Shown here: in pieces, positions 1 to 64,000 of the stretch
Position numbering within the stretch: position 1 is the stretch's first letter
Layout: every line of letters starts with the position of its first letter
NCBI RefSeq assembly: GCF_000143685.1
Contig: NC_014328.1
Location: forward strand, 4,216,001-4,280,000
DNA from: Clostridium ljungdahlii DSM 13528
GTDB taxonomy: Bacteria; Bacillota; Clostridia; Clostridiales; Clostridiaceae
Length of the DNA stretch: 64,000 bases
Direction: 5' to 3'
Position numbers and translations under genes: made by a program
Notes under the pieces: model-generated
Told to the model about the DNA's origin: nothing
Databases searched by the model: none
The model's input: only the letters and a program-made list of their open reading frames with translations

Positions 1-260
1 ACGAGCAAATAAATGATATGGTATCTAAAATTGAATCAATGAGTAGTAAAATAAGTAAGGTAATTGAACAAGTAGGACATCTAAATGCATCTTTACAAAA
101 TGTTTCAGCTATAACAGAAGAATCAGCGTCTTCCGCAGAAGAGGTATCCGCATCCATGGAAGAACAGGCTTTAAGTATAACCAAAATGGCAAGTTTGGCA
201 ACTGCATTAAATGACTTATCAATAGAGTTGCAAAAAAATGTTAATTTGTTTAAATATTAA
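1..260 (+). CDS. Methyl-accepting chemotaxis protein, C-terminal end (partial)
   Basis: The reading frame is already open at the window edge and stops at TAA 258-260, so only the last ~85 residues are present. The visible part is a Ser/Ala/Glu-rich helix with the run AITEESASSAEEVSASMEEQ, typical of the methylation-helix 2 and distal signalling region of chemoreceptors (MCPsignal family). A short C-terminal extension follows. Such receptors sense ligands with an N-terminal domain, here off-window, and control CheA-CheW at the membrane. The ligand cannot be inferred. A strong hairpin follows about 105 bp downstream. Confidence 0.85.
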   Translation, partial: EQINDMVSKIESMSSKISKVIEQVGHLNASLQNVSAITEESASSAEEVSASMEEQALSITKMASLATALNDLSIELQKNVNLFKY

Positions 261-365
261 TTAACTCTCACAGAATGAAAGTGAATTCAATTTATTGATA
301 CCTAAGAAAATTTAAATTGGAGATTAAAGGAATACAGATAAAAAACTCTTATAATAGACCAACAG

Positions 366-399
366 AAGTCACGTTGAAGTAATATTCAACGTGACTTTT
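366..399 (+). terminator. Rho-independent terminator after the chemoreceptor
   Basis: A perfect 13-bp stem (AAGTCACGTTGAA at 366-378 pairing with 385-397) encloses a 6-nt loop and is followed by TTTG. It lies about 105 bp past the chemoreceptor stop. No other gene is near, so it most likely ends that transcript. Confidence 0.7.
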
Positions 400-615
400 G
401 TTGAACAGTGGAAGGATTTAGAGTCCAAGGTTGATAATTTAATATTAGGTAATTGCCAAACTCACTGATAAAAATGAATATACAAATAGAGAAAGATGCA
501 AAACGGTACCAAATAAGTATATCAGTGATTGTTAGTAGATGACTTAAGAAAATTCTTAAAAATGGGTATAAGAAATAAGCCCTTGAGTAATTTTGAATTT
601 TTCTAATGTCAGTAT
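400..615. other. Non-coding gap between chemoreceptor terminator and dead transposase
   Basis: No open frame with a ribosome site is visible. The only structure noticed is an 8-bp inverted repeat, CACTGATA at 463-470 with TATCAGTG at 520-527. It may be left over from the insertion sequence whose broken transposase follows. Confidence 0.4.
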
Positions 616-1068
616 CTATGCAATCAGTGGCTTTAGGCTTCGAATATATTCATGCTTGTGTATTTTATTAGCCATGAAAACTGTTATTAACTGAGTTATG
701 CCTGCAAGAAGTAAGTCAGCATGAAGAGTTTTTTCCGGTTTGCAATACAATAAATGTTCAATGTTTTTTTTAACGGCAGAACGAATTTTATAAGTGTAAT
801 TCCATTCTTCGGATGCAAGCTTAGTTTTTAGTGGTATATATGCTTTTTAAACTTTAGCTGCTGTAAAATATATTGATAAATTTCAATACTGTCAAAAGCA
901 ACATCACCTAAAAAGATTTTAGAATTTATTAAAGGATGTTTTTCAAAAAAATCCTTAAGGACAGGTATAAGTGCTTTGGAATCGCCAAGAGATTTATCCT
1001 CATCAGGAGAATTGGATTTTTTCTCAACAACGATATTGGGGGATACGCTTGAAGAAACTATTTATTGT
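616..1068 (-). pseudogene. Degraded IS transposase, C-terminal fragments in two frames
   Basis: Read leftwards, an open stretch from about 1068 gives ...LIPVLKDFFEKHPLINSKIF, LGDVAFDSIEIYQYIL and QQLKFKKHIY. It then breaks near 850 and resumes in another frame with TKLASEEWNYTYKIRSAVKK, NIEHLLYCKPEKTLHADLLL and AGITQLITVFMANKIHKHEY before a stop at 616-618. The aspartate-containing GDVAFDS segment and the conserved-looking tail resemble the C-terminal half of a DDE transposase. The N-terminal half is missing and at least one frameshift is present, so it cannot be functional. The exact IS family was not determined. Confidence 0.6.
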
Positions 1069-1135
1069 AAAAAGAAATATCTCTTATAATGCCGAGACCA
1101 TTTGTTAGAATTCCAAATTTAAAAGCATAACAGAA

Positions 1136-1429
1136 ATGTCCGTTGATATACATTTGTCAAATTTGTTGGGAATCTTTATTATATCTCTATTACTTATTGC
1201 TTCCACTTTCTTTATATTTAACTGCGACAAGCAAAAACGTCGTATATGGTGGCCTTTTCTACCACCTATATTCATTCTTTGTTTTATTGGGATTATGTTA
1301 AGAATACCATTAACAAAAAACTGGATATCAAGCAGTAATGGCAAAATTACAGCAGTTGTATTAGTTATATTTGAGTATATTCTTTTCTTAGTGTTAAGTT
1401 ACTTTGGATCTAAAGGCAAGAAAGAATAG
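1136..1429 (+). CDS. Small hypothetical membrane protein
   Basis: A 97-residue protein of unrecognised family. Three hydrophobic segments are visible, at about residues 9-28, 38-56 and 69-89, joined by short basic loops (CDKQKRR after the first). It ends in a charged tail, GSKGKKE, so it is very likely an integral membrane protein. The ATG at 1136 is the only canonical start after an in-frame stop at 1106. No clear Shine-Dalgarno precedes it, which lowers confidence. A terminator about 100 bp downstream supports a real rightward transcript. It borders a dead transposase, so it could also be a remnant of an accessory gene. Confidence 0.4.
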   Translation: MSVDIHLSNLLGIFIISLLLIASTFFIFNCDKQKRRIWWPFLPPIFILCFIGIMLRIPLTKNWISSSNGKITAVVLVIFEYILFLVLSYFGSKGKKE

Positions 1430-1527
1430 TACTTTTATACAAATGACAAATCTCTATCTAAAAACATTTAACTCATAAAAATTATTTATTATGCTTCAAA
1501 TTCACTAATAAAATCAATTAATACATA

Positions 1528-1558
1528 ATCGTACTGGACAAACCCAGTACGATTTTTT
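1528..1558 (+). terminator. Rho-independent terminator
   Basis: A 10-bp perfect stem (ATCGTACTGG at 1528-1537 with 1544-1553) and a 6-nt loop are followed by TTTTTC. It can end the rightward transcript of the small membrane protein. Confidence 0.75.
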
Positions 1559-1570
1559 CATAATATCAAC

Positions 1571-1693
1571 CTACCGAATGGCGATATATAAATAACAATG
1601 TGCCTTTCCATCTTTCGTATATTCACTTGGAACGGTACTCTCATAATCTTTAGTAAAAACTCTCTTTATATCTTCAGATTTTTGTTCAATTAC
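1571..1693 (-). pseudogene. Possible C-terminal remnant of an unidentified gene
   Basis: Immediately after the DUF2889 gene, and on the same strand, an open frame of about 40 codons reads IEQKSEDIKRVFTKDYESTV then PSEYTKDGKAHCYLYIAIR and stops. It has no ATG, GTG or TTG at its start and no ribosome site. It may be the tail of a lost gene or a chance frame. The family is not recognised. Confidence 0.2.
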
Positions 1694-2135
1694 TCATTAT
1701 TGTATGAGCTACACATGCCTTAGGGAGTTTTTCTTTGCAATAATCCCACCATTTCTTTTCTGTCATATTTCCTATTTTAATTTGATGTGGAAAATAATTA
1801 TAGATTACCCCGGGCACAGAAGTTCCAAGAAGCATTCTAACATTGCCGCACCCCATTTCACTAGAAAACAATTCATCACATTTAGAGCGAAATTCTGAAA
1901 TAACATTAACACCTATTAATTCTTTTATTTTATCCTTAATTAAAATACACTCCCTCATTGGATAACGTAATAATTCTACCCTGGCATCCAATATAATCAT
2001 ATCTGGCACAGATACATCTACTATTACTTGAATATCATGTTGATGATCCATTAGATGTGAGGTAGTTCTCCAAATATTATCCTCCACTTCATAATAGTTT
2101 ACTTCAAAATTTCTTGAATAAAGACTCTTTTCCAT
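1686..2135 (-). CDS. DUF2889 domain protein
   Basis: This 149-residue protein resembles the DUF2889 family. It has an N-terminal EVEDNIWRTTSHLMDHQHD strand region, a central VPDMIILDARVELLRYPM segment, and a Cys/Gly-rich EMGCGNVRMLL motif near residue 95 that matches the family's usual G-C-x-H/N-x-x-x-L-L ending. The biochemical role of the family is unknown. A GGAGGTATATTT ribosome site sets the start. A copy of the putative PadR operator lies just upstream (2158-2167), so the gene is probably controlled by the adjacent PadR regulator, which is transcribed in the same direction 56 bp upstream. Confidence 0.7.
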   Translation of the reverse strand: MEKSLYSRNFEVNYYEVEDNIWRTTSHLMDHQHDIQVIVDVSVPDMIILDARVELLRYPMRECILIKDKIKELIGVNVISEFRSKCDELFSSEMGCGNVRMLLGTSVPGVIYNYFPHQIKIGNMTEKKWWDYCKEKLPKACVAHTIMSN

Positions 2136-2157
2136 AAATATACCTCCATAGTTATAC

Positions 2158-2167
2158 TCAGTACTGA
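2158..2167. promoter_or_regulatory. Putative PadR operator, copy 1
   Basis: The perfect 10-bp palindrome TCAGTACTGA sits inside TATACTCAGTACTGACTATA. It lies 23 bp upstream of the DUF2889 start. Almost the same ~22-nt sequence recurs upstream of padR, which suggests both genes share a regulator. Confidence 0.5.
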
Positions 2168-2174
2168 CTATAAT

Positions 2175-2212
2175 AACATTGAAGGAACTCTTAAGAGAGT
2201 TCCTTCAATGTT
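2175..2212 (-). terminator. Long hairpin spanning the padR stop codon
   Basis: A perfect 17-bp inverted repeat (AACATTGAAGGAACTCT at 2175-2191 with 2196-2212) has a 4-nt loop and contains the padR stop codon at 2191-2193. Only a weak T-tract (GTTATTATAG) follows on the minus strand. It may act as an attenuating terminator, mRNA stabiliser or partial insulator between padR and the DUF2889 gene. Confidence 0.5.
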
Positions 2213-2721
2213 TCATTTATCCATTTTAATTCAGTTTCTAAATGATATATATGATGATTAAATATGCTAATACAGTAAATTCTGTAATCAGGTAACAATT
2301 TGCTTACTGTATTATCCTTATTTCTAGCTAATTCTTTCAGCTTATTTTCTATATACTCTTTTTGTATATTTAAATTTTTAATAACAGTATCTTTATCAGC
2401 AAAGTCAGAAAAATATAATACTCCATCAAAATCAAATTCTACACTATAATTTTTAGCTAAAATTTTATTAAGCAAAGAATTAAAATAAGCAATTCCTAAA
2501 TCAGTAATAGAATATACTGTTTTTTCAGGCCTATTGCCATCCTTTTCGATAACAGAATTTATATAACCTTTTTCAGCAAGTTTATCTAAATGATAATAAA
2601 TTGTAGGAAGTTTGATTTTAGCAAAGGCTGCTATGTTATCTGATACTATTTGTTTTATACTATATCCATGTTGAGGACCATATCTCATAAGAATCCCTAG
2701 AATATATAATTGTACTTTCAT
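2191..2721 (-). CDS. PadR-family transcriptional regulator
   Basis: A winged-helix repressor of about 176 residues. The N-terminal PadR domain shows ILGILMRYGPQHGYSIKQIV and LPTIYYHLDKLAEKGYI, the recognition-helix and wing layout typical of the family. A C-terminal helical dimerisation region of about 90 residues follows (IQKEYIENKLKELA, HHIYHLETELKWINETL), as in the longer Vir/AphA-type PadR proteins. The start is placed at the ATG at 2721, five bases after an AAGGGGA ribosome site; an earlier in-frame start has none. A consensus promoter and an operator-like palindrome lie directly upstream, which implies autoregulation. PadR proteins are usually ligand-released repressors. The ligand here is unknown. 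Confidence 0.85.
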   Translation of the reverse strand: MKVQLYILGILMRYGPQHGYSIKQIVSDNIAAFAKIKLPTIYYHLDKLAEKGYINSVIEKDGNRPEKTVYSITDLGIAYFNSLLNKILAKNYSVEFDFDGVLYFSDFADKDTVIKNLNIQKEYIENKLKELARNKDNTVSKLLPDYRIYCISIFNHHIYHLETELKWINETLKELS

Positions 2722-2738
2722 TTGTAATCCCCTTATAC

Positions 2739-2748
2739 TCAGCACTGA
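2739..2748. promoter_or_regulatory. Putative PadR operator, copy 2
   Basis: TCAGCACTGA lies within TATACTCAGCACTGACTATA, one base different from the copy at 2158. It sits between the padR -10 box (2754-2759) and its ribosome site, so a bound repressor would block transcription start. Confidence 0.55.
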
Positions 2749-2753
2749 CTATA

Positions 2754-2781
2754 ATTATATCATATTTTGGGGTAGTGTCAA
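2754..2781 (-). promoter_or_regulatory. SigmaA promoter of padR
   Basis: On the minus strand TTGACA (2781-2776) is followed after 16 bp by TATAAT (2759-2754). Both boxes are perfect consensus. The operator-like palindrome begins 6 bp downstream of the -10 box. Confidence 0.75.
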
Positions 2782-2873
2782 CAATATGTACAAATTATGT
2801 AATTAATCTAGCATAAAAATCAGCTTTTTTCTAAAATGACATGGCATAACATTATTATTTATTAATTCACAAG

Positions 2874-2902
2874 TTATACACAAATTATCCACATTATCCA
2901 CA
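2874..2902 (+). other. Cluster of three DnaA boxes
   Basis: TTATACACA (2874-2882), TTATCCACA (2885-2893) and TTATCCACA (2894-2902) lie in the same orientation with gaps of 2 and 0 bp. The last two are the perfect strong DnaA box. The cluster sits in the intergenic space between padR and the Dus gene. No dnaA, dnaN or AT-rich unwinding signature accompanies it, so it reads as a DnaA regulatory or titration site rather than oriC. Confidence 0.55.
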
Positions 2903-2996
2903 CAATATCCTACCTATGTGCAATAATTTTAGTTGAGTCAGTTCCCTATGGGAGATTTAGCTTAATAGCTGTTTCAATAGCTGCAGGAAACTAGAT

Positions 2997-3026
2997 TTGA
3001 AATAGTAAGTGACAATAAAGTATAAT
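2997..3026 (+). promoter_or_regulatory. Probable promoter of the Dus gene
   Basis: TTGAAA (2997-3002) and TATAAT (3021-3026) are separated by 18 bp and lie 62 bp upstream of the Dus start. Confidence 0.5.
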
Positions 3027-3087
3027 ACTTGTTATGAGCATATGAATGTGATAATAACACTACTTAAATAAAGGAGCTTTTAAACAT

Positions 3088-4029
3088 ATGAATTTTTACT
3101 TTGCACCTATGGAAGGTTTGACTGGATACATTTATAGAAATGCCCATAATGCCTTTTTTAATAAAATAGATAAATACTTTTCACCTTTTATTTTTGCAAA
3201 TCAAAGTGATAAGTTTAAAACAAAAGAATTAAATGATATTTTACCTGAAAACAATCAAGGTATAGTTTTGATTCCACAATTACTAACAAATAATGCAAAA
3301 GACTTCATACATACTTCAAAGAAAATAAAGCAAATGGGATATACTGAAGTCAATTTAAATTTAGGATGCCCTTCTGGAACTGTAGTTTCAAAAAATAGAG
3401 GATCTGGATTCCTTTCAAAAACAAAAGAACTTGATGCATTTTTAGATGAAATTTTTTCAGAGGCTGCAACAAAAATCTCAGTAAAAACTAGAATAGGAAA
3501 AGACAGTCCAGAAGAATTTTATAATTTGATTGAGATATTTAACAAATATCCTATAGAAGAACTTATCATTCATCCTAGGATTCAAAAAGACTTTTATAAA
3601 AATAAGCCTAATCTTAAGGTTTTTAAAGACGCCCTATCTTTAAGTAAAAATCCTATTTGCTATAATGGTGATATTTTTTCAGTCAAAGATTACAAGAAAT
3701 TTACCACTAATTTTCATAGCGTAGAAACTCTAATGCTTGGTAGAGGATTATTAATCAATCCCGGATTGATTAATGATATTAAAAATAATACTAAACTAGA
3801 TAAAAAATTACTAAAAAATTTTCATGACAAGATTTATGAAGATTATAAAAAAGTACTTTTTGGAGATAGAAATGTCTTGTTTAGAATGAAAGAATTATGG
3901 TCTTATATGATTCAGATATTTTCTAATAATACAAAATATGCAAAAAAAATTAAGAAATCAGAAAAATTATATGATTATGATGCGGCGGTTTTAAGCCTAT
4001 TCAGAGAACAGACTATTTTAGAAAATTAA
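3088..4029 (+). CDS. tRNA-dihydrouridine synthase family protein
   Basis: A 313-residue FMN-dependent Dus enzyme, which reduces uridine to dihydrouridine in the tRNA D-loop using NAD(P)H. The order of motifs is standard: FYFAPMEGLTGYIYR at the N-terminus (phosphate/FMN-binding strand), VNLNLGCPSGTVVSKNRGSGFL around residue 93 with the catalytic Cys, SVKTRIG, a substrate-side IIHPR, and LMLGRGLLINP near residue 215. The active-site GCP(S/A) is intact. Length is normal. An AAAGGAGC ribosome site 9 bp upstream fixes the start. It appears to be transcribed alone, with a hairpin about 125 bp downstream. Which Dus subclass it belongs to, and so which uridine it modifies, cannot be told. Confidence 0.9.
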   Translation: MNFYFAPMEGLTGYIYRNAHNAFFNKIDKYFSPFIFANQSDKFKTKELNDILPENNQGIVLIPQLLTNNAKDFIHTSKKIKQMGYTEVNLNLGCPSGTVVSKNRGSGFLSKTKELDAFLDEIFSEAATKISVKTRIGKDSPEEFYNLIEIFNKYPIEELIIHPRIQKDFYKNKPNLKVFKDALSLSKNPICYNGDIFSVKDYKKFTTNFHSVETLMLGRGLLINPGLINDIKNNTKLDKKLLKNFHDKIYEDYKKVLFGDRNVLFRMKELWSYMIQIFSNNTKYAKKIKKSEKLYDYDAAVLSLFREQTILEN

Positions 4030-4097
4030 TAAAATCAAATTTATCTATTACATTTTTAATTTCGTTTAGACTTTATATGCACGGGCATACTAATTTC

Positions 4098-4127
4098 ATC
4101 AGGTGATTCTTAGACTCAGGTAGAGTT
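4098..4127 (+). repeat. Dispersed 30-nt sequence, copy A
   Basis: This stretch (starting ATCAGGTGATTCTTAG) matches 24 of 30 bases with the minus strand of 62092-62121, and all six differences are transitions. It lies in the 190-bp gap after the Dus gene. Neither copy has a recognisable coding function. Confidence 0.35.
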
Positions 4128-4153
4128 TGCTTAAGATGATCGGAGTATTACAG

Positions 4154-4186
4154 ATGGTATTTCTCAAACTAAATACCATATTTTGC
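4154..4186 (+). terminator. Rho-independent terminator after the Dus gene
   Basis: ATGGTATTT (4154-4162) pairs with AAATACCAT (4171-4179) around an 8-nt loop. It is followed by ATTTTGCTT. Confidence 0.55.
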
Positions 4187-4218
4187 TTCTTAATATTAGT
4201 TTATAGGTAGGTGATTAA

Positions 4219-4803
4219 ATGCTAAGTGATAAACCAATCAATTCTTTCTTAGAAAATATAGCTTCTAAACCATTAACTCCAGCTGCAGGAAGCATAGCTG
4301 CCTTGAGTGCAGCTTCTGCAGCAGCATTAACTGAAATGGCTGCTAACCTTACCTCAAAAAAGCCTAAATATCATGATATTTCAGCTAAAATGAAAGAAAT
4401 AGCTGAGGAATGTTCTTCCTATAGGGAGATTTTTCTTAATGATATTGATAAAGATACAAAAGCCTTTAAAAAAGTAATAGATTTATATTTAATGCCGTTA
4501 AATACAGAATCTGAAAAAGAAATTCAACAAAAGGAATTACAAAATAGTTTTAAAACAGCTATAGAAATACCTCTAAGTATGGCCAATAATATTGTAGAGT
4601 TAATTTATGCTATAAGATTTGTTAATAAACATGGGTGTAAAACATCAGCATCAGATGTAAAGCAAGCTTATATTCTGGCAGAATCTGCAGTCCGTTCATC
4701 AATTTTTCTTATAAAATCAAATCTTGTCTTTGTCCACGATGAGGATTTTCAAACCTATATTTCAAAAAAAATTGATGAATTAGAGGCAAACTTAGAAATG
4801 TAA
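4219..4803 (+). CDS. Cyclodeaminase/cyclohydrolase (FTCD-C) family protein
   Basis: A 194-residue all-helical protein of the formiminotransferase-cyclodeaminase C-terminal family, which includes methenyltetrahydrofolate cyclohydrolase FchA. The family's N-terminal signature is recognisable as LTPAAGSIAALSAASAAALTE then MAANLT. However, the usual glycine-rich loop (P-x-P-G-G-G-S) is shortened to PAAGS, so folate handling may be altered. The C-terminal half (ASDVKQAYILAESAVRSSIF) aligns with the family's second helical repeat. Starting from TAGGTAGGTGATTAA-ATG, the ribosome site is good. It is not next to other folate genes. The role could be one-carbon metabolism, but this paralogue's activity is uncertain. 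Confidence 0.75.
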   Translation: MLSDKPINSFLENIASKPLTPAAGSIAALSAASAAALTEMAANLTSKKPKYHDISAKMKEIAEECSSYREIFLNDIDKDTKAFKKVIDLYLMPLNTESEKEIQQKELQNSFKTAIEIPLSMANNIVELIYAIRFVNKHGCKTSASDVKQAYILAESAVRSSIFLIKSNLVFVHDEDFQTYISKKIDELEANLEM

Positions 4804-4870
4804 TAAATAATATATTTATTATGTATTAACTCAATTTTCACAGTTTAATAATATTGCGAATCAATTTAGT

Positions 4871-5062
4871 TGACAATTGAAAATTGACAGTGGACAGTGA
4901 AGGTGAATTTTTTTCCGTTACACTACAAAAAATCTTTAATTAAATTTTTCAAAGCTCATTTTGCTAAAGCAAAACATAGCTGAGTTGATTCATATAAATT
5001 TAAAGATTTTTTCCGATAGCTAAAAATCTTCCTTCACTGTCAATTGTCCACTATCAGCTTTC
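4871..5062. repeat. Imperfect palindromic intergenic element
   Basis: The gap between the FTCD-C gene and the penicillin-binding protein gene is largely filled by a nested inverted repeat. The outer arms share GGACAGTGAAGG (4892-4903) and CCTTCACTGTC (5031-5041), with related blocks (GACAATTGAAAATTGAC on the left, CAATTGTCCACTATCAG on the right). The inner arms share AAATCTTTAA and TTAAAGATTT. It has the look of a non-coding mobile repeat of the small palindromic kind common in clostridial spacers. No open frame is evident. Confidence 0.5.
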
Positions 5063-5067
5063 AACTC

Positions 5068-5092
5068 AAAAACTTTGTTTCACAAAGTTTTT
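5068..5092 (-). terminator. Terminator of the penicillin-binding protein gene
   Basis: AAAAACTTTG (5068-5077) pairs with CAAAGTTTTT (5083-5092) around a 5-nt loop. Read leftwards the hairpin ends in a T-run and lies 40 bp past the stop of the leftward gene. Confidence 0.65.
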
Positions 5093-5131
5093 ATATTAAG
5101 TCAAGATTTCATATGTGCGAAAGTTGAGCTA

Positions 5132-6946
5132 TTAATTTAACACACTTTTCTCACCTTTAATACCAATATAATTAAATATCTCTTGAAACAAAGTTTTTGC
5201 CACAGGTGCTGAAACATCTGAAGCATAATAATTTGATCCACTAGGTTCATCCACACTTACAAGCAAAGTTATTTTAGGGTTCTCCTCAGGAGCCATACCG
5301 GCAAAGGAAGACATGTATTTTCCCACTGCATAACCTCCTGTTTTAGGATCAGCTACTTGAGCCGTGCCAGTTTTACCTGCAATATCTAATCCCTGTAAAA
5401 AGGCATTTTGTCCTACCCCTGAAGTAACTACTTTAGTTAAATCATCTCTTAACTCAGATGCTAATTTAGCATCATACACAGTTTTTTTACCATAATTACT
5501 ATATTTTTTATCTACAACTTCATTATTTGTATCATCAATATGTGCAATACTTTTCATAACATGCGGTCTTATCCATGTTCCTCCATTTGCTATTGAATTA
5601 AAAGCAGCCATGTATTGAACTTGATTGACTGCAACTCCTTGTCCAAAAGCAAGCTCAGATAAATCAAATCTATTAATTTGATCAGGACTTCTCAAAATAC
5701 CCGCTGATTCTCCAGGCAAATCTATTCCTGTTTTTTGACCAAACCCCATTTTTTGCGCAGTAGCAACAAGCTTGTCTTTACCTAGTTTATTTCCTAACTC
5801 TGCAAAACCTACATTACAGGAATTTTTTATTATATCCACAAAACTTTCGCTGCCATGCCCATTTAAATTCCAGCAGTGGATAGGACTTTTATCAATTGTT
5901 ATGCTTCCATCACATATATAGGTATCATTCAATCCAATATTGTTTTCTAAAGCACTTGCTGCAGTAACAACTTTAAATATAGACCCTGGTTCAAAATTAT
6001 CTTGAATAGAAGGATTTTTCCAAAGCATTTCAGCATCTTTAGAATTTTTGGCTATACTTGCTGCGTTGTTAAGATCTACACTAGGCTTATTTGCCATTGC
6101 TAATATTTCTCCATTTTGAGGATTCATAACTAAAATATTAACTGCTTTCGCATTATTATCTTCTAAAGCTTTTTGAGCTGCTTGTTCAGCATATTGTTGA
6201 ATAACTGAATCTATTGTTAAAATAACATTTTTACCATCTACTGGCGGAGTATATTTTTCAGATTCATAAGGTAATTGATTATTTTTTGCATCTTTTTCAT
6301 AAGTCATACTGCCAGGCGTACCCGAAAGTTCTTTATCATAGCTCATTTCTGCTCCAGAAATTCCATCACCTTCAGGATTCACCAATCCTAAAATACTTGT
6401 CATAAAATTTCCATTTACATAATACCTTTTAGTATCTGGTGAAATAATAATTCCTTTAATATTTAACGCTTTAACCTGGGTCATTACAGGTTTCTCAATC
6501 TGCCTTTTCAATAAAGCTGAATTAGCAGGCAATCCATTAGGTAGTGTTGTACTTAATACTTTTATAATATCGCCAGATTTCATATTAAGTATGGGAGACA
6601 ATTTATCAGCTAATTGAGAAAAAGACATTTTTCTCTCACTTAAAGTTTGTCTTAATGTTTTTAAATCCAAGTCAACTCTATAGATACTTTCATTTACTGC
6701 CAATTCATTAGAATTTCTATCTAGGATTTCTCCTCTTTTAGCACTAATTGGTATTGTAGTTGTTTGTTGCTCTATAGCCATTGATTTATATTCAGAACCC
6801 TTTGCTACCATTAAATACCCTAACCTTCCAACTAGTCCTAAAAATACAATAATCAATAGTATACCAGCAAATATAAATTTATTTTTTTTAACAAATTTTT
6901 TTGTTTTCATCCTTCGCCTCTTTAGTCTTTCAGGCAATTTTCCCAT
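5132..6946 (-). CDS. Class B penicillin-binding protein (FtsI/SpoVD-like transpeptidase)
   Basis: A 604-residue peptidoglycan DD-transpeptidase. A basic cytoplasmic start is followed by one membrane segment (FIFAGILLIIVFLGLVGRLG). Next comes an N-terminal dimerisation domain with the RGEILDRNSNELA motif, then the transpeptidase domain. Its catalytic motifs are all present: S-x-x-K in PGSIFKVV (about residue 322), S-x-N in KNSCNVG, and KTG in IAGKTGTAQVA. It lacks the C-terminal PASTA domain found in B. subtilis SpoVD, so it could be either the division (FtsI) or the sporulation (SpoVD) enzyme. It stands alone rather than in a dcw cluster, which slightly favours a sporulation or accessory role. 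Its terminator lies just downstream. Confidence 0.9.
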   Translation of the reverse strand: MGKLPERLKRRRMKTKKFVKKNKFIFAGILLIIVFLGLVGRLGYLMVAKGSEYKSMAIEQQTTTIPISAKRGEILDRNSNELAVNESIYRVDLDLKTLRQTLSERKMSFSQLADKLSPILNMKSGDIIKVLSTTLPNGLPANSALLKRQIEKPVMTQVKALNIKGIIISPDTKRYYVNGNFMTSILGLVNPEGDGISGAEMSYDKELSGTPGSMTYEKDAKNNQLPYESEKYTPPVDGKNVILTIDSVIQQYAEQAAQKALEDNNAKAVNILVMNPQNGEILAMANKPSVDLNNAASIAKNSKDAEMLWKNPSIQDNFEPGSIFKVVTAASALENNIGLNDTYICDGSITIDKSPIHCWNLNGHGSESFVDIIKNSCNVGFAELGNKLGKDKLVATAQKMGFGQKTGIDLPGESAGILRSPDQINRFDLSELAFGQGVAVNQVQYMAAFNSIANGGTWIRPHVMKSIAHIDDTNNEVVDKKYSNYGKKTVYDAKLASELRDDLTKVVTSGVGQNAFLQGLDIAGKTGTAQVADPKTGGYAVGKYMSSFAGMAPEENPKITLLVSVDEPSGSNYYASDVSAPVAKTLFQEIFNYIGIKGEKSVLN

Positions 6947-7135
6947 TTAACTAATCGCCATTTTATAATATTATTTCTTATATGCTATATAGATTATTAT
7001 ATTAAAAGCTATAATCATATTCAACTATAAGTAATCATGATAATCAAGTTTATTACATAATTGTTTGTGAACTAGATAAATTGCAAAATGCAATGGTATA
7101 ATTTATTAGTAAAAGGATATGAAGGAGAATTTTCA

Positions 7136-7846
7136 GTGATTAAACAAGATTTAAGAATAAAAAATATACCTGCAATCTTGTGGGGTCTCAAATCAGATAA
7201 ACTATTTATAGCAATTCACGGTAGCATGTCAAATAAGGCAGATGATAACATTGTGGTATTTGCAGAAGAAGCACTAGCAAAAGGTTATCAAGTTCTTAGT
7301 TTTGACTTACCTGAGCATGGTGACCGCAATAATGAACCCTATGTCTGCAAGGTTCAAAACTATGTTCAAGACCTTAGTACCATTATGGATTATGCAAAAT
7401 CACTATCAAATAATATAAGTATATTTGCCTGCAGCTTGGGAGCATATTTTAGCTTACTTGCTTACAGCCGTGAACCATTAAAACAGTGTTTGTTTCTCTC
7501 TCCTGTAGTGGATATGGAACGCATCATAAATAATATGATGACATGGTTTAACATAAGTGAAAGTAAACTAAAATTAGAAAAAGAGGTACCAACGCCTATT
7601 GGACAGACACTATATTGGGATTACTACTCCTATGTAAAAGAACATCCTATAATCACTTGGAATTGTGCTACTTCGATTCTATACGGATCAGAAGATAACT
7701 TGTGTGAGCTTGATGTGATATCTGCATTTGCAAAACACTTTAATTGTAAACTACAAATAATGGAACATGGAGAACATTACTTTCATACAAAAGAACATCT
7801 TGAATTCTTTAGAAAATGGGTGAGAAAAAATATATTTTATAATTAA
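7136..7846 (+). CDS. Alpha/beta hydrolase
   Basis: A ~236-residue serine hydrolase. Visible elements are the oxyanion strand FIAIHGSMSNKADDN, the FDLPEHGDR loop, the nucleophile elbow FACSLGAYFS (Ser in A-C-S-L-G instead of the classic G-x-S-x-G), an acidic residue in ILYGSEDNLC, and the catalytic His in MEHGEHYFHT. Cytoplasmic; no signal peptide. The start is put at the GTG at 7136, eight bases after AAGGAG. An upstream ATG at 7088 has no ribosome site, and a TATAAT box at 7097-7102 lies after it, so it would probably not be transcribed. The substrate is unknown. It is convergent with the diguanylate cyclase gene. Confidence 0.8.
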   Translation: MIKQDLRIKNIPAILWGLKSDKLFIAIHGSMSNKADDNIVVFAEEALAKGYQVLSFDLPEHGDRNNEPYVCKVQNYVQDLSTIMDYAKSLSNNISIFACSLGAYFSLLAYSREPLKQCLFLSPVVDMERIINNMMTWFNISESKLKLEKEVPTPIGQTLYWDYYSYVKEHPIITWNCATSILYGSEDNLCELDVISAFAKHFNCKLQIMEHGEHYFHTKEHLEFFRKWVRKNIFYN

Positions 7847-7917
7847 AAAGTTTTATTTCAACTTTATTTAACTCTCACTCTACATGTGGGACTTTTAGCC
7901 TATAATGATTTATTCTG

Positions 7918-9198
7918 TTACTTTCGCTTTTGCACTTTATTTTTATACATATTGTTATCTGCTATCTCTATTAAAGTATCAATATCAACCTTTTTTATAT
8001 TATTATATTCTGCAAAACCATAGCTAAAATCCACTTTATAATTAAAAGAGCTGCCTGCATTAAGCTTGTCCATATCACTTCTTATTCTATTAATAATTAA
8101 TTCTGCATCTTTTATAGCAATATTAGGAAATATAATAAGGAATTCATCTCCACCTATTCTACAAACATAGTCAGAATTTCTTACATTAGAGACTAACAAC
8201 TTGACTACATTTAAGATAAGGTTGTCCCCTTCAATGTGACCATAAGTATCATTTGTCTTTTTTAAATTATCCACATCTATAAAACATATTGTTAGATTAT
8301 TTTTGCTTCTCAATGCATTTTTCATTTCTTTATCCAAGAACTCCATACCTGCCCTTCTGTTGTATAACTTCGTCATTTCATCAGTGGCAGCTGTTTTTTC
8401 TAATTCATTTTCTTTGTCTGTTAATTCTTTGAATATAGTATTATAAGGCTGAGTAATACAGGTTATTATAACTGCCTTATATATAAGATAAAAAGATATT
8501 ATCTTAAAATAATGCCCTAACAAGTTTGAAAATGCATAGTTATTTATATATAAAGTAAACTCAAATTCAGATATTATAGTAAAAATAATAGACCCAAACA
8601 AGTACCCATAAACTTTATTATCAAATTTATTTTTGTTCTTCCTTAACAATATGATATCAGTTGTTAATATTCCACATATAATATATTCGCTAATTATTTT
8701 AAATGGGGTTTGTCCTTTTCCTTGAATAAAACATATAGGGAATACCTTGAAATAAAAAATTGAAGCTATAATACTTGACGTAACTACGGTATAAATTCCA
8801 AAGGTTAAATATGGTCTCAATTTTCTTTTAAAATGTATAAATATAAATGGTATCAACAAAGAAATGCTTTCAAGATAACGTGCTCCTATCCATAATTGAT
8901 TGGCATAAAAATTATATCCTCTAAAAATGTTCATGCCGTGGTATGACAGCGTATGTAGTAAATCTAAAAATGCTACAAACACATATGCAATACCTATGAA
9001 TACAAGGTAATCAAAATATTTTTTCGAAAAATTTTTTGAATTCCATGCTACTATAAACAAAGTAAATCCTATTATTACACTAAATAATTCTGCAAGGCTG
9101 TGAAACAATAAATAGCTATATAGGTTGGTCATATACAAAGCTGCTGTCACAATTAATAAAATAATAACTTCAAAAATATAATTTTTGTATTTATACAT
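7918..9198 (-). CDS. Membrane diguanylate cyclase (MASE3-GGDEF)
   Basis: A 426-residue protein with an N-terminal seven- to eight-helix membrane domain of about 240 residues resembling MASE3 (HSLAELFSVIIGFTLFIVAW, FLDLLHTLSYHGM, WIGARYLES). A short coiled linker and a complete GGDEF domain follow. The active-site loop is GGDEF (CRIGGDEFLIIFP), so it should make cyclic di-GMP from two GTP. An inhibitory I-site RNSD lies five residues before it, implying product feedback. MASE3 is a membrane sensor of unknown signal. A strong GGGAGG ribosome site supports the start. It is monocistronic, and no EAL or HD-GYP partner is in the window. Confidence 0.92.
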   Translation of the reverse strand: MYKYKNYIFEVIILLIVTAALYMTNLYSYLLFHSLAELFSVIIGFTLFIVAWNSKNFSKKYFDYLVFIGIAYVFVAFLDLLHTLSYHGMNIFRGYNFYANQLWIGARYLESISLLIPFIFIHFKRKLRPYLTFGIYTVVTSSIIASIFYFKVFPICFIQGKGQTPFKIISEYIICGILTTDIILLRKNKNKFDNKVYGYLFGSIIFTIISEFEFTLYINNYAFSNLLGHYFKIISFYLIYKAVIITCITQPYNTIFKELTDKENELEKTAATDEMTKLYNRRAGMEFLDKEMKNALRSKNNLTICFIDVDNLKKTNDTYGHIEGDNLILNVVKLLVSNVRNSDYVCRIGGDEFLIIFPNIAIKDAELIINRIRSDMDKLNAGSSFNYKVDFSYGFAEYNNIKKVDIDTLIEIADNNMYKNKVQKRK

Positions 9199-9314
9199 AT
9201 GATCAGCCTCCCAATAAAATAATAATTACATATAACAAATACTTCAAATAATTTTATTTCTAGATATAAACTATTAAGTACATTATATTATTAAATAATA
9301 AGAAAATCCAATAA

Positions 9315-9548
9315 AATATTATTTGTAAAAAATATATTAAGTTCTTTTATTTGAGAGGTGGCTTTAATTATAGTAAACTGTCCCCTTTTGATAAATTTCT
9401 TATGGCATTACTAAAATGGAAAATTAAAAGTAAAAATCCAAAAAAATTAACAAGTGATGAAATAGGTATGCTTGCCATATATGATAAACCAGTGAATTTT
9501 ACGGCAAGAAAGAGTATAGATGAAATAGTAGCCTACGTTAAATCATAG
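9315..9548 (+). pseudogene. C-terminal remnant of a flavodoxin-like protein
   Basis: The frame is open from 9315, after an in-frame stop, and reads KYIKFFYLRGGFNYSKLSPF, then DKFLMALLKWKIKSKNPKKL and a tail DKPVNFTARKSIDEIVAYVK. The FFYLRGGF-Y-KL block followed by a helical KKP-LT-DE-GML segment and KPVDFT-like ending resembles, from memory, the last third of small flavodoxin-domain proteins of clostridia. The FMN-binding N-terminal part is absent. Only a TTG (9351) in the middle of the conserved block could serve as a start, overlapping the GAGAGGTGG sequence. A truncated relic is more likely than a real 65-residue protein. Confidence 0.45.
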
Positions 9549-9618
9549 TATAAAAAATATAGAAAATACACAGTACTATATACAATAATTATAAATTTTA
9601 TAAGGAAACGTGATTAAT

Positions 9619-11118
9619 ATGGGACAAGGAAAGGATACAAATTACTCGAATTCATTTGTTGAACAAAATTTATCTTTTATCAAAAATCAATTAGGAGATG
9701 GTATTGGTCTCGGTGAAGGCAGATTTAAAGCATTTGGTGGTCAAAGAGAAATTGGAGTATTGTATGTGACCAGTCTTTGTGATAAAGAGTTTATAAGTGA
9801 CCAAGTTATTACCCCCCTATTACAGGGAACATTAAAAAATAATATAGAAAATGGTGACATAAGTATATTGGCACAGACAATGTTTATTTCACCAATAAAT
9901 ACTAAAATAATAAAACAAAAAGAAAAAGCTGCAGCTGAATTATTAAAAGGAAATACAGTAATTTTCTTTGAGGGATGCAGCAGTATACTTATAGTTCAAG
10001 CTCCAAAGATGGAAAAAAGATCTATAAATAACCCAGAAAATGAAACAACTATTTTTGGTGCTAAAGAATCCTTTGTAGAAGATATAGAAACCAATATTAG
10101 CATGGTTATTAGGAGACTTCCTATACCGACACTTAAATTTGAAACTTTCACGTTAGGAAGATTATCCTGTACAAATTCAAAATTGTTATGGATTAAAGGA
10201 TTAGCTAAGGATGATATTGTAGAAGAAATCAGAAGGCGGATTAAAGATGTGGATACCGAGATAATAGATGGTACTAGTACTTTAGCTGAACTTATACAAG
10301 ATAAGCCTACTAGTATATTTCCAACCTATAGATTGACAGAACGTCCAGACATAGTTTCAAGGGCTCTGTCTGACGGCTATGTTGTAATACTTTGCAATAA
10401 TAGTCCCTTTGCATTGATAATGCCAATGACTTTTTGGAATAACTTTAAAACCATAGATGATTATTCACAGTTACCTTTTGCTGCTTCGCTATTAAGAATC
10501 ATTAGAATTTTAGCTTTCATTATATCTATTACCGTATCACCGTTATACCTTTCCTTTGTTACCTACAATCATACTATTGTTCCACCATCTCTTGCTTTGA
10601 ATATTTCTCAAGGAAGAAATGGTGTCCCATTCCCTTCAATAGTAGAGCTACTCGCCATGACGATTATAATTGATATAATTCGTGAAGCTGGAACACGTAT
10701 GCCGGGAATAGTAGGTTATTTTATAGGAACTTTAGGTGCAGTTATAATCGGTCAAGCAGCTGTATCAGCAGGTTATATAAGTGTATCTATTATTATAGTG
10801 GTGGCATTTTCAGCAATAGCTACCTTTGCTATTTCATCTACTATGCTAGTAAATATTTCAAGAATAATTAATTATTTTCTAATATTGTTATCAGGATTCT
10901 TGGGTATATTTGGTTTTTTTAATGGTAGTTTTATTATTCTATGGAGAATGTCCATATTGGAATCCTTTGGAGTACCTTACTTATATCCAATCATACCAGT
11001 TGAATTTCAGGGATGGAATGATATTTTTATCAGAGCACCTTTGAAAATGTTGAAAAACAAACTAACACTTATTGCAAATGTAAGTAGTAATAAAGCTGGA
11101 AATACAAAAAAGCAATGA
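9619..11118 (+). CDS. Spore germinant receptor A subunit (GerA family), operon 1
   Basis: A ~499-residue GerAA/GerKA-type protein of the spore inner membrane. With the B and C subunits it forms the receptor that triggers germination on binding small nutrients. It has a soluble N-terminal region of about 290 residues, carrying GNTVIFFEGCSSILIVQAPK and TIFGAKESFVEDIETNISMV. Next come the ERPDIVSRALSDGYVVI block and a membrane domain of about five segments, with the NGVPFPSIVELLAMTIIIDI and REAGTRMPG motifs. An upstream GTG (9610) is possible, but AAGGA fits the ATG at 9619 about equally well. Its B and C partners follow at once, giving order A-B-C. Ligand specificity cannot be read. Confidence 0.92.
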   Translation: MGQGKDTNYSNSFVEQNLSFIKNQLGDGIGLGEGRFKAFGGQREIGVLYVTSLCDKEFISDQVITPLLQGTLKNNIENGDISILAQTMFISPINTKIIKQKEKAAAELLKGNTVIFFEGCSSILIVQAPKMEKRSINNPENETTIFGAKESFVEDIETNISMVIRRLPIPTLKFETFTLGRLSCTNSKLLWIKGLAKDDIVEEIRRRIKDVDTEIIDGTSTLAELIQDKPTSIFPTYRLTERPDIVSRALSDGYVVILCNNSPFALIMPMTFWNNFKTIDDYSQLPFAASLLRIIRILAFIISITVSPLYLSFVTYNHTIVPPSLALNISQGRNGVPFPSIVELLAMTIIIDIIREAGTRMPGIVGYFIGTLGAVIIGQAAVSAGYISVSIIIVVAFSAIATFAISSTMLVNISRIINYFLILLSGFLGIFGFFNGSFIILWRMSILESFGVPYLYPIIPVEFQGWNDIFIRAPLKMLKNKLTLIANVSSNKAGNTKKQ

Positions 11119-11151
11119 AATATCTTTTATTATAAGAGAAGGTGACCTCCA

Positions 11152-12252
11152 TTGAGGTATGATAAATTCACAAGAGAACAAATTGTTTTTCTTACGTATG
11201 CAAGTGGATGTGGTAATATGGCATTTAATTTTATTTGGGCTGTATATTTATCAGGAAGAAGTGGATGGGTTGCAATGTGTATAGGAATTCTTTTGACCAT
11301 TCCTATTGCCATTGTAATAGTATATTTAAGCAAAAAGTATCCTGAATGTAATATATTTGACATTATAAATATTAGTTTTGGAAAACCTTTATATATAATT
11401 GTGATAATAATTAATGCAGTAATAAATATTGTTTTAGCAGCAATTGTTTTGAATTTTATGACCGGAACAGTTAAGATACACTTTTTACAATTAACTCCTG
11501 TATGGGTGATTATGACTGTTATTCTTATCATGGCCTTTTTATTTGTAAATAATAAACCCTTGCTATTTGGAAGAGCTATAGAACTACTAACAGTATGGTA
11601 TATATTAAATTATTTTACAGGGTTTTCTCTTGCTTTTGTGAGCAAATTTGATTTTAAAAACATATTTCCTATATTTGATACTACACTATTAAAATTTGGG
11701 CAGGCGACATACTTTTCATTATGTTCAGCCTCAGAAATATTACTGTTTATAATAGTAATGGTTGGTGATATGCCTCAAACCACTGGTAATAGAAAAAGTA
11801 TAATAAAAGGAATTGTTCTTTGGTCGTTCATATTATCGTTGGCAGTATTTATTATGCAGGGTATATCTGGCAGCAGATTATTATTACGTACCTCATCCAC
11901 AGGAATTGAACTATCAAGAGCTATTTATCTTGGAGATTTTTTTAGAGGACTGGAAATATTCATTCTAGCTACGTATCAACTAATCGCTACTTTAAGATTA
12001 TCATTATATTTATATTGTACATGGATACCTATAAAAAAATTATTTAATGAGAAATATTCTTTTATTATATTGCTTTTAATTTCAATTATAATCATAATCC
12101 CATCTATAAAATTAAATTCCTATAATAAAGCATTTTTTGCTTCTATATTTATGGATTATTATATTCTTTTACCTTTTGTAGCGTTTATTATAATAATAGC
12201 TTTTCTTGGTGATTATATTAAGGGAAAAATGTCTGGAAGTGATGTGGGATGA
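11152..12252 (+). CDS. Spore germination permease-like B subunit (GerAB/GerKB), operon 1
   Basis: A 366-residue integral membrane protein of the spore-germination branch of the APC superfamily, with about ten transmembrane segments. It is the presumed nutrient-binding subunit of the receptor. It starts at TTG (11152), seven bases after AGAAGGTGA; no ATG is available nearby. Motifs include an N-terminal TREQIVFLTYASGCGNMAFN and a GRSGWVAMCIGILLTIP block. It lies 33 bp after the A subunit and overlaps the C subunit start by four bases (ATGA), so the three are translated together. Confidence 0.9.
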   Translation: MRYDKFTREQIVFLTYASGCGNMAFNFIWAVYLSGRSGWVAMCIGILLTIPIAIVIVYLSKKYPECNIFDIINISFGKPLYIIVIIINAVINIVLAAIVLNFMTGTVKIHFLQLTPVWVIMTVILIMAFLFVNNKPLLFGRAIELLTVWYILNYFTGFSLAFVSKFDFKNIFPIFDTTLLKFGQATYFSLCSASEILLFIIVMVGDMPQTTGNRKSIIKGIVLWSFILSLAVFIMQGISGSRLLLRTSSTGIELSRAIYLGDFFRGLEIFILATYQLIATLRLSLYLYCTWIPIKKLFNEKYSFIILLLISIIIIIPSIKLNSYNKAFFASIFMDYYILLPFVAFIIIIAFLGDYIKGKMSGSDVG

Positions 12253-13514
12253 AAAAGGCAATGCTTATAATATCATCAGTAATTCTTATGCTTTCTTTCG
12301 TTGGCTGCTGGGATTATGTGGAGTATGAACAGATGACTCAAATATATGCTCTAGGAGTAGATTTAGATGCAAAATCGAATGAAGTAACTATAACACTGCA
12401 ATATATTCCAACTGCTAAATCCATGGGAGATAAAACAAATACTACCAATAGTACAGGAACAGTCTATTCTGCATCTGGTATTACAATAATTGATGCCTTA
12501 ACAAAGCTGCAGCAGGCAAGTCCTAATAAGCTATTTCTTGGGTATCTGCAGGTTATAGTAATTAGTGAAGATGCAGCAAAATACCTTATGAAAGATCTAA
12601 TTGTATTTTTTGATAGTACCTCAAACATTCGTAATTCTGTAAACATAGTAATTGTACCTGGAAGTGCCCAGGGGACAATAGCCACTCGCGATCCCAATTC
12701 TGAAACCTCTTCGGGTAAAAAAATGCATATGCTTTTAAGCTCATCTCAAAGTAATGGTACCACATATTCCGTTACTCTGCATGATTATTTGCAGATGATG
12801 GATAGAGAAGGGGTTGAACCAGTAGCTCCCAGAATGTTAACTACAGTGCTCAGTAGTGATTCAGGCGAAGCTTTAGGTGGAACTCGAAATGGTATAAGGT
12901 TTTCTGTAGAAAAGAATGGCAATATACTTGCAAGTGGTATGGCAGCTTTTAAAAAAGATAAATTTGTTGGCTGGCTTAATGATAAGGAAAGCATGGGTCT
13001 AAATTGGATATTAGGTAATAAGATTACCTCCTATAAAACTTCTAATATAGATAAGCCTAGTATTAATAAGGATGAAAAAGATTTACCGCTTCATGCTAAT
13101 CTCAAGAAAATGCTCTACTATTATATAACAAAATCAGGGAGCAAAATTAGAGTTAAAATAGAAAATAATCAACCTGCTATATATTTAGAAGTTAAGGTTG
13201 AAGCTGCCTTAAGAAAATATTATAGTGATGAGGGAAGTGAGTACATAAGTCCAGATATAGTTAATTCAATTCAGGAAAAACTATCAAGAAGTATAAATTC
13301 AGATATTATGGCAGCACTAGAAAAAGGTAAAGGTGAATTAAATTCAGATATATTTGGTTTTGGATTTAGTCTTTATAGACAACATTCTAAAGAATGGAAC
13401 AAGTATTATAAAGGGGTTTGGGATGATATATTTCATGATGTTCCTGTTAGGGTAAATGTCAAGACTAAGATAACTAATACTGGAACAAATATTAAGAAGC
13501 TTCAGATTAAATAG
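12249..13514 (+). CDS. Spore germination lipoprotein C subunit (Ger(x)C), operon 1
   Basis: A 421-residue lipoprotein. The N-terminal signal MKKAMLIISSVILMLSFVGC ends in a lipobox (F-V-G-C), followed by the family hallmark WDYVEYEQM and IYALGVDLDAK. Three soluble domains follow. The C-terminal domain includes SDIFGFGFSLYRQHSKEWNK, a highly typical Ger(x)C signature. The subunit sits on the outer face of the spore inner membrane and is needed for receptor function. It overlaps the B gene by four bases and is the last gene of operon 1. Confidence 0.93.
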   Translation: MKKAMLIISSVILMLSFVGCWDYVEYEQMTQIYALGVDLDAKSNEVTITLQYIPTAKSMGDKTNTTNSTGTVYSASGITIIDALTKLQQASPNKLFLGYLQVIVISEDAAKYLMKDLIVFFDSTSNIRNSVNIVIVPGSAQGTIATRDPNSETSSGKKMHMLLSSSQSNGTTYSVTLHDYLQMMDREGVEPVAPRMLTTVLSSDSGEALGGTRNGIRFSVEKNGNILASGMAAFKKDKFVGWLNDKESMGLNWILGNKITSYKTSNIDKPSINKDEKDLPLHANLKKMLYYYITKSGSKIRVKIENNQPAIYLEVKVEAALRKYYSDEGSEYISPDIVNSIQEKLSRSINSDIMAALEKGKGELNSDIFGFGFSLYRQHSKEWNKYYKGVWDDIFHDVPVRVNVKTKITNTGTNIKKLQIK

Positions 13515-13593
13515 CTAAAAATAATGTATGCTTGTATTAATAACTCTTCTCTCCTTATTTGGTAAGGAAAAAATAGTTGATGTCTATTAATTA

Positions 13594-13780
13594 GCTACTG
13601 CAAAAGCAAATCAATCCGGTGTTATGGTAAGTAAAAGTAGTAATTTAGCACTCACAAATACTACAATGAATAAGACAAGTTGGAGATACCACTAGTGAGG
13701 ATGAAAGCAACTTTTATGGATTAAACGAGGATTTAGTTGTAAAGTCATGAAGTAAAGTAAATATAAGCAGTACATTCTGG
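13594..13780 (+). pseudogene. Fragment of a beta-helix/adhesin-type repeat protein
   Basis: Downstream of operon 1 a stretch reads ATAKANQSGVMVSKSSNLAL then TNTTMNK, shifts frame, continues TSGDTTSEDESNFYGLNEDL then VVKS, meets a stop and resumes with SKVNISS. The SG-V-VS-S-NL-LTNTT pattern followed by GDTT-EDESNFYGLN resembles secreted, repetitive parallel beta-helix proteins of clostridia. Two disruptions in about 60 codons and no start codon mark it as a relic. Confidence 0.4.
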
Positions 13781-13796
13781 TTTGAATTAAAAATAT

Positions 13797-14186
13797 TTAA
13801 TTTGAACTTTCATTGATACTGTGAAATACAATAAACTTACTTCCAATATAGTTTGAAATAATAGAAAAACCCGTAGCAAAAACTTGAGAAAGAAAAGTAT
13901 CAACATACAGTTTGCTCACTAGTAAATGCATAATAATTAAGTTTAATGATAAGGATACTCCATTTACCATAGTGAATTCTATAAGTTGAAGAACTATCCT
14001 TTTATCCTTATCACAGAAAGTCCACTCTTTGTTTAAAATATAACTATTTAACATACCTATTGAATACGAAACTACTGTACTTAAAAGGTAATTAATCAGC
14101 AAAATCTTGTTAAAAAGATAAAAAGAAAGCAGTGTTATAGTAGTATTAGCGACCCCAACTATACAAAATTTTATTAGCTTAATCAT
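13797..14186 (-). CDS. GtrA-family membrane protein (lipid-linked sugar flippase)
   Basis: A 129-residue protein with four transmembrane segments, the size and layout of GtrA (IKFCIVGVANTTITLLSFYL, SYSIGMLNSYILNKEWTF). The N-LNKEWTF motif after helix two is characteristic. GtrA proteins are thought to flip polyprenyl-phosphate-linked glucose or similar sugars across the membrane. It lies 26 bp after a GT2 glycosyltransferase on the same strand. The pair matches the GtrA-GtrB arrangement in which GtrB loads the sugar on the lipid carrier and GtrA flips it. Confidence 0.85.
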   Translation of the reverse strand: MIKLIKFCIVGVANTTITLLSFYLFNKILLINYLLSTVVSYSIGMLNSYILNKEWTFCDKDKRIVLQLIEFTMVNGVSLSLNLIIMHLLVSKLYVDTFLSQVFATGFSIISNYIGSKFIVFHSINESSN

Positions 14187-14212
14187 AAGATTTTCCTATT
14201 ATAAAATATTTT

Positions 14213-15262
14213 TTATTTAGCATGATAATCTTTACCTTCACCTCTGACATCATTAACTACATATAAGTTTTTTTGGGGACTTTTATATAATTTTATAGAA
14301 CTATTAGTGGGGTTTGCCAGTTTGTCATCTAAATTTATTTCTTTATCTATTATGTACAGCGGTCTACATTTACTTTCGTCATAAATTCTAGCAATATATT
14401 CGCCCACAATTCCTATAGAAAAAAGTTGTATACCTCCTATAAAGCATGCTATAGTCAATGTTGTTACCCATCCTATAGAATTTACAGCAGTTCCTCGTAA
14501 TATCTTTACTAGAAGATATACAAAAGTTATTAGTGATAGTAAAATAGTTTCAAGACCTAAATGTTCAACTACCTTTAATGGTTTTGAAGAAAAAGAGATT
14601 ATTCCATCTAGCGCAAATCTTATCATCTTTTTTATGGGATATTTTGTTTCTCCTGCAAAACGTTCTTTTCTTTCATACTCTAAAGGTACTTGTTTGAATC
14701 CAATCCAACTCCACATTCCTCTCAAGAACCTATTATGCTCAGGCATTTTCTTTATGACTTCAACTACCTTTCTATCAATAAGCCTAAAGTCCCCTGTGTC
14801 TACAGGGATTGTTACACTGCTCATTTTATTTAAAATCTTATAGAATAATTTTGCTGTAATAAGTTTAAATACGCTTTCACCATCACGCTTTTTTCTTTTT
14901 CCATATACTACATCATTTCCCTGTTCCCATAACTTAATCATTTTAGGTATAAGTTCAGGAGGGTCCTGAAGATCTGCATCCATTATAATTACCGCATCCC
15001 CATTAGACTTATTGATTCCAGCAGTAACTGCAATCTGATGGCCAAAATTTCTAGAAAAGCTTATAACTTTCACATGAAAATCCCTTTTGGCAATTTCCTT
15101 TAAAATATTGAAGGTTTTATCTTTACTTCCATCATTAATAAAAATTAGCTCATAATTTAAATCATTTTTTAAAGCTACATTGCTTAACCGGGTATAGCAC
15201 TCACTAGCAACTTCTTCTTCAAAATACATGGGAACAACTATTGAAATAAGTTTATGGTTCAT
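14213..15262 (-). CDS. Family 2 glycosyltransferase (GtrB/DPM1-like, polyprenyl-phosphate sugar transferase)
   Basis: A 349-residue membrane-anchored GT2 enzyme. The GT-A domain shows ISIVVPMYFEEE, LIFINDGSKDKT, VISFSRNFGHQIAVTAGINK and the metal-binding DADLQDPPELIP. KRKKRDGES and RFLRGMWSWIGFKQVPLEYE follow, all typical of GtrB/ArnC-type enzymes. Two C-terminal membrane helices (about residues 230-290) anchor it. It should move a sugar from a nucleotide donor to undecaprenyl phosphate. The downstream gtrA-like gene supports this. GT39 and WsfD-like genes next to it would use the lipid-linked sugar outside the membrane. Confidence 0.88.
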   Translation of the reverse strand: MNHKLISIVVPMYFEEEVASECYTRLSNVALKNDLNYELIFINDGSKDKTFNILKEIAKRDFHVKVISFSRNFGHQIAVTAGINKSNGDAVIIMDADLQDPPELIPKMIKLWEQGNDVVYGKRKKRDGESVFKLITAKLFYKILNKMSSVTIPVDTGDFRLIDRKVVEVIKKMPEHNRFLRGMWSWIGFKQVPLEYERKERFAGETKYPIKKMIRFALDGIISFSSKPLKVVEHLGLETILLSLITFVYLLVKILRGTAVNSIGWVTTLTIACFIGGIQLFSIGIVGEYIARIYDESKCRPLYIIDKEINLDDKLANPTNSSIKLYKSPQKNLYVVNDVRGEGKDYHAK

Positions 15263-15460
15263 AATTTACCTCCCCAAAATATACTTAATAAATAGTAATT
15301 ATCTAACTTTATCTATATTCATTATTTTTCGTATAAGCCCGGTTTTCTATTCCTATCTTATATAAACTTTATTAATATTTTTTGTTTATTTATGAATATT
15401 TTTACGTCATGTCTAAAAAAATAAAATAAAGATTAGTATGAAAACATAAGGAGAAGGCCT

Positions 15461-16912
15461 ATGAATTTATCTAATGCAAAATCAGTAGATAAAATAATTA
15501 ATTTTATTGAGAAAAACTATTATTTTTTTTTAATAATAATTTTATCCGTATCATTGTTTAATATATTTTATAACTTAGGTAGTACACCTATAAATAGCTG
15601 GGATGAGGCAAGGCACGGAGTTAATGCTTATGAAATGATTAAAAGAAATAATTACATAGTAAACACTTATGCATATAGTAATGATTACTGGAACTTGAAG
15701 CCACCATTAAGCTATTTATCAATAGTTTTAGGCTTTAAGATAGCAGGCTTTAATGCCTTAGGTCTAAGATTATTTTCCGCTGTGGCAGGTATGTTAACAA
15801 TACTTATAGTAACTATATTCGTTTTATATAATTACGGGAAAATAGCCTCTCTAATTTCAACATCCGTATTAACTACTACATCACCCTTTATTCTTGATCA
15901 TTGTTCTAGAAGTGGAGATGCAGATTCCCTATTTATTTTATTCTTCACATTATCTATAATATGTTTAACTTTAGCTAAAAAAAATATTTTATGGTTTTAT
16001 AGTTCTGGTTTTATTTCTGCATTAGCATTTCTTACTAAAAGCTGGCATGCCGGCAGTATAGGAGTTATTATAGTCATATATTTAACTATAAATAGATCAA
16101 TGATAAATAAAAAAGATATAGCTATATTTATACTAAGTACTTCATTTCCAATTTTAGTTTGGTCATTGTTAAGATACAGTCAGGATGGTTTTACATTTTT
16201 TAAAAACATGATATCATATGATTTAATGGCTAGAACCTCCAGAACTTTAGAAGGTCATATTGGCGGCATGTGTTACTACATTGAGCATTTTCAGTGGTCT
16301 TATTTTTATTGGTTTCTTGTTTTCACAAGTACTGCGCTTACAATCATTACAATAACCCTTCCAGAAACTTTAACTAGTGATGATAAAAATTATGTTTTAT
16401 GCACAGCCTTGTGGATAACTATACCCTTTTTGCTTTATACAATGGCAAAAACTAAAATTTGGTGGTACATATTCCCCATCTATCCTGCAATGGCCATAAG
16501 TATTGGTACGACTTCAAGTATACTTCTAAAATCAAAAAAATCAAATATTATTATGCCAATTTTGCTAAGCGGAATGATACTGTTTTCTGCAGGAAAAAAT
16601 CAGCTATTAATTATGGAAAAAATTTCTCATGTCAAAACAGACCCGATTCAAATTCTTTTCAAGGACCTAGAAAAGCACCCTGAATACAAAGGCAAAAAAA
16701 TCTACATCAATCACTTTGAACAGAGTTACTGGCTGTGTGCTGAATTATATGGTGACTTAGTTCCAACTTCCGGTGGTATAAATGGATTTTTAAAAGATAA
16801 TAATAGCTGTCTGCTTTTTATTACAAGAGATAAAATAAATCTTTTAGGAAATAATATTTCTAATTTCAAGATAATAATTCAAAATAAAAACGCTTGTATT
16901 TATAGTAAGTAG
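15461..16912 (+). CDS. GT39/ArnT-like membrane glycosyltransferase
   Basis: A 483-residue protein with roughly ten to eleven hydrophobic segments and a short C-terminal soluble tail. The first extracytoplasmic loop has the family's acidic motif in NSWDEARHGVNAYEM, followed by WNLKPPLSYLSI. This is the layout of dolichyl- or polyprenyl-phosphate-sugar-dependent transferases such as ArnT and PMT. It should transfer a lipid-linked sugar to a surface acceptor. The ribosome site AAGGAGAAGG is good. It is transcribed away from the GT2-GtrA pair, and its last 47 bases overlap the convergent WsfD-like gene. Confidence 0.8.
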   Translation: MNLSNAKSVDKIINFIEKNYYFFLIIILSVSLFNIFYNLGSTPINSWDEARHGVNAYEMIKRNNYIVNTYAYSNDYWNLKPPLSYLSIVLGFKIAGFNALGLRLFSAVAGMLTILIVTIFVLYNYGKIASLISTSVLTTTSPFILDHCSRSGDADSLFILFFTLSIICLTLAKKNILWFYSSGFISALAFLTKSWHAGSIGVIIVIYLTINRSMINKKDIAIFILSTSFPILVWSLLRYSQDGFTFFKNMISYDLMARTSRTLEGHIGGMCYYIEHFQWSYFYWFLVFTSTALTIITITLPETLTSDDKNYVLCTALWITIPFLLYTMAKTKIWWYIFPIYPAMAISIGTTSSILLKSKKSNIIMPILLSGMILFSAGKNQLLIMEKISHVKTDPIQILFKDLEKHPEYKGKKIYINHFEQSYWLCAELYGDLVPTSGGINGFLKDNNSCLLFITRDKINLLGNNISNFKIIIQNKNACIYSK

Positions 16913-18374
16913 CTACTAGTTTATCAAAAATCCAGGTACACCCAACTAAAAAAGTAATATCAAAAGTATAGTTAAATAAAAAAAGCTGCTTTGCAGTATC
17001 AGCTTCCCCATTCCCTATATAGGGCATAGGAAATTGTACAATACCAACAAACATGATCATCCATAAAATTTCTATTTGTAAAGTAATTTTCTCATTCTTT
17101 TTGTTTTTAATATACTCAATAAAGGAAACTAAAAACACTAAAGTATAAAAAACTACTATGAAAGATAGAGTCTTCGGCAGTTTTAAATTTCTAAAGTTTG
17201 ACCAAAATGTGAAACGATTAAATTCAGGATTATATTTTGACACCTTAGATCTTTCATATTTACCTAAGGAGGTTTCGGTATGAAAGCTCTTAGATGCAGT
17301 ATATTCCATGCCTTTTAATAACCTATCAGGATGTAAAATATAGAATTTTGCAAGTTTTATATTGCTAATCTTTTGATTAAATTCTTTATTGGTTATATCT
17401 GACCAAGGAATATATTTTACATATGCACTTTTAGGTAAATAAGCATGCTTCCCTGCTTCCACAGATAAATCTGGAGATAATCCAAGCATAACCAAGTCTT
17501 TTTTTGGACTTTGTGAATTTTTCAAAATACCGTAAAAAACTGAATTAAATTTTGTATCTACACCACAAGAGCTATCAATTTTACAATATACTCCTTTTAC
17601 ATAAAAAATTAACGTTAGAGTAGTAATAACAAGAAATATATTAGTTTTATTAAAAATTTGTTTTCTATCAATTTTCACTATCCTTAGCATAATAAGAACT
17701 ACAAGTGGCAATTCAACAAAACATTGGGCTTTAGCTCCAAGAAACAAAATGGACGAGATAAATATAAATAAAAATTTTTTATAAGACCTATCTTCTCTAT
17801 GTTTTAAAAAGTAAATAATACTTGAAATAAACAAAAGAAAACCTACAATCATCATTGGTTCTCCATAAAGGCTGTTAAACCATACAATATAGTTTCCATC
17901 TACTAATATTATTATAGATAATATACTAAAAAAAACTGCTGCAGCTATATTTTTAAAATGAATACAGCTAAAGCATATATATAATCCTGTCATATACAAA
18001 ATTAAGTAAATAAAAGCTAAAATTCTAGTGTCAAAATAATTATAACCAATTACCTTACATAATAATTTTCCAAATGTAATAGGATAAATCATGCTTGTAG
18101 TTGGAATAATTCCTAAAAGCCTTGAAAAACTGGTTGGAAGCATTTTATATTCAGTTACAACATACTTAAACCAGTGAGCTGAATCTTTCCCTTTGGCATC
18201 TGTTAAACCAGTAGCTTTCATTACTCTTTCAAAATCTCCTTGATCTGCTATACCTGGCATAGGAGGATAAAAAAGTATAAATAAAGCTGCTATGAAAGCT
18301 CCTAGGATACTAATAATTGGTATATATCTACATAAACTTGAATTTTCCCTAAGAGACCACCTATTTTCTTTCAT
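16866..18374 (-). CDS. Multi-pass membrane protein, WsfD-like glycan hexosyltransferase
   Basis: A 502-residue protein with about eleven hydrophobic segments. The first outer loop contains PPMPGIADQGDFERVMKATG, similar to the ADNGDF motif that I recall from the WsfD-type glycan hexosyltransferases. A later YIVWFNSLYGEPMMI segment also fits that family. Together with GT39, GT2 and GtrA next door it probably helps assemble or decorate a surface glycan. The assignment is by motif memory only; a different GT-C family is possible. Its 3' end overlaps the GT39 gene tail-to-tail. Confidence 0.6.
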   Translation of the reverse strand: MKENRWSLRENSSLCRYIPIISILGAFIAALFILFYPPMPGIADQGDFERVMKATGLTDAKGKDSAHWFKYVVTEYKMLPTSFSRLLGIIPTTSMIYPITFGKLLCKVIGYNYFDTRILAFIYLILYMTGLYICFSCIHFKNIAAAVFFSILSIIILVDGNYIVWFNSLYGEPMMIVGFLLFISSIIYFLKHREDRSYKKFLFIFISSILFLGAKAQCFVELPLVVLIMLRIVKIDRKQIFNKTNIFLVITTLTLIFYVKGVYCKIDSSCGVDTKFNSVFYGILKNSQSPKKDLVMLGLSPDLSVEAGKHAYLPKSAYVKYIPWSDITNKEFNQKISNIKLAKFYILHPDRLLKGMEYTASKSFHTETSLGKYERSKVSKYNPEFNRFTFWSNFRNLKLPKTLSFIVVFYTLVFLVSFIEYIKNKKNEKITLQIEILWMIMFVGIVQFPMPYIGNGEADTAKQLFLFNYTFDITFLVGCTWIFDKLVATYYKYKRFYFELLS

Positions 18375-18542
18375 ATTTTAGTAATAACTCTCCCCTTTCC
18401 TGGGACTTATCCAAAAATATAACATATCCATATAACCAAAGTATTTCCACAAATTTAGGAATTAAACCTAACCTACAAATAATAAACTTTTTTTAAAGAT
18501 TAGTCACAACCATTTTATTGTGATAAAATAATAAAAAAGTGT

Positions 18543-18585
18543 TTGAAAAGTGTCGCTAATTGAAGTATGATGATTGATACAATCA
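18543..18585 (+). promoter_or_regulatory. Promoter and operator-like repeat of the ThDP enzyme operon
   Basis: TTGAAA (18543-18548) and TATGAT (18566-18571) are 17 bp apart. Overlapping the end of the -10 box is a perfect inverted repeat TGATTG-ATA-CAATCA (18571-18585). The repeat sits at the expected start site. It could bind the LysR-type regulator encoded last in the operon, although other regulators are possible. Confidence 0.5.
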
Positions 18586-18663
18586 CAAATGTGAAATTAT
18601 TTAATTAAAATTATGAATTTTAATTCGTTTAATAAAATCTATAAAGATCAGAGGAAGTTTTAT

Positions 18664-20334
18664 ATGAATAGAGATATAAAAAAAGAAGTCCAACTAAATA
18701 CAGCTCAAATGCTAGTAAAATGTTTAGAAGCCGAAGGAGTAAAGTACATCTTTGGTATTCCTGGTGAAGAAAACCTAGAAATAATGAATGCAATTTCAGA
18801 TTCAACTATTGAATTTATCACAACCCGTCATGAGCAAGGTGCTGCATTTATGGCCGACGTTTATGGACGTTTAACAGGAAAAGCAGGTGTTTGCCTATCA
18901 ACACTAGGACCAGGTGCCACTAACTTAGTAACTGGTGTAGCAGATGCTGATAGTGATGGTGCTCCGGTTGTTGCTATTACAGGTCAAGTAGGTACTGAAA
19001 GAATGCATATAACATCGCACCAATTTTTAGACCTTTGCAAAATGTTCGAACCAATCACAAAGAGAAGTAAACAAATCGTTCGTCCTGATACTGTAAGTGA
19101 GATTATAAGACTTGTTTTTAAGTATGCTGAAAGTGAAAAGCCTGGAGCATGCCACATTGATTTACCTGTAAATATTGCAAAAATGCCCGTAGGTGCTTTA
19201 GAAAAGCCTTTGGAAAAGAAGATTCCACCAAAGGAACATGCAGATTTATCAACAATTGAGGAAGCTGCAAGTGAAATCTTCAAAGCAAAAAATCCTATTA
19301 TCTTAGCTGGAAGCGGTGCTATAAGAGGAAATTCTTCAAAAGCTGTTACGGAATTTGCAACTAAATTGAAAATTCCAGTAATTAATACGATGATGGCAAA
19401 AGGTATTATTCCAATGGATAACAAGTATTCAATGTGGACAATAGGTATTCCACAAAAAGATTATGTAAATAAAATTATTGAAGAGGCTGATTTAGTAATT
19501 ACAATTGGATATGATATTGTAGAATATGCCCCATCCAAATGGAATATAAATGGGGACATTAAAATTGTGCATATCGATGCAAGACCATCACACATCAATA
19601 AACTTTATCAGCCCATAGTAGAAGTAGTTGGTGATATTTCAGATGCTCTATACAATATATTGAGAAGAACTTCTAGCAAAGATGAACCAGTAAAAGCTTT
19701 GGAAATTAAATCAGAAATGCTAGCTGAACATGAAAGCTATGCAAATGACAATGCTTTTCCAATGAAACCCCAAAGAATTTTAAATGATGTTAGAAAGGTC
19801 ATGGGACCACATGACATTGTCATATCAGATGTAGGTGCCCATAAAATGTGGATTGCCAGACATTATAACTGCTATGAGCCCAATACATGTATTATTTCAA
19901 ACGGTTTTGCTACAATGGGTATTGGTGTTCCAGGTGCAATTGCAGCCAAATTAATTAATCCAGATAAAAAAGTATTGGCTATTGTTGGTGATGGCGGTTT
20001 CATGATGAATAATCAAGAATTAGAAACAGCCCTACGTATTAAAACTCCAATTGTAGTTTTAATATTTAATGACAGTAACTACGGTTTAATAAAGTGGAAA
20101 CAAGAAGAACACTATGGTAAAAGCTGTTATGTAGATTTTACTAATCCAGACTTTGTAAAGCTTGCAGAAAGTATGTATGCAAAAGGATATCGAGTAGAAA
20201 AAGCAGAAGATTTAATTCCAACTTTAGAAGAAGCTTTCAAACAAAATGTACCTGCAGTTATTGATTGTCAAGTTGACTATGGTGAAAATATAAAGCTTAC
20301 AAAGCATTTAAAAGAAGTTTATGAAAATATGTAA
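18664..20334 (+). CDS. ThDP-dependent acetolactate synthase-like enzyme (possible 2-oxoglutarate decarboxylase)
   Basis: A ~556-residue enzyme of the thiamine-diphosphate family. The N-terminal domain has IFGIPGEENLEIMNAI and the catalytic glutamate in TRHEQGAAFMADVYGRLTGK. A central domain of about 150 residues follows. The C-terminal domain carries the cofactor motif from VGDGGFMMNNQELETALR to FNDSNYG. Close relatives are usually named acetolactate synthase large subunit. The GIPGEENL and DVYGRLTGKAG blocks also closely recall the cyanobacterial 2-oxoglutarate decarboxylase that feeds succinate semialdehyde. The next gene is a 4-hydroxybutyrate dehydrogenase, which makes that reaction attractive. 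The start is the ATG after GAGGAAG; an earlier ATG (18613) has no ribosome site. No ilvN-type small subunit or alsD is nearby. Confidence 0.75.
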   Translation: MNRDIKKEVQLNTAQMLVKCLEAEGVKYIFGIPGEENLEIMNAISDSTIEFITTRHEQGAAFMADVYGRLTGKAGVCLSTLGPGATNLVTGVADADSDGAPVVAITGQVGTERMHITSHQFLDLCKMFEPITKRSKQIVRPDTVSEIIRLVFKYAESEKPGACHIDLPVNIAKMPVGALEKPLEKKIPPKEHADLSTIEEAASEIFKAKNPIILAGSGAIRGNSSKAVTEFATKLKIPVINTMMAKGIIPMDNKYSMWTIGIPQKDYVNKIIEEADLVITIGYDIVEYAPSKWNINGDIKIVHIDARPSHINKLYQPIVEVVGDISDALYNILRRTSSKDEPVKALEIKSEMLAEHESYANDNAFPMKPQRILNDVRKVMGPHDIVISDVGAHKMWIARHYNCYEPNTCIISNGFATMGIGVPGAIAAKLINPDKKVLAIVGDGGFMMNNQELETALRIKTPIVVLIFNDSNYGLIKWKQEEHYGKSCYVDFTNPDFVKLAESMYAKGYRVEKAEDLIPTLEEAFKQNVPAVIDCQVDYGENIKLTKHLKEVYENM

Positions 20335-20348
20335 AGTGGAGGAATAAA

Positions 20349-21464
20349 ATGAAAGCATTATCTATTAAACCAGAAATCTATACCTTTGATACATGTAAAG
20401 AATTTATAAACAAATTTAAAATAGGAAAAGAAGATTTAATTATTACAAGTGAGCATACTTATGTTTCATATTTTTCTAAATATAACCTTGATACCAATGT
20501 AATCTTTATTAGAAAATACGGCACTGGAGAGCCAAGTGATACAATGGTAGAAGCAATTTGTAAGGATATAAAAGATATTACTTATAAAAGAGTAATTGCT
20601 ATTGGCGGCGGAAGTGTCCTTGACGTTTCAAAATTGTTTGCATTAAAGAAAGTCTCGCCAGTACTTGATTTATTTGATCACAAATTAGAATTTGTAAAAG
20701 ATAAGGAATTGATCCTAATTCCAACAACTTGCGGAACAGGCAGTGAAGTAACTAATATTTCTATTCTTGAATTGAAGTCAAGACATACAAAATTAGGTCT
20801 TGCTATAGATGAACTATATGCAGATTTTGCTGTTATGATTCCAGAACTTCTAGAGAATTTACCCTTTAAATTTTTTGCAACTAGTTCCATTGATGCCTTG
20901 ATTCATTCCATTGAATCCAGTGTTTCACCAAAAGCTACAAGCTATACAGAAATGTTTTCCTATAAAGCAATGGAAATGATCTTAAAAGGATATCAGGAGA
21001 TTTCAAAAAATGGCCCAGACGCCAGGTTTTCCTTGTTAGATAAATTTTTACTTGCAAGCAATTATGCTGGAATTGCATTTGGCAATGCAGGGTGTGGTGC
21101 AGTACATGCTATGAGTTATCCTTTAGGTGCTAATTACCATGTTCCTCATGGAGAAGCAAATTATCAAATGTTCATTGGAGTATTTAAAACCTATTATCGT
21201 TTAAAACCACAAGGTAAAATTACAAAACTAAATAAATTCTTAGCATCCATTTTAAACTGCAAAGAAAATGAAGTTTACATTAAAATAGAAGAGTTATTAA
21301 ATGTATTGATTCCTAAAAAACAATTACGTGAGTATGGGGTAAAAGAAAAAGAATTAAAGGAATTTACACAAAGTGTTATGACTAAACAAGGTCGTTTAAT
21401 GGCAAATAACTATACAGAATTAAATGAACAAACTGTATATGAAATATATAAATCATTATATTAA
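20349..21464 (+). CDS. 4hbD: Iron-containing alcohol dehydrogenase, 4-hydroxybutyrate dehydrogenase
   Basis: This 371-residue Fe-ADH strongly resembles, from memory, the C. kluyveri 4-hydroxybutyrate dehydrogenase in length and along its whole sequence (KYGTGEPSDTM, VIAIGGGSVLDVSK, LIPTTCGTGSEVTN, GAVHAMSYPLGANYHVPHGE, REYGVKEKE). The nucleotide-binding GGGSVLD and the metal-ligand region (SSIDALIHSIES and the two His in AVHAMSYP...YHVPHGEAN) are intact. It should interconvert succinate semialdehyde and 4-hydroxybutyrate with NAD(H). It starts 14 bp after the ThDP enzyme behind GTGGAGG and is co-transcribed with it and with the LysR gene. Confidence 0.82.
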   Translation: MKALSIKPEIYTFDTCKEFINKFKIGKEDLIITSEHTYVSYFSKYNLDTNVIFIRKYGTGEPSDTMVEAICKDIKDITYKRVIAIGGGSVLDVSKLFALKKVSPVLDLFDHKLEFVKDKELILIPTTCGTGSEVTNISILELKSRHTKLGLAIDELYADFAVMIPELLENLPFKFFATSSIDALIHSIESSVSPKATSYTEMFSYKAMEMILKGYQEISKNGPDARFSLLDKFLLASNYAGIAFGNAGCGAVHAMSYPLGANYHVPHGEANYQMFIGVFKTYYRLKPQGKITKLNKFLASILNCKENEVYIKIEELLNVLIPKKQLREYGVKEKELKEFTQSVMTKQGRLMANNYTELNEQTVYEIYKSLY

Positions 21465-21483
21465 AGTAGAGTTGATTTAAATT

Positions 21484-22434
21484 ATGATAAATTTTCTTAA
21501 TTTGGAATACTTTTTAGTTGCATCAGAAGAATTAAACTTTACTAAGGCAGCAAAAAGACTGTTTATCTCTCAACAATCATTAAGTTCTCATATTTCAAAG
21601 TTAGAGCTTGACTTAAATGTCACATTATTTAATCGTACCTCACCTTTGACATTGACACCAGAAGGAAAAAGTTTGGCAAAAAACACTATAAAGATACTGA
21701 ACTTAAAAAAACAATCTCTAAAAGAACTGTCAGATATCAAAGATTTTAAACGAGGTGACTTATATATTGGTATATCCCCTACAAGAGGACTATCATTTTT
21801 GCCAGAGATACTGCCTGACTACAGCGAAAAATTTCCTAATATTCATCTACATTTATTCGAAGGTAATTCAAAAGAATTAGACCTTGCATTACTTAACGGT
21901 GATGTAGATTTAATAGTTGCAATGTTACCTTTCCATGTAGAAAATGTAGAAACAATACCTCTTTGTAATGAAGAAGTTCTTATGATCGTTCCAGATAGTA
22001 TATTAGTAAAATACTTTCCTAATAACTATGATAAAGTTAAAGCACAACTTGAAAAAGATGTAGATTTAGCTTTATTGAAAGATTGCCCTTTTTTAATGTT
22101 TAACACAAGACATATGGTTAGGCTTATTGCAGATGAAATGTTTAGTAAAAAACAGATAAAGCCTAATATTATTTTAGAAACAGATAGTATTGAAACAGCC
22201 TTAGCACTTTCAGTAAAAGGAATGGGAATTACTTTTTACCCTAAAACTCTAATGAGTAACAAGAATTTAGTATTTGATAAAGACTCCTTTGCAAGTACTA
22301 ACATATACCATATGAGATATAATAAAACTCATAGAACGCTGGCCATCGGCTATCAAAAAAATCGCTATATATCTCAAGCAGTAAAGGAGTTTATCAAGCT
22401 AGCAAAAGAAAAATATGAAAATTTAATTCAATGA
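21484..22434 (+). CDS. LysR-type transcriptional regulator
   Basis: A 316-residue LTTR. The N-terminal winged helix-turn-helix reads LEYFLVASEELNFTKAAKRL and ISQQSLSSHISKLE. A two-lobed effector domain follows (about residues 90-300; GDLYIGISPTRGLSFLPEIL). It lies 19 bp after the dehydrogenase gene in the same direction, so it is probably a local activator of the metabolic cluster. No clear Shine-Dalgarno precedes it (AAGTAGAGTTGATTTAAATT-ATG), which suggests low expression. A terminator follows 55 bp downstream, ending the operon. Confidence 0.88.
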   Translation: MINFLNLEYFLVASEELNFTKAAKRLFISQQSLSSHISKLELDLNVTLFNRTSPLTLTPEGKSLAKNTIKILNLKKQSLKELSDIKDFKRGDLYIGISPTRGLSFLPEILPDYSEKFPNIHLHLFEGNSKELDLALLNGDVDLIVAMLPFHVENVETIPLCNEEVLMIVPDSILVKYFPNNYDKVKAQLEKDVDLALLKDCPFLMFNTRHMVRLIADEMFSKKQIKPNIILETDSIETALALSVKGMGITFYPKTLMSNKNLVFDKDSFASTNIYHMRYNKTHRTLAIGYQKNRYISQAVKEFIKLAKEKYENLIQ

Positions 22435-22488
22435 CAAGTGTAGATTTTAATTATTGTCTTTGCCTGCATCATAATAATAAAACAAATA

Positions 22489-22526
22489 ACCGCATACCTG
22501 TTGAATTCAGATATGCGGTAGTTTTT
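22489..22526. terminator. Bidirectional terminator between LysR and SDR genes
   Basis: ACCGCATACCTG (22489-22500) pairs with CAGATATGCGGT (22508-22519) with one mismatch and a 7-nt loop. AGTTTTTTT follows in the rightward direction. It separates the convergent operons. Confidence 0.7.
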
Positions 22527-22572
22527 TTAATAATATCTTCTTATTTTTAAAGTCTGATTTCAGATAATATTA

Positions 22573-23337
22573 TTAAACTCCTGCTGTGATACCACCATCT
22601 GCAATAACAGGTGATCCTGTCATACAGGAAGAATCATCTGAAGCTAAAAATGTAGCAATTTTAGCAATTTCCATTGGAGCAATAGGTCTTCCAATAGGTT
22701 GTACGGATGCAAGATCTTTTAATACAGCTTCTCTACCTCCAAATAACTCAGCATGAGCATCATTAAAAGTTGTGTCAACCCAACCAGGACAAATACAATT
22801 TACTCTAATATTATCTTTTGCAAAATCTAGTGCCATTGCTCTTGTTAACATTAGAATAGCCCCTTTGGATGCTACATAAGCAGAAAGCCTTGGTTCTGCA
22901 ACAAAACTATTTGCTGATGCAGTATTTACTATTGAGCCTCCCCCTGCTTTTTGCATAACAGGAATAACATGCTTAGATACTAAAAAGTGAGATTTTACAT
23001 TTACATCCATTGTTTTATTCCAAATATCTTCTGTTAACTCAAGAACAGAACCAGGAATATTAACAGCTGCATTGTTACATAAAATATTAATTGTTCCAAA
23101 CTTTTCGAGAGTAAATTTAACAAGTTCCTTTATATTCTTTTCAGAAGAAACATCTGTTTTAAAAAAATAAACAGAATGACCTTTCTTTTGCAATTCTTCT
23201 TCAAGAGCTTGTCCTTCAGCTTCTAAAATATCAGAAATAATAACCTTTGCTCCTTCATTTACAAAATCTCTAACAATTGCTTTCCCAATTCCCATTGCAC
23301 TTCCAGTTACAATAGCTACTTTATTTTCTAGTCTCAT
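22573..23337 (-). CDS. Short-chain dehydrogenase/reductase (classical SDR)
   Basis: A 254-residue NAD(P)-dependent oxidoreductase. It has the cofactor motif TGSAMGIG (residues 11-18), the NNAAV structural motif, the catalytic Ser in NTASANS, and Tyr-Lys in SAYVASKG, then PGWVDT. An acidic residue after the second strand (IISDILEAE) suggests NAD(H) preference. The substrate is not deducible. It follows the PuuP-like permease by 42 bp on the same strand with a TGAGGAGGAAAC ribosome site, so the two form an operon that faces the ThDP/4hbD operon. The two operons may handle related C4 or amine-derived compounds. Confidence 0.85.
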   Translation of the reverse strand: MRLENKVAIVTGSAMGIGKAIVRDFVNEGAKVIISDILEAEGQALEEELQKKGHSVYFFKTDVSSEKNIKELVKFTLEKFGTINILCNNAAVNIPGSVLELTEDIWNKTMDVNVKSHFLVSKHVIPVMQKAGGGSIVNTASANSFVAEPRLSAYVASKGAILMLTRAMALDFAKDNIRVNCICPGWVDTTFNDAHAELFGGREAVLKDLASVQPIGRPIAPMEIAKIATFLASDDSSCMTGSPVIADGGITAGV

Positions 23338-23379
23338 ATTTGTTTCCTCCTCATCAAATATAATTTATTTAATACATCA

Positions 23380-24714
23380 TTATATATTATCAATTATAGG
23401 TCCTTCTTTTTTATATCCTTTTGATTTGATAAACCCAACAATGACACCTATGAAAATCCAAGAAAGACCTACAATTTTAGTATTTCTATCAAAGCCTGAC
23501 CATACAAAAGCGCAAACGGCAAATCCTATAAATGGAAATAATAAATGAAACAAAAATCCCTTCACTCCACCTTCTTTTTTCTTGAAAAAGAAATATGCAA
23601 TTACAGATAGATTTAAAATCATAAATGCTGTTACTGCACCAAAGTTAACAAACATTAAAATGGTCGTTAACTTTAATGTTAAAACAAGAGTAATGGATAC
23701 AATCATTGATAGTATAATTGCATTTGCTGGAGTCATATATTTGGGGTGAATTTTTTTCAATACATTAGAGCCAGGAACAATGTTATCTCTACCCATAGCA
23801 AATAGGATACGGGCTACTGCTGATTGAATATTAAGGGTAACAGCAAGTCCAACTGCAACTACATTTATAAGGAGCATAGCCACATAAAAATACTGTCCTC
23901 CAATTTCCTTTGCAATATCAAACATTGCCATATCTGGATTTAAGTTTGCATAATTACTGTGAGCTAAACAAGCCAAATAAGTTTGAACTAAGAATATTAA
24001 AGCTGTTGTTACTAATGCTAAAACAGTTGCTTTTCCAACTACCTTTTCAGGCTGTTCTACTTCTTCAGCTAACGTACTTATTCCATCAAATCCAACAAAT
24101 CCTAATAGAATCATAGAAGTTGCAGTTGCAGCAAATTTCAAATTAACATGTTCTGGTTGAAAAATTGGAAGTAATGAAAATCCTCCTATTCCCAATCCTT
24201 CGATAAATACAAACTTAATAGCAAAGCTTACAAATAAAATTAATGCTATAATCTGTAATATAAATAAAAATGTGTTTACTTTAGCGTTTAATTCTACTCC
24301 CCGAATGTTAATAAGACCAGTTATGATAATGAATATGATAGCTAAAACTTTTGGATCAAGACCTGGAAAAATGCCTGTTAACCATAAACCTGAGAATAAA
24401 CACATAAGAGCAGGTGCAAGAATATAATCTGATAAAATAGTCCAACCTGCTATAAAACCAATATGTGGATTAAATCCTTTCCCTACATATGAGTAAACTG
24501 ATCCTGCATATGGGAATTCCTTACTAAATCGAGCATAACTCAATGCAGTAAAAAGCATAAGCACTGCCCCAATTAGATACACCAAAGAGACCATTCCATA
24601 ACTTGCTTGAGCAGCTGTACCGAACACTTGAAAAGGTGCAAGAGGTGACATCGTAATCATACCGAATATAATTAAATTTTTCATCGTAAGTGTTCTTTTT
24701 AATTCTTGTTGCAT
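23380..24714 (-). CDS. APC-family amino acid/polyamine permease (PuuP-like)
   Basis: A 444-residue transporter with twelve predicted transmembrane segments. Family motifs include SPLAPFQVFGTAAQASYGM, FPYAGSVYSYVGKGFNPHIG, GFVGFDGISTLAEEVEQPEK and ARILFAMGRDN. These are close in pattern to the putrescine importer PuuP, but substrate choice in this family is hard to read and neutral amino acids are possible. A GGAGGAATTTGT-ATG start is clear. It is the first gene of a two-gene operon with the SDR. If the substrate is putrescine or GABA, catabolism through succinate semialdehyde would link it to the neighbouring 4hbD. Confidence 0.8.
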   Translation of the reverse strand: MQQELKRTLTMKNLIIFGMITMSPLAPFQVFGTAAQASYGMVSLVYLIGAVLMLFTALSYARFSKEFPYAGSVYSYVGKGFNPHIGFIAGWTILSDYILAPALMCLFSGLWLTGIFPGLDPKVLAIIFIIITGLINIRGVELNAKVNTFLFILQIIALILFVSFAIKFVFIEGLGIGGFSLLPIFQPEHVNLKFAATATSMILLGFVGFDGISTLAEEVEQPEKVVGKATVLALVTTALIFLVQTYLACLAHSNYANLNPDMAMFDIAKEIGGQYFYVAMLLINVVAVGLAVTLNIQSAVARILFAMGRDNIVPGSNVLKKIHPKYMTPANAIILSMIVSITLVLTLKLTTILMFVNFGAVTAFMILNLSVIAYFFFKKKEGGVKGFLFHLLFPFIGFAVCAFVWSGFDRNTKIVGLSWIFIGVIVGFIKSKGYKKEGPIIDNI

Positions 24715-24761
24715 ACAAATTCCTCCTATTCATCTTTAGTTAAATAAAGTGTATTACGTCT

Positions 24762-24830
24762 ATTATAATATCGCTTGTTTAAAAAAGATAGTATTTTTTT
24801 ATTCATTATGTATAAATATCGTATTTTTTT
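24762..24830 (-). promoter_or_regulatory. Promoter region of the permease-SDR operon with direct repeats
   Basis: On the minus strand a TATAAT (24767-24762) lies 50 bp upstream of the permease start. Two 13-nt direct repeats, ATAGTATTTTTTT (24788-24800) and ATCGTATTTTTTT (24818-24830), lie 30 bp apart across and above the -35 area. They could be activator sites, for example for the LysR protein. Confidence 0.35.
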
Positions 24831-24951
24831 TAGAACTTTAACAAATTATGCAAATTATATAGCTCACTACTAAAAAGATACTTTTAAAAAATTCCTCCTA
24901 TTTCCATATATGTACTTTCTTTAACTTCTTCTAAAAACCTTCATTTCATGT

Positions 24952-26628
24952 GTGAATAATTTTAACTATATTAAACATACTAAATCTGTATTTAATTGTT
25001 CTAAAGGAGGTTTTATTACGTCAATTTTAAAATATTTCCATAATCCTAAGAAATCCAAAATTAAAAAACAAAATCAGAAAACTGAAAAAAAGTTACCTCC
25101 TAAAATAAAACTTTCTTTAGATTTAGCTTCTAACATTGAAATAATAAAAAAGATGCTCGGTTTTTCCAGCGACATAACAGTAAGAAATTTTACTATTTCT
25201 CCAGATTGTGGAGTAAAAGCAGCAGTCATTTTTATTAAAGGCTTAGCTGAAAGAGAACTCATCAATGAACAAGTTATTGGAGCATTGATGTTAAATGACA
25301 GGTTTGGCAATGTAAAAAATACTAATGAATTTTTTCAAATGATAAAACAATATGGTTTACCTAATACCTACGTAAATGAAGAATCTGATATTAATAACAT
25401 AGTAACTGAATTAATTGATGGCAATACAATTCTTTTGTTGGACAAAATAGACAAAGTTCTTATAGTAGGAAGCACAGGCTGGAAGGACAGGTCAATTTCT
25501 GAACCAAGTAGTGAAAATTCGGTAAGAGGACCAAAGGATTGTTTTACAGAAAACATTGAAAATAATAGTGCTCTAATAAGGCGCCATATCAAAAGTTCTG
25601 ACTTAAGAATAGAATCATTTAAAATAGGTACAAAAACTAAAACAACAGTATTGATAGCATATCTTAAAGGAATAGCAAGGGAAGGCGTAATAAATGAAGT
25701 TAGAGAACGACTAGGACGAATTGAAATTGACGGCATACTTGAGAGTGGTTATATTGAAGAATTAATAGAAGATACCCCTTCATCTATGTTTCCCCAGATA
25801 GAACACAGTGAAAGACCTGATAAAATTTCTGCAGCAATCTTAGAAGGCAGGGTAGCCATTCTTGTAGATACAACTCCTTATGTGCTCATAGTTCCTACAA
25901 TTTTCGTTCAGTTTATTCAGTCAGTAGATGATTACTACCAGCGTTTTCCTGTAGGATCTTTTGCAAGATTCATTCGAGTTATTGCTTATTTTATTTCAGT
26001 TCTTCTTCCTTCGCTGTACATTGCTTTAACAAGCTTTCACCAAGAAATGATACCTACTACACTGGCCTTGTCAATTGCAGCTTCCCGTGAAGGTGTACCT
26101 TTTCCCAGCATAGGAGAGGCCTTTATGATGGAAATTACTTTTGAAATTCTAATGGAAGCAGGCCTCCGCTTACCCAAACAAGCAGGTCAAGCCGTAAGTA
26201 TAGTCGGTGGTCTTGTTATAGGTCAGGCTGCAGTTCAAGCAGGTATTGTTTCACAGGCTATGGTAATCGTGGTAGCCCTAACAGGTATAAGTTCCTTTGC
26301 CATTCCAGCTTTTAATGCATCATCTTCAGGCCGTTTACTTCGATTTCCACTAATGATAGTGGCTTCTGTACTCGGTTTACCTGGTATCCTGGCAGGAGTA
26401 AGTATAATTGTTATTCACTTAAACAGTCTGCGCTCTTTTGGTGTAAACTACATGGAACCTTTTATATCAGCAGATAAAAGCATAACTAAAGACACCATAC
26501 TCAGAAATCCTTGGTGGAAAGTAAATCGACTTCCAGGTTATATTGCCCGTAAAAGTATTGTAAGAGAAGCCCCAAACATGAAACCAGGACCAAAAGCAAA
26601 TTCTACAGAGAAAGATAATAATAGTTAA
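24952..26628 (+). CDS. Spore germinant receptor A subunit (GerA family), operon 2
   Basis: A 536-558 residue GerA protein with the standard parts: DGNTILLLDKIDKVLIVGST, VRGPKDCFTENIENNSALIR, HSERPDKISAAILEGRVAIL, a membrane domain with HQEMIPTTLALSIAASREG and VPFPSIGEAFMMEITFEILM, and an Asn/Lys-rich tail. Start choice is unusual. The only canonical in-frame start near the front is GTG at 24952, which has no ribosome site. A perfect AAAGGAGG (25003-25010) points instead to an ACG at 25018 with ideal 7-nt spacing. The larger limit is given. C and B subunits follow, so the order is A-C-B. Confidence 0.9.
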   Translation: MNNFNYIKHTKSVFNCSKGGFITSILKYFHNPKKSKIKKQNQKTEKKLPPKIKLSLDLASNIEIIKKMLGFSSDITVRNFTISPDCGVKAAVIFIKGLAERELINEQVIGALMLNDRFGNVKNTNEFFQMIKQYGLPNTYVNEESDINNIVTELIDGNTILLLDKIDKVLIVGSTGWKDRSISEPSSENSVRGPKDCFTENIENNSALIRRHIKSSDLRIESFKIGTKTKTTVLIAYLKGIAREGVINEVRERLGRIEIDGILESGYIEELIEDTPSSMFPQIEHSERPDKISAAILEGRVAILVDTTPYVLIVPTIFVQFIQSVDDYYQRFPVGSFARFIRVIAYFISVLLPSLYIALTSFHQEMIPTTLALSIAASREGVPFPSIGEAFMMEITFEILMEAGLRLPKQAGQAVSIVGGLVIGQAAVQAGIVSQAMVIVVALTGISSFAIPAFNASSSGRLLRFPLMIVASVLGLPGILAGVSIIVIHLNSLRSFGVNYMEPFISADKSITKDTILRNPWWKVNRLPGYIARKSIVREAPNMKPGPKANSTEKDNNS

Positions 26629-26656
26629 TTCTGTTTTCAAAAAAGGAGAGATGCAG

Positions 26657-27817
26657 ATGAGAAAGATAGCTTTGGGATTAATTCTTATACTTTCATTTCT
26701 ACAAACTGGCTGTTGGGATGCTAGGGAAATCGATGAACTTGCCTTTGTATTAAGTATTGGTTTAGATAAAACAGATTATGGATTCAAAGTAACGGCACAA
26801 ATTGCAAGTCCGGAAACTTATAGTAAAACACCATCAGGTTCTGGATTTACACAAAAGAGTAAACCCTTCTGGATAATTACAAGTACCGGCAAAACAATTT
26901 TTGAGGCAATACGTAATATGGCCTCAACATCTTCCCGTCGTATCTTTTGGTCTCATATTAAAATAATAGTTATAAGTGAACAACTAGCGCGGAGCAATAC
27001 CCTTGAAATATTTGATTTTTTTACCCGGAATCCTGAGCTTCGTTTAAGAACCCTAGTTGCAGTTACCCCGGGAGACGCAGGAAAAGTTCTTGATGTTGTT
27101 CCTGTAACGGAGAAAGATCCAGCTGTATACCTGGAAAAAATAATTAGAAATAAAAACTTAACAGGTAAGTCTTATGACATAATGTTAAAGGATTTTATTG
27201 AAGACTATCTTGACCCATATGTAGGTCCAGTAACCTCAAGGATCATTATTGACAAATCAAAATCAGAACCCATTCTAAAAACAAGTGGTGCATATGTATT
27301 TGATGACAATAAAGTATCCACTGTACTTAGTGAAGAACGGACAAGAGGACTTTTGTGGATAAAAGATAAAATGAACGCATCAATAATGGTTGTAAATTGC
27401 CCCTATGATGGTATGCCTGTTACCCTTGAAATTAAAAAATCTAAGTCTTCCATCAAAAGTTATTTGGATGGTGAAGTTCCACATTTTTCAATTAATCTTA
27501 AAGTAAATGCTACCATCACCGAACAATCATGTCTTACCAACTTTAATGACATTGAAAAACTAAATAAATTGAAAAAATCACTTGAAAAATCCATTTGCAA
27601 AGACATCCAGTCTACAATACTAACAGCAAAAGATATACAAATAGATTTTCCTGGTTTAAGTTTTGCACTACACAGACAGCATAAAAAAGAGTGGAATCAA
27701 ATATCTTCAAAATGGGATCAGCTTTTTAAAAATAGTAAGGTTGATATAGTTGCAAATGTAACTATTCATCATGTATCATTGGCAAAACCCCTAGAGCCAA
27801 TAAAAATACAGAAATAA
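26657..27817 (+). CDS. Spore germination lipoprotein C subunit (Ger(x)C), operon 2
   Basis: A ~386-residue lipoprotein with signal MRKIALGLILILSFLQTGC ending in lipobox L-Q-T-G-C. WDAREIDELAFVLSIGLDKT follows, the diagnostic start of mature Ger(x)C. The C-terminal FPGLSFALHRQHKKEWNQI is the family signature. Two ATGs are near the ribosome site AAAAGGAGAG; the second (26657) has the better spacing. It lies 28 bp after the A subunit and 28 bp before the B subunit. Confidence 0.92.
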   Translation: MRKIALGLILILSFLQTGCWDAREIDELAFVLSIGLDKTDYGFKVTAQIASPETYSKTPSGSGFTQKSKPFWIITSTGKTIFEAIRNMASTSSRRIFWSHIKIIVISEQLARSNTLEIFDFFTRNPELRLRTLVAVTPGDAGKVLDVVPVTEKDPAVYLEKIIRNKNLTGKSYDIMLKDFIEDYLDPYVGPVTSRIIIDKSKSEPILKTSGAYVFDDNKVSTVLSEERTRGLLWIKDKMNASIMVVNCPYDGMPVTLEIKKSKSSIKSYLDGEVPHFSINLKVNATITEQSCLTNFNDIEKLNKLKKSLEKSICKDIQSTILTAKDIQIDFPGLSFALHRQHKKEWNQISSKWDQLFKNSKVDIVANVTIHHVSLAKPLEPIKIQK

Positions 27818-27845
27818 TATATGAGATAAAGGAGTAAGAAGTGCT

Positions 27846-28958
27846 ATGATGCAAAAAAAGGAAACCATTAGCAATAATCAGTTTAGAGATCTTCTAATTT
27901 GCATTATGTGGCCTACAACAATCAACTATGCAAGTGGCATTTTAGCTAGAGAAGTAGGCCGGGATATGTGGATAAGTGGTATTATAGGTGTACTTACTAT
28001 AATACCTTTTGCTCTTCTCATTATTTATATCGGGCAAAGTTTTCCAGGCAAAACAATTGTACAATATGGTCAGGACCTGCTAGGTAGTATATTGGGAAAA
28101 GTTCTAGGGATAATACTTACACTGTACCTTTTTATCATGTCTTCTAGTTCAATATCAATGTACGTCCATCATCTTACTGACTTTCTACTGCCGCAAACAC
28201 CTTTTTTAGTAGTAAATACAATGCATGTTTTGGTAGTATTCTATTTAGTATGGAAAGGTTCTGAGGTCATTGGAAGAACAGCTGTTATTGCTTTTGGAGC
28301 AGATATATTTTTTTATTTTCTTGTCTCCATGGCTTCTTTTGGTGAAATAGATATTAACAGAATTGCACCTTTTTTTGATTCAGGAGTTGCTAATGTATTT
28401 AAATCCACTTTAAAAACTGATACATTTATAGGTATATCCCAAATACTTATAGCAATGATTCTTCCCATGGTCCATGACCAAAAAAAAGCTTTTGGCTCAG
28501 CAACTTCTGGTTTGCTCATTGGAGGTTCTTTTTTTATCTTTTACTTTATTGTAGAATTAATGGTTATGGGCCCTCATGTAGTAGCCTTAATGCGTATTGC
28601 CAGTATGGACTTTGTAAGATCTATCCAAATAACCCAATACCTCCACCGTTTTGAATCCTTTATGGTTGCCCTGTGGTATTGGAGTATGATGACTCATGCA
28701 GCAATTCTAGCAAGCTGTTCTTTAACCGCCTTTATGCAAACTACTGGCATAAAAAAGAAAAATCCATTCATTATCATTGTTTTCAGCTTAATAATGATAA
28801 TTGTTACCTTTTACCTAGGACATGACAGAGTGTTATTTTTAAATTTAAGAGAAAATGTATGGCAATATTTTTCACTTCCAATTGACTTCGGAGTACCTTT
28901 ATTACTTTTCTTTGTTCTAGTCATAAAAAAAAGATTACATATAATAAAAAACAAATAA
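27846..28958 (+). CDS. Spore germination permease-like B subunit, operon 2
   Basis: A 370-residue membrane protein of the GerAB/GerKB family with about ten transmembrane segments. It has N-terminal ISNNQFRDLLICIMWPTTIN, followed by AREVGRDMWISGIIGVLTII and a conserved PFFDSGVANVFK-like loop (RIAPFFDSG). It is the last gene of operon 2. The presumed role is ligand recognition in the spore inner membrane. The start codon is one of two adjacent ATGs after AAAGGAG. The downstream gap carries the paired MarR operators rather than an obvious terminator. Confidence 0.9.
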   Translation: MMQKKETISNNQFRDLLICIMWPTTINYASGILAREVGRDMWISGIIGVLTIIPFALLIIYIGQSFPGKTIVQYGQDLLGSILGKVLGIILTLYLFIMSSSSISMYVHHLTDFLLPQTPFLVVNTMHVLVVFYLVWKGSEVIGRTAVIAFGADIFFYFLVSMASFGEIDINRIAPFFDSGVANVFKSTLKTDTFIGISQILIAMILPMVHDQKKAFGSATSGLLIGGSFFIFYFIVELMVMGPHVVALMRIASMDFVRSIQITQYLHRFESFMVALWYWSMMTHAAILASCSLTAFMQTTGIKKKNPFIIIVFSLIMIIVTFYLGHDRVLFLNLRENVWQYFSLPIDFGVPLLLFFVLVIKKRLHIIKNK

Positions 28959-28962
28959 ATGT

Positions 28963-29020
28963 AGTTGAAAGTTCAACTTTAATATGCTATTATTTATATA
29001 ATATAGTTGAACTTTCAACT
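28963..29020 (+). promoter_or_regulatory. marR promoter flanked by two identical 16-bp operators
   Basis: AGTTGAAAGTTCAACT (28963-28978) and its exact reverse complement AGTTGAACTTTCAACT (29005-29020) are each a 7-bp inverted repeat with a 2-bp spacer. Their centres are 42 bp apart, four helical turns. A TATAAT (28997-29002) lies just before the second site, and the -35 region falls in the first. This is the layout expected for autorepression by the MarR protein encoded 24 bp further on. Confidence 0.7.
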
Positions 29021-29043
29021 AGTATTTAAGGAGGTGAAAGGTT

Positions 29044-29493
29044 ATGGAAAGCTTACATAGTCAAATATTAAGGGAAATAGGAGGTCTATCTCGCTGTATC
29101 CAGTCTATAAGTGACTTGAGATTTAAACAAATAAATCTACAAAAAGGTCAATTTACATTCTTAACAAGAATATGTGAAAATGCTGGAATTAATCAAGTTG
29201 ATTTATCAACTCTCTTAAAGGTAGACAAAACTACAACAACAAAAGCCGTACAGAAACTTATCGAGGCTGGATATATAAATAAAAGAAAAGATGATATTGA
29301 TAAAAGGATGTGGAGACTTTATCCAAAAGAAAAGGCATTAGATATATATCCATTTATCATTGAGGAAGAAAACAAACATATACAAATTTGTTTCCATAAC
29401 TTCAGCAAGGAAGAAAAAGAACTTGCCTATAAATTAGTTAAAAAAATGAGAGAGAATATTGAAAATCATTGGAAAGAAATAAAAAATTCTTAG
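29044..29493 (+). CDS. MarR-family transcriptional regulator
   Basis: A 149-residue dimeric winged-helix regulator. The DNA-binding region is GINQVDLSTLLKVDKTTTTK then AVQKLIEAGYINKRKD, with the wing DDIDKRMWRLYPKEKA. N- and C-terminal helices supply dimerisation. The start follows AAGGAGGTGAAAGGTT. Two operator-like repeats flank its promoter, so it very likely represses itself and the downstream acetyltransferase 12 bp away. MarR proteins usually respond to small phenolic or oxidising compounds. The inducer is unknown. Confidence 0.9.
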   Translation: MESLHSQILREIGGLSRCIQSISDLRFKQINLQKGQFTFLTRICENAGINQVDLSTLLKVDKTTTTKAVQKLIEAGYINKRKDDIDKRMWRLYPKEKALDIYPFIIEEENKHIQICFHNFSKEEKELAYKLVKKMRENIENHWKEIKNS

Positions 29494-29505
29494 GAGTGAT
29501 CAATT

Positions 29506-30006
29506 ATGATAAGAAAAGCAATTATGGAAGATATAAAAGATATTATGGAAATTATAAGACAAACTATTGCAGAAATGCGTACTTACAACAATACTCAATG
29601 GGATGAAAATTACCCTCAAAAAAAAGATTTTATTGATGATATTGAAAATGAGAATTTATTTATAGTAGAAAGAAATGAAATATTAGTTGGCTTCCTGTGC
29701 ATCAATAAAATAGAACCAGCTGAGTATAATGGATTAAATTGGTCATTAAATGAAGATTGTTTGGTTCTTCATAGAATGTCAGTTAGTCCTAATCATAGAA
29801 GATGTGGAATTGCCTCTGAATTAATGAAATTTACAGAAAGCCTTGCTCTAAAAAATAATATACAATATTTAAAAACAGATACTTATTCAGTAAATGCAAA
29901 AATGCAAGCTCTTTTTAAAAAGTGCGGTTATAATTTTGTTGGAGAAATTCACTTTAACGGAAAAGAAAAGCCATTCTACTGCTATGAAAAAATATTAAGC
30001 AAATAG
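29506..30006 (+). CDS. GNAT-family N-acetyltransferase
   Basis: A 166-residue acetyltransferase. The acetyl-CoA-binding motif A is in LHRMSVSPNHRRCGIASELM (R-R-x-G-I-A), preceded by the beta-4 strand, and a motif-B NAKMQALFKKCGYNFVGE follows. A substrate-side WDENYPQKKDFIDDIENENL segment recalls clostridial GNATs of unknown substrate. It starts 12 bp after marR with AGGAGTGATC and is probably regulated by it. It may detoxify or modify a small amine that the MarR protein senses. Confidence 0.85.
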   Translation: MIRKAIMEDIKDIMEIIRQTIAEMRTYNNTQWDENYPQKKDFIDDIENENLFIVERNEILVGFLCINKIEPAEYNGLNWSLNEDCLVLHRMSVSPNHRRCGIASELMKFTESLALKNNIQYLKTDTYSVNAKMQALFKKCGYNFVGEIHFNGKEKPFYCYEKILSK

Positions 30007-30087
30007 AGTACATTTAATTAGAAATTGATATAAATGAACTTTTTACATATACTACATTTAGAAAAGACATTTAATTGGGAGGAACAT

Positions 30088-30990
30088 ATGAATAAAAAAG
30101 AGCTTTTTTTAAGTAATATAGAAAATGGACATAATGTAAAACTATCGCTAATGGTAATGAAAATAATATTTAAAGATACTTCTAAAATTGTATGTATATT
30201 AGCCGATAAAAGTGGAGAAATAAAAGCTAATATGCCAAATATAAATGAAAATATTACACAAGGAACAGTACTCGAGGTTGAAGGAATTAAAGATAATATT
30301 CTAGATATAAAGAACTATAAGTTAATTTCTGATTATAACGTTTCAGATTATCTTCCAACAGTAAAAAGACCTATCGAAGATATCATGGAGGAAATTGAGC
30401 TGTATACAAATAAATATATTATTTCTAAGGAAGCTAGGACTTTAAACGATTATTTCTTTAAAGATGAACTATTTCTAGATAAATTTAAAAGAGGAATAGG
30501 TGGTGTCTCCATGCATCATAATTATATAGGAGGCCTTGCGGAACACACCTTGAACGTTATGTATTTAACTGCTGTGCTTTGTGAAAGGTATCAATGCCGG
30601 AGAAAAGAAATGGCAATGTTAGCAGCAAAACTCCATGACATTGGAAAAGTTTATGAGTTGTATTATGATGGCCCTTTCAAATATACTCTTAGAGGAGAAA
30701 TGGAAGGTCATATTGTTATTGGGGTAGAGTTACTAGATAAAGCTATTAGAGAAAATCCTACATTGTATTCAGAGGATTTTATAATGAGAATAAAAGGATG
30801 TATTGTTCAGCATCATGGAAAACTTGAATTTGGTTCTCCAAGAGAAATGAAAACAGAAGAATCATTTATAGTTAACTATGCTGATTCCATAGATGCTACT
30901 ATGAATAAGATTTGTCAGATAAAAGATGAAACTGAGCCTGATAATTGGTCAGAATTTGATAGAAGAATTCAAACAAAATTATACTTATAA
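30088..30990 (+). CDS. yhaM: YhaM-type 3'-5' exoribonuclease (OB-fold + HD domain)
   Basis: A ~300-residue protein. An N-terminal OB-fold of about 90 residues (IVCILADKSGEIKANMPNIN) precedes an HD phosphohydrolase domain with the metal ligands in HHNYIGGLAEHTLNVMYL, LHDIGKVYE and VQHHGK. This matches the YhaM family, which trims RNA and DNA 3' ends with Mn or Co and assists mRNA turnover in Firmicutes. Length is slightly under the usual 314. An upstream ATG (30034) lacks a ribosome site; GGGAGG just before 30088 fixes the start. It is the third gene after marR, 81 bp beyond the acetyltransferase. Confidence 0.85.
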   Translation: MNKKELFLSNIENGHNVKLSLMVMKIIFKDTSKIVCILADKSGEIKANMPNINENITQGTVLEVEGIKDNILDIKNYKLISDYNVSDYLPTVKRPIEDIMEEIELYTNKYIISKEARTLNDYFFKDELFLDKFKRGIGGVSMHHNYIGGLAEHTLNVMYLTAVLCERYQCRRKEMAMLAAKLHDIGKVYELYYDGPFKYTLRGEMEGHIVIGVELLDKAIRENPTLYSEDFIMRIKGCIVQHHGKLEFGSPREMKTEESFIVNYADSIDATMNKICQIKDETEPDNWSEFDRRIQTKLYL

Positions 30991-31125
30991 ACAAAAGAAA
31001 CGATATAAATTTCAAATATTATCCAATCTCTATCACCCAAAAGCCCTCTAAATAATTATATTATCTAGGGGGTAACATATTTTATTATATTATTTGCACT
31101 TACTGTACAAACATATAAAATCAGA

Positions 31126-31251
31126 TTAATCTTTTTTATCTTTATTTTTCTCCTCTTTATTATCACTAGTTTTTTCTTCATCTTTATTAAGTAAATATCT
31201 GAAATCAGTTAAATCCTTATTTTTACCTCTGCCACCATTTTTGCGTCCCAA
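31126..31251 (-). CDS. Very small charged protein (41 residues), TTG start
   Basis: Read leftwards, GGGAGGTGG is followed seven bases later by TTG (31251) and an open frame of 41 codons. It begins MGRKNGGRGKNKDLTDFRYL then LNKDEEKTSDNKEEKNKDKK and ends in D. The front is Gly/Arg-rich, the middle DFRYLLNK looks like a short helix, and the tail is a mixed-charge, disordered Lys/Glu/Asp stretch. The very strong ribosome site argues that it is translated. I do not recognise the family. It lies in the 470-bp gap between yhaM and germination operon 3, on the opposite strand. Confidence 0.55.
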   Translation of the reverse strand: MGRKNGGRGKNKDLTDFRYLLNKDEEKTSDNKEEKNKDKKD

Positions 31252-31460
31252 ATAAACCACCTCCCAATTAGGTCCTAAAACCTTACCTATAGTATAACCT
31301 ATAACTACAATTAATACTAATATTTATATCATGTTACTACAATTGTCTTCTAACCCTGTATTGCTCCTGAGGTAACTTAAGAATATATTTTGCTATATTG
31401 GTAAAGATACTTTAAGAAAATATTTTGTAATAGTACTGGGAAGAAGGGAATTCATATTTA

Positions 31461-33032
31461 ATGAAATTTTCAAAAAAAATGAATGTAAGAAACGACAGAA
31501 TAAATAAAACTAACCCTGCCATACATATAAGTAAAAATATAAATGAAAATATATCAAAACTAAAAAGTGATTTTGGACACAGTAGTGATATTGAAGTTAG
31601 TTGTTTCAATTTTAATAATAATAAAGATCTAATTTGTGCAAATATATATATTAAAAGTTTGGTAGATAAAAATATTATAAATAGTTTATCATTACAATTG
31701 TCTAAATTAAAACGCCAATGTTATGACACAGAACCTGATATAAATTTCGATATGCTAATGAATTATTTTTGTGGCATAAGAGACTCAAAAGAAGGATTTG
31801 ATTATGAAACTCTTTATGATGATTTATTATCAGGTAATACTGTATTTTTAATTGATGGCTGCAATAAATTTTTTACAGTAGTTACAAAAAGCACTGAAGG
31901 CAGATCTATCGAACAGACTACTTCCCAAACTGTAATAAGAGGACCCAAAGATGGATTTACTGAAAAAATAGACTCCAATATTTTGCTTATTAGAAGAATA
32001 GTTAAAAGCAAAGATTTAAGAGTAGAAAATCTATCTATAGGCAGCATAACTAAAACAACAGTAGTCTTAATGTACATTAACAAAATAGCCAAAAATGAAA
32101 TTGTTCAGGAAATAAGATCCCGACTTAATAAAATAGAAATTAATGCTGTACTAGATAGTGGATATATTGAAGAATTAATTAAGGATGACAAATATTCCAT
32201 ATTCCCTACTTTTTTAAATTCTGAAAAACCTGACTCCGTTGCTGCCGCTCTACTTGAAGGCAAAGTAGCAATTTTAGTTGATGGTACGCCTTATGTATTA
32301 ACAGCACCTGCACTTATGGTTGAGTTTTTTCAATCAAGCGAGGACTATTATCATCACTACATTGTATCTTCTATGATACGTTTCTTTAGGTTTATTGCCT
32401 TTTTTCTTACACTTTTAACTCCAGCAACATATATAGCACTAACAACATTTCATCAAGAAATGATTCCTACACCATTACTTATTAGTATAGCAACACAGCG
32501 TGAAGAAGTTCCCCTTCCAGTTTTTCTAGAAGCACTGCTTATGGAGTTAACATTTGAAATATTAAGAGAAGCTGGTATAAGAATGCCTAGAGCTATAGGA
32601 TCCGCCATTTCTATAGTAGGAGCCTTAGTACTTGGAGAGGCAGCAGTAAACGCTGGTCTTATATCGGCGGCTATAGTTGTTGTTGTTGCACTAACTGCCA
32701 TATCAAGTTTTGCTATACCTAATTATGAAATGTCAAATGCTATAAGAACACTGAGGTTCTTATTAATGATTTTAGCAGGAACGCTTGGATTGTATGGTGT
32801 CTTTATGGGATTACTTATACTGATACTTCATTTGTGTAAAATAAAATCCATAACGGTTCCATATTTAGCACCTGTAGCACCCAAAGTACAGGGTGGAAAC
32901 AGAGATACCTTTTTTAGATTTCCTCTATGGAAAATGAAATACAACCTTAAAGGCATTAGTACTGATGTGGCAAAAGTAAATGAGAGGAGTCCTGTAAATC
33001 CAAACCAAAATGAAAAGCAGGAATTAAGCTGA
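31461..33032 (+). CDS. Spore germinant receptor A subunit (GerA family), operon 3
   Basis: A 523-residue GerA protein. A basic N-terminus (MKFSKKMNVRNDRINKTNPA) leads into the soluble domain (SGNTVFLIDGCNKFFTVVTK, TVIRGPKDGFTEKIDSNILL, NSEKPDSVAAALLEGKVAIL). The membrane part follows, with HQEMIPTPLLISIATQREEV and REAGIRMPRAIGSAISIVGA. Its stop codon overlaps the ATG of the following C subunit by one base (TGATG), so translation is probably coupled. It is the first gene of a five-gene operon A-C-D-B-B. Operons 2 and 3 share the C-before-B order and are closer to each other than to operon 1. Confidence 0.92.
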   Translation: MKFSKKMNVRNDRINKTNPAIHISKNINENISKLKSDFGHSSDIEVSCFNFNNNKDLICANIYIKSLVDKNIINSLSLQLSKLKRQCYDTEPDINFDMLMNYFCGIRDSKEGFDYETLYDDLLSGNTVFLIDGCNKFFTVVTKSTEGRSIEQTTSQTVIRGPKDGFTEKIDSNILLIRRIVKSKDLRVENLSIGSITKTTVVLMYINKIAKNEIVQEIRSRLNKIEINAVLDSGYIEELIKDDKYSIFPTFLNSEKPDSVAAALLEGKVAILVDGTPYVLTAPALMVEFFQSSEDYYHHYIVSSMIRFFRFIAFFLTLLTPATYIALTTFHQEMIPTPLLISIATQREEVPLPVFLEALLMELTFEILREAGIRMPRAIGSAISIVGALVLGEAAVNAGLISAAIVVVVALTAISSFAIPNYEMSNAIRTLRFLLMILAGTLGLYGVFMGLLILILHLCKIKSITVPYLAPVAPKVQGGNRDTFFRFPLWKMKYNLKGISTDVAKVNERSPVNPNQNEKQELS

Positions 33033-34231
33033 TGTATATGAAGTTTAAAAAAATATTAATCTTTTTTATTATAATGCCGAGCATATTTTTGACTGGATGC
33101 TGGGACAGTCGTGAAATAAACACTCTTGCAATTACTTTATGTATTGGTATTGACAAAACTGAAAATGGATATTTAGTTTCAGAACAAGTTATAACTCCAA
33201 AAGTAGTAGCTTCTAATAAAGCAACAACTGAATCCCCCATTGTTGTATATACAGCTGAAGGAAAGGATCTAGATGCAGCAATTAGAAGTATTACCACAAA
33301 ATCTTCAAGAAAAATATATAATGCACACTTAAGAATGGTTATATTTAATGAAAATGTTACAAAAGATGGTATAAAAGATATACTTGATTATTTTGCACGT
33401 GCTCCTGAATATCGTACCGATTTTTATTTTGCCATAACTAAAAATACAACTGCAAAAGAGGTGCTGAGTGTTTTAACGCCTATAGAATCACTACCCGGAG
33501 TTAATATGTATAAATCACTTACTATGTCTAATAAAGAATGGGCACCTACAAAATCCATTAGAATAATAGAACTTATAAACTCTATTATTCTAGATGGAAA
33601 AAATCCAGTACTTACAGGAATTGAACTTACTAGCGGTAAAGTTACTCCAAAGTCCATAAATGATTTAAAGCAAAGTAATGGAATTAAAAAAATAACATAT
33701 ACTGGCTTAGGTGCTTTTAAAAAAGATAAACTTGTAGGATGGTTAAATGAAGATGAAAGCAAAGGCTACAATTATATTACTGGAAATGTAAAACGCACAG
33801 TAGGATATTCATACTATACTGATAACATTAAAATTACAAGTGATGTTACAGATGCTAAATCAACTGTAACGTCTTCTTTAGTAAATGGCAAACCTGCTAT
33901 TAATGTTCATATAAACGTAACCCAAAATATTGGGGCAGTTGGAGGAGATTTTGATGTTTCTAAGGAGGAAAGCAAAAATATAGTAAATAAAATGTCTGAG
34001 AAAAGAATTAAAACACTTTGTGAGAAGTCAGTTCATAAAGCACAAACTCAATTAAAAACTGATGTTTTTGGTTTTGGAGAAGTAGTACACAGAGAGTATC
34101 CTAAACTATGGAAAAAAATTAAAAATGGATGGGATACTGAATTTACGCATCTTCCTGTCAACATCACCGTAAATGTAAAAACACTTCAATTGGGTGAAGT
34201 TACAAAACCATTTTTTATTAAGGAGAAATAA
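33032..34231 (+). CDS. Spore germination lipoprotein C subunit (Ger(x)C), operon 3
   Basis: A 399-residue lipoprotein. The signal peptide ends in lipobox F-L-T-G-C, followed by WDSREINTLAITLCIGIDKT. A central domain has KITYTGLGAFKKDKLVGWLN. The C-terminal signature is TDVFGFGEVVHREYPKLWKK, with tyrosine replacing the more common glutamine-histidine. The start ATG overlaps the A gene's stop. The next gene's ribosome site (AAGGAGA) lies in its last codons. Confidence 0.92.
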   Translation: MYMKFKKILIFFIIMPSIFLTGCWDSREINTLAITLCIGIDKTENGYLVSEQVITPKVVASNKATTESPIVVYTAEGKDLDAAIRSITTKSSRKIYNAHLRMVIFNENVTKDGIKDILDYFARAPEYRTDFYFAITKNTTAKEVLSVLTPIESLPGVNMYKSLTMSNKEWAPTKSIRIIELINSIILDGKNPVLTGIELTSGKVTPKSINDLKQSNGIKKITYTGLGAFKKDKLVGWLNEDESKGYNYITGNVKRTVGYSYYTDNIKITSDVTDAKSTVTSSLVNGKPAINVHINVTQNIGAVGGDFDVSKEESKNIVNKMSEKRIKTLCEKSVHKAQTQLKTDVFGFGEVVHREYPKLWKKIKNGWDTEFTHLPVNITVNVKTLQLGEVTKPFFIKEK

Positions 34232-34235
34232 TAAT

Positions 34236-34475
34236 ATGCTTATAGTATCTATTTTATCAGTATTAATTTTTAGCACCATATTGTGTATTGTAGAAATACC
34301 AAAAATGCTAAAAGAAAACCTCCATAGAGAATTATGGACATTTTCTATATTACTTGGTCTTGGTACAGTACTTGCAATACTTAAAAGCCTTAATGTGGAT
34401 ATACCAAACCCTTCAGACTTTATAGCGTGGGTGTATTCCCCTCTTACAAATATTGTTAAAAATTTATTAGAATGA
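34236..34475 (+). CDS. Small two-helix membrane protein, GerD-subunit-like ('D' gene of a ger operon)
   Basis: A 79-residue protein with two hydrophobic segments (LIVSILSVLIFSTILCIVE and FSILLGLGTVLAILKSL) and an ending WVYSPLTNIVKNLLE. Some Bacillus germinant-receptor operons carry a small 'D' gene of 70-90 residues with two transmembrane helices that modulates receptor activity. Size, topology and position in the operon fit. The similarity is structural rather than sequence-proven. The start is placed at ATG 34236, seven bases after AAGGAGA. It overlaps nothing and is followed 13 bp later by the first B gene. Confidence 0.65.
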   Translation: MLIVSILSVLIFSTILCIVEIPKMLKENLHRELWTFSILLGLGTVLAILKSLNVDIPNPSDFIAWVYSPLTNIVKNLLE

Positions 34476-34488
34476 GGTACTTAACATT

Positions 34489-35601
34489 ATGGATAAAATA
34501 AAAATTACAAATCATCAGTTGTTTGCATTAACAGCAAGTTTTGCATGCGGATCTGGGCCTCTTGTTATTTCTGCTTCGATAACGAGCTTAGCAGGGCAGG
34601 ATGCATGGATTTCAATGTTGCTCACTGTAGTATTTGGTCCACTTGAGCTATGGTTAATTTGTTTCTTATGGAGTCATTATCCCGGTATGACATATGTTCA
34701 AATGATTAACAAAACATTTGGAAAATATATTGGTTCTATTATTACAGTTGGTTTTGCATTTTTTTGTTTATTAACTGATTCAGAAGTAATACATTATATA
34801 GGAGATTTTATGACTATACAAGAAATGCATCAAACGCCTGCTTATTTAATAAATACAATATTCTTTATAGTAATAGCAATAGCATTATTATATGGCTTAG
34901 AAGTAATAGCTCGTTCGTATGAGATACTCACATGTTTTGCTTCACTTTTATTTATTTTATCAATGATACTCGTTTTGCCAAATGCAAGAATAGAGAATCT
35001 ACAGCCTGTATTTGAAAAAGGTATTATTCCTATTTTAGAAGGTTCAATACTTTTAAACAGTTTTTTTACATTCCCTGTTATTATTTTACTTATGATATTT
35101 CCAACTAATGCTGATAATACAACAAAAGCTAGGAAATCCTTTATTAAGGGCTATTTATGGGGCGGATTTTTGATATTTATTTCTATCCTTGTTTCAATAT
35201 TAGTACTTGGAAGTACAATAACTGCAGATTCACAGTATCCAGTTTATATACTTGCCAAAGAAATAAATGTTGGAGTTATTTTTACAAGACTCGAATTTAT
35301 AGTTGCAGCGGTATGGATTATTACACTGCTATCAAGAGCAATAATATATTTTTATGCAGGAATTATAAGTATTGCACAACTTTTAAAACTAAAAGACCAT
35401 AAGAAGATTATTTTGCCTTTAGGACTTATTATAGTTGTAATGTCAGGAATTGTATACACAGATGACATTTATAAATCAACTTGGGATACTTTTGTTTGGC
35501 CACCTTTTGTAGCAACATTTGGATTAATTTTGCCAATAGTAATGGTGACTGGTTTTTATATAAAAAAGTATGCATTAGCTTTGGAGAGGCAGGACAACTA
35601 A
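34489..35601 (+). CDS. Spore germination permease-like B subunit, operon 3, first copy
   Basis: A 370-residue GerB-family protein with about ten membrane segments. It starts MDKIKITNHQLFALTASFAC and has a conserved AGQDAWISMLLTVVFGP block, AEPYSL-region equivalent YGLEVIARSYEILT, and LQPVFEKGIIPILEGSILLN. The next gene is a clear tandem paralogue beginning with the same eleven residues. In the A-B-C complex the B subunit is thought to hold the nutrient-binding pocket, so two B genes could give two specificities with one A and one C. Confidence 0.9.
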   Translation: MDKIKITNHQLFALTASFACGSGPLVISASITSLAGQDAWISMLLTVVFGPLELWLICFLWSHYPGMTYVQMINKTFGKYIGSIITVGFAFFCLLTDSEVIHYIGDFMTIQEMHQTPAYLINTIFFIVIAIALLYGLEVIARSYEILTCFASLLFILSMILVLPNARIENLQPVFEKGIIPILEGSILLNSFFTFPVIILLMIFPTNADNTTKARKSFIKGYLWGGFLIFISILVSILVLGSTITADSQYPVYILAKEINVGVIFTRLEFIVAAVWIITLLSRAIIYFYAGIISIAQLLKLKDHKKIILPLGLIIVVMSGIVYTDDIYKSTWDTFVWPPFVATFGLILPIVMVTGFYIKKYALALERQDN

Positions 35602-35602
35602 T

Positions 35603-36700
35603 ATGGATAAAATAAAAATTACAAATCATCAACTGTTTTCATTAGCCACCAGTATTGCATTTGGAGGTTCTGTTCTTATTGTTCCTGCTTTAGTAGCAAG
35701 CATAGCAAAACAAGATGCATGGATTACATCATTACTTACTCCTGCATTTGGTATACCGATAATATGGATTTATTGTTTTCTGGGTAGTCAGTATCCTGAC
35801 ATGACATTAGTTGGAATAATAAAAAAAATATTTGGAAAATGGATTGGCTTAATTGTTGCAGGTAGTGTTGTATTCTTCTATTTAACAATTGCTTATCATC
35901 TGCCATGGTATATTGATAACTTTATAACTACTCAAGTTATGCCTCAAACACCAGCATATATTATAAGTTCATTATTTGTGATAGCAGTTGTGATAGCTTT
36001 ATTATATGGACTAGAAACATTTGCACGTGCTTCTGAGATAATCATATATTTTACTTCAATTTTATTTTTTTTAGCAATGATTCTTGTTTTACCAAATGCA
36101 AAAATAGAAAATATTCAGCCTGTATTTGAAAATGGTATTATTCCAATCCTAAAGAGTTCAGTATTTTTATCATGTTTTTTAACATTTCCTTTAATCACTC
36201 TAATGATGATATATCCTATTAACCTTAATAATATATCAGACGGTAAGAAGTCACTTTTCAAAGGTTATTTGTGGGGTGCATTTATGATTTTTATCACAAA
36301 TTTTATGTCTATACTGGTACTTGGAAGTGGAATAACTGCCAAAGAACAGTATCCTACATATTTACTTGCCAAAGAAATAAATGTTGGCATTGTATTCACA
36401 AGACTGGAATTTATAATTGCTGCTGTGTGGATTGTTACACTATTTATAATAGGTGTATCCTTTTTTTATGCAGGCATCGTAGGACTTACGGAGCTGCTTA
36501 AATTGCAAGACTATAAAAAGATAGTTATGCCGCTGGGACTTATTGTATTAGTAATGTCAGAGGTTGTTTTTCCAGATACTATATATCAAGCAAATTGGGT
36601 TAATTTTATATGGACACCTTTTAGTATTACATATGGATTAATAGTACCTACTCTATTATTATTTGTATTTTTCATAAAGAAATGGATATCCAAAGAATAA
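35603..36700 (+). CDS. Spore germination permease-like B subunit, operon 3, second copy
   Basis: A 365-residue tandem paralogue of the preceding gene, starting one base after its stop (TAA-T-ATG) with the ribosome site GGAGAGGCAGG inside the first gene. It shares MDKIKITNHQLF, AKQDAWITSLLTPAFG, YGLETFARASEIIIYF and IQPVFENGIIPILKSSVFLS. Differences cluster in the membrane helices (SIAFGGSVLIVPALVASIAK against SFACGSGPLVISASITSLAG), where ligand contacts would be expected. This is consistent with divergence of specificity. It is the last gene of operon 3, and a strong bidirectional terminator follows. Confidence 0.9.
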   Translation: MDKIKITNHQLFSLATSIAFGGSVLIVPALVASIAKQDAWITSLLTPAFGIPIIWIYCFLGSQYPDMTLVGIIKKIFGKWIGLIVAGSVVFFYLTIAYHLPWYIDNFITTQVMPQTPAYIISSLFVIAVVIALLYGLETFARASEIIIYFTSILFFLAMILVLPNAKIENIQPVFENGIIPILKSSVFLSCFLTFPLITLMMIYPINLNNISDGKKSLFKGYLWGAFMIFITNFMSILVLGSGITAKEQYPTYLLAKEINVGIVFTRLEFIIAAVWIVTLFIIGVSFFYAGIVGLTELLKLQDYKKIVMPLGLIVLVMSEVVFPDTIYQANWVNFIWTPFSITYGLIVPTLLLFVFFIKKWISKE

Positions 36701-36737
36701 TACTAAATAACACTTAACATATTACGTGTATATTACT

Positions 36738-36769
36738 AAAAGGTCATATTGACTACAATATGACCTTTT
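36738..36769. terminator. Bidirectional terminator between ger operon 3 and smpB
   Basis: AAAAGGTCATATT (36738-36750) pairs perfectly with 36757-36769 around a 6-nt loop. A/T tracts on both sides make it functional for the convergent transcripts. Confidence 0.8.
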
Positions 36770-36780
36770 AACTATTTTAT

Positions 36781-37254
36781 TTAATATTTAGATCTCTCTT
36801 TCATCTGTCTGTCTATATCCCTTTTAGCCGCTCTCTCCAGCATTGTATTTCTTTTATCATAGTTTTTCTTTCCCTTTGCTACTGCTAAATTTACTTTTAC
36901 CCTACCATATTTAAGGTAAAGAGACATTGGCACAAGAGTATATCCCTGTTGAGCTGTATATTGCTGCAATTTAATTATCTCATTTTTATGAAGAAGTAAT
37001 TTTCTATTTCTTAATGGGTCCTTGTTAAAAATATTTCCTTGTTCATAAGGGCTAATATGCATATTACATATAAATATTTCACCATTTCTTATTTCAGCAT
37101 AGCTATCTTTTAAGTTACATTTACCTGCTCTTATAGATTTAACCTCAGTTCCAACCAGTTCTATTCCAGCTTCCATGGATTCTTCAATAAAATAATCATG
37201 CCTTGCCTTTCTATTTTCTGCAAGAGTCTTATTACTGGACTTTTTATTAGTCAA
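36781..37254 (-). CDS. smpB: SsrA-binding protein SmpB
   Basis: A 157-residue tmRNA partner that delivers tmRNA to stalled ribosomes. Features are [50 protein letters not shown], and the basic C-terminal tail [20 protein letters not shown] that reaches into the decoding centre. Length is normal. It starts at TTG (37254) after GGGGATGGGATGC, because the nearby ATG is out of frame. It lies 33 bp after rnr on the same strand. This is the conserved secG-rnr-smpB order linking trans-translation to RNase R decay. The ssrA RNA gene itself is not in the gap downstream. Confidence 0.96.
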
Positions 37255-37287
37255 AGCATCCCATCCCCTTTCATAACGTCTGTTTAC

Positions 37288-39426
37288 CTAGTCCCCATTT
37301 TTTTCATCATCTATTTCCCTTACCACTTCAAAATATATCTCATGAGCGAACATATCTACTTTTAATACTCGAATTTTTATCTCATCACCTAATTTATAAA
37401 TGTTTCTGTTTCTCTCCCCTACAAGGCTTAAATGTTTTTCATCATATACATAATAGTCATCTTCCAAAGTACTCATGTGAACTAATCCTTCTATCGTATT
37501 TGGAAGTTCTACAAACATTCCGAAATTAGTAACTGAAGATATTATTCCTTCAAATTCTTCTCCAATTCTTTTACTCATATATTCCGCCTTTTTAAGATCG
37601 TCTACTTCTCTTTCAGCGTCTTGAGCAACTCTTTCCATTTCAGAAGATTGTTTTGCAGCATAGTCTACTTCTTTTACCAATGTTTTTATTCTATTATCAG
37701 TCAACCTGCCATTTATAAATTCTTTAATAATTCTATGAATAATTAAGTCAGGGTATCTTCTTATAGGTGATGTAAAATGGCAGTAGTATCTAGCTGCCAG
37801 CCCAAAATGGCCCACACACTCCGATGAATATCTGGCCTGTTTCATAGAACGGAGTAGCAAAGTACTCACTACAATCTCTTCTTTTTTACCCTTTACCTTT
37901 TCTATAATATCCTGTAGTGCTTTAGGATGGACTTCCTGCCCCCATTTTATCACATATCCCAAATTATGTACAAACTCATTAAAATGCATTAATTTTTCTT
38001 CATCGGGGTCTTCATGTATCCTATATACAAAAGGTAAATTGGTCCAAAACATATGCTCAGCTATAGTTTCATTACACACCAGCATAAACTCTTCTATTAT
38101 CCTGTTAGATATTCCTCTTTCATAAGGCTCAATCTTTACAGGCACACCTAAGTCATCTAAAATTATCTTGCATTCTTGAAAGTCAAAATCTATAGCTCCT
38201 CTTGTCATTCTCCTTTTATTTAAAATTTTACACAGCTCTTCCATCAAATTAAATGTATCCACCAAATAGCTATACTTTTCCATAGTCTCGGCATCTTTAT
38301 CTCTCAGTATTTTTGTTACGTCAGTATAGGTCATCCTCTCATTGCTTTTAATTACACTTTCCACAACCTTATGCTGTACTACCTTCCCAGTTTTGTCTAT
38401 TTCCATAAGACAGCTCAATGCTAGTCTATCCGTATTAGGATTTAAACTACAAATACCATTTGAAAGCTTTTTAGGCAGCATGGGTATAACCCTATCTATG
38501 AGATAAACAGACGTCCCCCTCTTTAACGCTTCTTTATCTAACGGATTTTTCTCTCTTACATAGTTGGATACGTCGGCTATATGGACACCTAATGAATAAT
38601 TTCCATTAGGCAATTTGCTTATAGAAATAGCATCATCTAAGTCTTTTGCATCTTCTCCATCTATTGTAACTGTAAGTAAATTTCTCAAATCAGTTCTTCT
38701 ATCATACTCTTCTTTTGGAATTTCTTCGGGTATATTTTCAGCATATTGCTGAACTTTTATAGGAAACTCTTCAGGTAAGTTATTCTTTTTTATTATGGTC
38801 AATATATCTATACCCTTTTCTCCTTTTTTACCCAATATATTTACTATTTTTCCCTCTGGATTTCTTCTTTTTTCGGGCCACTCAGTTATTTCTGCAACTA
38901 CCACATCACCTGTTTGGGCATTTTTTCTACATTCCTTCGGTATAAATATATCTTGATATATACGCTTTTCTTCTGGTACCACAAATCCAAAATTTGTGCT
39001 GTCTTCAAACGTACCTATAACTACTTTATTGGCTCTTTCCAATACTCTTATAATTTCCCCTTCACATTTTTTACCTTTGTCTTCCATTTTCGTTATTTTT
39101 ACTACTACTTTATCGCCATTCATGGCACCATTTAAATAGGAAGATGGTACAAATACATCTGCTCCTTCATTCTCTGGTATAACAAAACCATATCCTTTTT
39201 GATGTCCTTGAAACTTACCTGTTACAAGTCCCATTCTATCTGGTATTCCATATCTTTTTCTGCGTGTTTTAACTACCAATCCTTCCTTTTCCAAATCATC
39301 CAATACCTTTTTAAAATCTTTTGCTTCAGCCTTTGTTACAGAAAATATACCTTCTAATTCCCTTATATTCATAGGCTTATAAGCCTGCTCTTCCATAAAA
39401 TTTATAATTGCTTCTTTTATATTCAT
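37288..39426 (-). CDS. rnr: Ribonuclease R
   Basis: A 712-residue 3'-5' exoribonuclease that degrades structured RNA and tmRNA-tagged messages. Domains in order: N-terminal helix-turn-helix (about 1-60), two cold-shock/OB domains (GYGFVIPENEGADVFVPSSY and a second), the RNB catalytic domain with the metal-binding aspartates in TIDGEDAKDLDDAISI, and a C-terminal S1 domain (GEEFEGIISSVTNFGMFVEL). All RNB catalytic residues appear present. The start follows GGTGGTGAAAAA. It is flanked by secG upstream and smpB downstream. Confidence 0.96.
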   Translation of the reverse strand: MNIKEAIINFMEEQAYKPMNIRELEGIFSVTKAEAKDFKKVLDDLEKEGLVVKTRRKRYGIPDRMGLVTGKFQGHQKGYGFVIPENEGADVFVPSSYLNGAMNGDKVVVKITKMEDKGKKCEGEIIRVLERANKVVIGTFEDSTNFGFVVPEEKRIYQDIFIPKECRKNAQTGDVVVAEITEWPEKRRNPEGKIVNILGKKGEKGIDILTIIKKNNLPEEFPIKVQQYAENIPEEIPKEEYDRRTDLRNLLTVTIDGEDAKDLDDAISISKLPNGNYSLGVHIADVSNYVREKNPLDKEALKRGTSVYLIDRVIPMLPKKLSNGICSLNPNTDRLALSCLMEIDKTGKVVQHKVVESVIKSNERMTYTDVTKILRDKDAETMEKYSYLVDTFNLMEELCKILNKRRMTRGAIDFDFQECKIILDDLGVPVKIEPYERGISNRIIEEFMLVCNETIAEHMFWTNLPFVYRIHEDPDEEKLMHFNEFVHNLGYVIKWGQEVHPKALQDIIEKVKGKKEEIVVSTLLLRSMKQARYSSECVGHFGLAARYYCHFTSPIRRYPDLIIHRIIKEFINGRLTDNRIKTLVKEVDYAAKQSSEMERVAQDAEREVDDLKKAEYMSKRIGEEFEGIISSVTNFGMFVELPNTIEGLVHMSTLEDDYYVYDEKHLSLVGERNRNIYKLGDEIKIRVLKVDMFAHEIYFEVVREIDDEKNGD

Positions 39427-39551
39427 TTTTTCACCACCTACTATTATCTTGACTTAATTATGGTAAAAATATTCAATATTACCCAAATTATTTATTTATA
39501 AAAAAATAAATAGAGCAACATATACCCTATTTATACAAACTGCTATCTAAA

Positions 39552-39785
39552 TTACTTTATGAAATTTTGCACTACACATATAATCGCAAATAATATAGCT
39601 AGTATAACAGTTGTTCTTACTAACATTGCTTCTGAAGTCCTTGATTTATTTCTTGAATAAAAGCTTTCACCTGCTCCACCAGATATAAGTCCACTCAACC
39701 CGTTAGTTTTACCCGGCTGTACCAATATAACTGCTATAAGCACAGCTCCAATTATCAGTTGCAAAATTACTAAAAAAATGTGCAT
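39552..39785 (-). CDS. secG: Preprotein translocase subunit SecG
   Basis: A 77-residue membrane protein with two transmembrane helices (FLVILQLIIGAVLIAVILVQ and a second near the C-terminus, TTVILAILFAIICVVQ). The conserved loop is PGKTNGLSGLISGGAGESFY. It is the accessory subunit of the SecYEG channel. The start follows GGAGGAAATTACCT. It lies between the eno terminator and rnr, which is the usual clostridial order. Confidence 0.95.
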   Translation of the reverse strand: MHIFLVILQLIIGAVLIAVILVQPGKTNGLSGLISGGAGESFYSRNKSRTSEAMLVRTTVILAILFAIICVVQNFIK

Positions 39786-39874
39786 AGGTAATTTCCTCCT
39801 ACATATTGCATTTTAAATTAACACATATACTATATTAACATATGCATCTAATAATTTCAATTTACTATTTTTTT

Positions 39875-39902
39875 AAAACCCGGTGTTTTTGCACCGGGTC
39901 CT
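39875..39902 (-). terminator. Terminator of the glycolytic operon after eno
   Basis: ACCCGGTG (39878-39885) pairs with CACCGGGT (39892-39899). In the leftward direction it is followed by a T-run. It lies three bases beyond the eno stop codon. Confidence 0.8.
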
Positions 39903-39905
39903 TTT

Positions 39906-41246
<1,341 letters not shown>

Positions 41247-41298
41247 TCATTTCTTATTTTAATTTTATATACATATTTAAAAAATCAGCTAATTAAGT

Positions 41299-42834
41299 TT
41301 AATCTTTTAATATGAGACTTTTACCTGTCATTTCTGAAGGCTTCTCTAGTCCCATAACATCAAGTATTGTAGGAGAAATATCTGCTAATATCCCATCTTG
41401 TCTCAAAGGTTTTGAGTTATTTGATACAAATAAAAATGGGACTTCATTTGTAGTATGTGCTGTCATAGGATTTCCTGTAGAATAATTTGTCATTTGCTCA
41501 CAATTTCCATGATCTGCTGTTATAAATACTGTTCCATCTTTTTCTAAAACTTCATCTACAATCTTCCCCAAACATTCATCTACTGCTTCCACTGCTTTTT
41601 TTGCAGCCTCAAATTTTCCTGTATGACCTACCATATCAGGATTAGCAAAATTTAATATTATAGTATCATATTTATCTTGATTTAATTCATTTAACACTTC
41701 ACTTGTTACCTCTCTAGCACTCATTTCAGGCTTTAAATCATAAGTGGCAACTTTAGGTGAAGGAATGAGATCTCTATCTTCATTTTCATTTGGTTTTTCA
41801 ACTCCACCATTGAAGAAAAAAGTCACATGGGCATATTTTTCAGTTTCTGCTATTCTAAGTTGTCTCTTTCCTTTACTGCTGAGATATTCTCCCAATGTAT
41901 TTTTATGTAATTCATTTTTAAATGCTACATCCACATTTTCCAGAGTAGAATCATATTCTGTCATAGTTACAAATTCAATATTTAAATTATTTCTTTTAAA
42001 TCCTTTAAATACCTTATCATTTATAGCTCGCGTAAGCTGCCTTGCTCTATCAGGTCTAAAGTTAAAAAATATTACAGAATCCTCATCTTTTATAGTAGCA
42101 ATTGGATTTCCACGTTCTTCAATTACTGTTGGAATTATAAATTCATCAGTTTTACCATCTTCATAGGAATTTTGAACTGCTTCCAAGGCACTCTTTGCTT
42201 TTTTTCCTTGACCATATACAAGTGCATTATATGCAAGCTCCACCCTTTCCCATCTATTGTCTCTGTCCATAGCATAGTACCTTCCCGATACTGTTGCTAT
42301 CTCTCCAATTCCTATTTGCTTTATGTAACTTTCCATATCTTTTATATAGGATCCAGCAGAAGAAGGAGGTACATCCCTTCCATCAGTAAACGCATGAATA
42401 TATACGTCCTCTAGACCTTTTTCCTTGGCTAATTTAAGAAGTCCTTTCAAATGGTCCGTATGAGAATGTACTCCCCCTGGTGATAAAAGTCCCAAAAGAT
42501 GGAGGGATGAATTATTTTTAAGACAATTATCCATAGCTTTATTTAGAGCTTCATTTTTGAAAAAATCTCTTTCTTCTATGGACTTTGTAATTCTAGTCAG
42601 TGCTTGATACACAATTCTTCCTGCACCTATATTTAGATGTCCAACCTCAGAATTGCCCATCTGTCCTTCTGGAAGACCTACACTTAATCCACTAGCTCCT
42701 AACTCAGTATGAGGATAATTTTTATAATATTTATCAAAATTAGGCTTATGGGCCGCTTTAATTGCATTTCCCTCTGCTTTTTCAGATATTCCAAAACCAT
42801 CTAATATCATAAGCATTACTGGTTTCTTTTTCAT
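41299..42834 (-). CDS. gpmI: 2,3-bisphosphoglycerate-independent phosphoglycerate mutase
   Basis: A ~511-residue Mn-dependent enzyme interconverting 3- and 2-phosphoglycerate. The catalytic Ser is in LPEGQMGNSEVGHLNIGAGR near residue 60. Other metal and phosphate contacts are MILDGFGIS, HAFTDGRDVPPSSA, FFNFRPDRARQLT, NFANPDMVGHTGKFEAA and ITADHGNCEQM. The start is the ATG at 42834, six bases after GGAGG; the upstream TTG is part of that ribosome site. It lies 25 bp after tpiA. A cofactor-independent mutase is typical of spore formers, where its Mn and pH dependence lets 3-phosphoglycerate accumulate in the spore. Confidence 0.96.
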   Translation of the reverse strand: MKKKPVMLMILDGFGISEKAEGNAIKAAHKPNFDKYYKNYPHTELGASGLSVGLPEGQMGNSEVGHLNIGAGRIVYQALTRITKSIEERDFFKNEALNKAMDNCLKNNSSLHLLGLLSPGGVHSHTDHLKGLLKLAKEKGLEDVYIHAFTDGRDVPPSSAGSYIKDMESYIKQIGIGEIATVSGRYYAMDRDNRWERVELAYNALVYGQGKKAKSALEAVQNSYEDGKTDEFIIPTVIEERGNPIATIKDEDSVIFFNFRPDRARQLTRAINDKVFKGFKRNNLNIEFVTMTEYDSTLENVDVAFKNELHKNTLGEYLSSKGKRQLRIAETEKYAHVTFFFNGGVEKPNENEDRDLIPSPKVATYDLKPEMSAREVTSEVLNELNQDKYDTIILNFANPDMVGHTGKFEAAKKAVEAVDECLGKIVDEVLEKDGTVFITADHGNCEQMTNYSTGNPMTAHTTNEVPFLFVSNNSKPLRQDGILADISPTILDVMGLEKPSEMTGKSLILKD

Positions 42835-42859
42835 CTTTGCCTCCAAAATACAATAAAAT

Positions 42860-43606
42860 TTAGTAATTAACTATTTTTGCAAAGTCTTCTGACTTTAAAC
42901 TAGCTCCTCCAACTAACGCTCCATCTATATCTGACTGTGCCATCTGAGCTTTAATTGTAGCCGGTTTCACAGAACCACCATATTGAATTCTTGTTTTCTC
43001 CGCTGTTTCCCTACCGTACATTTTGGCAATTACACTTCTAATATAAGCTATAGTTTCATTCGCCTGTTTATCTGTAGCAGTTTTTCCCGTACCTATAGCC
43101 CATATTGGTTCGTATGCTACAACTAACTTTCCCACCTGACTTTTTTCAAGTCCCGCAAGATCAATCTTTATCTGTTTCCCTAAAACTTCTTCTGTTACAT
43201 CTGATTCTCTTTCTTCTAAAGTCTCTCCACAACAAACTATAGGATTTATATCATATTCAAAAGCTTTTTTCACTTTTTTATTAATTGACTCGTCTGTCTC
43301 ATTAAAATATTGTCTTCTCTCACTGTGCCCAATTATTACAAAATCTATTCCAATATCCTTAAGCATATTAGGAGCTACTTCTCCAGTGTACGCACCACTT
43401 TCTTCATAATGCATATTTTGTGCTCCTACTTTTATGTTACTTCCCTTTACTGCTTTCACAACTGCATCTAAACAAACATAAGGAGGGCATACAACTACAT
43501 CACATTTCGCATCACTTACTAGCGGTTTTAACTCTTCAACTAACTTCAGTGCTTCAGTTACAGTCTTATTCATTTTCCAATTTCCAGCTATTATTGCCTT
43601 TCTCAT
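42860..43606 (-). CDS. tpiA: Triosephosphate isomerase
   Basis: A 248-residue TIM barrel interconverting dihydroxyacetone phosphate and glyceraldehyde 3-phosphate. The catalytic residues are visible: Lys in AGNWKMNKT, His in [12 protein letters not shown] and Glu in [14 protein letters not shown]. The phosphate loop is [11 protein letters not shown] with GALVGGASL. Length and start (after AGGGAGGTAATTT) are standard. It lies 21 bp after pgk in the glycolytic operon. Confidence 0.97.
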
Positions 43607-43627
43607 ATAAATTACCTCCCTTTATTT

Positions 43628-44824
43628 CTATCTATCGTTTAAAGCCGCTATTCCTGGCAGCTCTTTTCCCTCTAAAAACTCAAGAGAAGCTCCTCCGCCT
43701 GTAGATATATGTGTCATCTTATCTCCAAAACCAAGTTGATTTACAGCTGCAGCACTATCTCCACCACCTATGATTGTAGTCGCTTCAGATTCAGCCATTG
43801 CTTTAGCTACAGCAAAAGTACCCTTTGCAAAGCTTTCAAACTCAAATACTCCCATAGGTCCATTCCATACTACAGTTTTTGCATCTTTTATAGCTTCTTC
43901 ATATAACTTAGATGTTTTAGGCCCAATATCAAGCCCCATATAACCATCTTTTATATCTACTCCATCTGTAACTATAGGTTTTGCATTTGCATCAAACTTA
44001 TCTGCTATTACAGTATCTATAGGTAAAAGTAACTTTACTCCTTTGGCTTTTGCCTTATCTATCATCTGTCTGGCATACTCCAATTTATCCTCTTCTAGCA
44101 GAGAAGTTCCTATAGAGTGACCTTTAGCTTTTGAAAAAGTATAACTCATTCCTCCTCCAATTATAAGGGTATCTACCTTTTCAAGCAAATTATTTATTAC
44201 ATTAATTTTATCAGAAACCTTAGCACCACCTAATATAGCAATAAATGGTCTTATTGGATCTTCTACTGCATTTCCTAAAAATTTAAGTTCCTTTTGAATT
44301 AAGTACCCACATACGGCGGTATCCAAAAATTTAGTAACTCCTACAGTAGAGCAGTGTGCTCTATGAGCTGAACCAAAAGCATCATTTACAAATATTTCAG
44401 CAAGGGATGCAAGTTCTTTTGAAAAATTGTCTTCATTTTTAGTTTCTTCTTTTCTATATCTTGTGTTTTCAAGAAGGACTACATCTCCATTTTTCATATT
44501 CTTAACTGCAGCCCTGGCATTTTTTCCTACTACCACATCATCTGCTGCAAATACAACTTCTTTTTTTAAAAGTTCTGAAAGCCTTTTTGAAACTGGAAGC
44601 AGTGACATTTCTGGTTTTGGCTCTCCCTTTGGTTTTCCAAGATGTGAGCAAAGTATAACCTTTGCATTTTTCTCCAGTAAATATTGTATAGTTGGAAGTG
44701 CACCGATAATCCTATTCTCATCTGTTATCTTTCCATCTTTTAGTGGAACATTAAAATCACATCTAACAAGTACTCTTTTTCCACTTACATCTACATCCTC
44801 AATTGTCTTTTTATTAAAAGCCAT
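43628..44824 (-). CDS. pgk: Phosphoglycerate kinase
   Basis: A ~398-residue two-lobed kinase making ATP from 1,3-bisphosphoglycerate. Motifs: [55 protein letters not shown], and the C-terminal nucleotide-lobe [20 protein letters not shown] with [19 protein letters not shown]. The start is taken as the ATG at 44824, twelve bases after AAGGAG. A small hairpin with a T-run lies between gap and pgk, which may lower readthrough from gap. Confidence 0.97.
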
Positions 44825-44893
44825 ATCTGTTCCCAACTCCTTTATAAATTTATTTCACGGTAACATTATACAACTGATTTTAAAATTATTGTA

Positions 44894-44937
44894 GTAAAAA
44901 AGCCCGGCCTCATAGCCAAAACTACAAAACCAGGCCC
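44894..44937 (-). terminator. Possible partial terminator between gap and pgk
   Basis: On the minus strand GGCCT and AGGCC enclose a 21-nt loop and are followed by GGGCTTTTTT, just past the gap stop codon. The stem is short with a large loop, so it would leak. This could set a higher dose of gap mRNA than of pgk. Confidence 0.5.
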
Positions 44938-44944
44938 TATAATA

Positions 44945-45952
<1,008 letters not shown>

Positions 45953-46004
45953 TTATAATTCCTCCTAAAAAATTAAATATTTATTTTAAAATAATATATT
46001 GTGT

Positions 46005-47030
46005 TTACTTTATAAATTTAACAATTTCCCTAGCAGCACCTTCATCTGTAATAAGGATACCATTATGATTATTTCTTACTGTAGCAAGAATAGCCTCAGC
46101 CTTACTACCTCCTCCAGCTACAGCCATCAATATCTCTATTTTACCTATTTCTTCATTTACTATTCCTATGCTTGGAGTAGAATATACTACATTTCCATTT
46201 CTATCAAAGTAACATCCAAAAGCTTCGCCTACTGCTCCATCTTCCTGGATCTTATTTATCTTTTCTTCTGGTAATCCTCTTCTTCTTGCCATCTTACAAG
46301 CCATTCCTACACCGTACATAAGTATATTTGCATTCGATATACTTTTTAATATATCCTGTATATCTTTTTCCTCAATAATTGCCTTTAACGCATTCCCACT
46401 TAAGTTATCAGGAACATGGAGTAATTTATAATTACCTTCTAATTTTTCTGCTAATCTGGCAGATAGCGTATTTGCTTGAGTTTCAACATTTTTACCCATG
46501 CCACCTCTAGCTGGCACAACTAATATATCCTTTATGTTAGAAACTTTAGGCATATTATCAATTACTTCTTTTATAGTGGATCCACCAGTAATTGCAATCA
46601 CATCATTACTTTTTAACACATTCTTAAGATAACTTGCAGCAGCTCTTCCTATTTCATTTAACACAGTTATATCTTCATCACAATTTCCGGGAACAATTAT
46701 GATATTTTCTAAATCCAGATTATCCTTTATAAATTTCTCAATCTTAGACAATCCCCTTAGTTCATGTATAAAATCCTTAAGTTTGTTTATAATTTCTTCT
46801 CCATCTGACGTTATAGTCATACCAGGAGTGTTTATTTCAATAAAGCCTTGAGCTTTAAGAAAATTTATTTCAGTTCTAACAATTCTCTCACCTATACCTA
46901 GGTTATTGGCTAATACTCTCCTTCCCACAGGTTGGTTATAGTATATAGTCCTTAAAATGTTATATCTTTTCTCTAATAGTTTTACCAATTCAGGTACTAT
47001 TCTCTGCTCAAATTTAAGTACATCTTCCAC
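46005..47030 (-). CDS. cggR: Central glycolytic genes regulator CggR
   Basis: A 341-residue SorC/DeoR-type repressor. An N-terminal winged helix (RVLANNLGIGERIVRTEINF) precedes a C-terminal sugar-binding domain related to phosphosugar isomerases, with ITGGSTIKEVIDNMPK, YGVGMACKMARRRGLPEEKI, and AVAGGGSKAEAILATVRN. In B. subtilis it represses the gap operon until fructose-1,6-bisphosphate binds. It starts at GTG (47030), seven bases after GGAGG. A match to the known CggR operator spacing lies in its own leader, so it autoregulates and controls the glycolytic genes downstream. Confidence 0.94.
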   Translation of the reverse strand: MEDVLKFEQRIVPELVKLLEKRYNILRTIYYNQPVGRRVLANNLGIGERIVRTEINFLKAQGFIEINTPGMTITSDGEEIINKLKDFIHELRGLSKIEKFIKDNLDLENIIIVPGNCDEDITVLNEIGRAAASYLKNVLKSNDVIAITGGSTIKEVIDNMPKVSNIKDILVVPARGGMGKNVETQANTLSARLAEKLEGNYKLLHVPDNLSGNALKAIIEEKDIQDILKSISNANILMYGVGMACKMARRRGLPEEKINKIQEDGAVGEAFGCYFDRNGNVVYSTPSIGIVNEEIGKIEILMAVAGGGSKAEAILATVRNNHNGILITDEGAAREIVKFIK

Positions 47031-47045
47031 TGCTGTGCCTCCCTG

Positions 47046-47092
47046 GTCAAAATCAGTCCCACTACATTATTAATTGTCCCACCTATATTATA
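47046..47092 (-). promoter_or_regulatory. CggR operator and promoter of the glycolytic operon
   Basis: Minus strand: TATAAT (47092-47087) is followed by TGGGAC-N6-TAAT-N4-TGGGAC-N6-TGAC (47081-47046). The B. subtilis CggR site is CGGGAC-N6-TGTC-N4-CGGGAC-N6-TGTC, so the spacing is identical with small base changes. The site sits directly after the -10 box. The -35 box is weak. Confidence 0.75.
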
Positions 47093-47164
47093 AAACATAT
47101 GAATGATTTTTTAAATAGGAATATGAAAAAAATTTAACAACAATTATAAATATTAGGGAGAATA

Positions 47165-48532
47165 TTAAAATCTTCTTCTCCCTTTTGATGATTTTATACC
47201 CATCTCCTCCCTATATTTTGCTACAGTTCTTCTAGAAATATTCATATCTTGTTGATTAACTAAATCACATATTTGTTGGTCAGATAAAGGTTTTTTCTTG
47301 TCTTCTTCATTTATTATTTTTTCAATACTCTTTTTAATAATTAATACAGACACATCTTCTCCATCAAACCCTTTTGATATCCCTGTGGTAAATAAGTCCT
47401 TTATTTTTATTGTTCCCCTACTTGTATATATATATTTATCCCTTATAGCCCTGCTTATAGTAGATTCATGCATGTCCATGCTACTTGCTATATCCTTTAG
47501 AGTCATTGGTTTTAAATATCTTTCTCCATAATCAAAATAATCCCTTTGCAAATCCAATATCTTTTGTAACACTTTATATATAGTACTTTTTCTATGTTGT
47601 ATACTTTTTATAAGAAATACTGCACTATTTAATTTTTCTTTTACATAATCTGCAGCTTCTTTGTCCTCCTGGTTTTCAACTATATCTTTATATACTGAAT
47701 TTATAATTAGTCTTGGTGTTAAATCGTCATTCATAATTATATAGTATTTGTCTCCAATTTTTTCTATATAAGCATCTGGAATTATATATTTTACATCTTC
47801 TCCTGTATAAAATCCCCTAGAGGGCTTTGGATCAAAAGTTTTTATAATATCACCATATTCCTGAGCCTGCTTCACATTTATCCCCATATTCTTTGCTATA
47901 ACATTATACTTATTTTCCGCAATTAGCTCTAAATATTTGTCTATTATTATAAATATATTTTCATCCTTTACTTTTCTTTGTCTTGCCTGTATCCTCAAAC
48001 ATTCTGATAAATTCCTGGCACCTATTCCATAAGGTTCTAAAGTTTGAATTATACCTATACAGTACTTTACAAGCTTTGTTGAAATCTTAAGGTCTTTTTC
48101 TATTTCCCCTTCTTCTATAACTAAATATCCTCTATGATCTATGTTTTCTATAATATAGGAACATATAGATTTAACGTAATCCTTTTCATTTAAGCCCATT
48201 ATTTCCTCTTTTAAATATTCCTTTAAGGACTTTTTGTGAGAAATAAAGTTAAAAGGAGACACTTCTTCTTCGTCACTTTTTTGATAGCTTTGATGACTAA
48301 AATTATTTGAATTAAGACTCTTTATAATTTCCTTATAATCCAATTTGTCTTTTTCTATCTCAGTAGAGTCCGGTTCCTTAACATCAAGGACAGGGTTTTG
48401 TTGGAACTCTTTTTCTATATATTCTTGGAGTTCAAAGCTTGACATCTGAAGCATTTTTATAGATAATTGCATTTGCTGAGTCATGATTAACTTTTGTTCT
48501 TGAGTTAAATTAAGTCCAAAATCCATGTTCAT
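47165..48532 (-). CDS. rpoN: RNA polymerase sigma-54 factor
   Basis: A 455-residue sigma-54. The N-terminal Gln-rich activator-interaction region (LTQEQKLIMTQQMQLSIKML) is followed by an acidic linker and a core-binding domain (LEPYGIGARNLSECLRIQAR). The helix-turn-helix is LKDIASSMDMHESTISRAIR, and the RpoN box is RRTVAKYREEMGI near the C-terminus. All parts look intact. It directs transcription of genes that need AAA+ activators. The start follows GGGAGGTATATAAAA. It lies upstream of cggR in the same direction, with 134 bp containing the cggR promoter between them. Confidence 0.96.
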   Translation of the reverse strand: MNMDFGLNLTQEQKLIMTQQMQLSIKMLQMSSFELQEYIEKEFQQNPVLDVKEPDSTEIEKDKLDYKEIIKSLNSNNFSHQSYQKSDEEEVSPFNFISHKKSLKEYLKEEIMGLNEKDYVKSICSYIIENIDHRGYLVIEEGEIEKDLKISTKLVKYCIGIIQTLEPYGIGARNLSECLRIQARQRKVKDENIFIIIDKYLELIAENKYNVIAKNMGINVKQAQEYGDIIKTFDPKPSRGFYTGEDVKYIIPDAYIEKIGDKYYIIMNDDLTPRLIINSVYKDIVENQEDKEAADYVKEKLNSAVFLIKSIQHRKSTIYKVLQKILDLQRDYFDYGERYLKPMTLKDIASSMDMHESTISRAIRDKYIYTSRGTIKIKDLFTTGISKGFDGEDVSVLIIKKSIEKIINEEDKKKPLSDQQICDLVNQQDMNISRRTVAKYREEMGIKSSKGRRRF

Positions 48533-48562
48533 TTTTATATACCTCCCATTCTCACATTTTAC

Positions 48563-48603
48563 TAAAAAAACAGCTTCCTTATTTTATTATATCATGAAGC
48601 TGT
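48563..48603 (-). terminator. Terminator between degV and rpoN
   Basis: ACAGCTTC (48570-48577) pairs with GAAGCTGT (48596-48603). On the minus strand the hairpin is followed by TTTTTT. It lies upstream of rpoN, so it ends transcription coming from degV. Confidence 0.7.
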
Positions 48604-48629
48604 AAAAAATTTTATTTCGTTTATTTTTT

Positions 48630-48684
48630 CTGCAATTTGTAATATACATGAAATACTTTACAATGCTTAAATTACAAATTGCAG
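48630..48684. repeat. 14-bp inverted repeat downstream of degV
   Basis: CTGCAATTTGTAAT (48630-48643) and its exact complement (48671-48684) enclose 27 bases, 15 bp after the degV stop. It may be a second hairpin terminator or mRNA 3'-end stabiliser. It has no good T-run. Confidence 0.5.
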
Positions 48685-48698
48685 ACTTTACATATATC

Positions 48699-49538
48699 TT
48701 AATAATCCTCTACGAAAAATACTCCACAAGCTCCTGATCCCGAATGTACCCCAACTGTACATCCTACTTCACATTCTATAAAATCTAATTTTTTCTCATT
48801 TAAGTTTTCCCTCAGAGAATCCAATATATCCACTTCTCCTACATGAAGTAATATCAAATCTTCAGCACTTTTTATTCCTCTTTGATCAAGGTAAGTTAAC
48901 ATACTTCTAAGAACTTTCTTGCTTCCCCTTACCTTGTCAACTACTGACATTTCTCCATCTTTCACTTCGACTATTATCTTTATGCCCAAAATGTTTCCTA
49001 TAACTCCAGCTGTTTTAGAAAGACGTCCTCCTCTTACAAGGTTATCTAAGCTATTAAAAGCAAGAGTGCTTTTTATATGGGGAGAAATTTTCTTAACTTC
49101 ATTTTCTATTTCTTTTATTCCAAGTCCTGCTCCTTTTAATTTTGCAGCCTTAATAACTTGAATTCCAAGTCCAGAAGTTACATTCATACTATCTATCACA
49201 ACTATATCCTCTGATTTAAGGGTTTCTTTGGCAATGCATGCAGATTGATAAGTACCACTCATTTTTGATGAAAGATGAATAGAAATTATTTTATAACCCT
49301 TTTTTATATAAGAACTATAACAATCTAAAAACACCTGTGGATTTACTTGAGCCGTTGCAGGAAAAATACTGCTATTTTCCATTTTATTAAAAAGTGTATA
49401 AATATCTATATCAATTCCATCCCTATAAGATTCTTCACCAAAATTAATAATAAGAGGAAGTACCTCTATATCGTACTTTTTTAATATATATTCAGGTAAA
49501 TCTGCTGTACTATCTGTTATTATCTTTATTTTTTCCAT
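48699..49538 (-). CDS. DegV-family fatty acid-binding protein
   Basis: A 279-residue DegV protein, the fatty acid-binding (FakB-type) partner in fatty acid phosphorylation. Signatures are the N-terminal IKIITDSTADLPEYILKKY, IISIHLSSKMSGTYQSACIA with the lipid head-group contacts, and DNLVRGGRLSKTAGVIGNIL. SGSGACGVFF lies near the end. Length is normal. It would hand a bound fatty acid to the kinase FakA, which is not in this window. It is 10 bp after trmL on the same strand. Confidence 0.9.
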   Translation of the reverse strand: MEKIKIITDSTADLPEYILKKYDIEVLPLIINFGEESYRDGIDIDIYTLFNKMENSSIFPATAQVNPQVFLDCYSSYIKKGYKIISIHLSSKMSGTYQSACIAKETLKSEDIVVIDSMNVTSGLGIQVIKAAKLKGAGLGIKEIENEVKKISPHIKSTLAFNSLDNLVRGGRLSKTAGVIGNILGIKIIVEVKDGEMSVVDKVRGSKKVLRSMLTYLDQRGIKSAEDLILLHVGEVDILDSLRENLNEKKLDFIECEVGCTVGVHSGSGACGVFFVEDY

Positions 49539-49548
49539 AGCTTACTCC

Positions 49549-50016
49549 TTATTTCATATCCGGAAAGTCTATCTGCCTTAAAGCCTCATAGGCAACTATT
49601 GCTACGGTATTAGATAAATTTAAGGAACGAGTGCTTGTTTTTATCATAGGAACTCTTATACATTTTTCAGGGGCACTGTCTCTTATTTCATCTGGCAAAC
49701 CACAGGTTTCCCTTCCAAATACTATAAAATCACCGTCTTTAAATTTGGCTTCATGATAAAAGTTTTTTCCATGAGTAGTGGAAAAATAAAAAGTACCACC
49801 TTTATATTTTTCTCTAAGCTCTTCATAAGAATCATATAAAGTTAAATCGAGATACTTCCAATAGTCAAGACCTGCCCTTCTCAAATGTTTTTCATCTAAA
49901 CTAAAACCTAAAGGTTTTATCAGATGGAGCTTGGATCCTGTAAGTACACATGTTCTAGCAATGTTCCCTGTATTTTGTGGTATTTCAGGCTGAAATAACA
50001 CTATATTTAAACTCAA
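49549..50016 (-). CDS. trmL: tRNA (cytidine/uridine(34)-2'-O)-methyltransferase TrmL
   Basis: A 155-residue SPOUT (SpoU) methyltransferase with a trefoil knot. Motif 1 is LFQPEIPQNTGNIARTCVLT. Motif 2 is DFIVFGRETCGLPDEI. Motif 3 is CIRVPMIKTSTRSLNLSNTV with AIVAYEALRQ. This matches TrmL, which methylates the wobble base ribose of tRNA-Leu isoacceptors using S-adenosylmethionine. The start follows AGGAGGAAATAAAAT. Interestingly, tRNA-Leu(CAG) is encoded about 4 kb away, though that may be chance. Confidence 0.92.
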   Translation of the reverse strand: MSLNIVLFQPEIPQNTGNIARTCVLTGSKLHLIKPLGFSLDEKHLRRAGLDYWKYLDLTLYDSYEELREKYKGGTFYFSTTHGKNFYHEAKFKDGDFIVFGRETCGLPDEIRDSAPEKCIRVPMIKTSTRSLNLSNTVAIVAYEALRQIDFPDMK

Positions 50017-50352
50017 TTTTATTTCCTCCTCTATTACAACATATAAAATATAAATAATAATTTCTTTAAGTTTATGGACTCATTAGTTCAAAAGTCCTAT
50101 TAAATATATTACTCCATATTGATGTTTCAGTAAAGAGCATACTTTTAACTCTACAATTAGAATTCAATGCTGCAAAGTTTTAAAAAAGTTTAAAGTCCAA
50201 ATATCAAAGTTCAAATAATGACGATTTCCTTCGTACCTCATGGAATCTATCCACAGTTGTGGATTATTTAAGATTAACTTTTCAATAGCAATTTTAAGTA
50301 ATTATAGATTTAATTTTAAACTTTATGATCCATATGTAGATTTATATGTGTA
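50017..50352. other. Gap upstream of trmL
   Basis: No coding frame is evident. It contains a palindrome ATCCACAGTTGTGGAT (near 50250) that resembles two inverted, one-mismatch DnaA boxes. It also has an isolated TCGTACCTCA that matches the loop core of the long-hairpin elements but has no flanking stem. Confidence 0.35.
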
Positions 50353-50596
50353 TTCTAACTTAAAAATCAACTTATACGAAGGCATATTTTTACAATAATG
50401 AAGTTCTTTTAAATATTTTGTACATAAGTCTTAGAAAAAAATTCGTAAAAACTTAGAACTTTTGAATTGTTTGAGGTACGAGTTTTCAAAAGTTCTTAGC
50501 TTTTTTAGAATTTTTTACTTAGACTTATCAAAATATTTAATGAACTGAAGTTTGTAAAAAATATCCGTAGTATAAGTTTGATTTTTTGTTTAGTAA
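50353..50596 (-). repeat. Long-hairpin element, copy 1 (after cwlD)
   Basis: A 244-bp near-palindrome. The ends TTCTAAC (50354) and TTTAGTAA (50589-50596) begin arms that pair along their length: AAAATCAACTTATAC with GTATAAGTTTGATTTT, TTTTTACAA with TTGTAAAAA, TTTAAATATTTTG with CAAAATATTTAA, ATAAGTCT with AGACTTAT, and AGAACTTTTGA (50455-50465) with 50486-50496. The 20-nt loop (50466-50485) contains TTTGAGGTACGAGTTT on the plus strand. It begins 15 bases past the cwlD stop. As part of the cwlD transcript the loop reads AAACUCGUACCUCA. No open frame is present. Confidence 0.8.
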
Positions 50597-50611
50597 TACC
50601 TATATTGACGA

Positions 50612-51328
50612 TCATTGAGGATTTTCATTTAAATATTTTATTATGCCATCTGAAATATTTTTTGCAAGTCTTTTTAATACATCATCATTTGACAACCTTT
50701 TTCTATCTTCATCATTAGTTATAAATCCGCATTCCATAAGTACCCCAGGTATTTTACTATATCTTAGTACTGCTAGATTTTGTCTTCTTATACCCCTACT
50801 TTCCCAACCATCATTTTTTACTGCCTGACTTTCTATTGTCTTTGCTAATCTTATCCTTTCAGATTTTTGATATCCGTTCACATCATAATATAATGCAGTT
50901 ATTCCATTAAAGTTTTTATCATTTAAAGAATTTACATGAATTGAAACAAAAACATCTGCATGATAAGAATTTGTTTTATTACCTATTTCTTTAAGTGGTA
51001 CCAGCTTGTCCTTATCTCGAGTCAAAAATACTACATCTCCCTGACTCTTTAAATAAGACTCAGCATACTTTGCTATCTTTAAAGTTAAGTCCTTTTCATT
51101 CATATTTCCATAGCTTGTCCCTCTATCTATTCCTCCGTGACCAGGGTCAAGTACTATACGATACTTTTTAGATGAACTATGATTATTTGACATTTTAACT
51201 ACAGGAGATGCAGCTACCTTCATAGAGCTAACTTGATTCAATATTTTAATATTTTTTCCAAAAATAAACATTATCAAAATTAAAAAAATGCAGGAAAACA
51301 TTAGCTTTTTTCTGCTGTCAATTCTCAT
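50612..51328 (-). CDS. cwlD: N-acetylmuramoyl-L-alanine amidase CwlD
   Basis: A 238-residue Zn amidase with an N-terminal membrane anchor or signal (LMFSCIFLILIMFIFGKNIK) and an Amidase_3 domain. Zn ligands and catalytic residues: His in VLDPGHGGIDRGTS, Glu in NEKDLTLKIAKYAE, His in VSIHVNSLND and Glu in VLMECGFITND. It matches CwlD, which removes peptide side chains during sporulation to make the muramic lactam of spore cortex that germination enzymes recognise. It is consistent with the many germination genes here. A long-hairpin repeat lies just after the stop. Confidence 0.9.
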   Translation of the reverse strand: MRIDSRKKLMFSCIFLILIMFIFGKNIKILNQVSSMKVAASPVVKMSNNHSSSKKYRIVLDPGHGGIDRGTSYGNMNEKDLTLKIAKYAESYLKSQGDVVFLTRDKDKLVPLKEIGNKTNSYHADVFVSIHVNSLNDKNFNGITALYYDVNGYQKSERIRLAKTIESQAVKNDGWESRGIRRQNLAVLRYSKIPGVLMECGFITNDEDRKRLSNDDVLKRLAKNISDGIIKYLNENPQ

Positions 51329-51504
51329 AATATCACTGTCCCTTTTTTGTTTTTTATGATATGTACATTATATCATTTGTTTCCTTAATATTCCAGTTAA
51401 TATTATTCTTCTAGCAAATTATATTTTTACACAGATTTAATTTTGTTTTAATATGCTATTAATAATTATATATTAGTATATTTGTTATAGGAGGTATCAA
51501 AAAT

Positions 51505-52074
51505 ATGAATATATGTATAGACATTGATGGAACAATTACAGACCCATATTACTGGATAGAAAGTGCCAATAAATACTTTAATAAGAGTATAACTGCCGAT
51601 AAAGTAACCCAATATGAACTTCATAAAATTATTGGAATAACAAGAGATGAGTATATAAATTTTTACAATAAAATTAAATTTAAACTTCATACTGAAGAGA
51701 CAATAAGAAAAGATGCCGTAGAAGTTACACAAAAACTGGCAAAATTAAATAATATTTATTTTGTAACTGCTCGTGAAAAATGTCTGGAAATTATAACACA
51801 TAAATACTTGAATAAATATGAAATACCTTATGATGGTGTTTACGTTCTTGGTTCTACTCATAAAGTAGATACAGCTAAAAGTTTAAACTGTGACATATTT
51901 ATAGAAGATAGTTATGAAAATGCCATTGAATTATCTAAAAGTAACTTTAAAGTACTACTAGTAGACACAAACTACAACCGCCTTCCTTTAAATCAAAACA
52001 TCACCAGGATATTAAATTGGAATGAAATATATACTACTATAAAAAAAATGCTGTTACAAGAAAAAGCCATGTAA
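51505..52074 (+). CDS. HAD-family 5'-nucleotidase-like phosphatase
   Basis: A 189-residue HAD hydrolase. The nucleophile motif is ICIDIDGTITDPYYW (D-x-D-G-T). Motif II is YFVTARE and motif III/IV is IFIEDSYENAIEL. A small helical cap lies between. Size and the DIDGTI-TDP start resemble the 5'(3')-deoxyribonucleotidase/YqfW group, so it probably dephosphorylates a nucleotide or other small phosphate ester. The start follows TAGGAGGTATCAAAAAT. Its end forms the left arm of a bidirectional terminator shared with the EamA gene. Confidence 0.82.
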   Translation: MNICIDIDGTITDPYYWIESANKYFNKSITADKVTQYELHKIIGITRDEYINFYNKIKFKLHTEETIRKDAVEVTQKLAKLNNIYFVTAREKCLEIITHKYLNKYEIPYDGVYVLGSTHKVDTAKSLNCDIFIEDSYENAIELSKSNFKVLLVDTNYNRLPLNQNITRILNWNEIYTTIKKMLLQEKAM

Positions 52075-52085
52075 CAGCATTTTCA
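52045..52085. terminator. Bidirectional terminator overlapping two gene ends
   Basis: AAAATGCTGTTAC (52045-52057) pairs with GTAACAGCATTTT (52071-52083). The left arm lies inside the nucleotidase gene. The A/T flanks suit both the rightward and the leftward transcript. Confidence 0.75.
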
Positions 52086-52090
52086 ATTCA

Positions 52091-52978
52091 TCAATTATCC
52101 TCTTTTGTGATAGCTATAATCACTGCTATTACTATAAGTGTCCCACCTATAAAAAAGCCAAATGTAAGCTGCTCGTGGAGGTAGAGCCATCCAAAAATTG
52201 AACCCGTAACAGGCTGAAAAAATAAAAATAGTGATCCAATTCCTACATCCATAAGTCCAATACCTTTATTCCACAAAAAAAATGCTCCTGCTGTAGATAC
52301 AACTCCAAGATAGATAATCCCAAGTATAAGATTTCTGTTATTTAATATTAAGGTAAAATTGTTATGCTGTGTGAGCATAAGTGGAGTGGTAAAGATTAAA
52401 GCAAATAGCATTGCATATGTAGTTATAATCAGTGAATTAAATCGTTTAGATACTATTTTTAAATAAACAGACGCTAGCGCCCAAGTCACAGCAGCTCCAA
52501 CAAGAATTATATTTCCTAAAAGATGTTTCATAAACATGGAATCCAATCCAATAACTATGATGACACCAAAGGTAGCAAGTATAAGAGAAATCATTTTTTT
52601 CTTTGTAAATAACTCCTTAAGTATGAATCTAGCAAATATAATCACAAATACAGGTGTAGATGCTGTAATTAATGATCCCATATGAGCATCTGATAATTTT
52701 GTTCCCATAAACTGGAGACATATAGAAATAAAATACCCTATAAATCCTATCCATGCAATGAGAAGCCAATCCTTCTTCTTTATAACTACCTTACGTCCTT
52801 TTTTATAATTAAAAAACATAAGTATTAAAAATAAAACTACAAAAGCAATTGCATATCTAATCCACACAAGTGTAATTGGAGAAATAAATTCCAATATATA
52901 TTTACTAACTACATACATTCCACCCCATATACAAGCTGCTAAGAATAAGCACATTGATCCAATCAATCTTTTTTTCAT
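52091..52978 (-). CDS. DMT-superfamily transporter (EamA domain)
   Basis: A 295-residue membrane protein with ten predicted helices arranged as two EamA repeats. The first begins FLAACIWGGMYVVSKYILEF with SPITLVWIRYAIAFVVLF; the second begins GAAVTWALASVYLKIVSKRF and ends in GSIFGWLYLHEQLTFGFFIG. This is a drug/metabolite exporter or importer of unknown substrate. A GGAGGTATTTAAGA start is clear. It is transcribed leftward, about 340 bp downstream of a candidate structured RNA on the same strand. Confidence 0.88.
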   Translation of the reverse strand: MKKRLIGSMCLFLAACIWGGMYVVSKYILEFISPITLVWIRYAIAFVVLFLILMFFNYKKGRKVVIKKKDWLLIAWIGFIGYFISICLQFMGTKLSDAHMGSLITASTPVFVIIFARFILKELFTKKKMISLILATFGVIIVIGLDSMFMKHLLGNIILVGAAVTWALASVYLKIVSKRFNSLIITTYAMLFALIFTTPLMLTQHNNFTLILNNRNLILGIIYLGVVSTAGAFFLWNKGIGLMDVGIGSLFLFFQPVTGSIFGWLYLHEQLTFGFFIGGTLIVIAVIIAITKEDN

Positions 52979-53209
52979 TCTTAAATACCTCCATCTTCTT
53001 ATAATTATATAAGTTAACGCCTATGAGAAGGTATTTTAAACAAACACTCAACCTTCATCCTGGATTATAAAAATACAACTGGTTGGTCATTTTCAAATAA
53101 ATCTGAAAAATACATATATATTTTTTCCACCTTTCATAACATCATGATGCAAATAAACTAAACATCCATAAGCTTCTCACTAGAACTTATTTGATGTATA
53201 TTTATGTTT

Positions 53210-53239
53210 TAGTATATCACAGCAAAATGTGATATACTA
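53210..53239. repeat. 12-bp perfect inverted repeat upstream of the EamA gene
   Basis: TAGTATATCACA (53210-53221) and TGTGATATACTA (53228-53239) flank a 6-nt loop. It lies 232 bp upstream of the EamA start. It could be an operator or a weak terminator; there is no strong T-run in either direction. The rest of 52979-53319 is AT-rich with no coding frame. Confidence 0.5.
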
Positions 53240-53319
53240 TTCTATTTAATCCTGATCTATATTTATACAAGCTCCTTAAAATTTTTAACTGACACTACAT
53301 ATTAATTCAAAAAAATTTA

Positions 53320-53471
53320 AGCATAGCAAAAGGCCCCCAAAATCAATCAGAGGTCTTATATACACTTGGATTATCGGATGGGCGGTGTATCCATCATCTC
53401 AGGTACTCTTTCGAGTGTGTCGGGAACCATTTCCGACCTCAATAATCCTATAATTATCATATTCACTTGTC
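53320..53471 (-). ncRNA. Candidate structured RNA with its own promoter and terminator
   Basis: Transcribed leftwards from about 53471. An 81-nt core (53448-53368) is closed by GGATTATTG pairing with CGATAATCC. Inside are a GTCGG/CCGAC hairpin, ACTC-GAAA-GAGT with a GNRA tetraloop, and GATGG/CCATC. GGT in one loop could kiss ACC in another. Downstream, AAGACCTC can pair with GGGGGCCTT, ending in TTTTG near 53325. The GNRA loop exists only on this strand, favouring it. I do not recognise the class. It could be a riboswitch for the EamA gene or a stand-alone small RNA. Confidence 0.5.
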
Positions 53472-53477
53472 ACAATT

Positions 53478-53506
53478 ATTATACATTCTTTACTTATTTT
53501 TGTCAA
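53478..53506 (-). promoter_or_regulatory. Consensus sigmaA promoter in the end of the PBECR gene
   Basis: Minus strand TTGACA (53506-53501), 17-bp spacer, TATAAT (53483-53478). Both boxes and spacing are perfect consensus. It lies across the last codons and stop of the PBECR gene and points toward the candidate structured RNA. Confidence 0.7.
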
Positions 53507-53885
53507 TAATAAATTTCTTAACTCTTCCACTATGTAACCTTCGACGAAGCTTTGATTCTTGAATGTCATACATTGTAGATACATATAAATAATTTTCATC
53601 AACATCTAACTTTATTCCAACTAGGATATTTTTATCAAGTACTTTAATTAATTCTACAGTATCTCCTTTTTCATTTGGATTTATCCCGACATAATCAGGA
53701 TTTTTTATGATATTTGATATATCATCTATATGTTTTAAACAATTAAAATGTTTTTCCTTTATTAAATGGGCTGGAAGTCCTTTGGAGCGATATATTTTTT
53801 GTAATGGTAAATTTGAACCAATTATATCATTTAATTTTTGATAAAACCTTCCAACTTGAATTAATTTATCATCCGTACCTTCCAT
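53490..53885 (-). CDS. PBECR-type nuclease-fold domain protein
   Basis: A 131-residue protein whose C-terminal half carries KHIDDISNIIKNPDYVGINP, NEKGDTVELIKVLDKNILVG and DENYLYVSTMYDIQESKLRR. This resembles the phage-associated PBECR domains (barnase-EndoU-colicin E5/D-RelE-like fold), toxin-like RNase modules often found in polyvalent phage proteins. Here it stands alone with a good AGGAGATGGGAAA start. No antitoxin is recognisable beside it, and the window shows no other phage genes. It could be a domesticated domain or a relic. Its last bases contain the promoter of the candidate small RNA. Confidence 0.55.
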   Translation of the reverse strand: MEGTDDKLIQVGRFYQKLNDIIGSNLPLQKIYRSKGLPAHLIKEKHFNCLKHIDDISNIIKNPDYVGINPNEKGDTVELIKVLDKNILVGIKLDVDENYLYVSTMYDIQESKLRRRLHSGRVKKFIIDKNK

Positions 53886-54032
53886 TTTCCCATCTCCTCT
53901 ACAAAATATCTGCTCCTATAATCTTATAACTTTTGGGACAAGTAGTAAATATTTTGTAGAAAATTAGTTATTTTTGTACCCCATAGCTTTTACATATCAA
54001 CATCCTCTGCTACTTCAAAGTTCTATTATAAG

Positions 54033-54079
54033 ACAAAAATACACCAGTCACTCAAATAATTCTTTAAGTTCTAGTGTAT
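54033..54079 (-). terminator. Terminator of tRNA-Leu
   Basis: Minus strand ATACACTAG (54079-54071) pairs with CTGGTGTAT (54047-54039) with one wobble or mismatch, followed by TTTTTG. It lies about 50 bp after the tRNA 3' end. Confidence 0.55.
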
Positions 54080-54125
54080 AAAATTTTTATATTAAAATTT
54101 AATTAATACTGTTAACCATTGACTT

Positions 54126-54212
54126 TGGTGCGGATAACAGGACTTGAACCTGCATGAAGTTTCCCTCACTAGAACCTGAATCTAGCGCGTCTGCCAGTTC
54201 CGCCATATCCGC
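54126..54212 (-). tRNA. tRNA-Leu (anticodon CAG)
   Basis: A complete 87-nt class II tRNA on the minus strand. The acceptor stem is GCGGATA/TATCCGC with discriminator A and an encoded CCA (54128-54126). The anticodon stem is CTAGA/TCTAG with loop TTCAGGT, giving anticodon CAG, which reads CUG leucine codons. A long variable arm (TGAGGGAAACTTCA region) and the T-loop GGTTCAAGTCC are present. The long variable arm is expected for leucine. Confidence 0.95.
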
Positions 54213-54266
54213 ACAAATTACTTATCTATTATAGCATACTTTTTTAATTAAGTTAATACGTAACTT

Positions 54267-55424
54267 CTATTTTGATACTGAAGAATTGGAATATAAATTA
54301 AATACTATGTTACCACCTGAAGTATAACCTTGTATGTATATAGGATATTTAAAATCATTTCTAAATTTATAATCTATGTTTCCGTAATCTACCGTAGCAT
54401 CCATTCCTTCAGGGACATAATGAACAGGCATAGTATGATGAGTCCTTTCCGTAGATGTAAGTCCTGCTTTAGCAACTGCATTATAAAGCGTGGTAGATAC
54501 CTGGCATATTCCACCGCCAAGTCCTGACTCCACTTTATCTCCAATAATAACAGGAGCTGCCTCATATCCTTTGGCTGCAGTTCTCTGACCTACAACATCA
54601 TTGAAGCTAAAAGTATCTCCTGGCATTACTACATGTCCATTTATGCTGCTAGTAGCAAGTGATATATTATTTGCTCTTTCACCAGAAGATATGCCGCCAT
54701 AGGCTGTACTAAAACTAGATATTAATGTGTCCACAGGTTTAAGATCATCTTCCTTTATTTTAGCTTTAGTAGTTTTGAGTACCGCTTTTACAGTTAAATC
54801 CTGATCTGAATTATTATCTATTTTAGATTCAATATCTTTTTTCAAAGCTTCTTTATCTACTTTAATCCCATCTTTCTGTGGTATTACTGAAAACTTCACT
54901 CCTCCCATCTCAAGAGATGCATTCACAGGTTCTGTATCAACTTCACTTGCAATTTTATCTACCATATTATCTATAACTTTGGTATTATAAGAAAATTTCA
55001 AATTATAGTTTACATTTTTAGGATTCTTTAATAATTCATATTTTTTAAATATATTGCTGCTTTTTCCATAAGAATAGGCCAACTTTATCGTATCATCCAA
55101 GTTGTACGTAAAACTTAAACTCGAATAAGGTAATTCATAACTTTTATTTCCTGCAGTTATAGTGATTTGTTTCTGTTGAAATTTGTTTAAATATTCGCTG
55201 CTCATTATACTTTTAGCCTGATCTTTAGTTTTTTCAGAAAGATCCGTATTATTTATAGAAACTCTAGGATAAATTAAGTTATCCCAGTATTTTACATCAT
55301 TATAATGGTAAACTATAAATCCGCAGCTTATACTCAAAAAAATAGTTAAAGCAGCTAAACCTAGTATTTTTAATGTTCCGCCTGACTTTCTCTTTGACTT
55401 CCTAGTCTTTCTTTTTCCACTCAT
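54267..55424 (-). CDS. VanW-family protein with peptidoglycan-binding-like domain
   Basis: A ~385-residue envelope protein. A very basic cytoplasmic start (KRKTRKSKRKSGG) and one membrane helix (ILGLAALTIFLSISCGFIVY) lead to an extracytoplasmic part. That part has a PG_binding_4-like region (about 60-230) and a C-terminal VanW domain with FSFNDVVGQRTAAKGYEAAP, GGGICQVSTTLYNAV and HTMPVHYVPEGMDATVDYG. VanW proteins occur in glycopeptide-resistance loci and widely in spore formers; the molecular function is unknown. The start is placed at the second of two adjacent ATGs, six bases from GAGGTG. It is monocistronic. Confidence 0.88.
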   Translation of the reverse strand: MSGKRKTRKSKRKSGGTLKILGLAALTIFLSISCGFIVYHYNDVKYWDNLIYPRVSINNTDLSEKTKDQAKSIMSSEYLNKFQQKQITITAGNKSYELPYSSLSFTYNLDDTIKLAYSYGKSSNIFKKYELLKNPKNVNYNLKFSYNTKVIDNMVDKIASEVDTEPVNASLEMGGVKFSVIPQKDGIKVDKEALKKDIESKIDNNSDQDLTVKAVLKTTKAKIKEDDLKPVDTLISSFSTAYGGISSGERANNISLATSSINGHVVMPGDTFSFNDVVGQRTAAKGYEAAPVIIGDKVESGLGGGICQVSTTLYNAVAKAGLTSTERTHHTMPVHYVPEGMDATVDYGNIDYKFRNDFKYPIYIQGYTSGGNIVFNLYSNSSVSK

Positions 55425-55595
55425 CATTATCACCTCTTCACTTTCACATAGTTATTATACTATAGAGTAATAGCTTTTATATATAAAAATTATTAATTTA
55501 ATTATTACTAATTTGTAACAAACAAACATAACTTTTATGCTATCATGAAAGTATGTTTGTTTTTTAAATATACTTAAATATGGAGGAGTACATAA

Positions 55596-56834
55596 ATGAA
55601 AGCTGAGATATTATGCGTTGGTACAGAGATTTTACTTGGAGATATAGTAAATACAAATGCACAATTTATTTCCAAAGGATTAGCTGATCTTGGTATAGAA
55701 GTGTATCACCAATCTGTTGTGGGAGATAATCCTCAGAGACTTTTAGATGAGTTTAGGAAATCTTTTGAAAGAACTGACATCATAATTACAACTGGAGGAC
55801 TTGGACCTACACAAGATGATCTAACTAAAGAAACTGGTGCTGAATACTTTAACAGGGAAATGATTTTAGATAAAAATTCACTTACCCAATTAGAATCTTA
55901 TTTTAAGAAGATGGGGAAATCAAATTTGGAAGGCAATAATATAAAGCAAGCTTACTTTCCTGAAGGTGCTTCTATATTTCCTAATCCACATGGTACGGCT
56001 CCTGGATGTTGTATGGAGCAAAATGGCAAAATTTTAATAATACTTCCCGGTCCTCCAAAAGAGGCAAAGCCTATGTTTGAAAATTATGTAGTACCATTTT
56101 TAAAAAAGTACAGTAATGGAGTAATAAAATCTAAAACACTGAGAGTTTGTGGTATAGGCGAAAGTTCTATGGCTGAGAGTGTCTCAGATCTTATAAACAA
56201 TAGTGTAAATCCCACTGTAGCTCCTTATGCAAAAGAAAATGATACAATACTTAGAATTACTGCAAGGGCAAATACAGAAGAAGAAGCTGTAGAGCTTATA
56301 AAACCTATAGAATCTAAAATTAGAGAAAAACTAGGGATAAATATATATGGTGAAAATGATGACACTATGGAAGAGGTTATAGGGAAATTATTGATAAATA
56401 AAGAATTAACTATATCTTCTGCAGAATCATGTACTGGTGGGCTAATAGCAGCAAGACTTGTAAATTATCCTGGCATATCTGCTGTATTTAAAGAAGGTGC
56501 TGTCACTTATACCAACGAGGCCAAAATGAAAAGACTAGGAGTAAAAAAGGATACCCTGGACAAATTTACTGCTGTTAGTTCTGAAACTGCAAAAGAAATG
56601 GCAGAAGGTATAGCTAAAACAGCAAATACCGATATAGGCATAGCTACTACAGGCGTTGCAGGTCCTGGCGGCGGTACTTACGAAAATCCTGTAGGTCTAG
56701 TATATATAGGACTTTATATAAATGGAAAGACTTATGTTAAGAAGTGCCAATACTCTGGCAGCAGAGATGTAGTAAGACAAAGAGCAACTATGACTGCTCT
56801 CGATTTGATAAGAAGACACATTATAAACTCATAG
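55596..56834 (+). CDS. cinA: CinA-type competence/damage-inducible protein
   Basis: A 412-residue two-domain protein. The N-terminal MoCF/COG1058 domain (EILCVGTEILLGDIVNTNAQ, TTGGLGPTQDDLTKE, ILPGPPKEAKPMFENYV) is a pyrophosphatase-like module acting on ADP-ribose or NAD-derived substrates. The C-terminal CinA domain (SSAESCTGGLIAARLVNYPG, ATTGVAGPGGGTYENPVGLV) is a nicotinamide-nucleotide amidase. Together they recycle pyridine nucleotides. The start follows GGAGGAGTACATAA. It is not in a recA operon here. A long-hairpin element starts three bases after its stop codon. Confidence 0.93.
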   Translation: MKAEILCVGTEILLGDIVNTNAQFISKGLADLGIEVYHQSVVGDNPQRLLDEFRKSFERTDIIITTGGLGPTQDDLTKETGAEYFNREMILDKNSLTQLESYFKKMGKSNLEGNNIKQAYFPEGASIFPNPHGTAPGCCMEQNGKILIILPGPPKEAKPMFENYVVPFLKKYSNGVIKSKTLRVCGIGESSMAESVSDLINNSVNPTVAPYAKENDTILRITARANTEEEAVELIKPIESKIREKLGINIYGENDDTMEEVIGKLLINKELTISSAESCTGGLIAARLVNYPGISAVFKEGAVTYTNEAKMKRLGVKKDTLDKFTAVSSETAKEMAEGIAKTANTDIGIATTGVAGPGGGTYENPVGLVYIGLYINGKTYVKKCQYSGSRDVVRQRATMTALDLIRRHIINS

Positions 56835-56837
56835 AGT

Positions 56838-57080
56838 TTCTAAACGAAAAATCAACTTATGCTCCGAATATTTTTACAACCACAAGTACGTTAAATATTT
56901 TGATAAGTCTAAGCAGAAAATTTACAAAAATCTAAGACCTTTTGAAAACTCGTACCTCAAACAATTCAAAAGGTCTAAGTTTTTTTGTGAATTTTCCACT
57001 AAGACTTATATACAAAATATTTAAATGTACTTGCTTATTGTAAAGATATGCCTACACATAAGCTGATTTTTTAGTTAGAA
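56838..57080 (+). repeat. Long-hairpin element, copy 2 (after cinA)
   Basis: A 243-bp near-palindrome closely related to copy 1, in opposite chromosomal orientation. Ends are TTCTAAAC (56838) and GTTAGAA (57074-57080). The apical stem is AGACCTTTTGA (56935-56945) with TCAAAAGGTCT (56966-56976), where copy 1 has AGAACTTTTGA with TCAAAAGTTCT: two A-T pairs replaced by C-G on both strands. The 20-nt loop (56946-56965) is the exact reverse complement of copy 1's. It starts 3 bases after the cinA stop, and the cinA transcript would read AAACUCGUACCUCA in the loop. Confidence 0.8.
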
Positions 57081-57185
57081 CCACTATAGATTGTAAATCT
57101 TGGTTGTATTTATAACTTTAGCATTTAAATCAAACTGGCAATTTGGATAAGTTTAATTGTAGAGTTAACTATCTATATGTACAAA
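57081..57185. other. Spacer between hairpin elements 2 and 3
   Basis: AT-rich, about 105 bp, with no open frame, promoter or terminator that I can support. Confidence 0.4.
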
Positions 57186-57428
57186 TTCTAACTAAAAGTT
57201 AAAATATACTTGACGATATTCTGACAAAATTGAAATCACACTTAAAAACTTTTCTTATAAGTCTTAGATTCGTATTTTTTGAAAATCTTAGAAGCTTAGA
57301 TATGTCTGAGGTACGAGTTTATCTAAGCTTCTTTAGATTTTCAAAATACGAACTATAGACTTATCAAAAGTTTTTATGGTGATGAAATTTGTCAGCATAT
57401 CCTCTGTATATTCAACTTTTACTTAGAA
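57186..57428 (-). repeat. Long-hairpin element, copy 3 (after nth)
   Basis: A 243-bp near-palindrome with ends TTCTAACT (57186) and ACTTAGAA (57421-57428). Its arm sequence differs from copies 1 and 2 over most of its length yet still pairs: CTGACAAA with TTTGTCAG, AAAACTTTT with AAAAGTTTT, TTCGTATTTT with AAAATACGAA, and AGAAGCTTAGAT (57290-57301) with ATCTAAGCTTCT (57321-57332). Only ATAAGTCT/AGACTTAT and the loop TGAGGTACGAGTTT are kept. It ends 21 bases from the nth stop. In the nth transcript the loop reads AAACUCGUACCUCA. Confidence 0.8.
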
Positions 57429-57449
57429 ACTCTATGTAAATTCTAAACT

Positions 57450-58094
57450 TCAAGACTTAGTTTCCTCTGGATGATTGAAGTATTCACAATAAGGGGCTAG
57501 AGGGCAATGCTCACAATCAGGTTTTCTTGACTTACATATGCGCCTTCCATGCCATATTAAATAATGATGTGAATCACTCCACATACTTTTAGGTATATTT
57601 TTCATAAGTTCCATTTCTACTTTGTGAGGAGTAGTCCCTTTTGCAATTCCAAGTCTATTTGATACTCTAAATACATGAGTATCCACTGCAATTGCTGGAA
57701 CTCCAAAGGCGTTTGATAAAACAACATCCGCAGTTTTTCTGCCTACTCCTGGAAGTTCTATCAATTGTTCCATAGTATGTGGTACCTCTCCATCATACTT
57801 TTCAACAAGTTCTCTGCTAGTTGCAAGTATATTCTTGCTTTTATTTCTAAAAAAGCCACAGCTTTTTATCTTTTCTCCTAATTCTTCCTCTGTTAGAGAT
57901 ATCATTTTTTCAGGGGTATTATATTGTTTATACAATTCTGATGTAACTTTATTCACTCTTACATCGGTGCATTGAGCTGAAAGCATAGTGGACACTAGCA
58001 ATTCATAAGGAGATCCAAAATTCAATGCACATTTAGCTTCTGGATAGGTTTCTTTCAGTACTTTCAATATATTATCTATATTTTGTTTATCCAA
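57450..58094 (-). CDS. nth: Endonuclease III
   Basis: A 214-residue base-excision repair glycosylase/AP lyase for oxidised pyrimidines. The helix-hairpin-helix and catalytic region is LIELPGVGRKTADVVLSNAF then GVPAIAVDTHVFRVSNRLG, with the catalytic Lys in the first motif and Asp in VDTHV. The [4Fe-4S] ligands are C-x6-C-x2-C-x5-C (CKSRKPDCEHCPLAPYC). It starts at TTG (58094) behind GAAGGTGAT. It lies 15 bp after plsC in the same direction. Confidence 0.96.
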   Translation of the reverse strand: MDKQNIDNILKVLKETYPEAKCALNFGSPYELLVSTMLSAQCTDVRVNKVTSELYKQYNTPEKMISLTEEELGEKIKSCGFFRNKSKNILATSRELVEKYDGEVPHTMEQLIELPGVGRKTADVVLSNAFGVPAIAVDTHVFRVSNRLGIAKGTTPHKVEMELMKNIPKSMWSDSHHYLIWHGRRICKSRKPDCEHCPLAPYCEYFNHPEETKS

Positions 58095-58109
58095 TTTTTA
58101 TCACCTTCG

Positions 58110-58823
58110 TTAAGACTTGTATACTCCTCTATATTGTTCAGGCAAAAGTTCTGCTATTTTTTTCATAAATAAATCTGATATTCTGTCTTCATATACATGT
58201 TTGTTTTCACCTTTATCTTGGGGCGGTATATCTATCTGCTTTCCTATGTTTACATTTACCTCTGCATTATGAAAACTTTCTAGAGCCATATCCTTGTCAC
58301 TTATAGGTAAAAGTTTTTCAGTACCAGAGATACCAATAGGAAGAATTGCAGCCTTAGTTAGTTTCTGTATTAAAACTACCCCTCTTTTTCCTTTTGCTAA
58401 GCTCGCTGTTCTACTTCTCGTTCCCTCAGGAAACATAAGTATATTATTACCACTTTTTACGGTCTTTATAACTTTAGATATAGCATCCTTGTCCGCACTA
58501 TTTGGTTTTATATTGATGGTCTTTGTAATACACATACCAAGCTGAGTTAAAGAATTTTGATTCAATTTTTTACCTGCTACAAAAGTCAGGTTTTCCGATT
58601 TAAGTACTCTACTTAATACAAGAGCATCAGAATTACTTAAATGATTGCAGATAAATATTACAGGTCTTTCCACTTCATTTAGATTTTCAATGCCTTTTAC
58701 TTTTATATCTGCACATCTATTTAAGTAACCACCTAATATTTTTTTTGAAATATACGCTAGAAGTCCTTTAGGGAGATGTCCCATTAGCTTGACCATCCAT
58801 GGAGAAATCATAAATAAATCCAC
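58110..58823 (-). CDS. plsC: 1-acyl-sn-glycerol-3-phosphate acyltransferase
   Basis: A 237-residue membrane-associated acyltransferase making phosphatidic acid from lysophosphatidic acid. Motif I is ICNHLSNSDALVLSR (H-x4-D). Motif III is FPEGTRSRTASLAKGKRG, and the PIGISGTEKLLP motif IV follows. Length is normal. The start follows AAAGGAAAGGTGGATTT. It is the middle gene of the leftward group queG-plsC-nth; the spacing (51 bp to queG, 15 bp to nth) is consistent with one transcript. Confidence 0.9.
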   Translation of the reverse strand: MDLFMISPWMVKLMGHLPKGLLAYISKKILGGYLNRCADIKVKGIENLNEVERPVIFICNHLSNSDALVLSRVLKSENLTFVAGKKLNQNSLTQLGMCITKTINIKPNSADKDAISKVIKTVKSGNNILMFPEGTRSRTASLAKGKRGVVLIQKLTKAAILPIGISGTEKLLPISDKDMALESFHNAEVNVNIGKQIDIPPQDKGENKHVYEDRISDLFMKKIAELLPEQYRGVYKS

Positions 58824-58874
58824 CTTTCCTTTTATATATGGTATACTTTTTTAAATGTACCTCTCTAATATAAA

Positions 58875-59861
58875 TTATAATTTTAAAACCTGTAAAAGTC
58901 TATCATAATAATCTCTTACATAGGTAGATCTTATGTTTTTATATTCCAAATTAATACTTTTATTTAATGTAAGCATATTTATAAGCGCATTTCTCTGAAT
59001 AATATTTTTACCTCTCCATCCACAGGATGTGTTTTTGTATTTCTCTGTAAATTCTTTTTTATCCATATCTACAATTTCATTTAAATCAACTCTATTCATA
59101 AAATCAAAAGGTTTAAAATCCTGTATATTAGAAAAAGCAACCTTACTATTATACGGACATACTTTTTGGCAAGTGTCGCATCCAAATAATCTTCCTTGAA
59201 ATTGTAAAAACCATTTATTATCTATATGTTTTTTTTGAGTTATATATGACATACATATATTAGAATTTTTATCTCCAAGCAAAGCGCCTGTAGGACACGA
59301 TGTTTGGCATAAACTACAGCTGCCACACTTACTATCTAGTGGGATATCAGCTTCTACTTTTATATCAGTTATTATTTCTCCTAAAAAAACATAAGATCCA
59401 TATTTCTCTGTAATAATCATATTGTTTTTTCCTATAAACCCTATTCCACACTGAAAAGCTATATATCTCTCAGGCAAGGAATTGCTATCTACAAAGTATA
59501 CGGCTTTTCCCCCTAAACCTTTTATAAAATTACACACTTTTTGTAAATAATAACGTGCTACTATATGGTAATCTTTTCCTCTAGTATATAGAGAAAAGCT
59601 TACATTTTCCTCATCTTGCTTTTCAAATAAATAGGGAAAGGCAATGGATACTATTGTCTTTCCCCCATCCATATACACATATGGATTAACTCTATTTTCA
59701 ATATTCTTTTCTTCGAATTCATTTTCAAGCAAATTTTCTTTTCTATATTTGAAACTATCTTTTAATTCGGTGAATATTCTGCATTTTGTAAATCCTACAG
59801 TATTCAATCCAATCTTATTACAGTAACTCAATATATCTTCCTTATAGTTCAAACCTTTCAC
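58875..59861 (-). CDS. queG: Epoxyqueuosine reductase
   Basis: A 328-residue cobalamin- and iron-sulfur-dependent enzyme catalysing the last step of queuosine synthesis on tRNA. It has the N-terminal DUF1730 region (ILSYCNKIGLNTVGFTKCRI) and a central Cbl-binding region (YTRGKDYHIVARYYLQKVC, CGIGFIGKNNMIITEKYGSY). Two 4Fe-4S motifs are CGSCSLCQTSCPTGAL and CDTCQKVCPYN. A C-terminal helical segment follows. It is shorter than the ~380 residues of many relatives, with a trimmed C-terminus. No other que genes are nearby. Confidence 0.88.
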   Translation of the reverse strand: MKGLNYKEDILSYCNKIGLNTVGFTKCRIFTELKDSFKYRKENLLENEFEEKNIENRVNPYVYMDGGKTIVSIAFPYLFEKQDEENVSFSLYTRGKDYHIVARYYLQKVCNFIKGLGGKAVYFVDSNSLPERYIAFQCGIGFIGKNNMIITEKYGSYVFLGEIITDIKVEADIPLDSKCGSCSLCQTSCPTGALLGDKNSNICMSYITQKKHIDNKWFLQFQGRLFGCDTCQKVCPYNSKVAFSNIQDFKPFDFMNRVDLNEIVDMDKKEFTEKYKNTSCGWRGKNIIQRNALINMLTLNKSINLEYKNIRSTYVRDYYDRLLQVLKL

Positions 59862-59877
59862 CTGCTTATTATAGAAA

Positions 59878-60471
59878 TTATATTATCATTTCATTATATA
59901 TCTTTTTTCTTCTTCCTGCATAGTCTTTTATTTCTATAACAGTATTACTCTCAGCCTTAACTACTTTAGCTGGTATACCTACTACAGTGCAATTTGCTGG
60001 TATATCTTTCAAAACTACTGAATTTGCACCTACTTTTACATTATCGCCTACAACTATTGGCCCTAAAAGTTTTGCTCCACTTCCTATAAATACGTTATTC
60101 CCTACTGTAGGATGCCTTTTTCCTGTATCCTTTCCTGTTCCTCCTAAAGTCACTCCATGGTAAAGCGTTACATTATCTCCAACCTCTGCAGTTTCACCTA
60201 TAACAACACCCATGCCATGATCTATAAATAATCCCTTTCCTATTTTAGCCCCTGGGTGTATTTCTATTCCAGTTAAACCCCTAGCAATTTGTGATATTAA
60301 CCTAGCAATAAAGAAACATTTCTTATTATAAAAAAAATGTGCTATTCTATACTGTATCAAAGCATGAATAAAAGGATATAATATAAAAACCTCTAACGGA
60401 TTCCTAGCCGCTGGATCATTTTTCATAGCATTTTTAATATCATAAGCTAATAGCTTAAATGGGTTTCTCAT
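59878..60471 (-). CDS. cysE: Serine O-acetyltransferase (EpsC/CysE)
   Basis: A 197-residue enzyme forming O-acetylserine from serine and acetyl-CoA, the first step of cysteine synthesis. An N-terminal helical part ([20 protein letters not shown]) is followed by the left-handed beta-helix hexapeptide repeats ([40 protein letters not shown]), with the catalytic His in DHGMG and [12 protein letters not shown]. The short N-terminus is typical of the EpsC type. It lies 220 bp downstream of cysK and may share the T-box-controlled transcript. Confidence 0.94.
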
Positions 60472-60691
60472 TGTTTTCTCCTTTCAAATTTATTGCTCAA
60501 ATTTTGACTTAACATAAAAATAATGCTAAGTAATCCATTCATAATGCACAATCCACAATTAAGATGATTTTTATGTTACCATAGAAAGTTTAAAAATTTA
60601 ACGTCCATCCTACTTAGTTTTTAGATTCTTCATAACCCTAGCAAATAAAAATCCACCAAAATTGTGAACTGTGAATTTATTGAATTACATA

Positions 60692-61603
60692 CTAATCATA
60701 TAATCCCATGGATAGATATTTCTCTCCTCCATCTGGTGCTACAGTTACTACTTTTTTACCTTTTCCAAGTTTTTTTGCCACTTGAATTGCTGCAGCTATA
60801 TTAGCTCCTGAGGATATACCAACTAGTATTCCCTCTTCTTTTCCCATAAGTTTAGCATATTTAAAAGCATCTTCATCTGTTACAGTTATGATCTCATCTA
60901 CAATTTCTGATTTGTAGATATCAGGTACAAACCCTGCTCCTATACCTTGTATTTTGTGAGCACCAGTTTTACCTCCTGATAGAACTGGTGAACCTGCTGG
61001 CTCTACTGCAACTACCTTTACATCTTTATTGTGCTTTTTCAAGTTTTCTCCTACTCCTATTGCTGTTCCACCAGTACCAACACCAGCTACGAAAGCATCT
61101 ACATCTTTTAAATCCTTTAAAATTTCCTCTGCTGTAGTTTCATAATGTTTTTTAGGATTAGCAGTATTTATAAATTGTTGTGGTATATAGTACCCCTCTT
61201 TATCTTTACCAATTTCATAGGATTTCTCTATAGCTCCTTTCATGCCTTTAGCTCCATCTGTCAAAACTAATTCTGCACCATAAGCCTTTATCATATTTCT
61301 TCTCTCTACACTCATAGTTTCTGGCATTACAATTGTAACTTTATATCCTTTTAATTTTCCTATCATTGCAAGAGCTATACCCATATTACCACTAGTTGGC
61401 TCCACTATTGTGTCACCCTTTTTTAAAAGTCCTTCTCTTTCAGCTCTTTCAACCATACCAAGGGCAGCTCTGTCTTTAATACTTCCACCAGGATTAAATT
61501 TTTCAAGTTTAACATATATATCAGCTGCGTCCTCATTTTTAAAATTATCAAGTTTAAACAAAGGTGTATTACCTATCATATCTATAGCATTAGTAAATAT
61601 CAT
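60692..61603 (-). CDS. cysK: Cysteine synthase (O-acetylserine thiol-lyase)
   Basis: A ~303-residue PLP enzyme making cysteine from O-acetylserine and sulfide. The PLP lysine is in [20 protein letters not shown]. The substrate loop is [20 protein letters not shown], the phosphate loop is [15 protein letters not shown], and [11 protein letters not shown] is present. The start is the ATG at 61603, seven bases after GGGAGG; an earlier TTG belongs to the ribosome site. A complete T-box leader with a cysteine specifier lies directly upstream, so expression should rise when tRNA-Cys is uncharged. Confidence 0.95.
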
Positions 61604-61671
61604 TTTAATACCTCCCAAAATTTTATATAAAAATTAATATTTTAAGCATGAAATTTTACTTTGAAATTAAA

Positions 61672-61956
61672 AAAACTTCATCTCTATATGTTATATAGAG
61701 ACGAAGTTTATACTCCGTGGTTCCACTCTAATTAGATTTTTAAAAAAATCCAACTCTTAATCGAACACAGCGCTATGTTCTATCACTATAACGGGTGAAT
61801 CCGATGTAATCTACTATTAATTCGACCACATAACTCCAAAGGGCACTTCACTTAAACTTAATTTAGAAACTTTCACCAACTGTTTCTTCTCTGCAAAATT
61901 TAATTTAAGTTACTTTTCTTTTTCAAAGTATTCTTGAGTGTTTTACTATGATTTAT
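61672..61956 (-). promoter_or_regulatory. T-box riboswitch (Cys specifier) for cysK-cysE
   Basis: The leader contains the T-box core AGAGTGGAACCACGGAGT (61729-61712), whose UGGN region binds the tRNA acceptor end. Stem I is upstream, with GAAGTGCCCTTTGGAGT; TGC there (61845-61843) fits a cysteine specifier. A terminator hairpin is formed by ACTTCGTCTCTATAT and ATAGAGATGAAGT followed by TTTTTT (61708-61672). Uncharged tRNA-Cys should favour the antiterminator. Assignment of the specifier rests on position and on the downstream cysteine genes. Confidence 0.88.
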
Positions 61957-61962
61957 ATTTAT

Positions 61963-61990
61963 ATTATACAACTACCTAAATTTTTGTCAA
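61963..61990 (-). promoter_or_regulatory. Promoter of the T-box-cysK transcript
   Basis: Minus strand TTGACA (61990-61985), 16-bp spacer, TATAAT (61968-61963). This places the start site near 61956, just before the T-box stem I. Confidence 0.75.
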
Positions 61991-62060
61991 TAATATTTTT
62001 AATTTTATATAAAACTTTTTTGTCCTATGGTTACCATTACTGACACCACCATCTTCTATA

Positions 62061-62121
62061 AGGTTCAGCTGGAGAAAGTCATAACTATAAGAACTCCATC
62101 TAAACCTAAGAATCACTTGAT
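62061..62121 (-). repeat. Hairpin with dispersed 30-nt sequence, copy B
   Basis: On the minus strand AGGTTTAGATGGAG (62107-62094) can pair with CTCCAGCTGAACCT (62074-62061) with one wobble and one mismatch. The 30 bases 62121-62092 match 4098-4127 at 24 positions, all differences being transitions. The surrounding minus-strand frame is open for about 65 codons after the BrkB stop, but without a convincing start. It lies 53 bp past the BrkB stop. Confidence 0.4.
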
Positions 62122-62173
62122 ACAGCTTTAGAAAATTTATACAAGCAAGTGTGCTGATACACGAAAAACACAG

Positions 62174-63025
62174 CTAAAATCTATTTTTTTCTCTTTTAAA
62201 TAATACTGAGTTAAATTCTCCTCCTAAAATAGTTATTGTAGATAGAATAAAAAGCCACGTTAAAAGGATTATTACAGCTCCTATACTTCCATAAATTTTA
62301 GAATAATTTCCAAAATTATTTACATAAAAGGCAAAACCCATAGAAGCTATTACGATACCTATAGTTGAAAAAACAGCACCAGGTAATACCTTTCTCCAAG
62401 TAAGCCTTACATTTGGGGTAAAAATATACACTGCTGCAAATATTAATATAGTTCCAAAAAATATAATCACATATCGTAATATATTCCATAAAAATCCAAA
62501 TCCTTCGGAAAGCCCTAACCTAAAAGCTAAAAAACTTCCAATCATTTGACCAAATACTAAAAACAATAAAGTGCATAATATTATCAACGTTACTCCTAGT
62601 GTGCATAGTATAGATATAATATATATCTTAAATATGGATCTAGTTTCTCTTTGATCATATGCTTTATTCAATCCTTTTATAACAGCATGGAATCCTCCTG
62701 ATAGCGCCCATAATGTAAGAATTAAACTTAAACATAAAAGTTCAATATTTTTGCTATTAGCAGTTTTAATTACCGTATTTTCTATTAATTCCAGTGCATT
62801 TTTAGGCAATACATTACTTAAAATTAGCAATATATCATTACTACTTATATCACTATACCCTATAAGGCTTATAAAAAATACCAAAAAAGGGAAAATAGAA
62901 AATAATAAGCTATATGCAAGTTGTGAAGCCAGCGCTAATACATCATCTTGTATAAATCTAAAAATAAATTCCTTTAATTTACTAACTGCTCTTTCCTTCA
63001 AAGAAAATTCTCCTCTTTTAGGCAT
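62174..63025 (-). CDS. YihY/BrkB-family membrane protein
   Basis: A 283-residue membrane protein with about six to seven helices. Family motifs are DDVLALASQLAYSLLFSIFP, the SGGFHAVIKGLNKAYDQRET loop, YIFTPNVRLTWRKVLPGAVF and NFGNYSKIYGSIGAVIILLT, with a final LGGEFNSVLF. It was once called ribonuclease BN, but the family is now regarded as an inner-membrane protein of unknown, possibly transport, function. The ribosome site (AGAGGAGAATTTTC) is inside the start region, and the ATG at 63025 is the family's normal start. It appears monocistronic. Confidence 0.88.
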   Translation of the reverse strand: MPKRGEFSLKERAVSKLKEFIFRFIQDDVLALASQLAYSLLFSIFPFLVFFISLIGYSDISSNDILLILSNVLPKNALELIENTVIKTANSKNIELLCLSLILTLWALSGGFHAVIKGLNKAYDQRETRSIFKIYIISILCTLGVTLIILCTLLFLVFGQMIGSFLAFRLGLSEGFGFLWNILRYVIIFFGTILIFAAVYIFTPNVRLTWRKVLPGAVFSTIGIVIASMGFAFYVNNFGNYSKIYGSIGAVIILLTWLFILSTITILGGEFNSVLFKREKNRF

Positions 63026-63408
63026 TTAAAAGAAAATAGACTAGTATACTGACTGGATGGCTATTTCTTTAAAAATGCCTTAAATTTAATCGTCTATACG
63101 CCTTCAGAATATTGTATATTATCCGCTATATAGACTATATATTAATATTATGCTATACTCTTATTTGTTATTATAATTTTGCCCTTTTATATAAAAAATT
63201 ATAAGCAAATATGCCTAAATCTATTGAACTTATCTAGAGACACAACTATTCTTTACCCCACCTTGAAAAAAGCAGAGAACTAAAGTCTATGATTTTGCAT
63301 AAATTACTTTTACAAGGTTCGGTGGAGTAATAGGATAAAATTTAACTTAATAGATATGGCATATTTTTTACATAAATTAAAATTAAAATAGAAAGAAGCG
63401 ATTAAAAA
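63026..63408. other. Leader region before the secreted Ig-like protein
   Basis: A 383-bp divergent gap with no coding frame. It holds a long-range inverted repeat, TTACCCCACC (63253-63262) with GGTGGAGTAA (63321-63330), 9 of 10 pairs around 58 bases, ending 79 bp before the next start. It might be part of a leader structure. I could not match it to a known riboswitch. Confidence 0.3.
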
Positions 63409-64000
63409 GTGAAGAAACTTATTAAAAACTTCGTATTATTTTGCGGAATTTATGCAATTGCTCAAGGCTCTCACTGTACAATTGCATTAGCTGCAAATAA
63501 TATGGACAAGTCTTCTAACGTATCAACTGTTACCGCTTCAACTAGTTTAGATACTAATAAAGATATTTCTAATTCAAAAACTATTGATGGTAACACTAAT
63601 AGCAGCAATGATAAAAGCGCCAGTGAAAACAATACTCCAGAAAAGGCTAATTCAAATGTCAATCAAAGCACAAATTACGATACCATTGTAAAAGTTAGTA
63701 TTCCTGTAAGTAAAAAGTGGAAAATAAGCTTTAACCAACCAGTAGATGTAAATTCCTTAAGTGGTAAAATAAGACTAGTTGACAATAATAATACTGAAGT
63801 TCCACTAACTTTTTCTTCAACAGATTTCGGAATGTCCGTTATTGTATCACCTACGAATGTTTGTAATCCAGACACAGACTATACTTTAACTATAAGTGGA
63901 AATATAGTATCCAGATACAACAAAACACTTAAAAATCCTACTGTAGTAGAATTTAAAACCGCACCAGTTATATCTTCTATAGATAACATAAGCGTAACTA
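63409..64000 (+). CDS. Secreted Ig-like (Big_5/SbsA-type) domain protein, N-terminal part
   Basis: The frame starts at GTG 63409 and runs off the window after 197 residues. A signal peptide is clear: MKKLIKNFVLFCGIYAIAQG then SHCTIALA, followed by AANNMDKSSN. A Ser/Thr/Asn-rich linker of about 65 residues leads into a domain with KKWKISFNQPVDVNSLSGKI, then IRLVDNNNTEVPL and NPDTDYTLTISGNIVSRYNK. The SFNQPVDVNSLSG...TYTL-I...A-D...K pattern is typical of Big_5 bacterial Ig-like domains, which are repeated in surface proteins of clostridia. The downstream domains are not visible. No strong ribosome site precedes the GTG. Confidence 0.7.
   Translation, partial: MKKLIKNFVLFCGIYAIAQGSHCTIALAANNMDKSSNVSTVTASTSLDTNKDISNSKTIDGNTNSSNDKSASENNTPEKANSNVNQSTNYDTIVKVSIPVSKKWKISFNQPVDVNSLSGKIRLVDNNNTEVPLTFSSTDFGMSVIVSPTNVCNPDTDYTLTISGNIVSRYNKTLKNPTVVEFKTAPVISSIDNISVT

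Follow-up and report, generated by a model that had tools for sequence, protein, structure and literature searches.

Long-hairpin repeats behind stop codons in Clostridium ljungdahlii: an apparently undescribed clostridial family

The attC sites of integrons are imperfect hairpins that directly follow a stop codon and always face the same way, with the folded strand antisense to the gene. Among dispersed structured repeats, SPRITE of Streptococcus pneumoniae is given in the accessible part of its source as an 18 bp duplex with a U-rich tract, present in about 30 copies and over-represented between convergent genes (PMC3049150). Within the clostridia, the available portion of the Clostridium tetani report describes Clot-1 as an intergenic structured repeat of 74 bp with 19 copies (PMC2267715). 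REPINs are, in the section of their description at hand, dispersed extragenic palindromes in which the inverted doublet is the likely unit and singlets are relics (PMC3116915). Here we compare these systems with three long hairpins of the window, the whole 64,000-nucleotide stretch analysed, and with their relatives.

Elements of the window and extent of the family

As originally predicted, the three copies exist: copy 1 at 50353-50596 (+), copy 2 at 56838-57080 with its loop on the - strand, and copy 3 at 57186-57428 (+). Each forms a single end-to-end hairpin, with energies of -83.2, -99.7 and -94.2 kcal/mol (short flanks included) and z-scores of -10.7, -13.2 and -13.0; none of 200 shuffles of each copy was equally stable. 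The loop TGAGGTACGAGTTT is identical in the three, again as claimed, and the stem differences quoted between copies are seen in the sequence. The proposed limits hold as to where the copies lie but are too narrow for copies 2 and 3, whose palindrome extends about 8 bases further outward, reaching CATAGAGTTTCTA (56830-56842) on one side and its complement (57424-57436) on the other, so that the cinA stop codon falls inside the outer end of copy 2 (table 1).

Table 1. Hairpin elements of the window and adjacent genes
Feature	Position	Strand	Remark
Copy 1, subfamily A, solo	50353..50596	+	downstream of CwlD-like amidase gene
Conserved loop TGAGGTACGAGTTT, copy 1	50472..50485	+	
CwlD-like amidase gene	50612-51328	-	CwlD match under the model's curated cut-off
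cinA gene, convergent with nth	55596..56834	+	copy 2 at its 3' end
Copy 2, subfamily A	56830..57080	-	next to cinA 3' end; cinA stop codon lies within outer end CATAGAGTTTCTA
Conserved loop, copy 2	56946..56959	-	
Spacer between two inverted hairpins (copies 2, 3)	57081..57185	.	parts recur beside other copies
Copy 3, subfamily B	57186..57436	+	proximal to nth 3' end
Conserved loop, copy 3	57307..57320	+	
nth (endonuclease III) gene	57450..58094	-	copy 3 at its 3' end

The genome has at least 74 loop matches with no more than one mismatch, against none for a reversed-pattern control; these matches are not due to chance. The figure of 74 copies is a lower bound, as 40 of 235 candidates were scored in the DNA search, and one of 77 loop matches (3852326) was removed as false before clustering. 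Two subfamilies, A (n = 44) and B (n = 30), have the loop in common and not the stems. Of 206 genomes in the bacterial family, 33 have a match to a model of the apical part, and the repeats are also found in Caloramator. Within the genus the loop is present in three of 13 genomes, with 64, 73 and 71 copies. G173 and G176, two genomes that share a genus, have one match each, near-identical in sequence and with neighbour genes of equal lengths. One locus analysis took in 80 of 109 loci, many elements lying at locus edges. The homologues expected in this and other Clostridium genomes are thus abundant. No Rfam family matches the elements above the gathering score, which agrees with the original remark that no described family was known for this loop, and a search of openly accessible article text, PMC8632094 and PMC6429828 included, found no description of it. 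The hairpins belong to a large, apparently undescribed clostridial family of long-hairpin repeats.

Siting, pairing and fold

Solo elements have the gene 3' end on the loop-antisense side in 44 of 44 cases, within 40 bp of the stop codon in 39 of them and at a median distance of 8 bp; only two lie within 40 bp of a gene end on the other side. The same rule of orientation and position is followed by 24 of 27 elements scored in further genomes of the family. In that analysis four of 27 loci (L340, L342, L343 and L349), whose loops did not fit the pattern, were dropped. This siting and orientation suggest that the elements mark gene ends. Only two of seven Caloramator elements obey the orientation rule, and in that genus transcription of the loop strand takes place between the 23S and 5S rRNA, where a strong terminator is not expected; both observations count against a boundary. 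The rRNA case is seen in C. quimbayensis and one relative, in which the element lies in the rRNA operon with the loop on the transcribed strand.

Adjacent pairs are mirror images (-,+) in 15 of 16 cases. A distal remnant is kept in 22 of the 44 solos, 18 of these remnants being of the other subfamily, so that A and B probably form the unit together, as an inverted pair of which the gene-proximal half is kept; gene-side remnants occur in three of the 44. The siting directly behind stop codons, the single orientation rule and the A/B pairing are new here, all having been missed in the original prediction. The computational comparison of close strains revealed in-place inversion in four of 12 compared pairs, and at cinA-nth the outer arms are swapped within the last ~20 bases. 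As four of the 12 paired sites are better matched by another copy of this genome (G000), inter-copy exchange may explain part of the inversion pattern. The cinA-nth gap measures 615, 861 and 503 bp in three element-bearing strains versus 1-92 bp in 10 element-free relatives, a difference that speaks for insertion or gain. An apparent empty site in G000 proved to be a deletion leaving ~25 bp, not the pre-insertion state, and no clean recent insertion with target duplication was found in the strain comparison. At 14 extra places with end motifs, checked for an autonomous parent between distant ends, there were only remnants or nothing, and the searches made for a mobilising enzyme found none.

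Covariation was counted on 19 sequences (18 distinct) using the structure from single folds, because the automatic structure of model R2 misplaces the apical stem; R2 replaced model R1, which has no base pairs because a mixed alignment broke the arms. Both sides are changed in 16 of 45 pairs against a shuffled mean of 10.4, with 0 of 500 shuffles reaching 16, so the stem differences do covary. In slid structures one to seven pairs are changed on both sides, a control over which structures derived from single folds are favoured on cells paired. The step from covariation to selection on structure stands only in part: arm-to-arm copying can likewise keep the arms of a palindrome complementary, and covariation in a DNA palindrome therefore need not mean selection on RNA. 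Contrary to the original view, many copies have lost parts or are in decay, and conservation extends beyond the loop to the element ends and the CTTAG blocks. An unpaired T is invariant in both CTTAG blocks, and on the loop strand G.U exceeds A.C mismatches in five of five groups examined. These two features are better evidence for a constrained fold than covariation, and some of the G.U bias may stem from mutation.

Proposed explanation and alternatives

We consider it about 50% probable that the elements are an old non-autonomous clostridial family, spreading probably as inverted A/B pairs in a REPIN-like manner and acting as a gene-end boundary. The spreading unit would consist of two long hairpins, A and B, in inverted arrangement and roughly 460-640 bp together. 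It would settle immediately after a stop codon, at a place that in element-free relatives holds a short hairpin or next to nothing. The hairpin adjoining the gene 3' end is kept while the distal one decays, and for this reason the proximal hairpin probably has a cis-function at the gene end. The strand with the constrained-looking fold is antisense to the adjacent gene. We infer that it acts on transcription approaching the gene from downstream, the boundary arising through termination or through cleavage of the RNA, and that the folded strand may also be recognised by a putative recombinase or transposase. An unlikely extension is that these antisense hairpins at gene ends are both the substrate of a site-specific recombinase that inverts and moves two-hairpin units and orientation-specific insulators that keep antisense transcription out of the gene.

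A purely selfish MITE- or REPIN-like element, which would prefer gene 3' ends or terminators as targets and do nothing for the host, is possible though rather doubtful. A transposase or recombinase would then read its loop strand as folded single-stranded DNA, in keeping with the stable-looking loops found on one strand in many genera, and the in-place inversions and swaps are what an enzyme working at the ends could produce. High copy number, patchy spread and many broken copies point the same way, but mere tolerance does not predict that loss is distal (22 distal against three gene-side remnants), nor do the single, vertically kept copies of G173 and G176 suit such an element. If the element instead served the upstream gene as its intrinsic terminator, and was mobile as SPRITE is, its place would be explained: among element-bearing gene ends a terminator-like hairpin precedes the element in 0 of 60 and lies inside it on the gene strand in 34 of 60 (control gene ends 15 of 56, shuffled 2 of 56), and at one site G000 has a classical terminator-like hairpin where G006 carries the proximal part of an element. 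These counts come from a looser detector whose shuffled background is not small, a first one having been too insensitive (6 of 74 control ends). We regard this as quite unlikely, because the constrained fold is on the other strand and the gene-strand signal, found in 33 of 44 A copies (loop strand 29 of 44, shuffled 14), falls to seven of 30 B copies (shuffled 11) and, in C. carboxidivorans, C. muellerianum and C. drakei, to 0 of 58 cores. On the loop strand, a terminator-like hairpin with a T-tract occurs in 27 of 30 B copies and in 29 of the 58 cores from these three species, which favours the boundary; that A copies show the signal nearly as often on one strand as on the other, and that the three species show it in no more than half of their cores, counts against it. 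Genes whose products are small structured RNAs of the loop strand would account for its constrained fold and for the transcribed 23S-5S position in C. quimbayensis and its relative; with promoter-like sites in the region near chance (98 versus 92.1 expected), and with fixed siting behind stop codons and dozens of copies unusual for small RNAs, they are very improbable.

With a gene-end boundary of this kind, the short list of bacterial repeats linked to gene ends would gain a large structured family, one abundant in several syngas-fermenting acetogens. It makes testable the arrival of repeats at gene ends, the retention of one orientation and the insulation of convergent clostridial genes, and is relevant to annotating genomes, comparing strains and designing 3'-UTRs in these industrial hosts.

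Comparison with described systems

Like REPINs, as far as the available part of PMC3116915 characterises them, the elements are dispersed palindromes with inverted adjacent pairs (15 of 16) and solos that retain a distal remnant (22 of 44). They differ in that the halves are hairpins of ~245 bases and not short REP sequences, in that each pair joins two different subfamilies, and in their fixed place behind stop codons. RAYT-type transposases (PF01797) number three and two in the element-bearing G006 and G008, and 18 and 15 in the element-free G002 and G011; none is found in G000, and dependence on RAYT was rejected for this genome on that account.

With SPRITE, on the portion of PMC3049150 at hand, they have in common a dispersed, AT-rich, terminator-like repeat enriched near the 3' ends of coding sequences. 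The long hairpin, conserved loop and inverted pairs set them apart, as does a terminator-like signal that is mostly antisense: the duplex with T-rich tract on the gene strand is frequent in A (33 of 44) but not in B (7 of 30) or in the cores of other species (0 of 58). Bacterial MITEs, including BOX and RUP, are similarly short, non-coding and strongly folding in the part of PMC10969869 consulted; our elements have terminal inverted repeats (ends TATAGAGTTTCTAA and complement) and no coding capacity, while the strain comparison gave no clean empty site of a recent insertion, and the 14 extra places with end motifs no parent insertion sequence. Clot-1, compared by description only from the accessible text of PMC2267715, is likewise a clostridial intergenic structured repeat. 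Cassette arrays were not seen at the element loci retrieved, yet the elements share with attC sites a stop-codon-adjacent hairpin, a fixed orientation and an antisense folded strand, from which they differ by a longer stem and by lying beside ordinary chromosomal genes.

Members and distribution of the repeat family

The three long-hairpin elements of the original prediction are all present, with fold z scores of -10.7, -13.2 and -13.0 for copies 1, 2 and 3, respectively, and the loop said to be common to them is indeed exact in all three (14 bases). The window spans bases 4216001-4280000 of a single contig of 4,630,065 bases. Allowing up to one mismatch, the loop has 74 matches genome-wide (34 on the plus and 40 on the minus strand), and a reversed-pattern control has none. 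A DNA search of the genome, in which 40 of 235 candidates were scored, found full-length copies with 82-96% identity to copy 1. In the fetched regions, 77 loops were identified at two mismatches or fewer, one of them false; the 76 true loops cluster into subfamilies A (44) and B (30), plus two odd copies, with a mean identity of 82% inside each subfamily. The element ends are TATAGAGTTTCTAA and its complement. The loop of a third repeat, whose stem is different, also contains this core, TGAGGTACGA(R/T)GG; it has 27 genome matches at one mismatch or fewer, and one of the 20 inspected (L251-L270) adjoins copy 1.

Coordinates of features in the window
Feature	Position	Strand	Remark
Third repeat	50228-50240	-	beside copy 1
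Copy 1	50353-50596	+	subfamily A; solo
Skipping-rope RNA (RF02924)	53369-53447	-	
cinA	55596-56834	+	named by NCBIfam
Copy 2	56830-57080	-	subfamily A; cinA side
Spacer	57081-57185		pieces such as TTAACTCTACAATTAAACTTATCC recur in flanks of other copies
Copy 3	57186-57436	+	subfamily B; nth side
nth	57450-58094	-	named by NCBIfam
T-box leader (RF00230)	61694-61935	-	upstream of gene 60692-61618

The exact loop occurs in three of 13 genus genomes (64, 73 and 71 copies). Scanning genome contigs gave 109 stretches with the element, from C. muellerianum, C. carboxidivorans, C. ragsdalei, C. ljungdahlii ERI-2, C. drakei, C. polyendosporum, Caloramator and a MAG. A model of the apical part (R2) matched 33 of 206 genomes of the bacterial family, in 11 of 46 genera, and four of 391 genomes in a class sample, one of the four outside the family. 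Judged by eye, a core like TGTYTGAG-x-CGAGTT recurs across genera with widely divergent stems. C. quimbayensis and one relative also carry the hairpin in the 23S-5S rRNA spacer (loci L088, L103, L104 and L147, Caloramator and relative), where the transcript carries the loop strand; it occurs in non-rRNA places too.

Position and orientation at gene 3' ends

Using a simple ORF caller, a gene 3' end was located on the loop-antisense side of all 44 solo copies in this genome, 39 of them within 40 bp (median 8) and the other five at 136-440 bp; on the opposite side, two lie within 40 bp of a gene 3' end. Across the full set, this orientation is broken only by the false loop match and by the distal member of a pair. 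Of the elements scored in other genomes of the bacterial family, 24 of 27 keep the rule (four loci dropped); in Caloramator two of seven do. A tally of 80 named loci, many with the element at the locus edge, gave 15/16 for C. carboxidivorans, 25/37 for C. muellerianum, 4/8 for C. drakei, 8/13 for ERI-2, 5/8 for C. ragsdalei and 1/1 for C. polyendosporum. Given these lower tallies, the rule is strong, not absolute, outside this genome.

Adjacent pairs are (-,+) in 15 of 16 cases and (+,+) in one. Remnants lie on the distal side of 22 of the 44 solos, 18 of these from the other subfamily, and on the gene side of three. Short fused-end derivatives also exist, several adjoining gene 3' ends. One (L406:2202-2248, near 3658701 of this genome) lies between convergent genes and forms a compact A-tract/hairpin/T-tract, looking like an element cut back to a short bidirectional terminator. 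The recurring spacer pieces are possibly another palindromic repeat.

The convergent cinA-nth pair is kept in all 12 other genus genomes. The gap with elements measures 615 bp here, 861 bp in ERI-2 and 503 bp in the third element-bearing genome; in the ten without elements it is 16, 71, 92, 48, 47, 47, 47, 66, 43 and 1 bp, and predicted folds, read by eye, place a small hairpin in seven of these. In ERI-2 and the third genome, the first ~20 bases of the nth-side arm resemble those here and the remainder reads like the A arm found here on the cinA side, a swap with its breakpoint near the element end.

Sixteen of 58 ERI-2 places lack a flank match among the element loci here (14 by a looser first test). 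A and B are exchanged with orientation unchanged at three shared sites (ERI-2/here: L284/L079, L286/L067 and L322/L046, the last matched by one flank). Among 12 hand-picked paired sites, three are collinear, one is collinear but truncated (L317/L062), four are inverted in place with their own site as best match (92.9, 94.3, 85.5 and 78.4%), and four fit another copy of this genome better. A second site has a classical terminator-like hairpin here versus a proximal element part in ERI-2; at a third, only ~25 bp of the element is left here.

Fold, strand and transcription signals

The B alignment fold has 69 pairs, with double changes in 23 and 68 of 2,063 cells broken; that of A has 62 pairs, double changes in 20 and 93 of 2,727 cells broken. 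Covariation was scored on 19 apical sequences (18 distinct) of six species or strains, restricted to the B type and the C. carboxidivorans group. In this set, 88.8% of cells are paired and both sides change in 16 of 45 pairs (75 cells), against shuffled means of 80.0%, 10.4 pairs and 29.3 cells, and at best 51.7%, 7 pairs and 25 cells for slid structures. Arm-to-arm copying could explain part of this covariation. The unpaired T is invariant in both CTTAG blocks, and G.U mismatches exceed A.C on the loop strand in A (104:71), B (64:48), C. carboxidivorans/muellerianum/drakei (142:68), Caloramator (14:10) and other genera (52:40), an excess given no probability because the copies are related. 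The retained mismatches, together with this strand bias, speak for a fold under constraint.

At 60 element-bearing gene ends, terminator-like hairpins lie between stop and element in none, within the element (gene strand) in 34 and beyond it in seven; control ends have 15/56 and shuffled ones 2/56. By strand, A (n=44) has 29 signals on the loop strand and 33 on the gene strand (shuffled 14), B (n=30) 27 and 7 (shuffled 11), the C. carboxidivorans, C. muellerianum and C. drakei cores (n=58) 29 and 0, and Caloramator (n=5) 5 and 1. Outside A the signal goes with the loop strand; from these counts, a plain sense terminator is not general.

Proposed origin and related systems

The reading we favour, at roughly even odds (about 0.5), is a repeat that would spread as an inverted pair of hairpins, of which the gene-proximal one would be retained and serve as a boundary to transcription arriving from downstream. 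A search for Y1 transposases found none in this genome, three in ERI-2 and two in the third element-bearing genome, and the sequences of further places with the end motifs included no parent element. Our literature search found no paper on this family, which is no proof of absence. The closest kinds found are REPINs (PMC3116915), SPRITE, RUP and BOX (PMC3049150; PMC10969869), and Clot-1 of C. tetani (PMC2267715).
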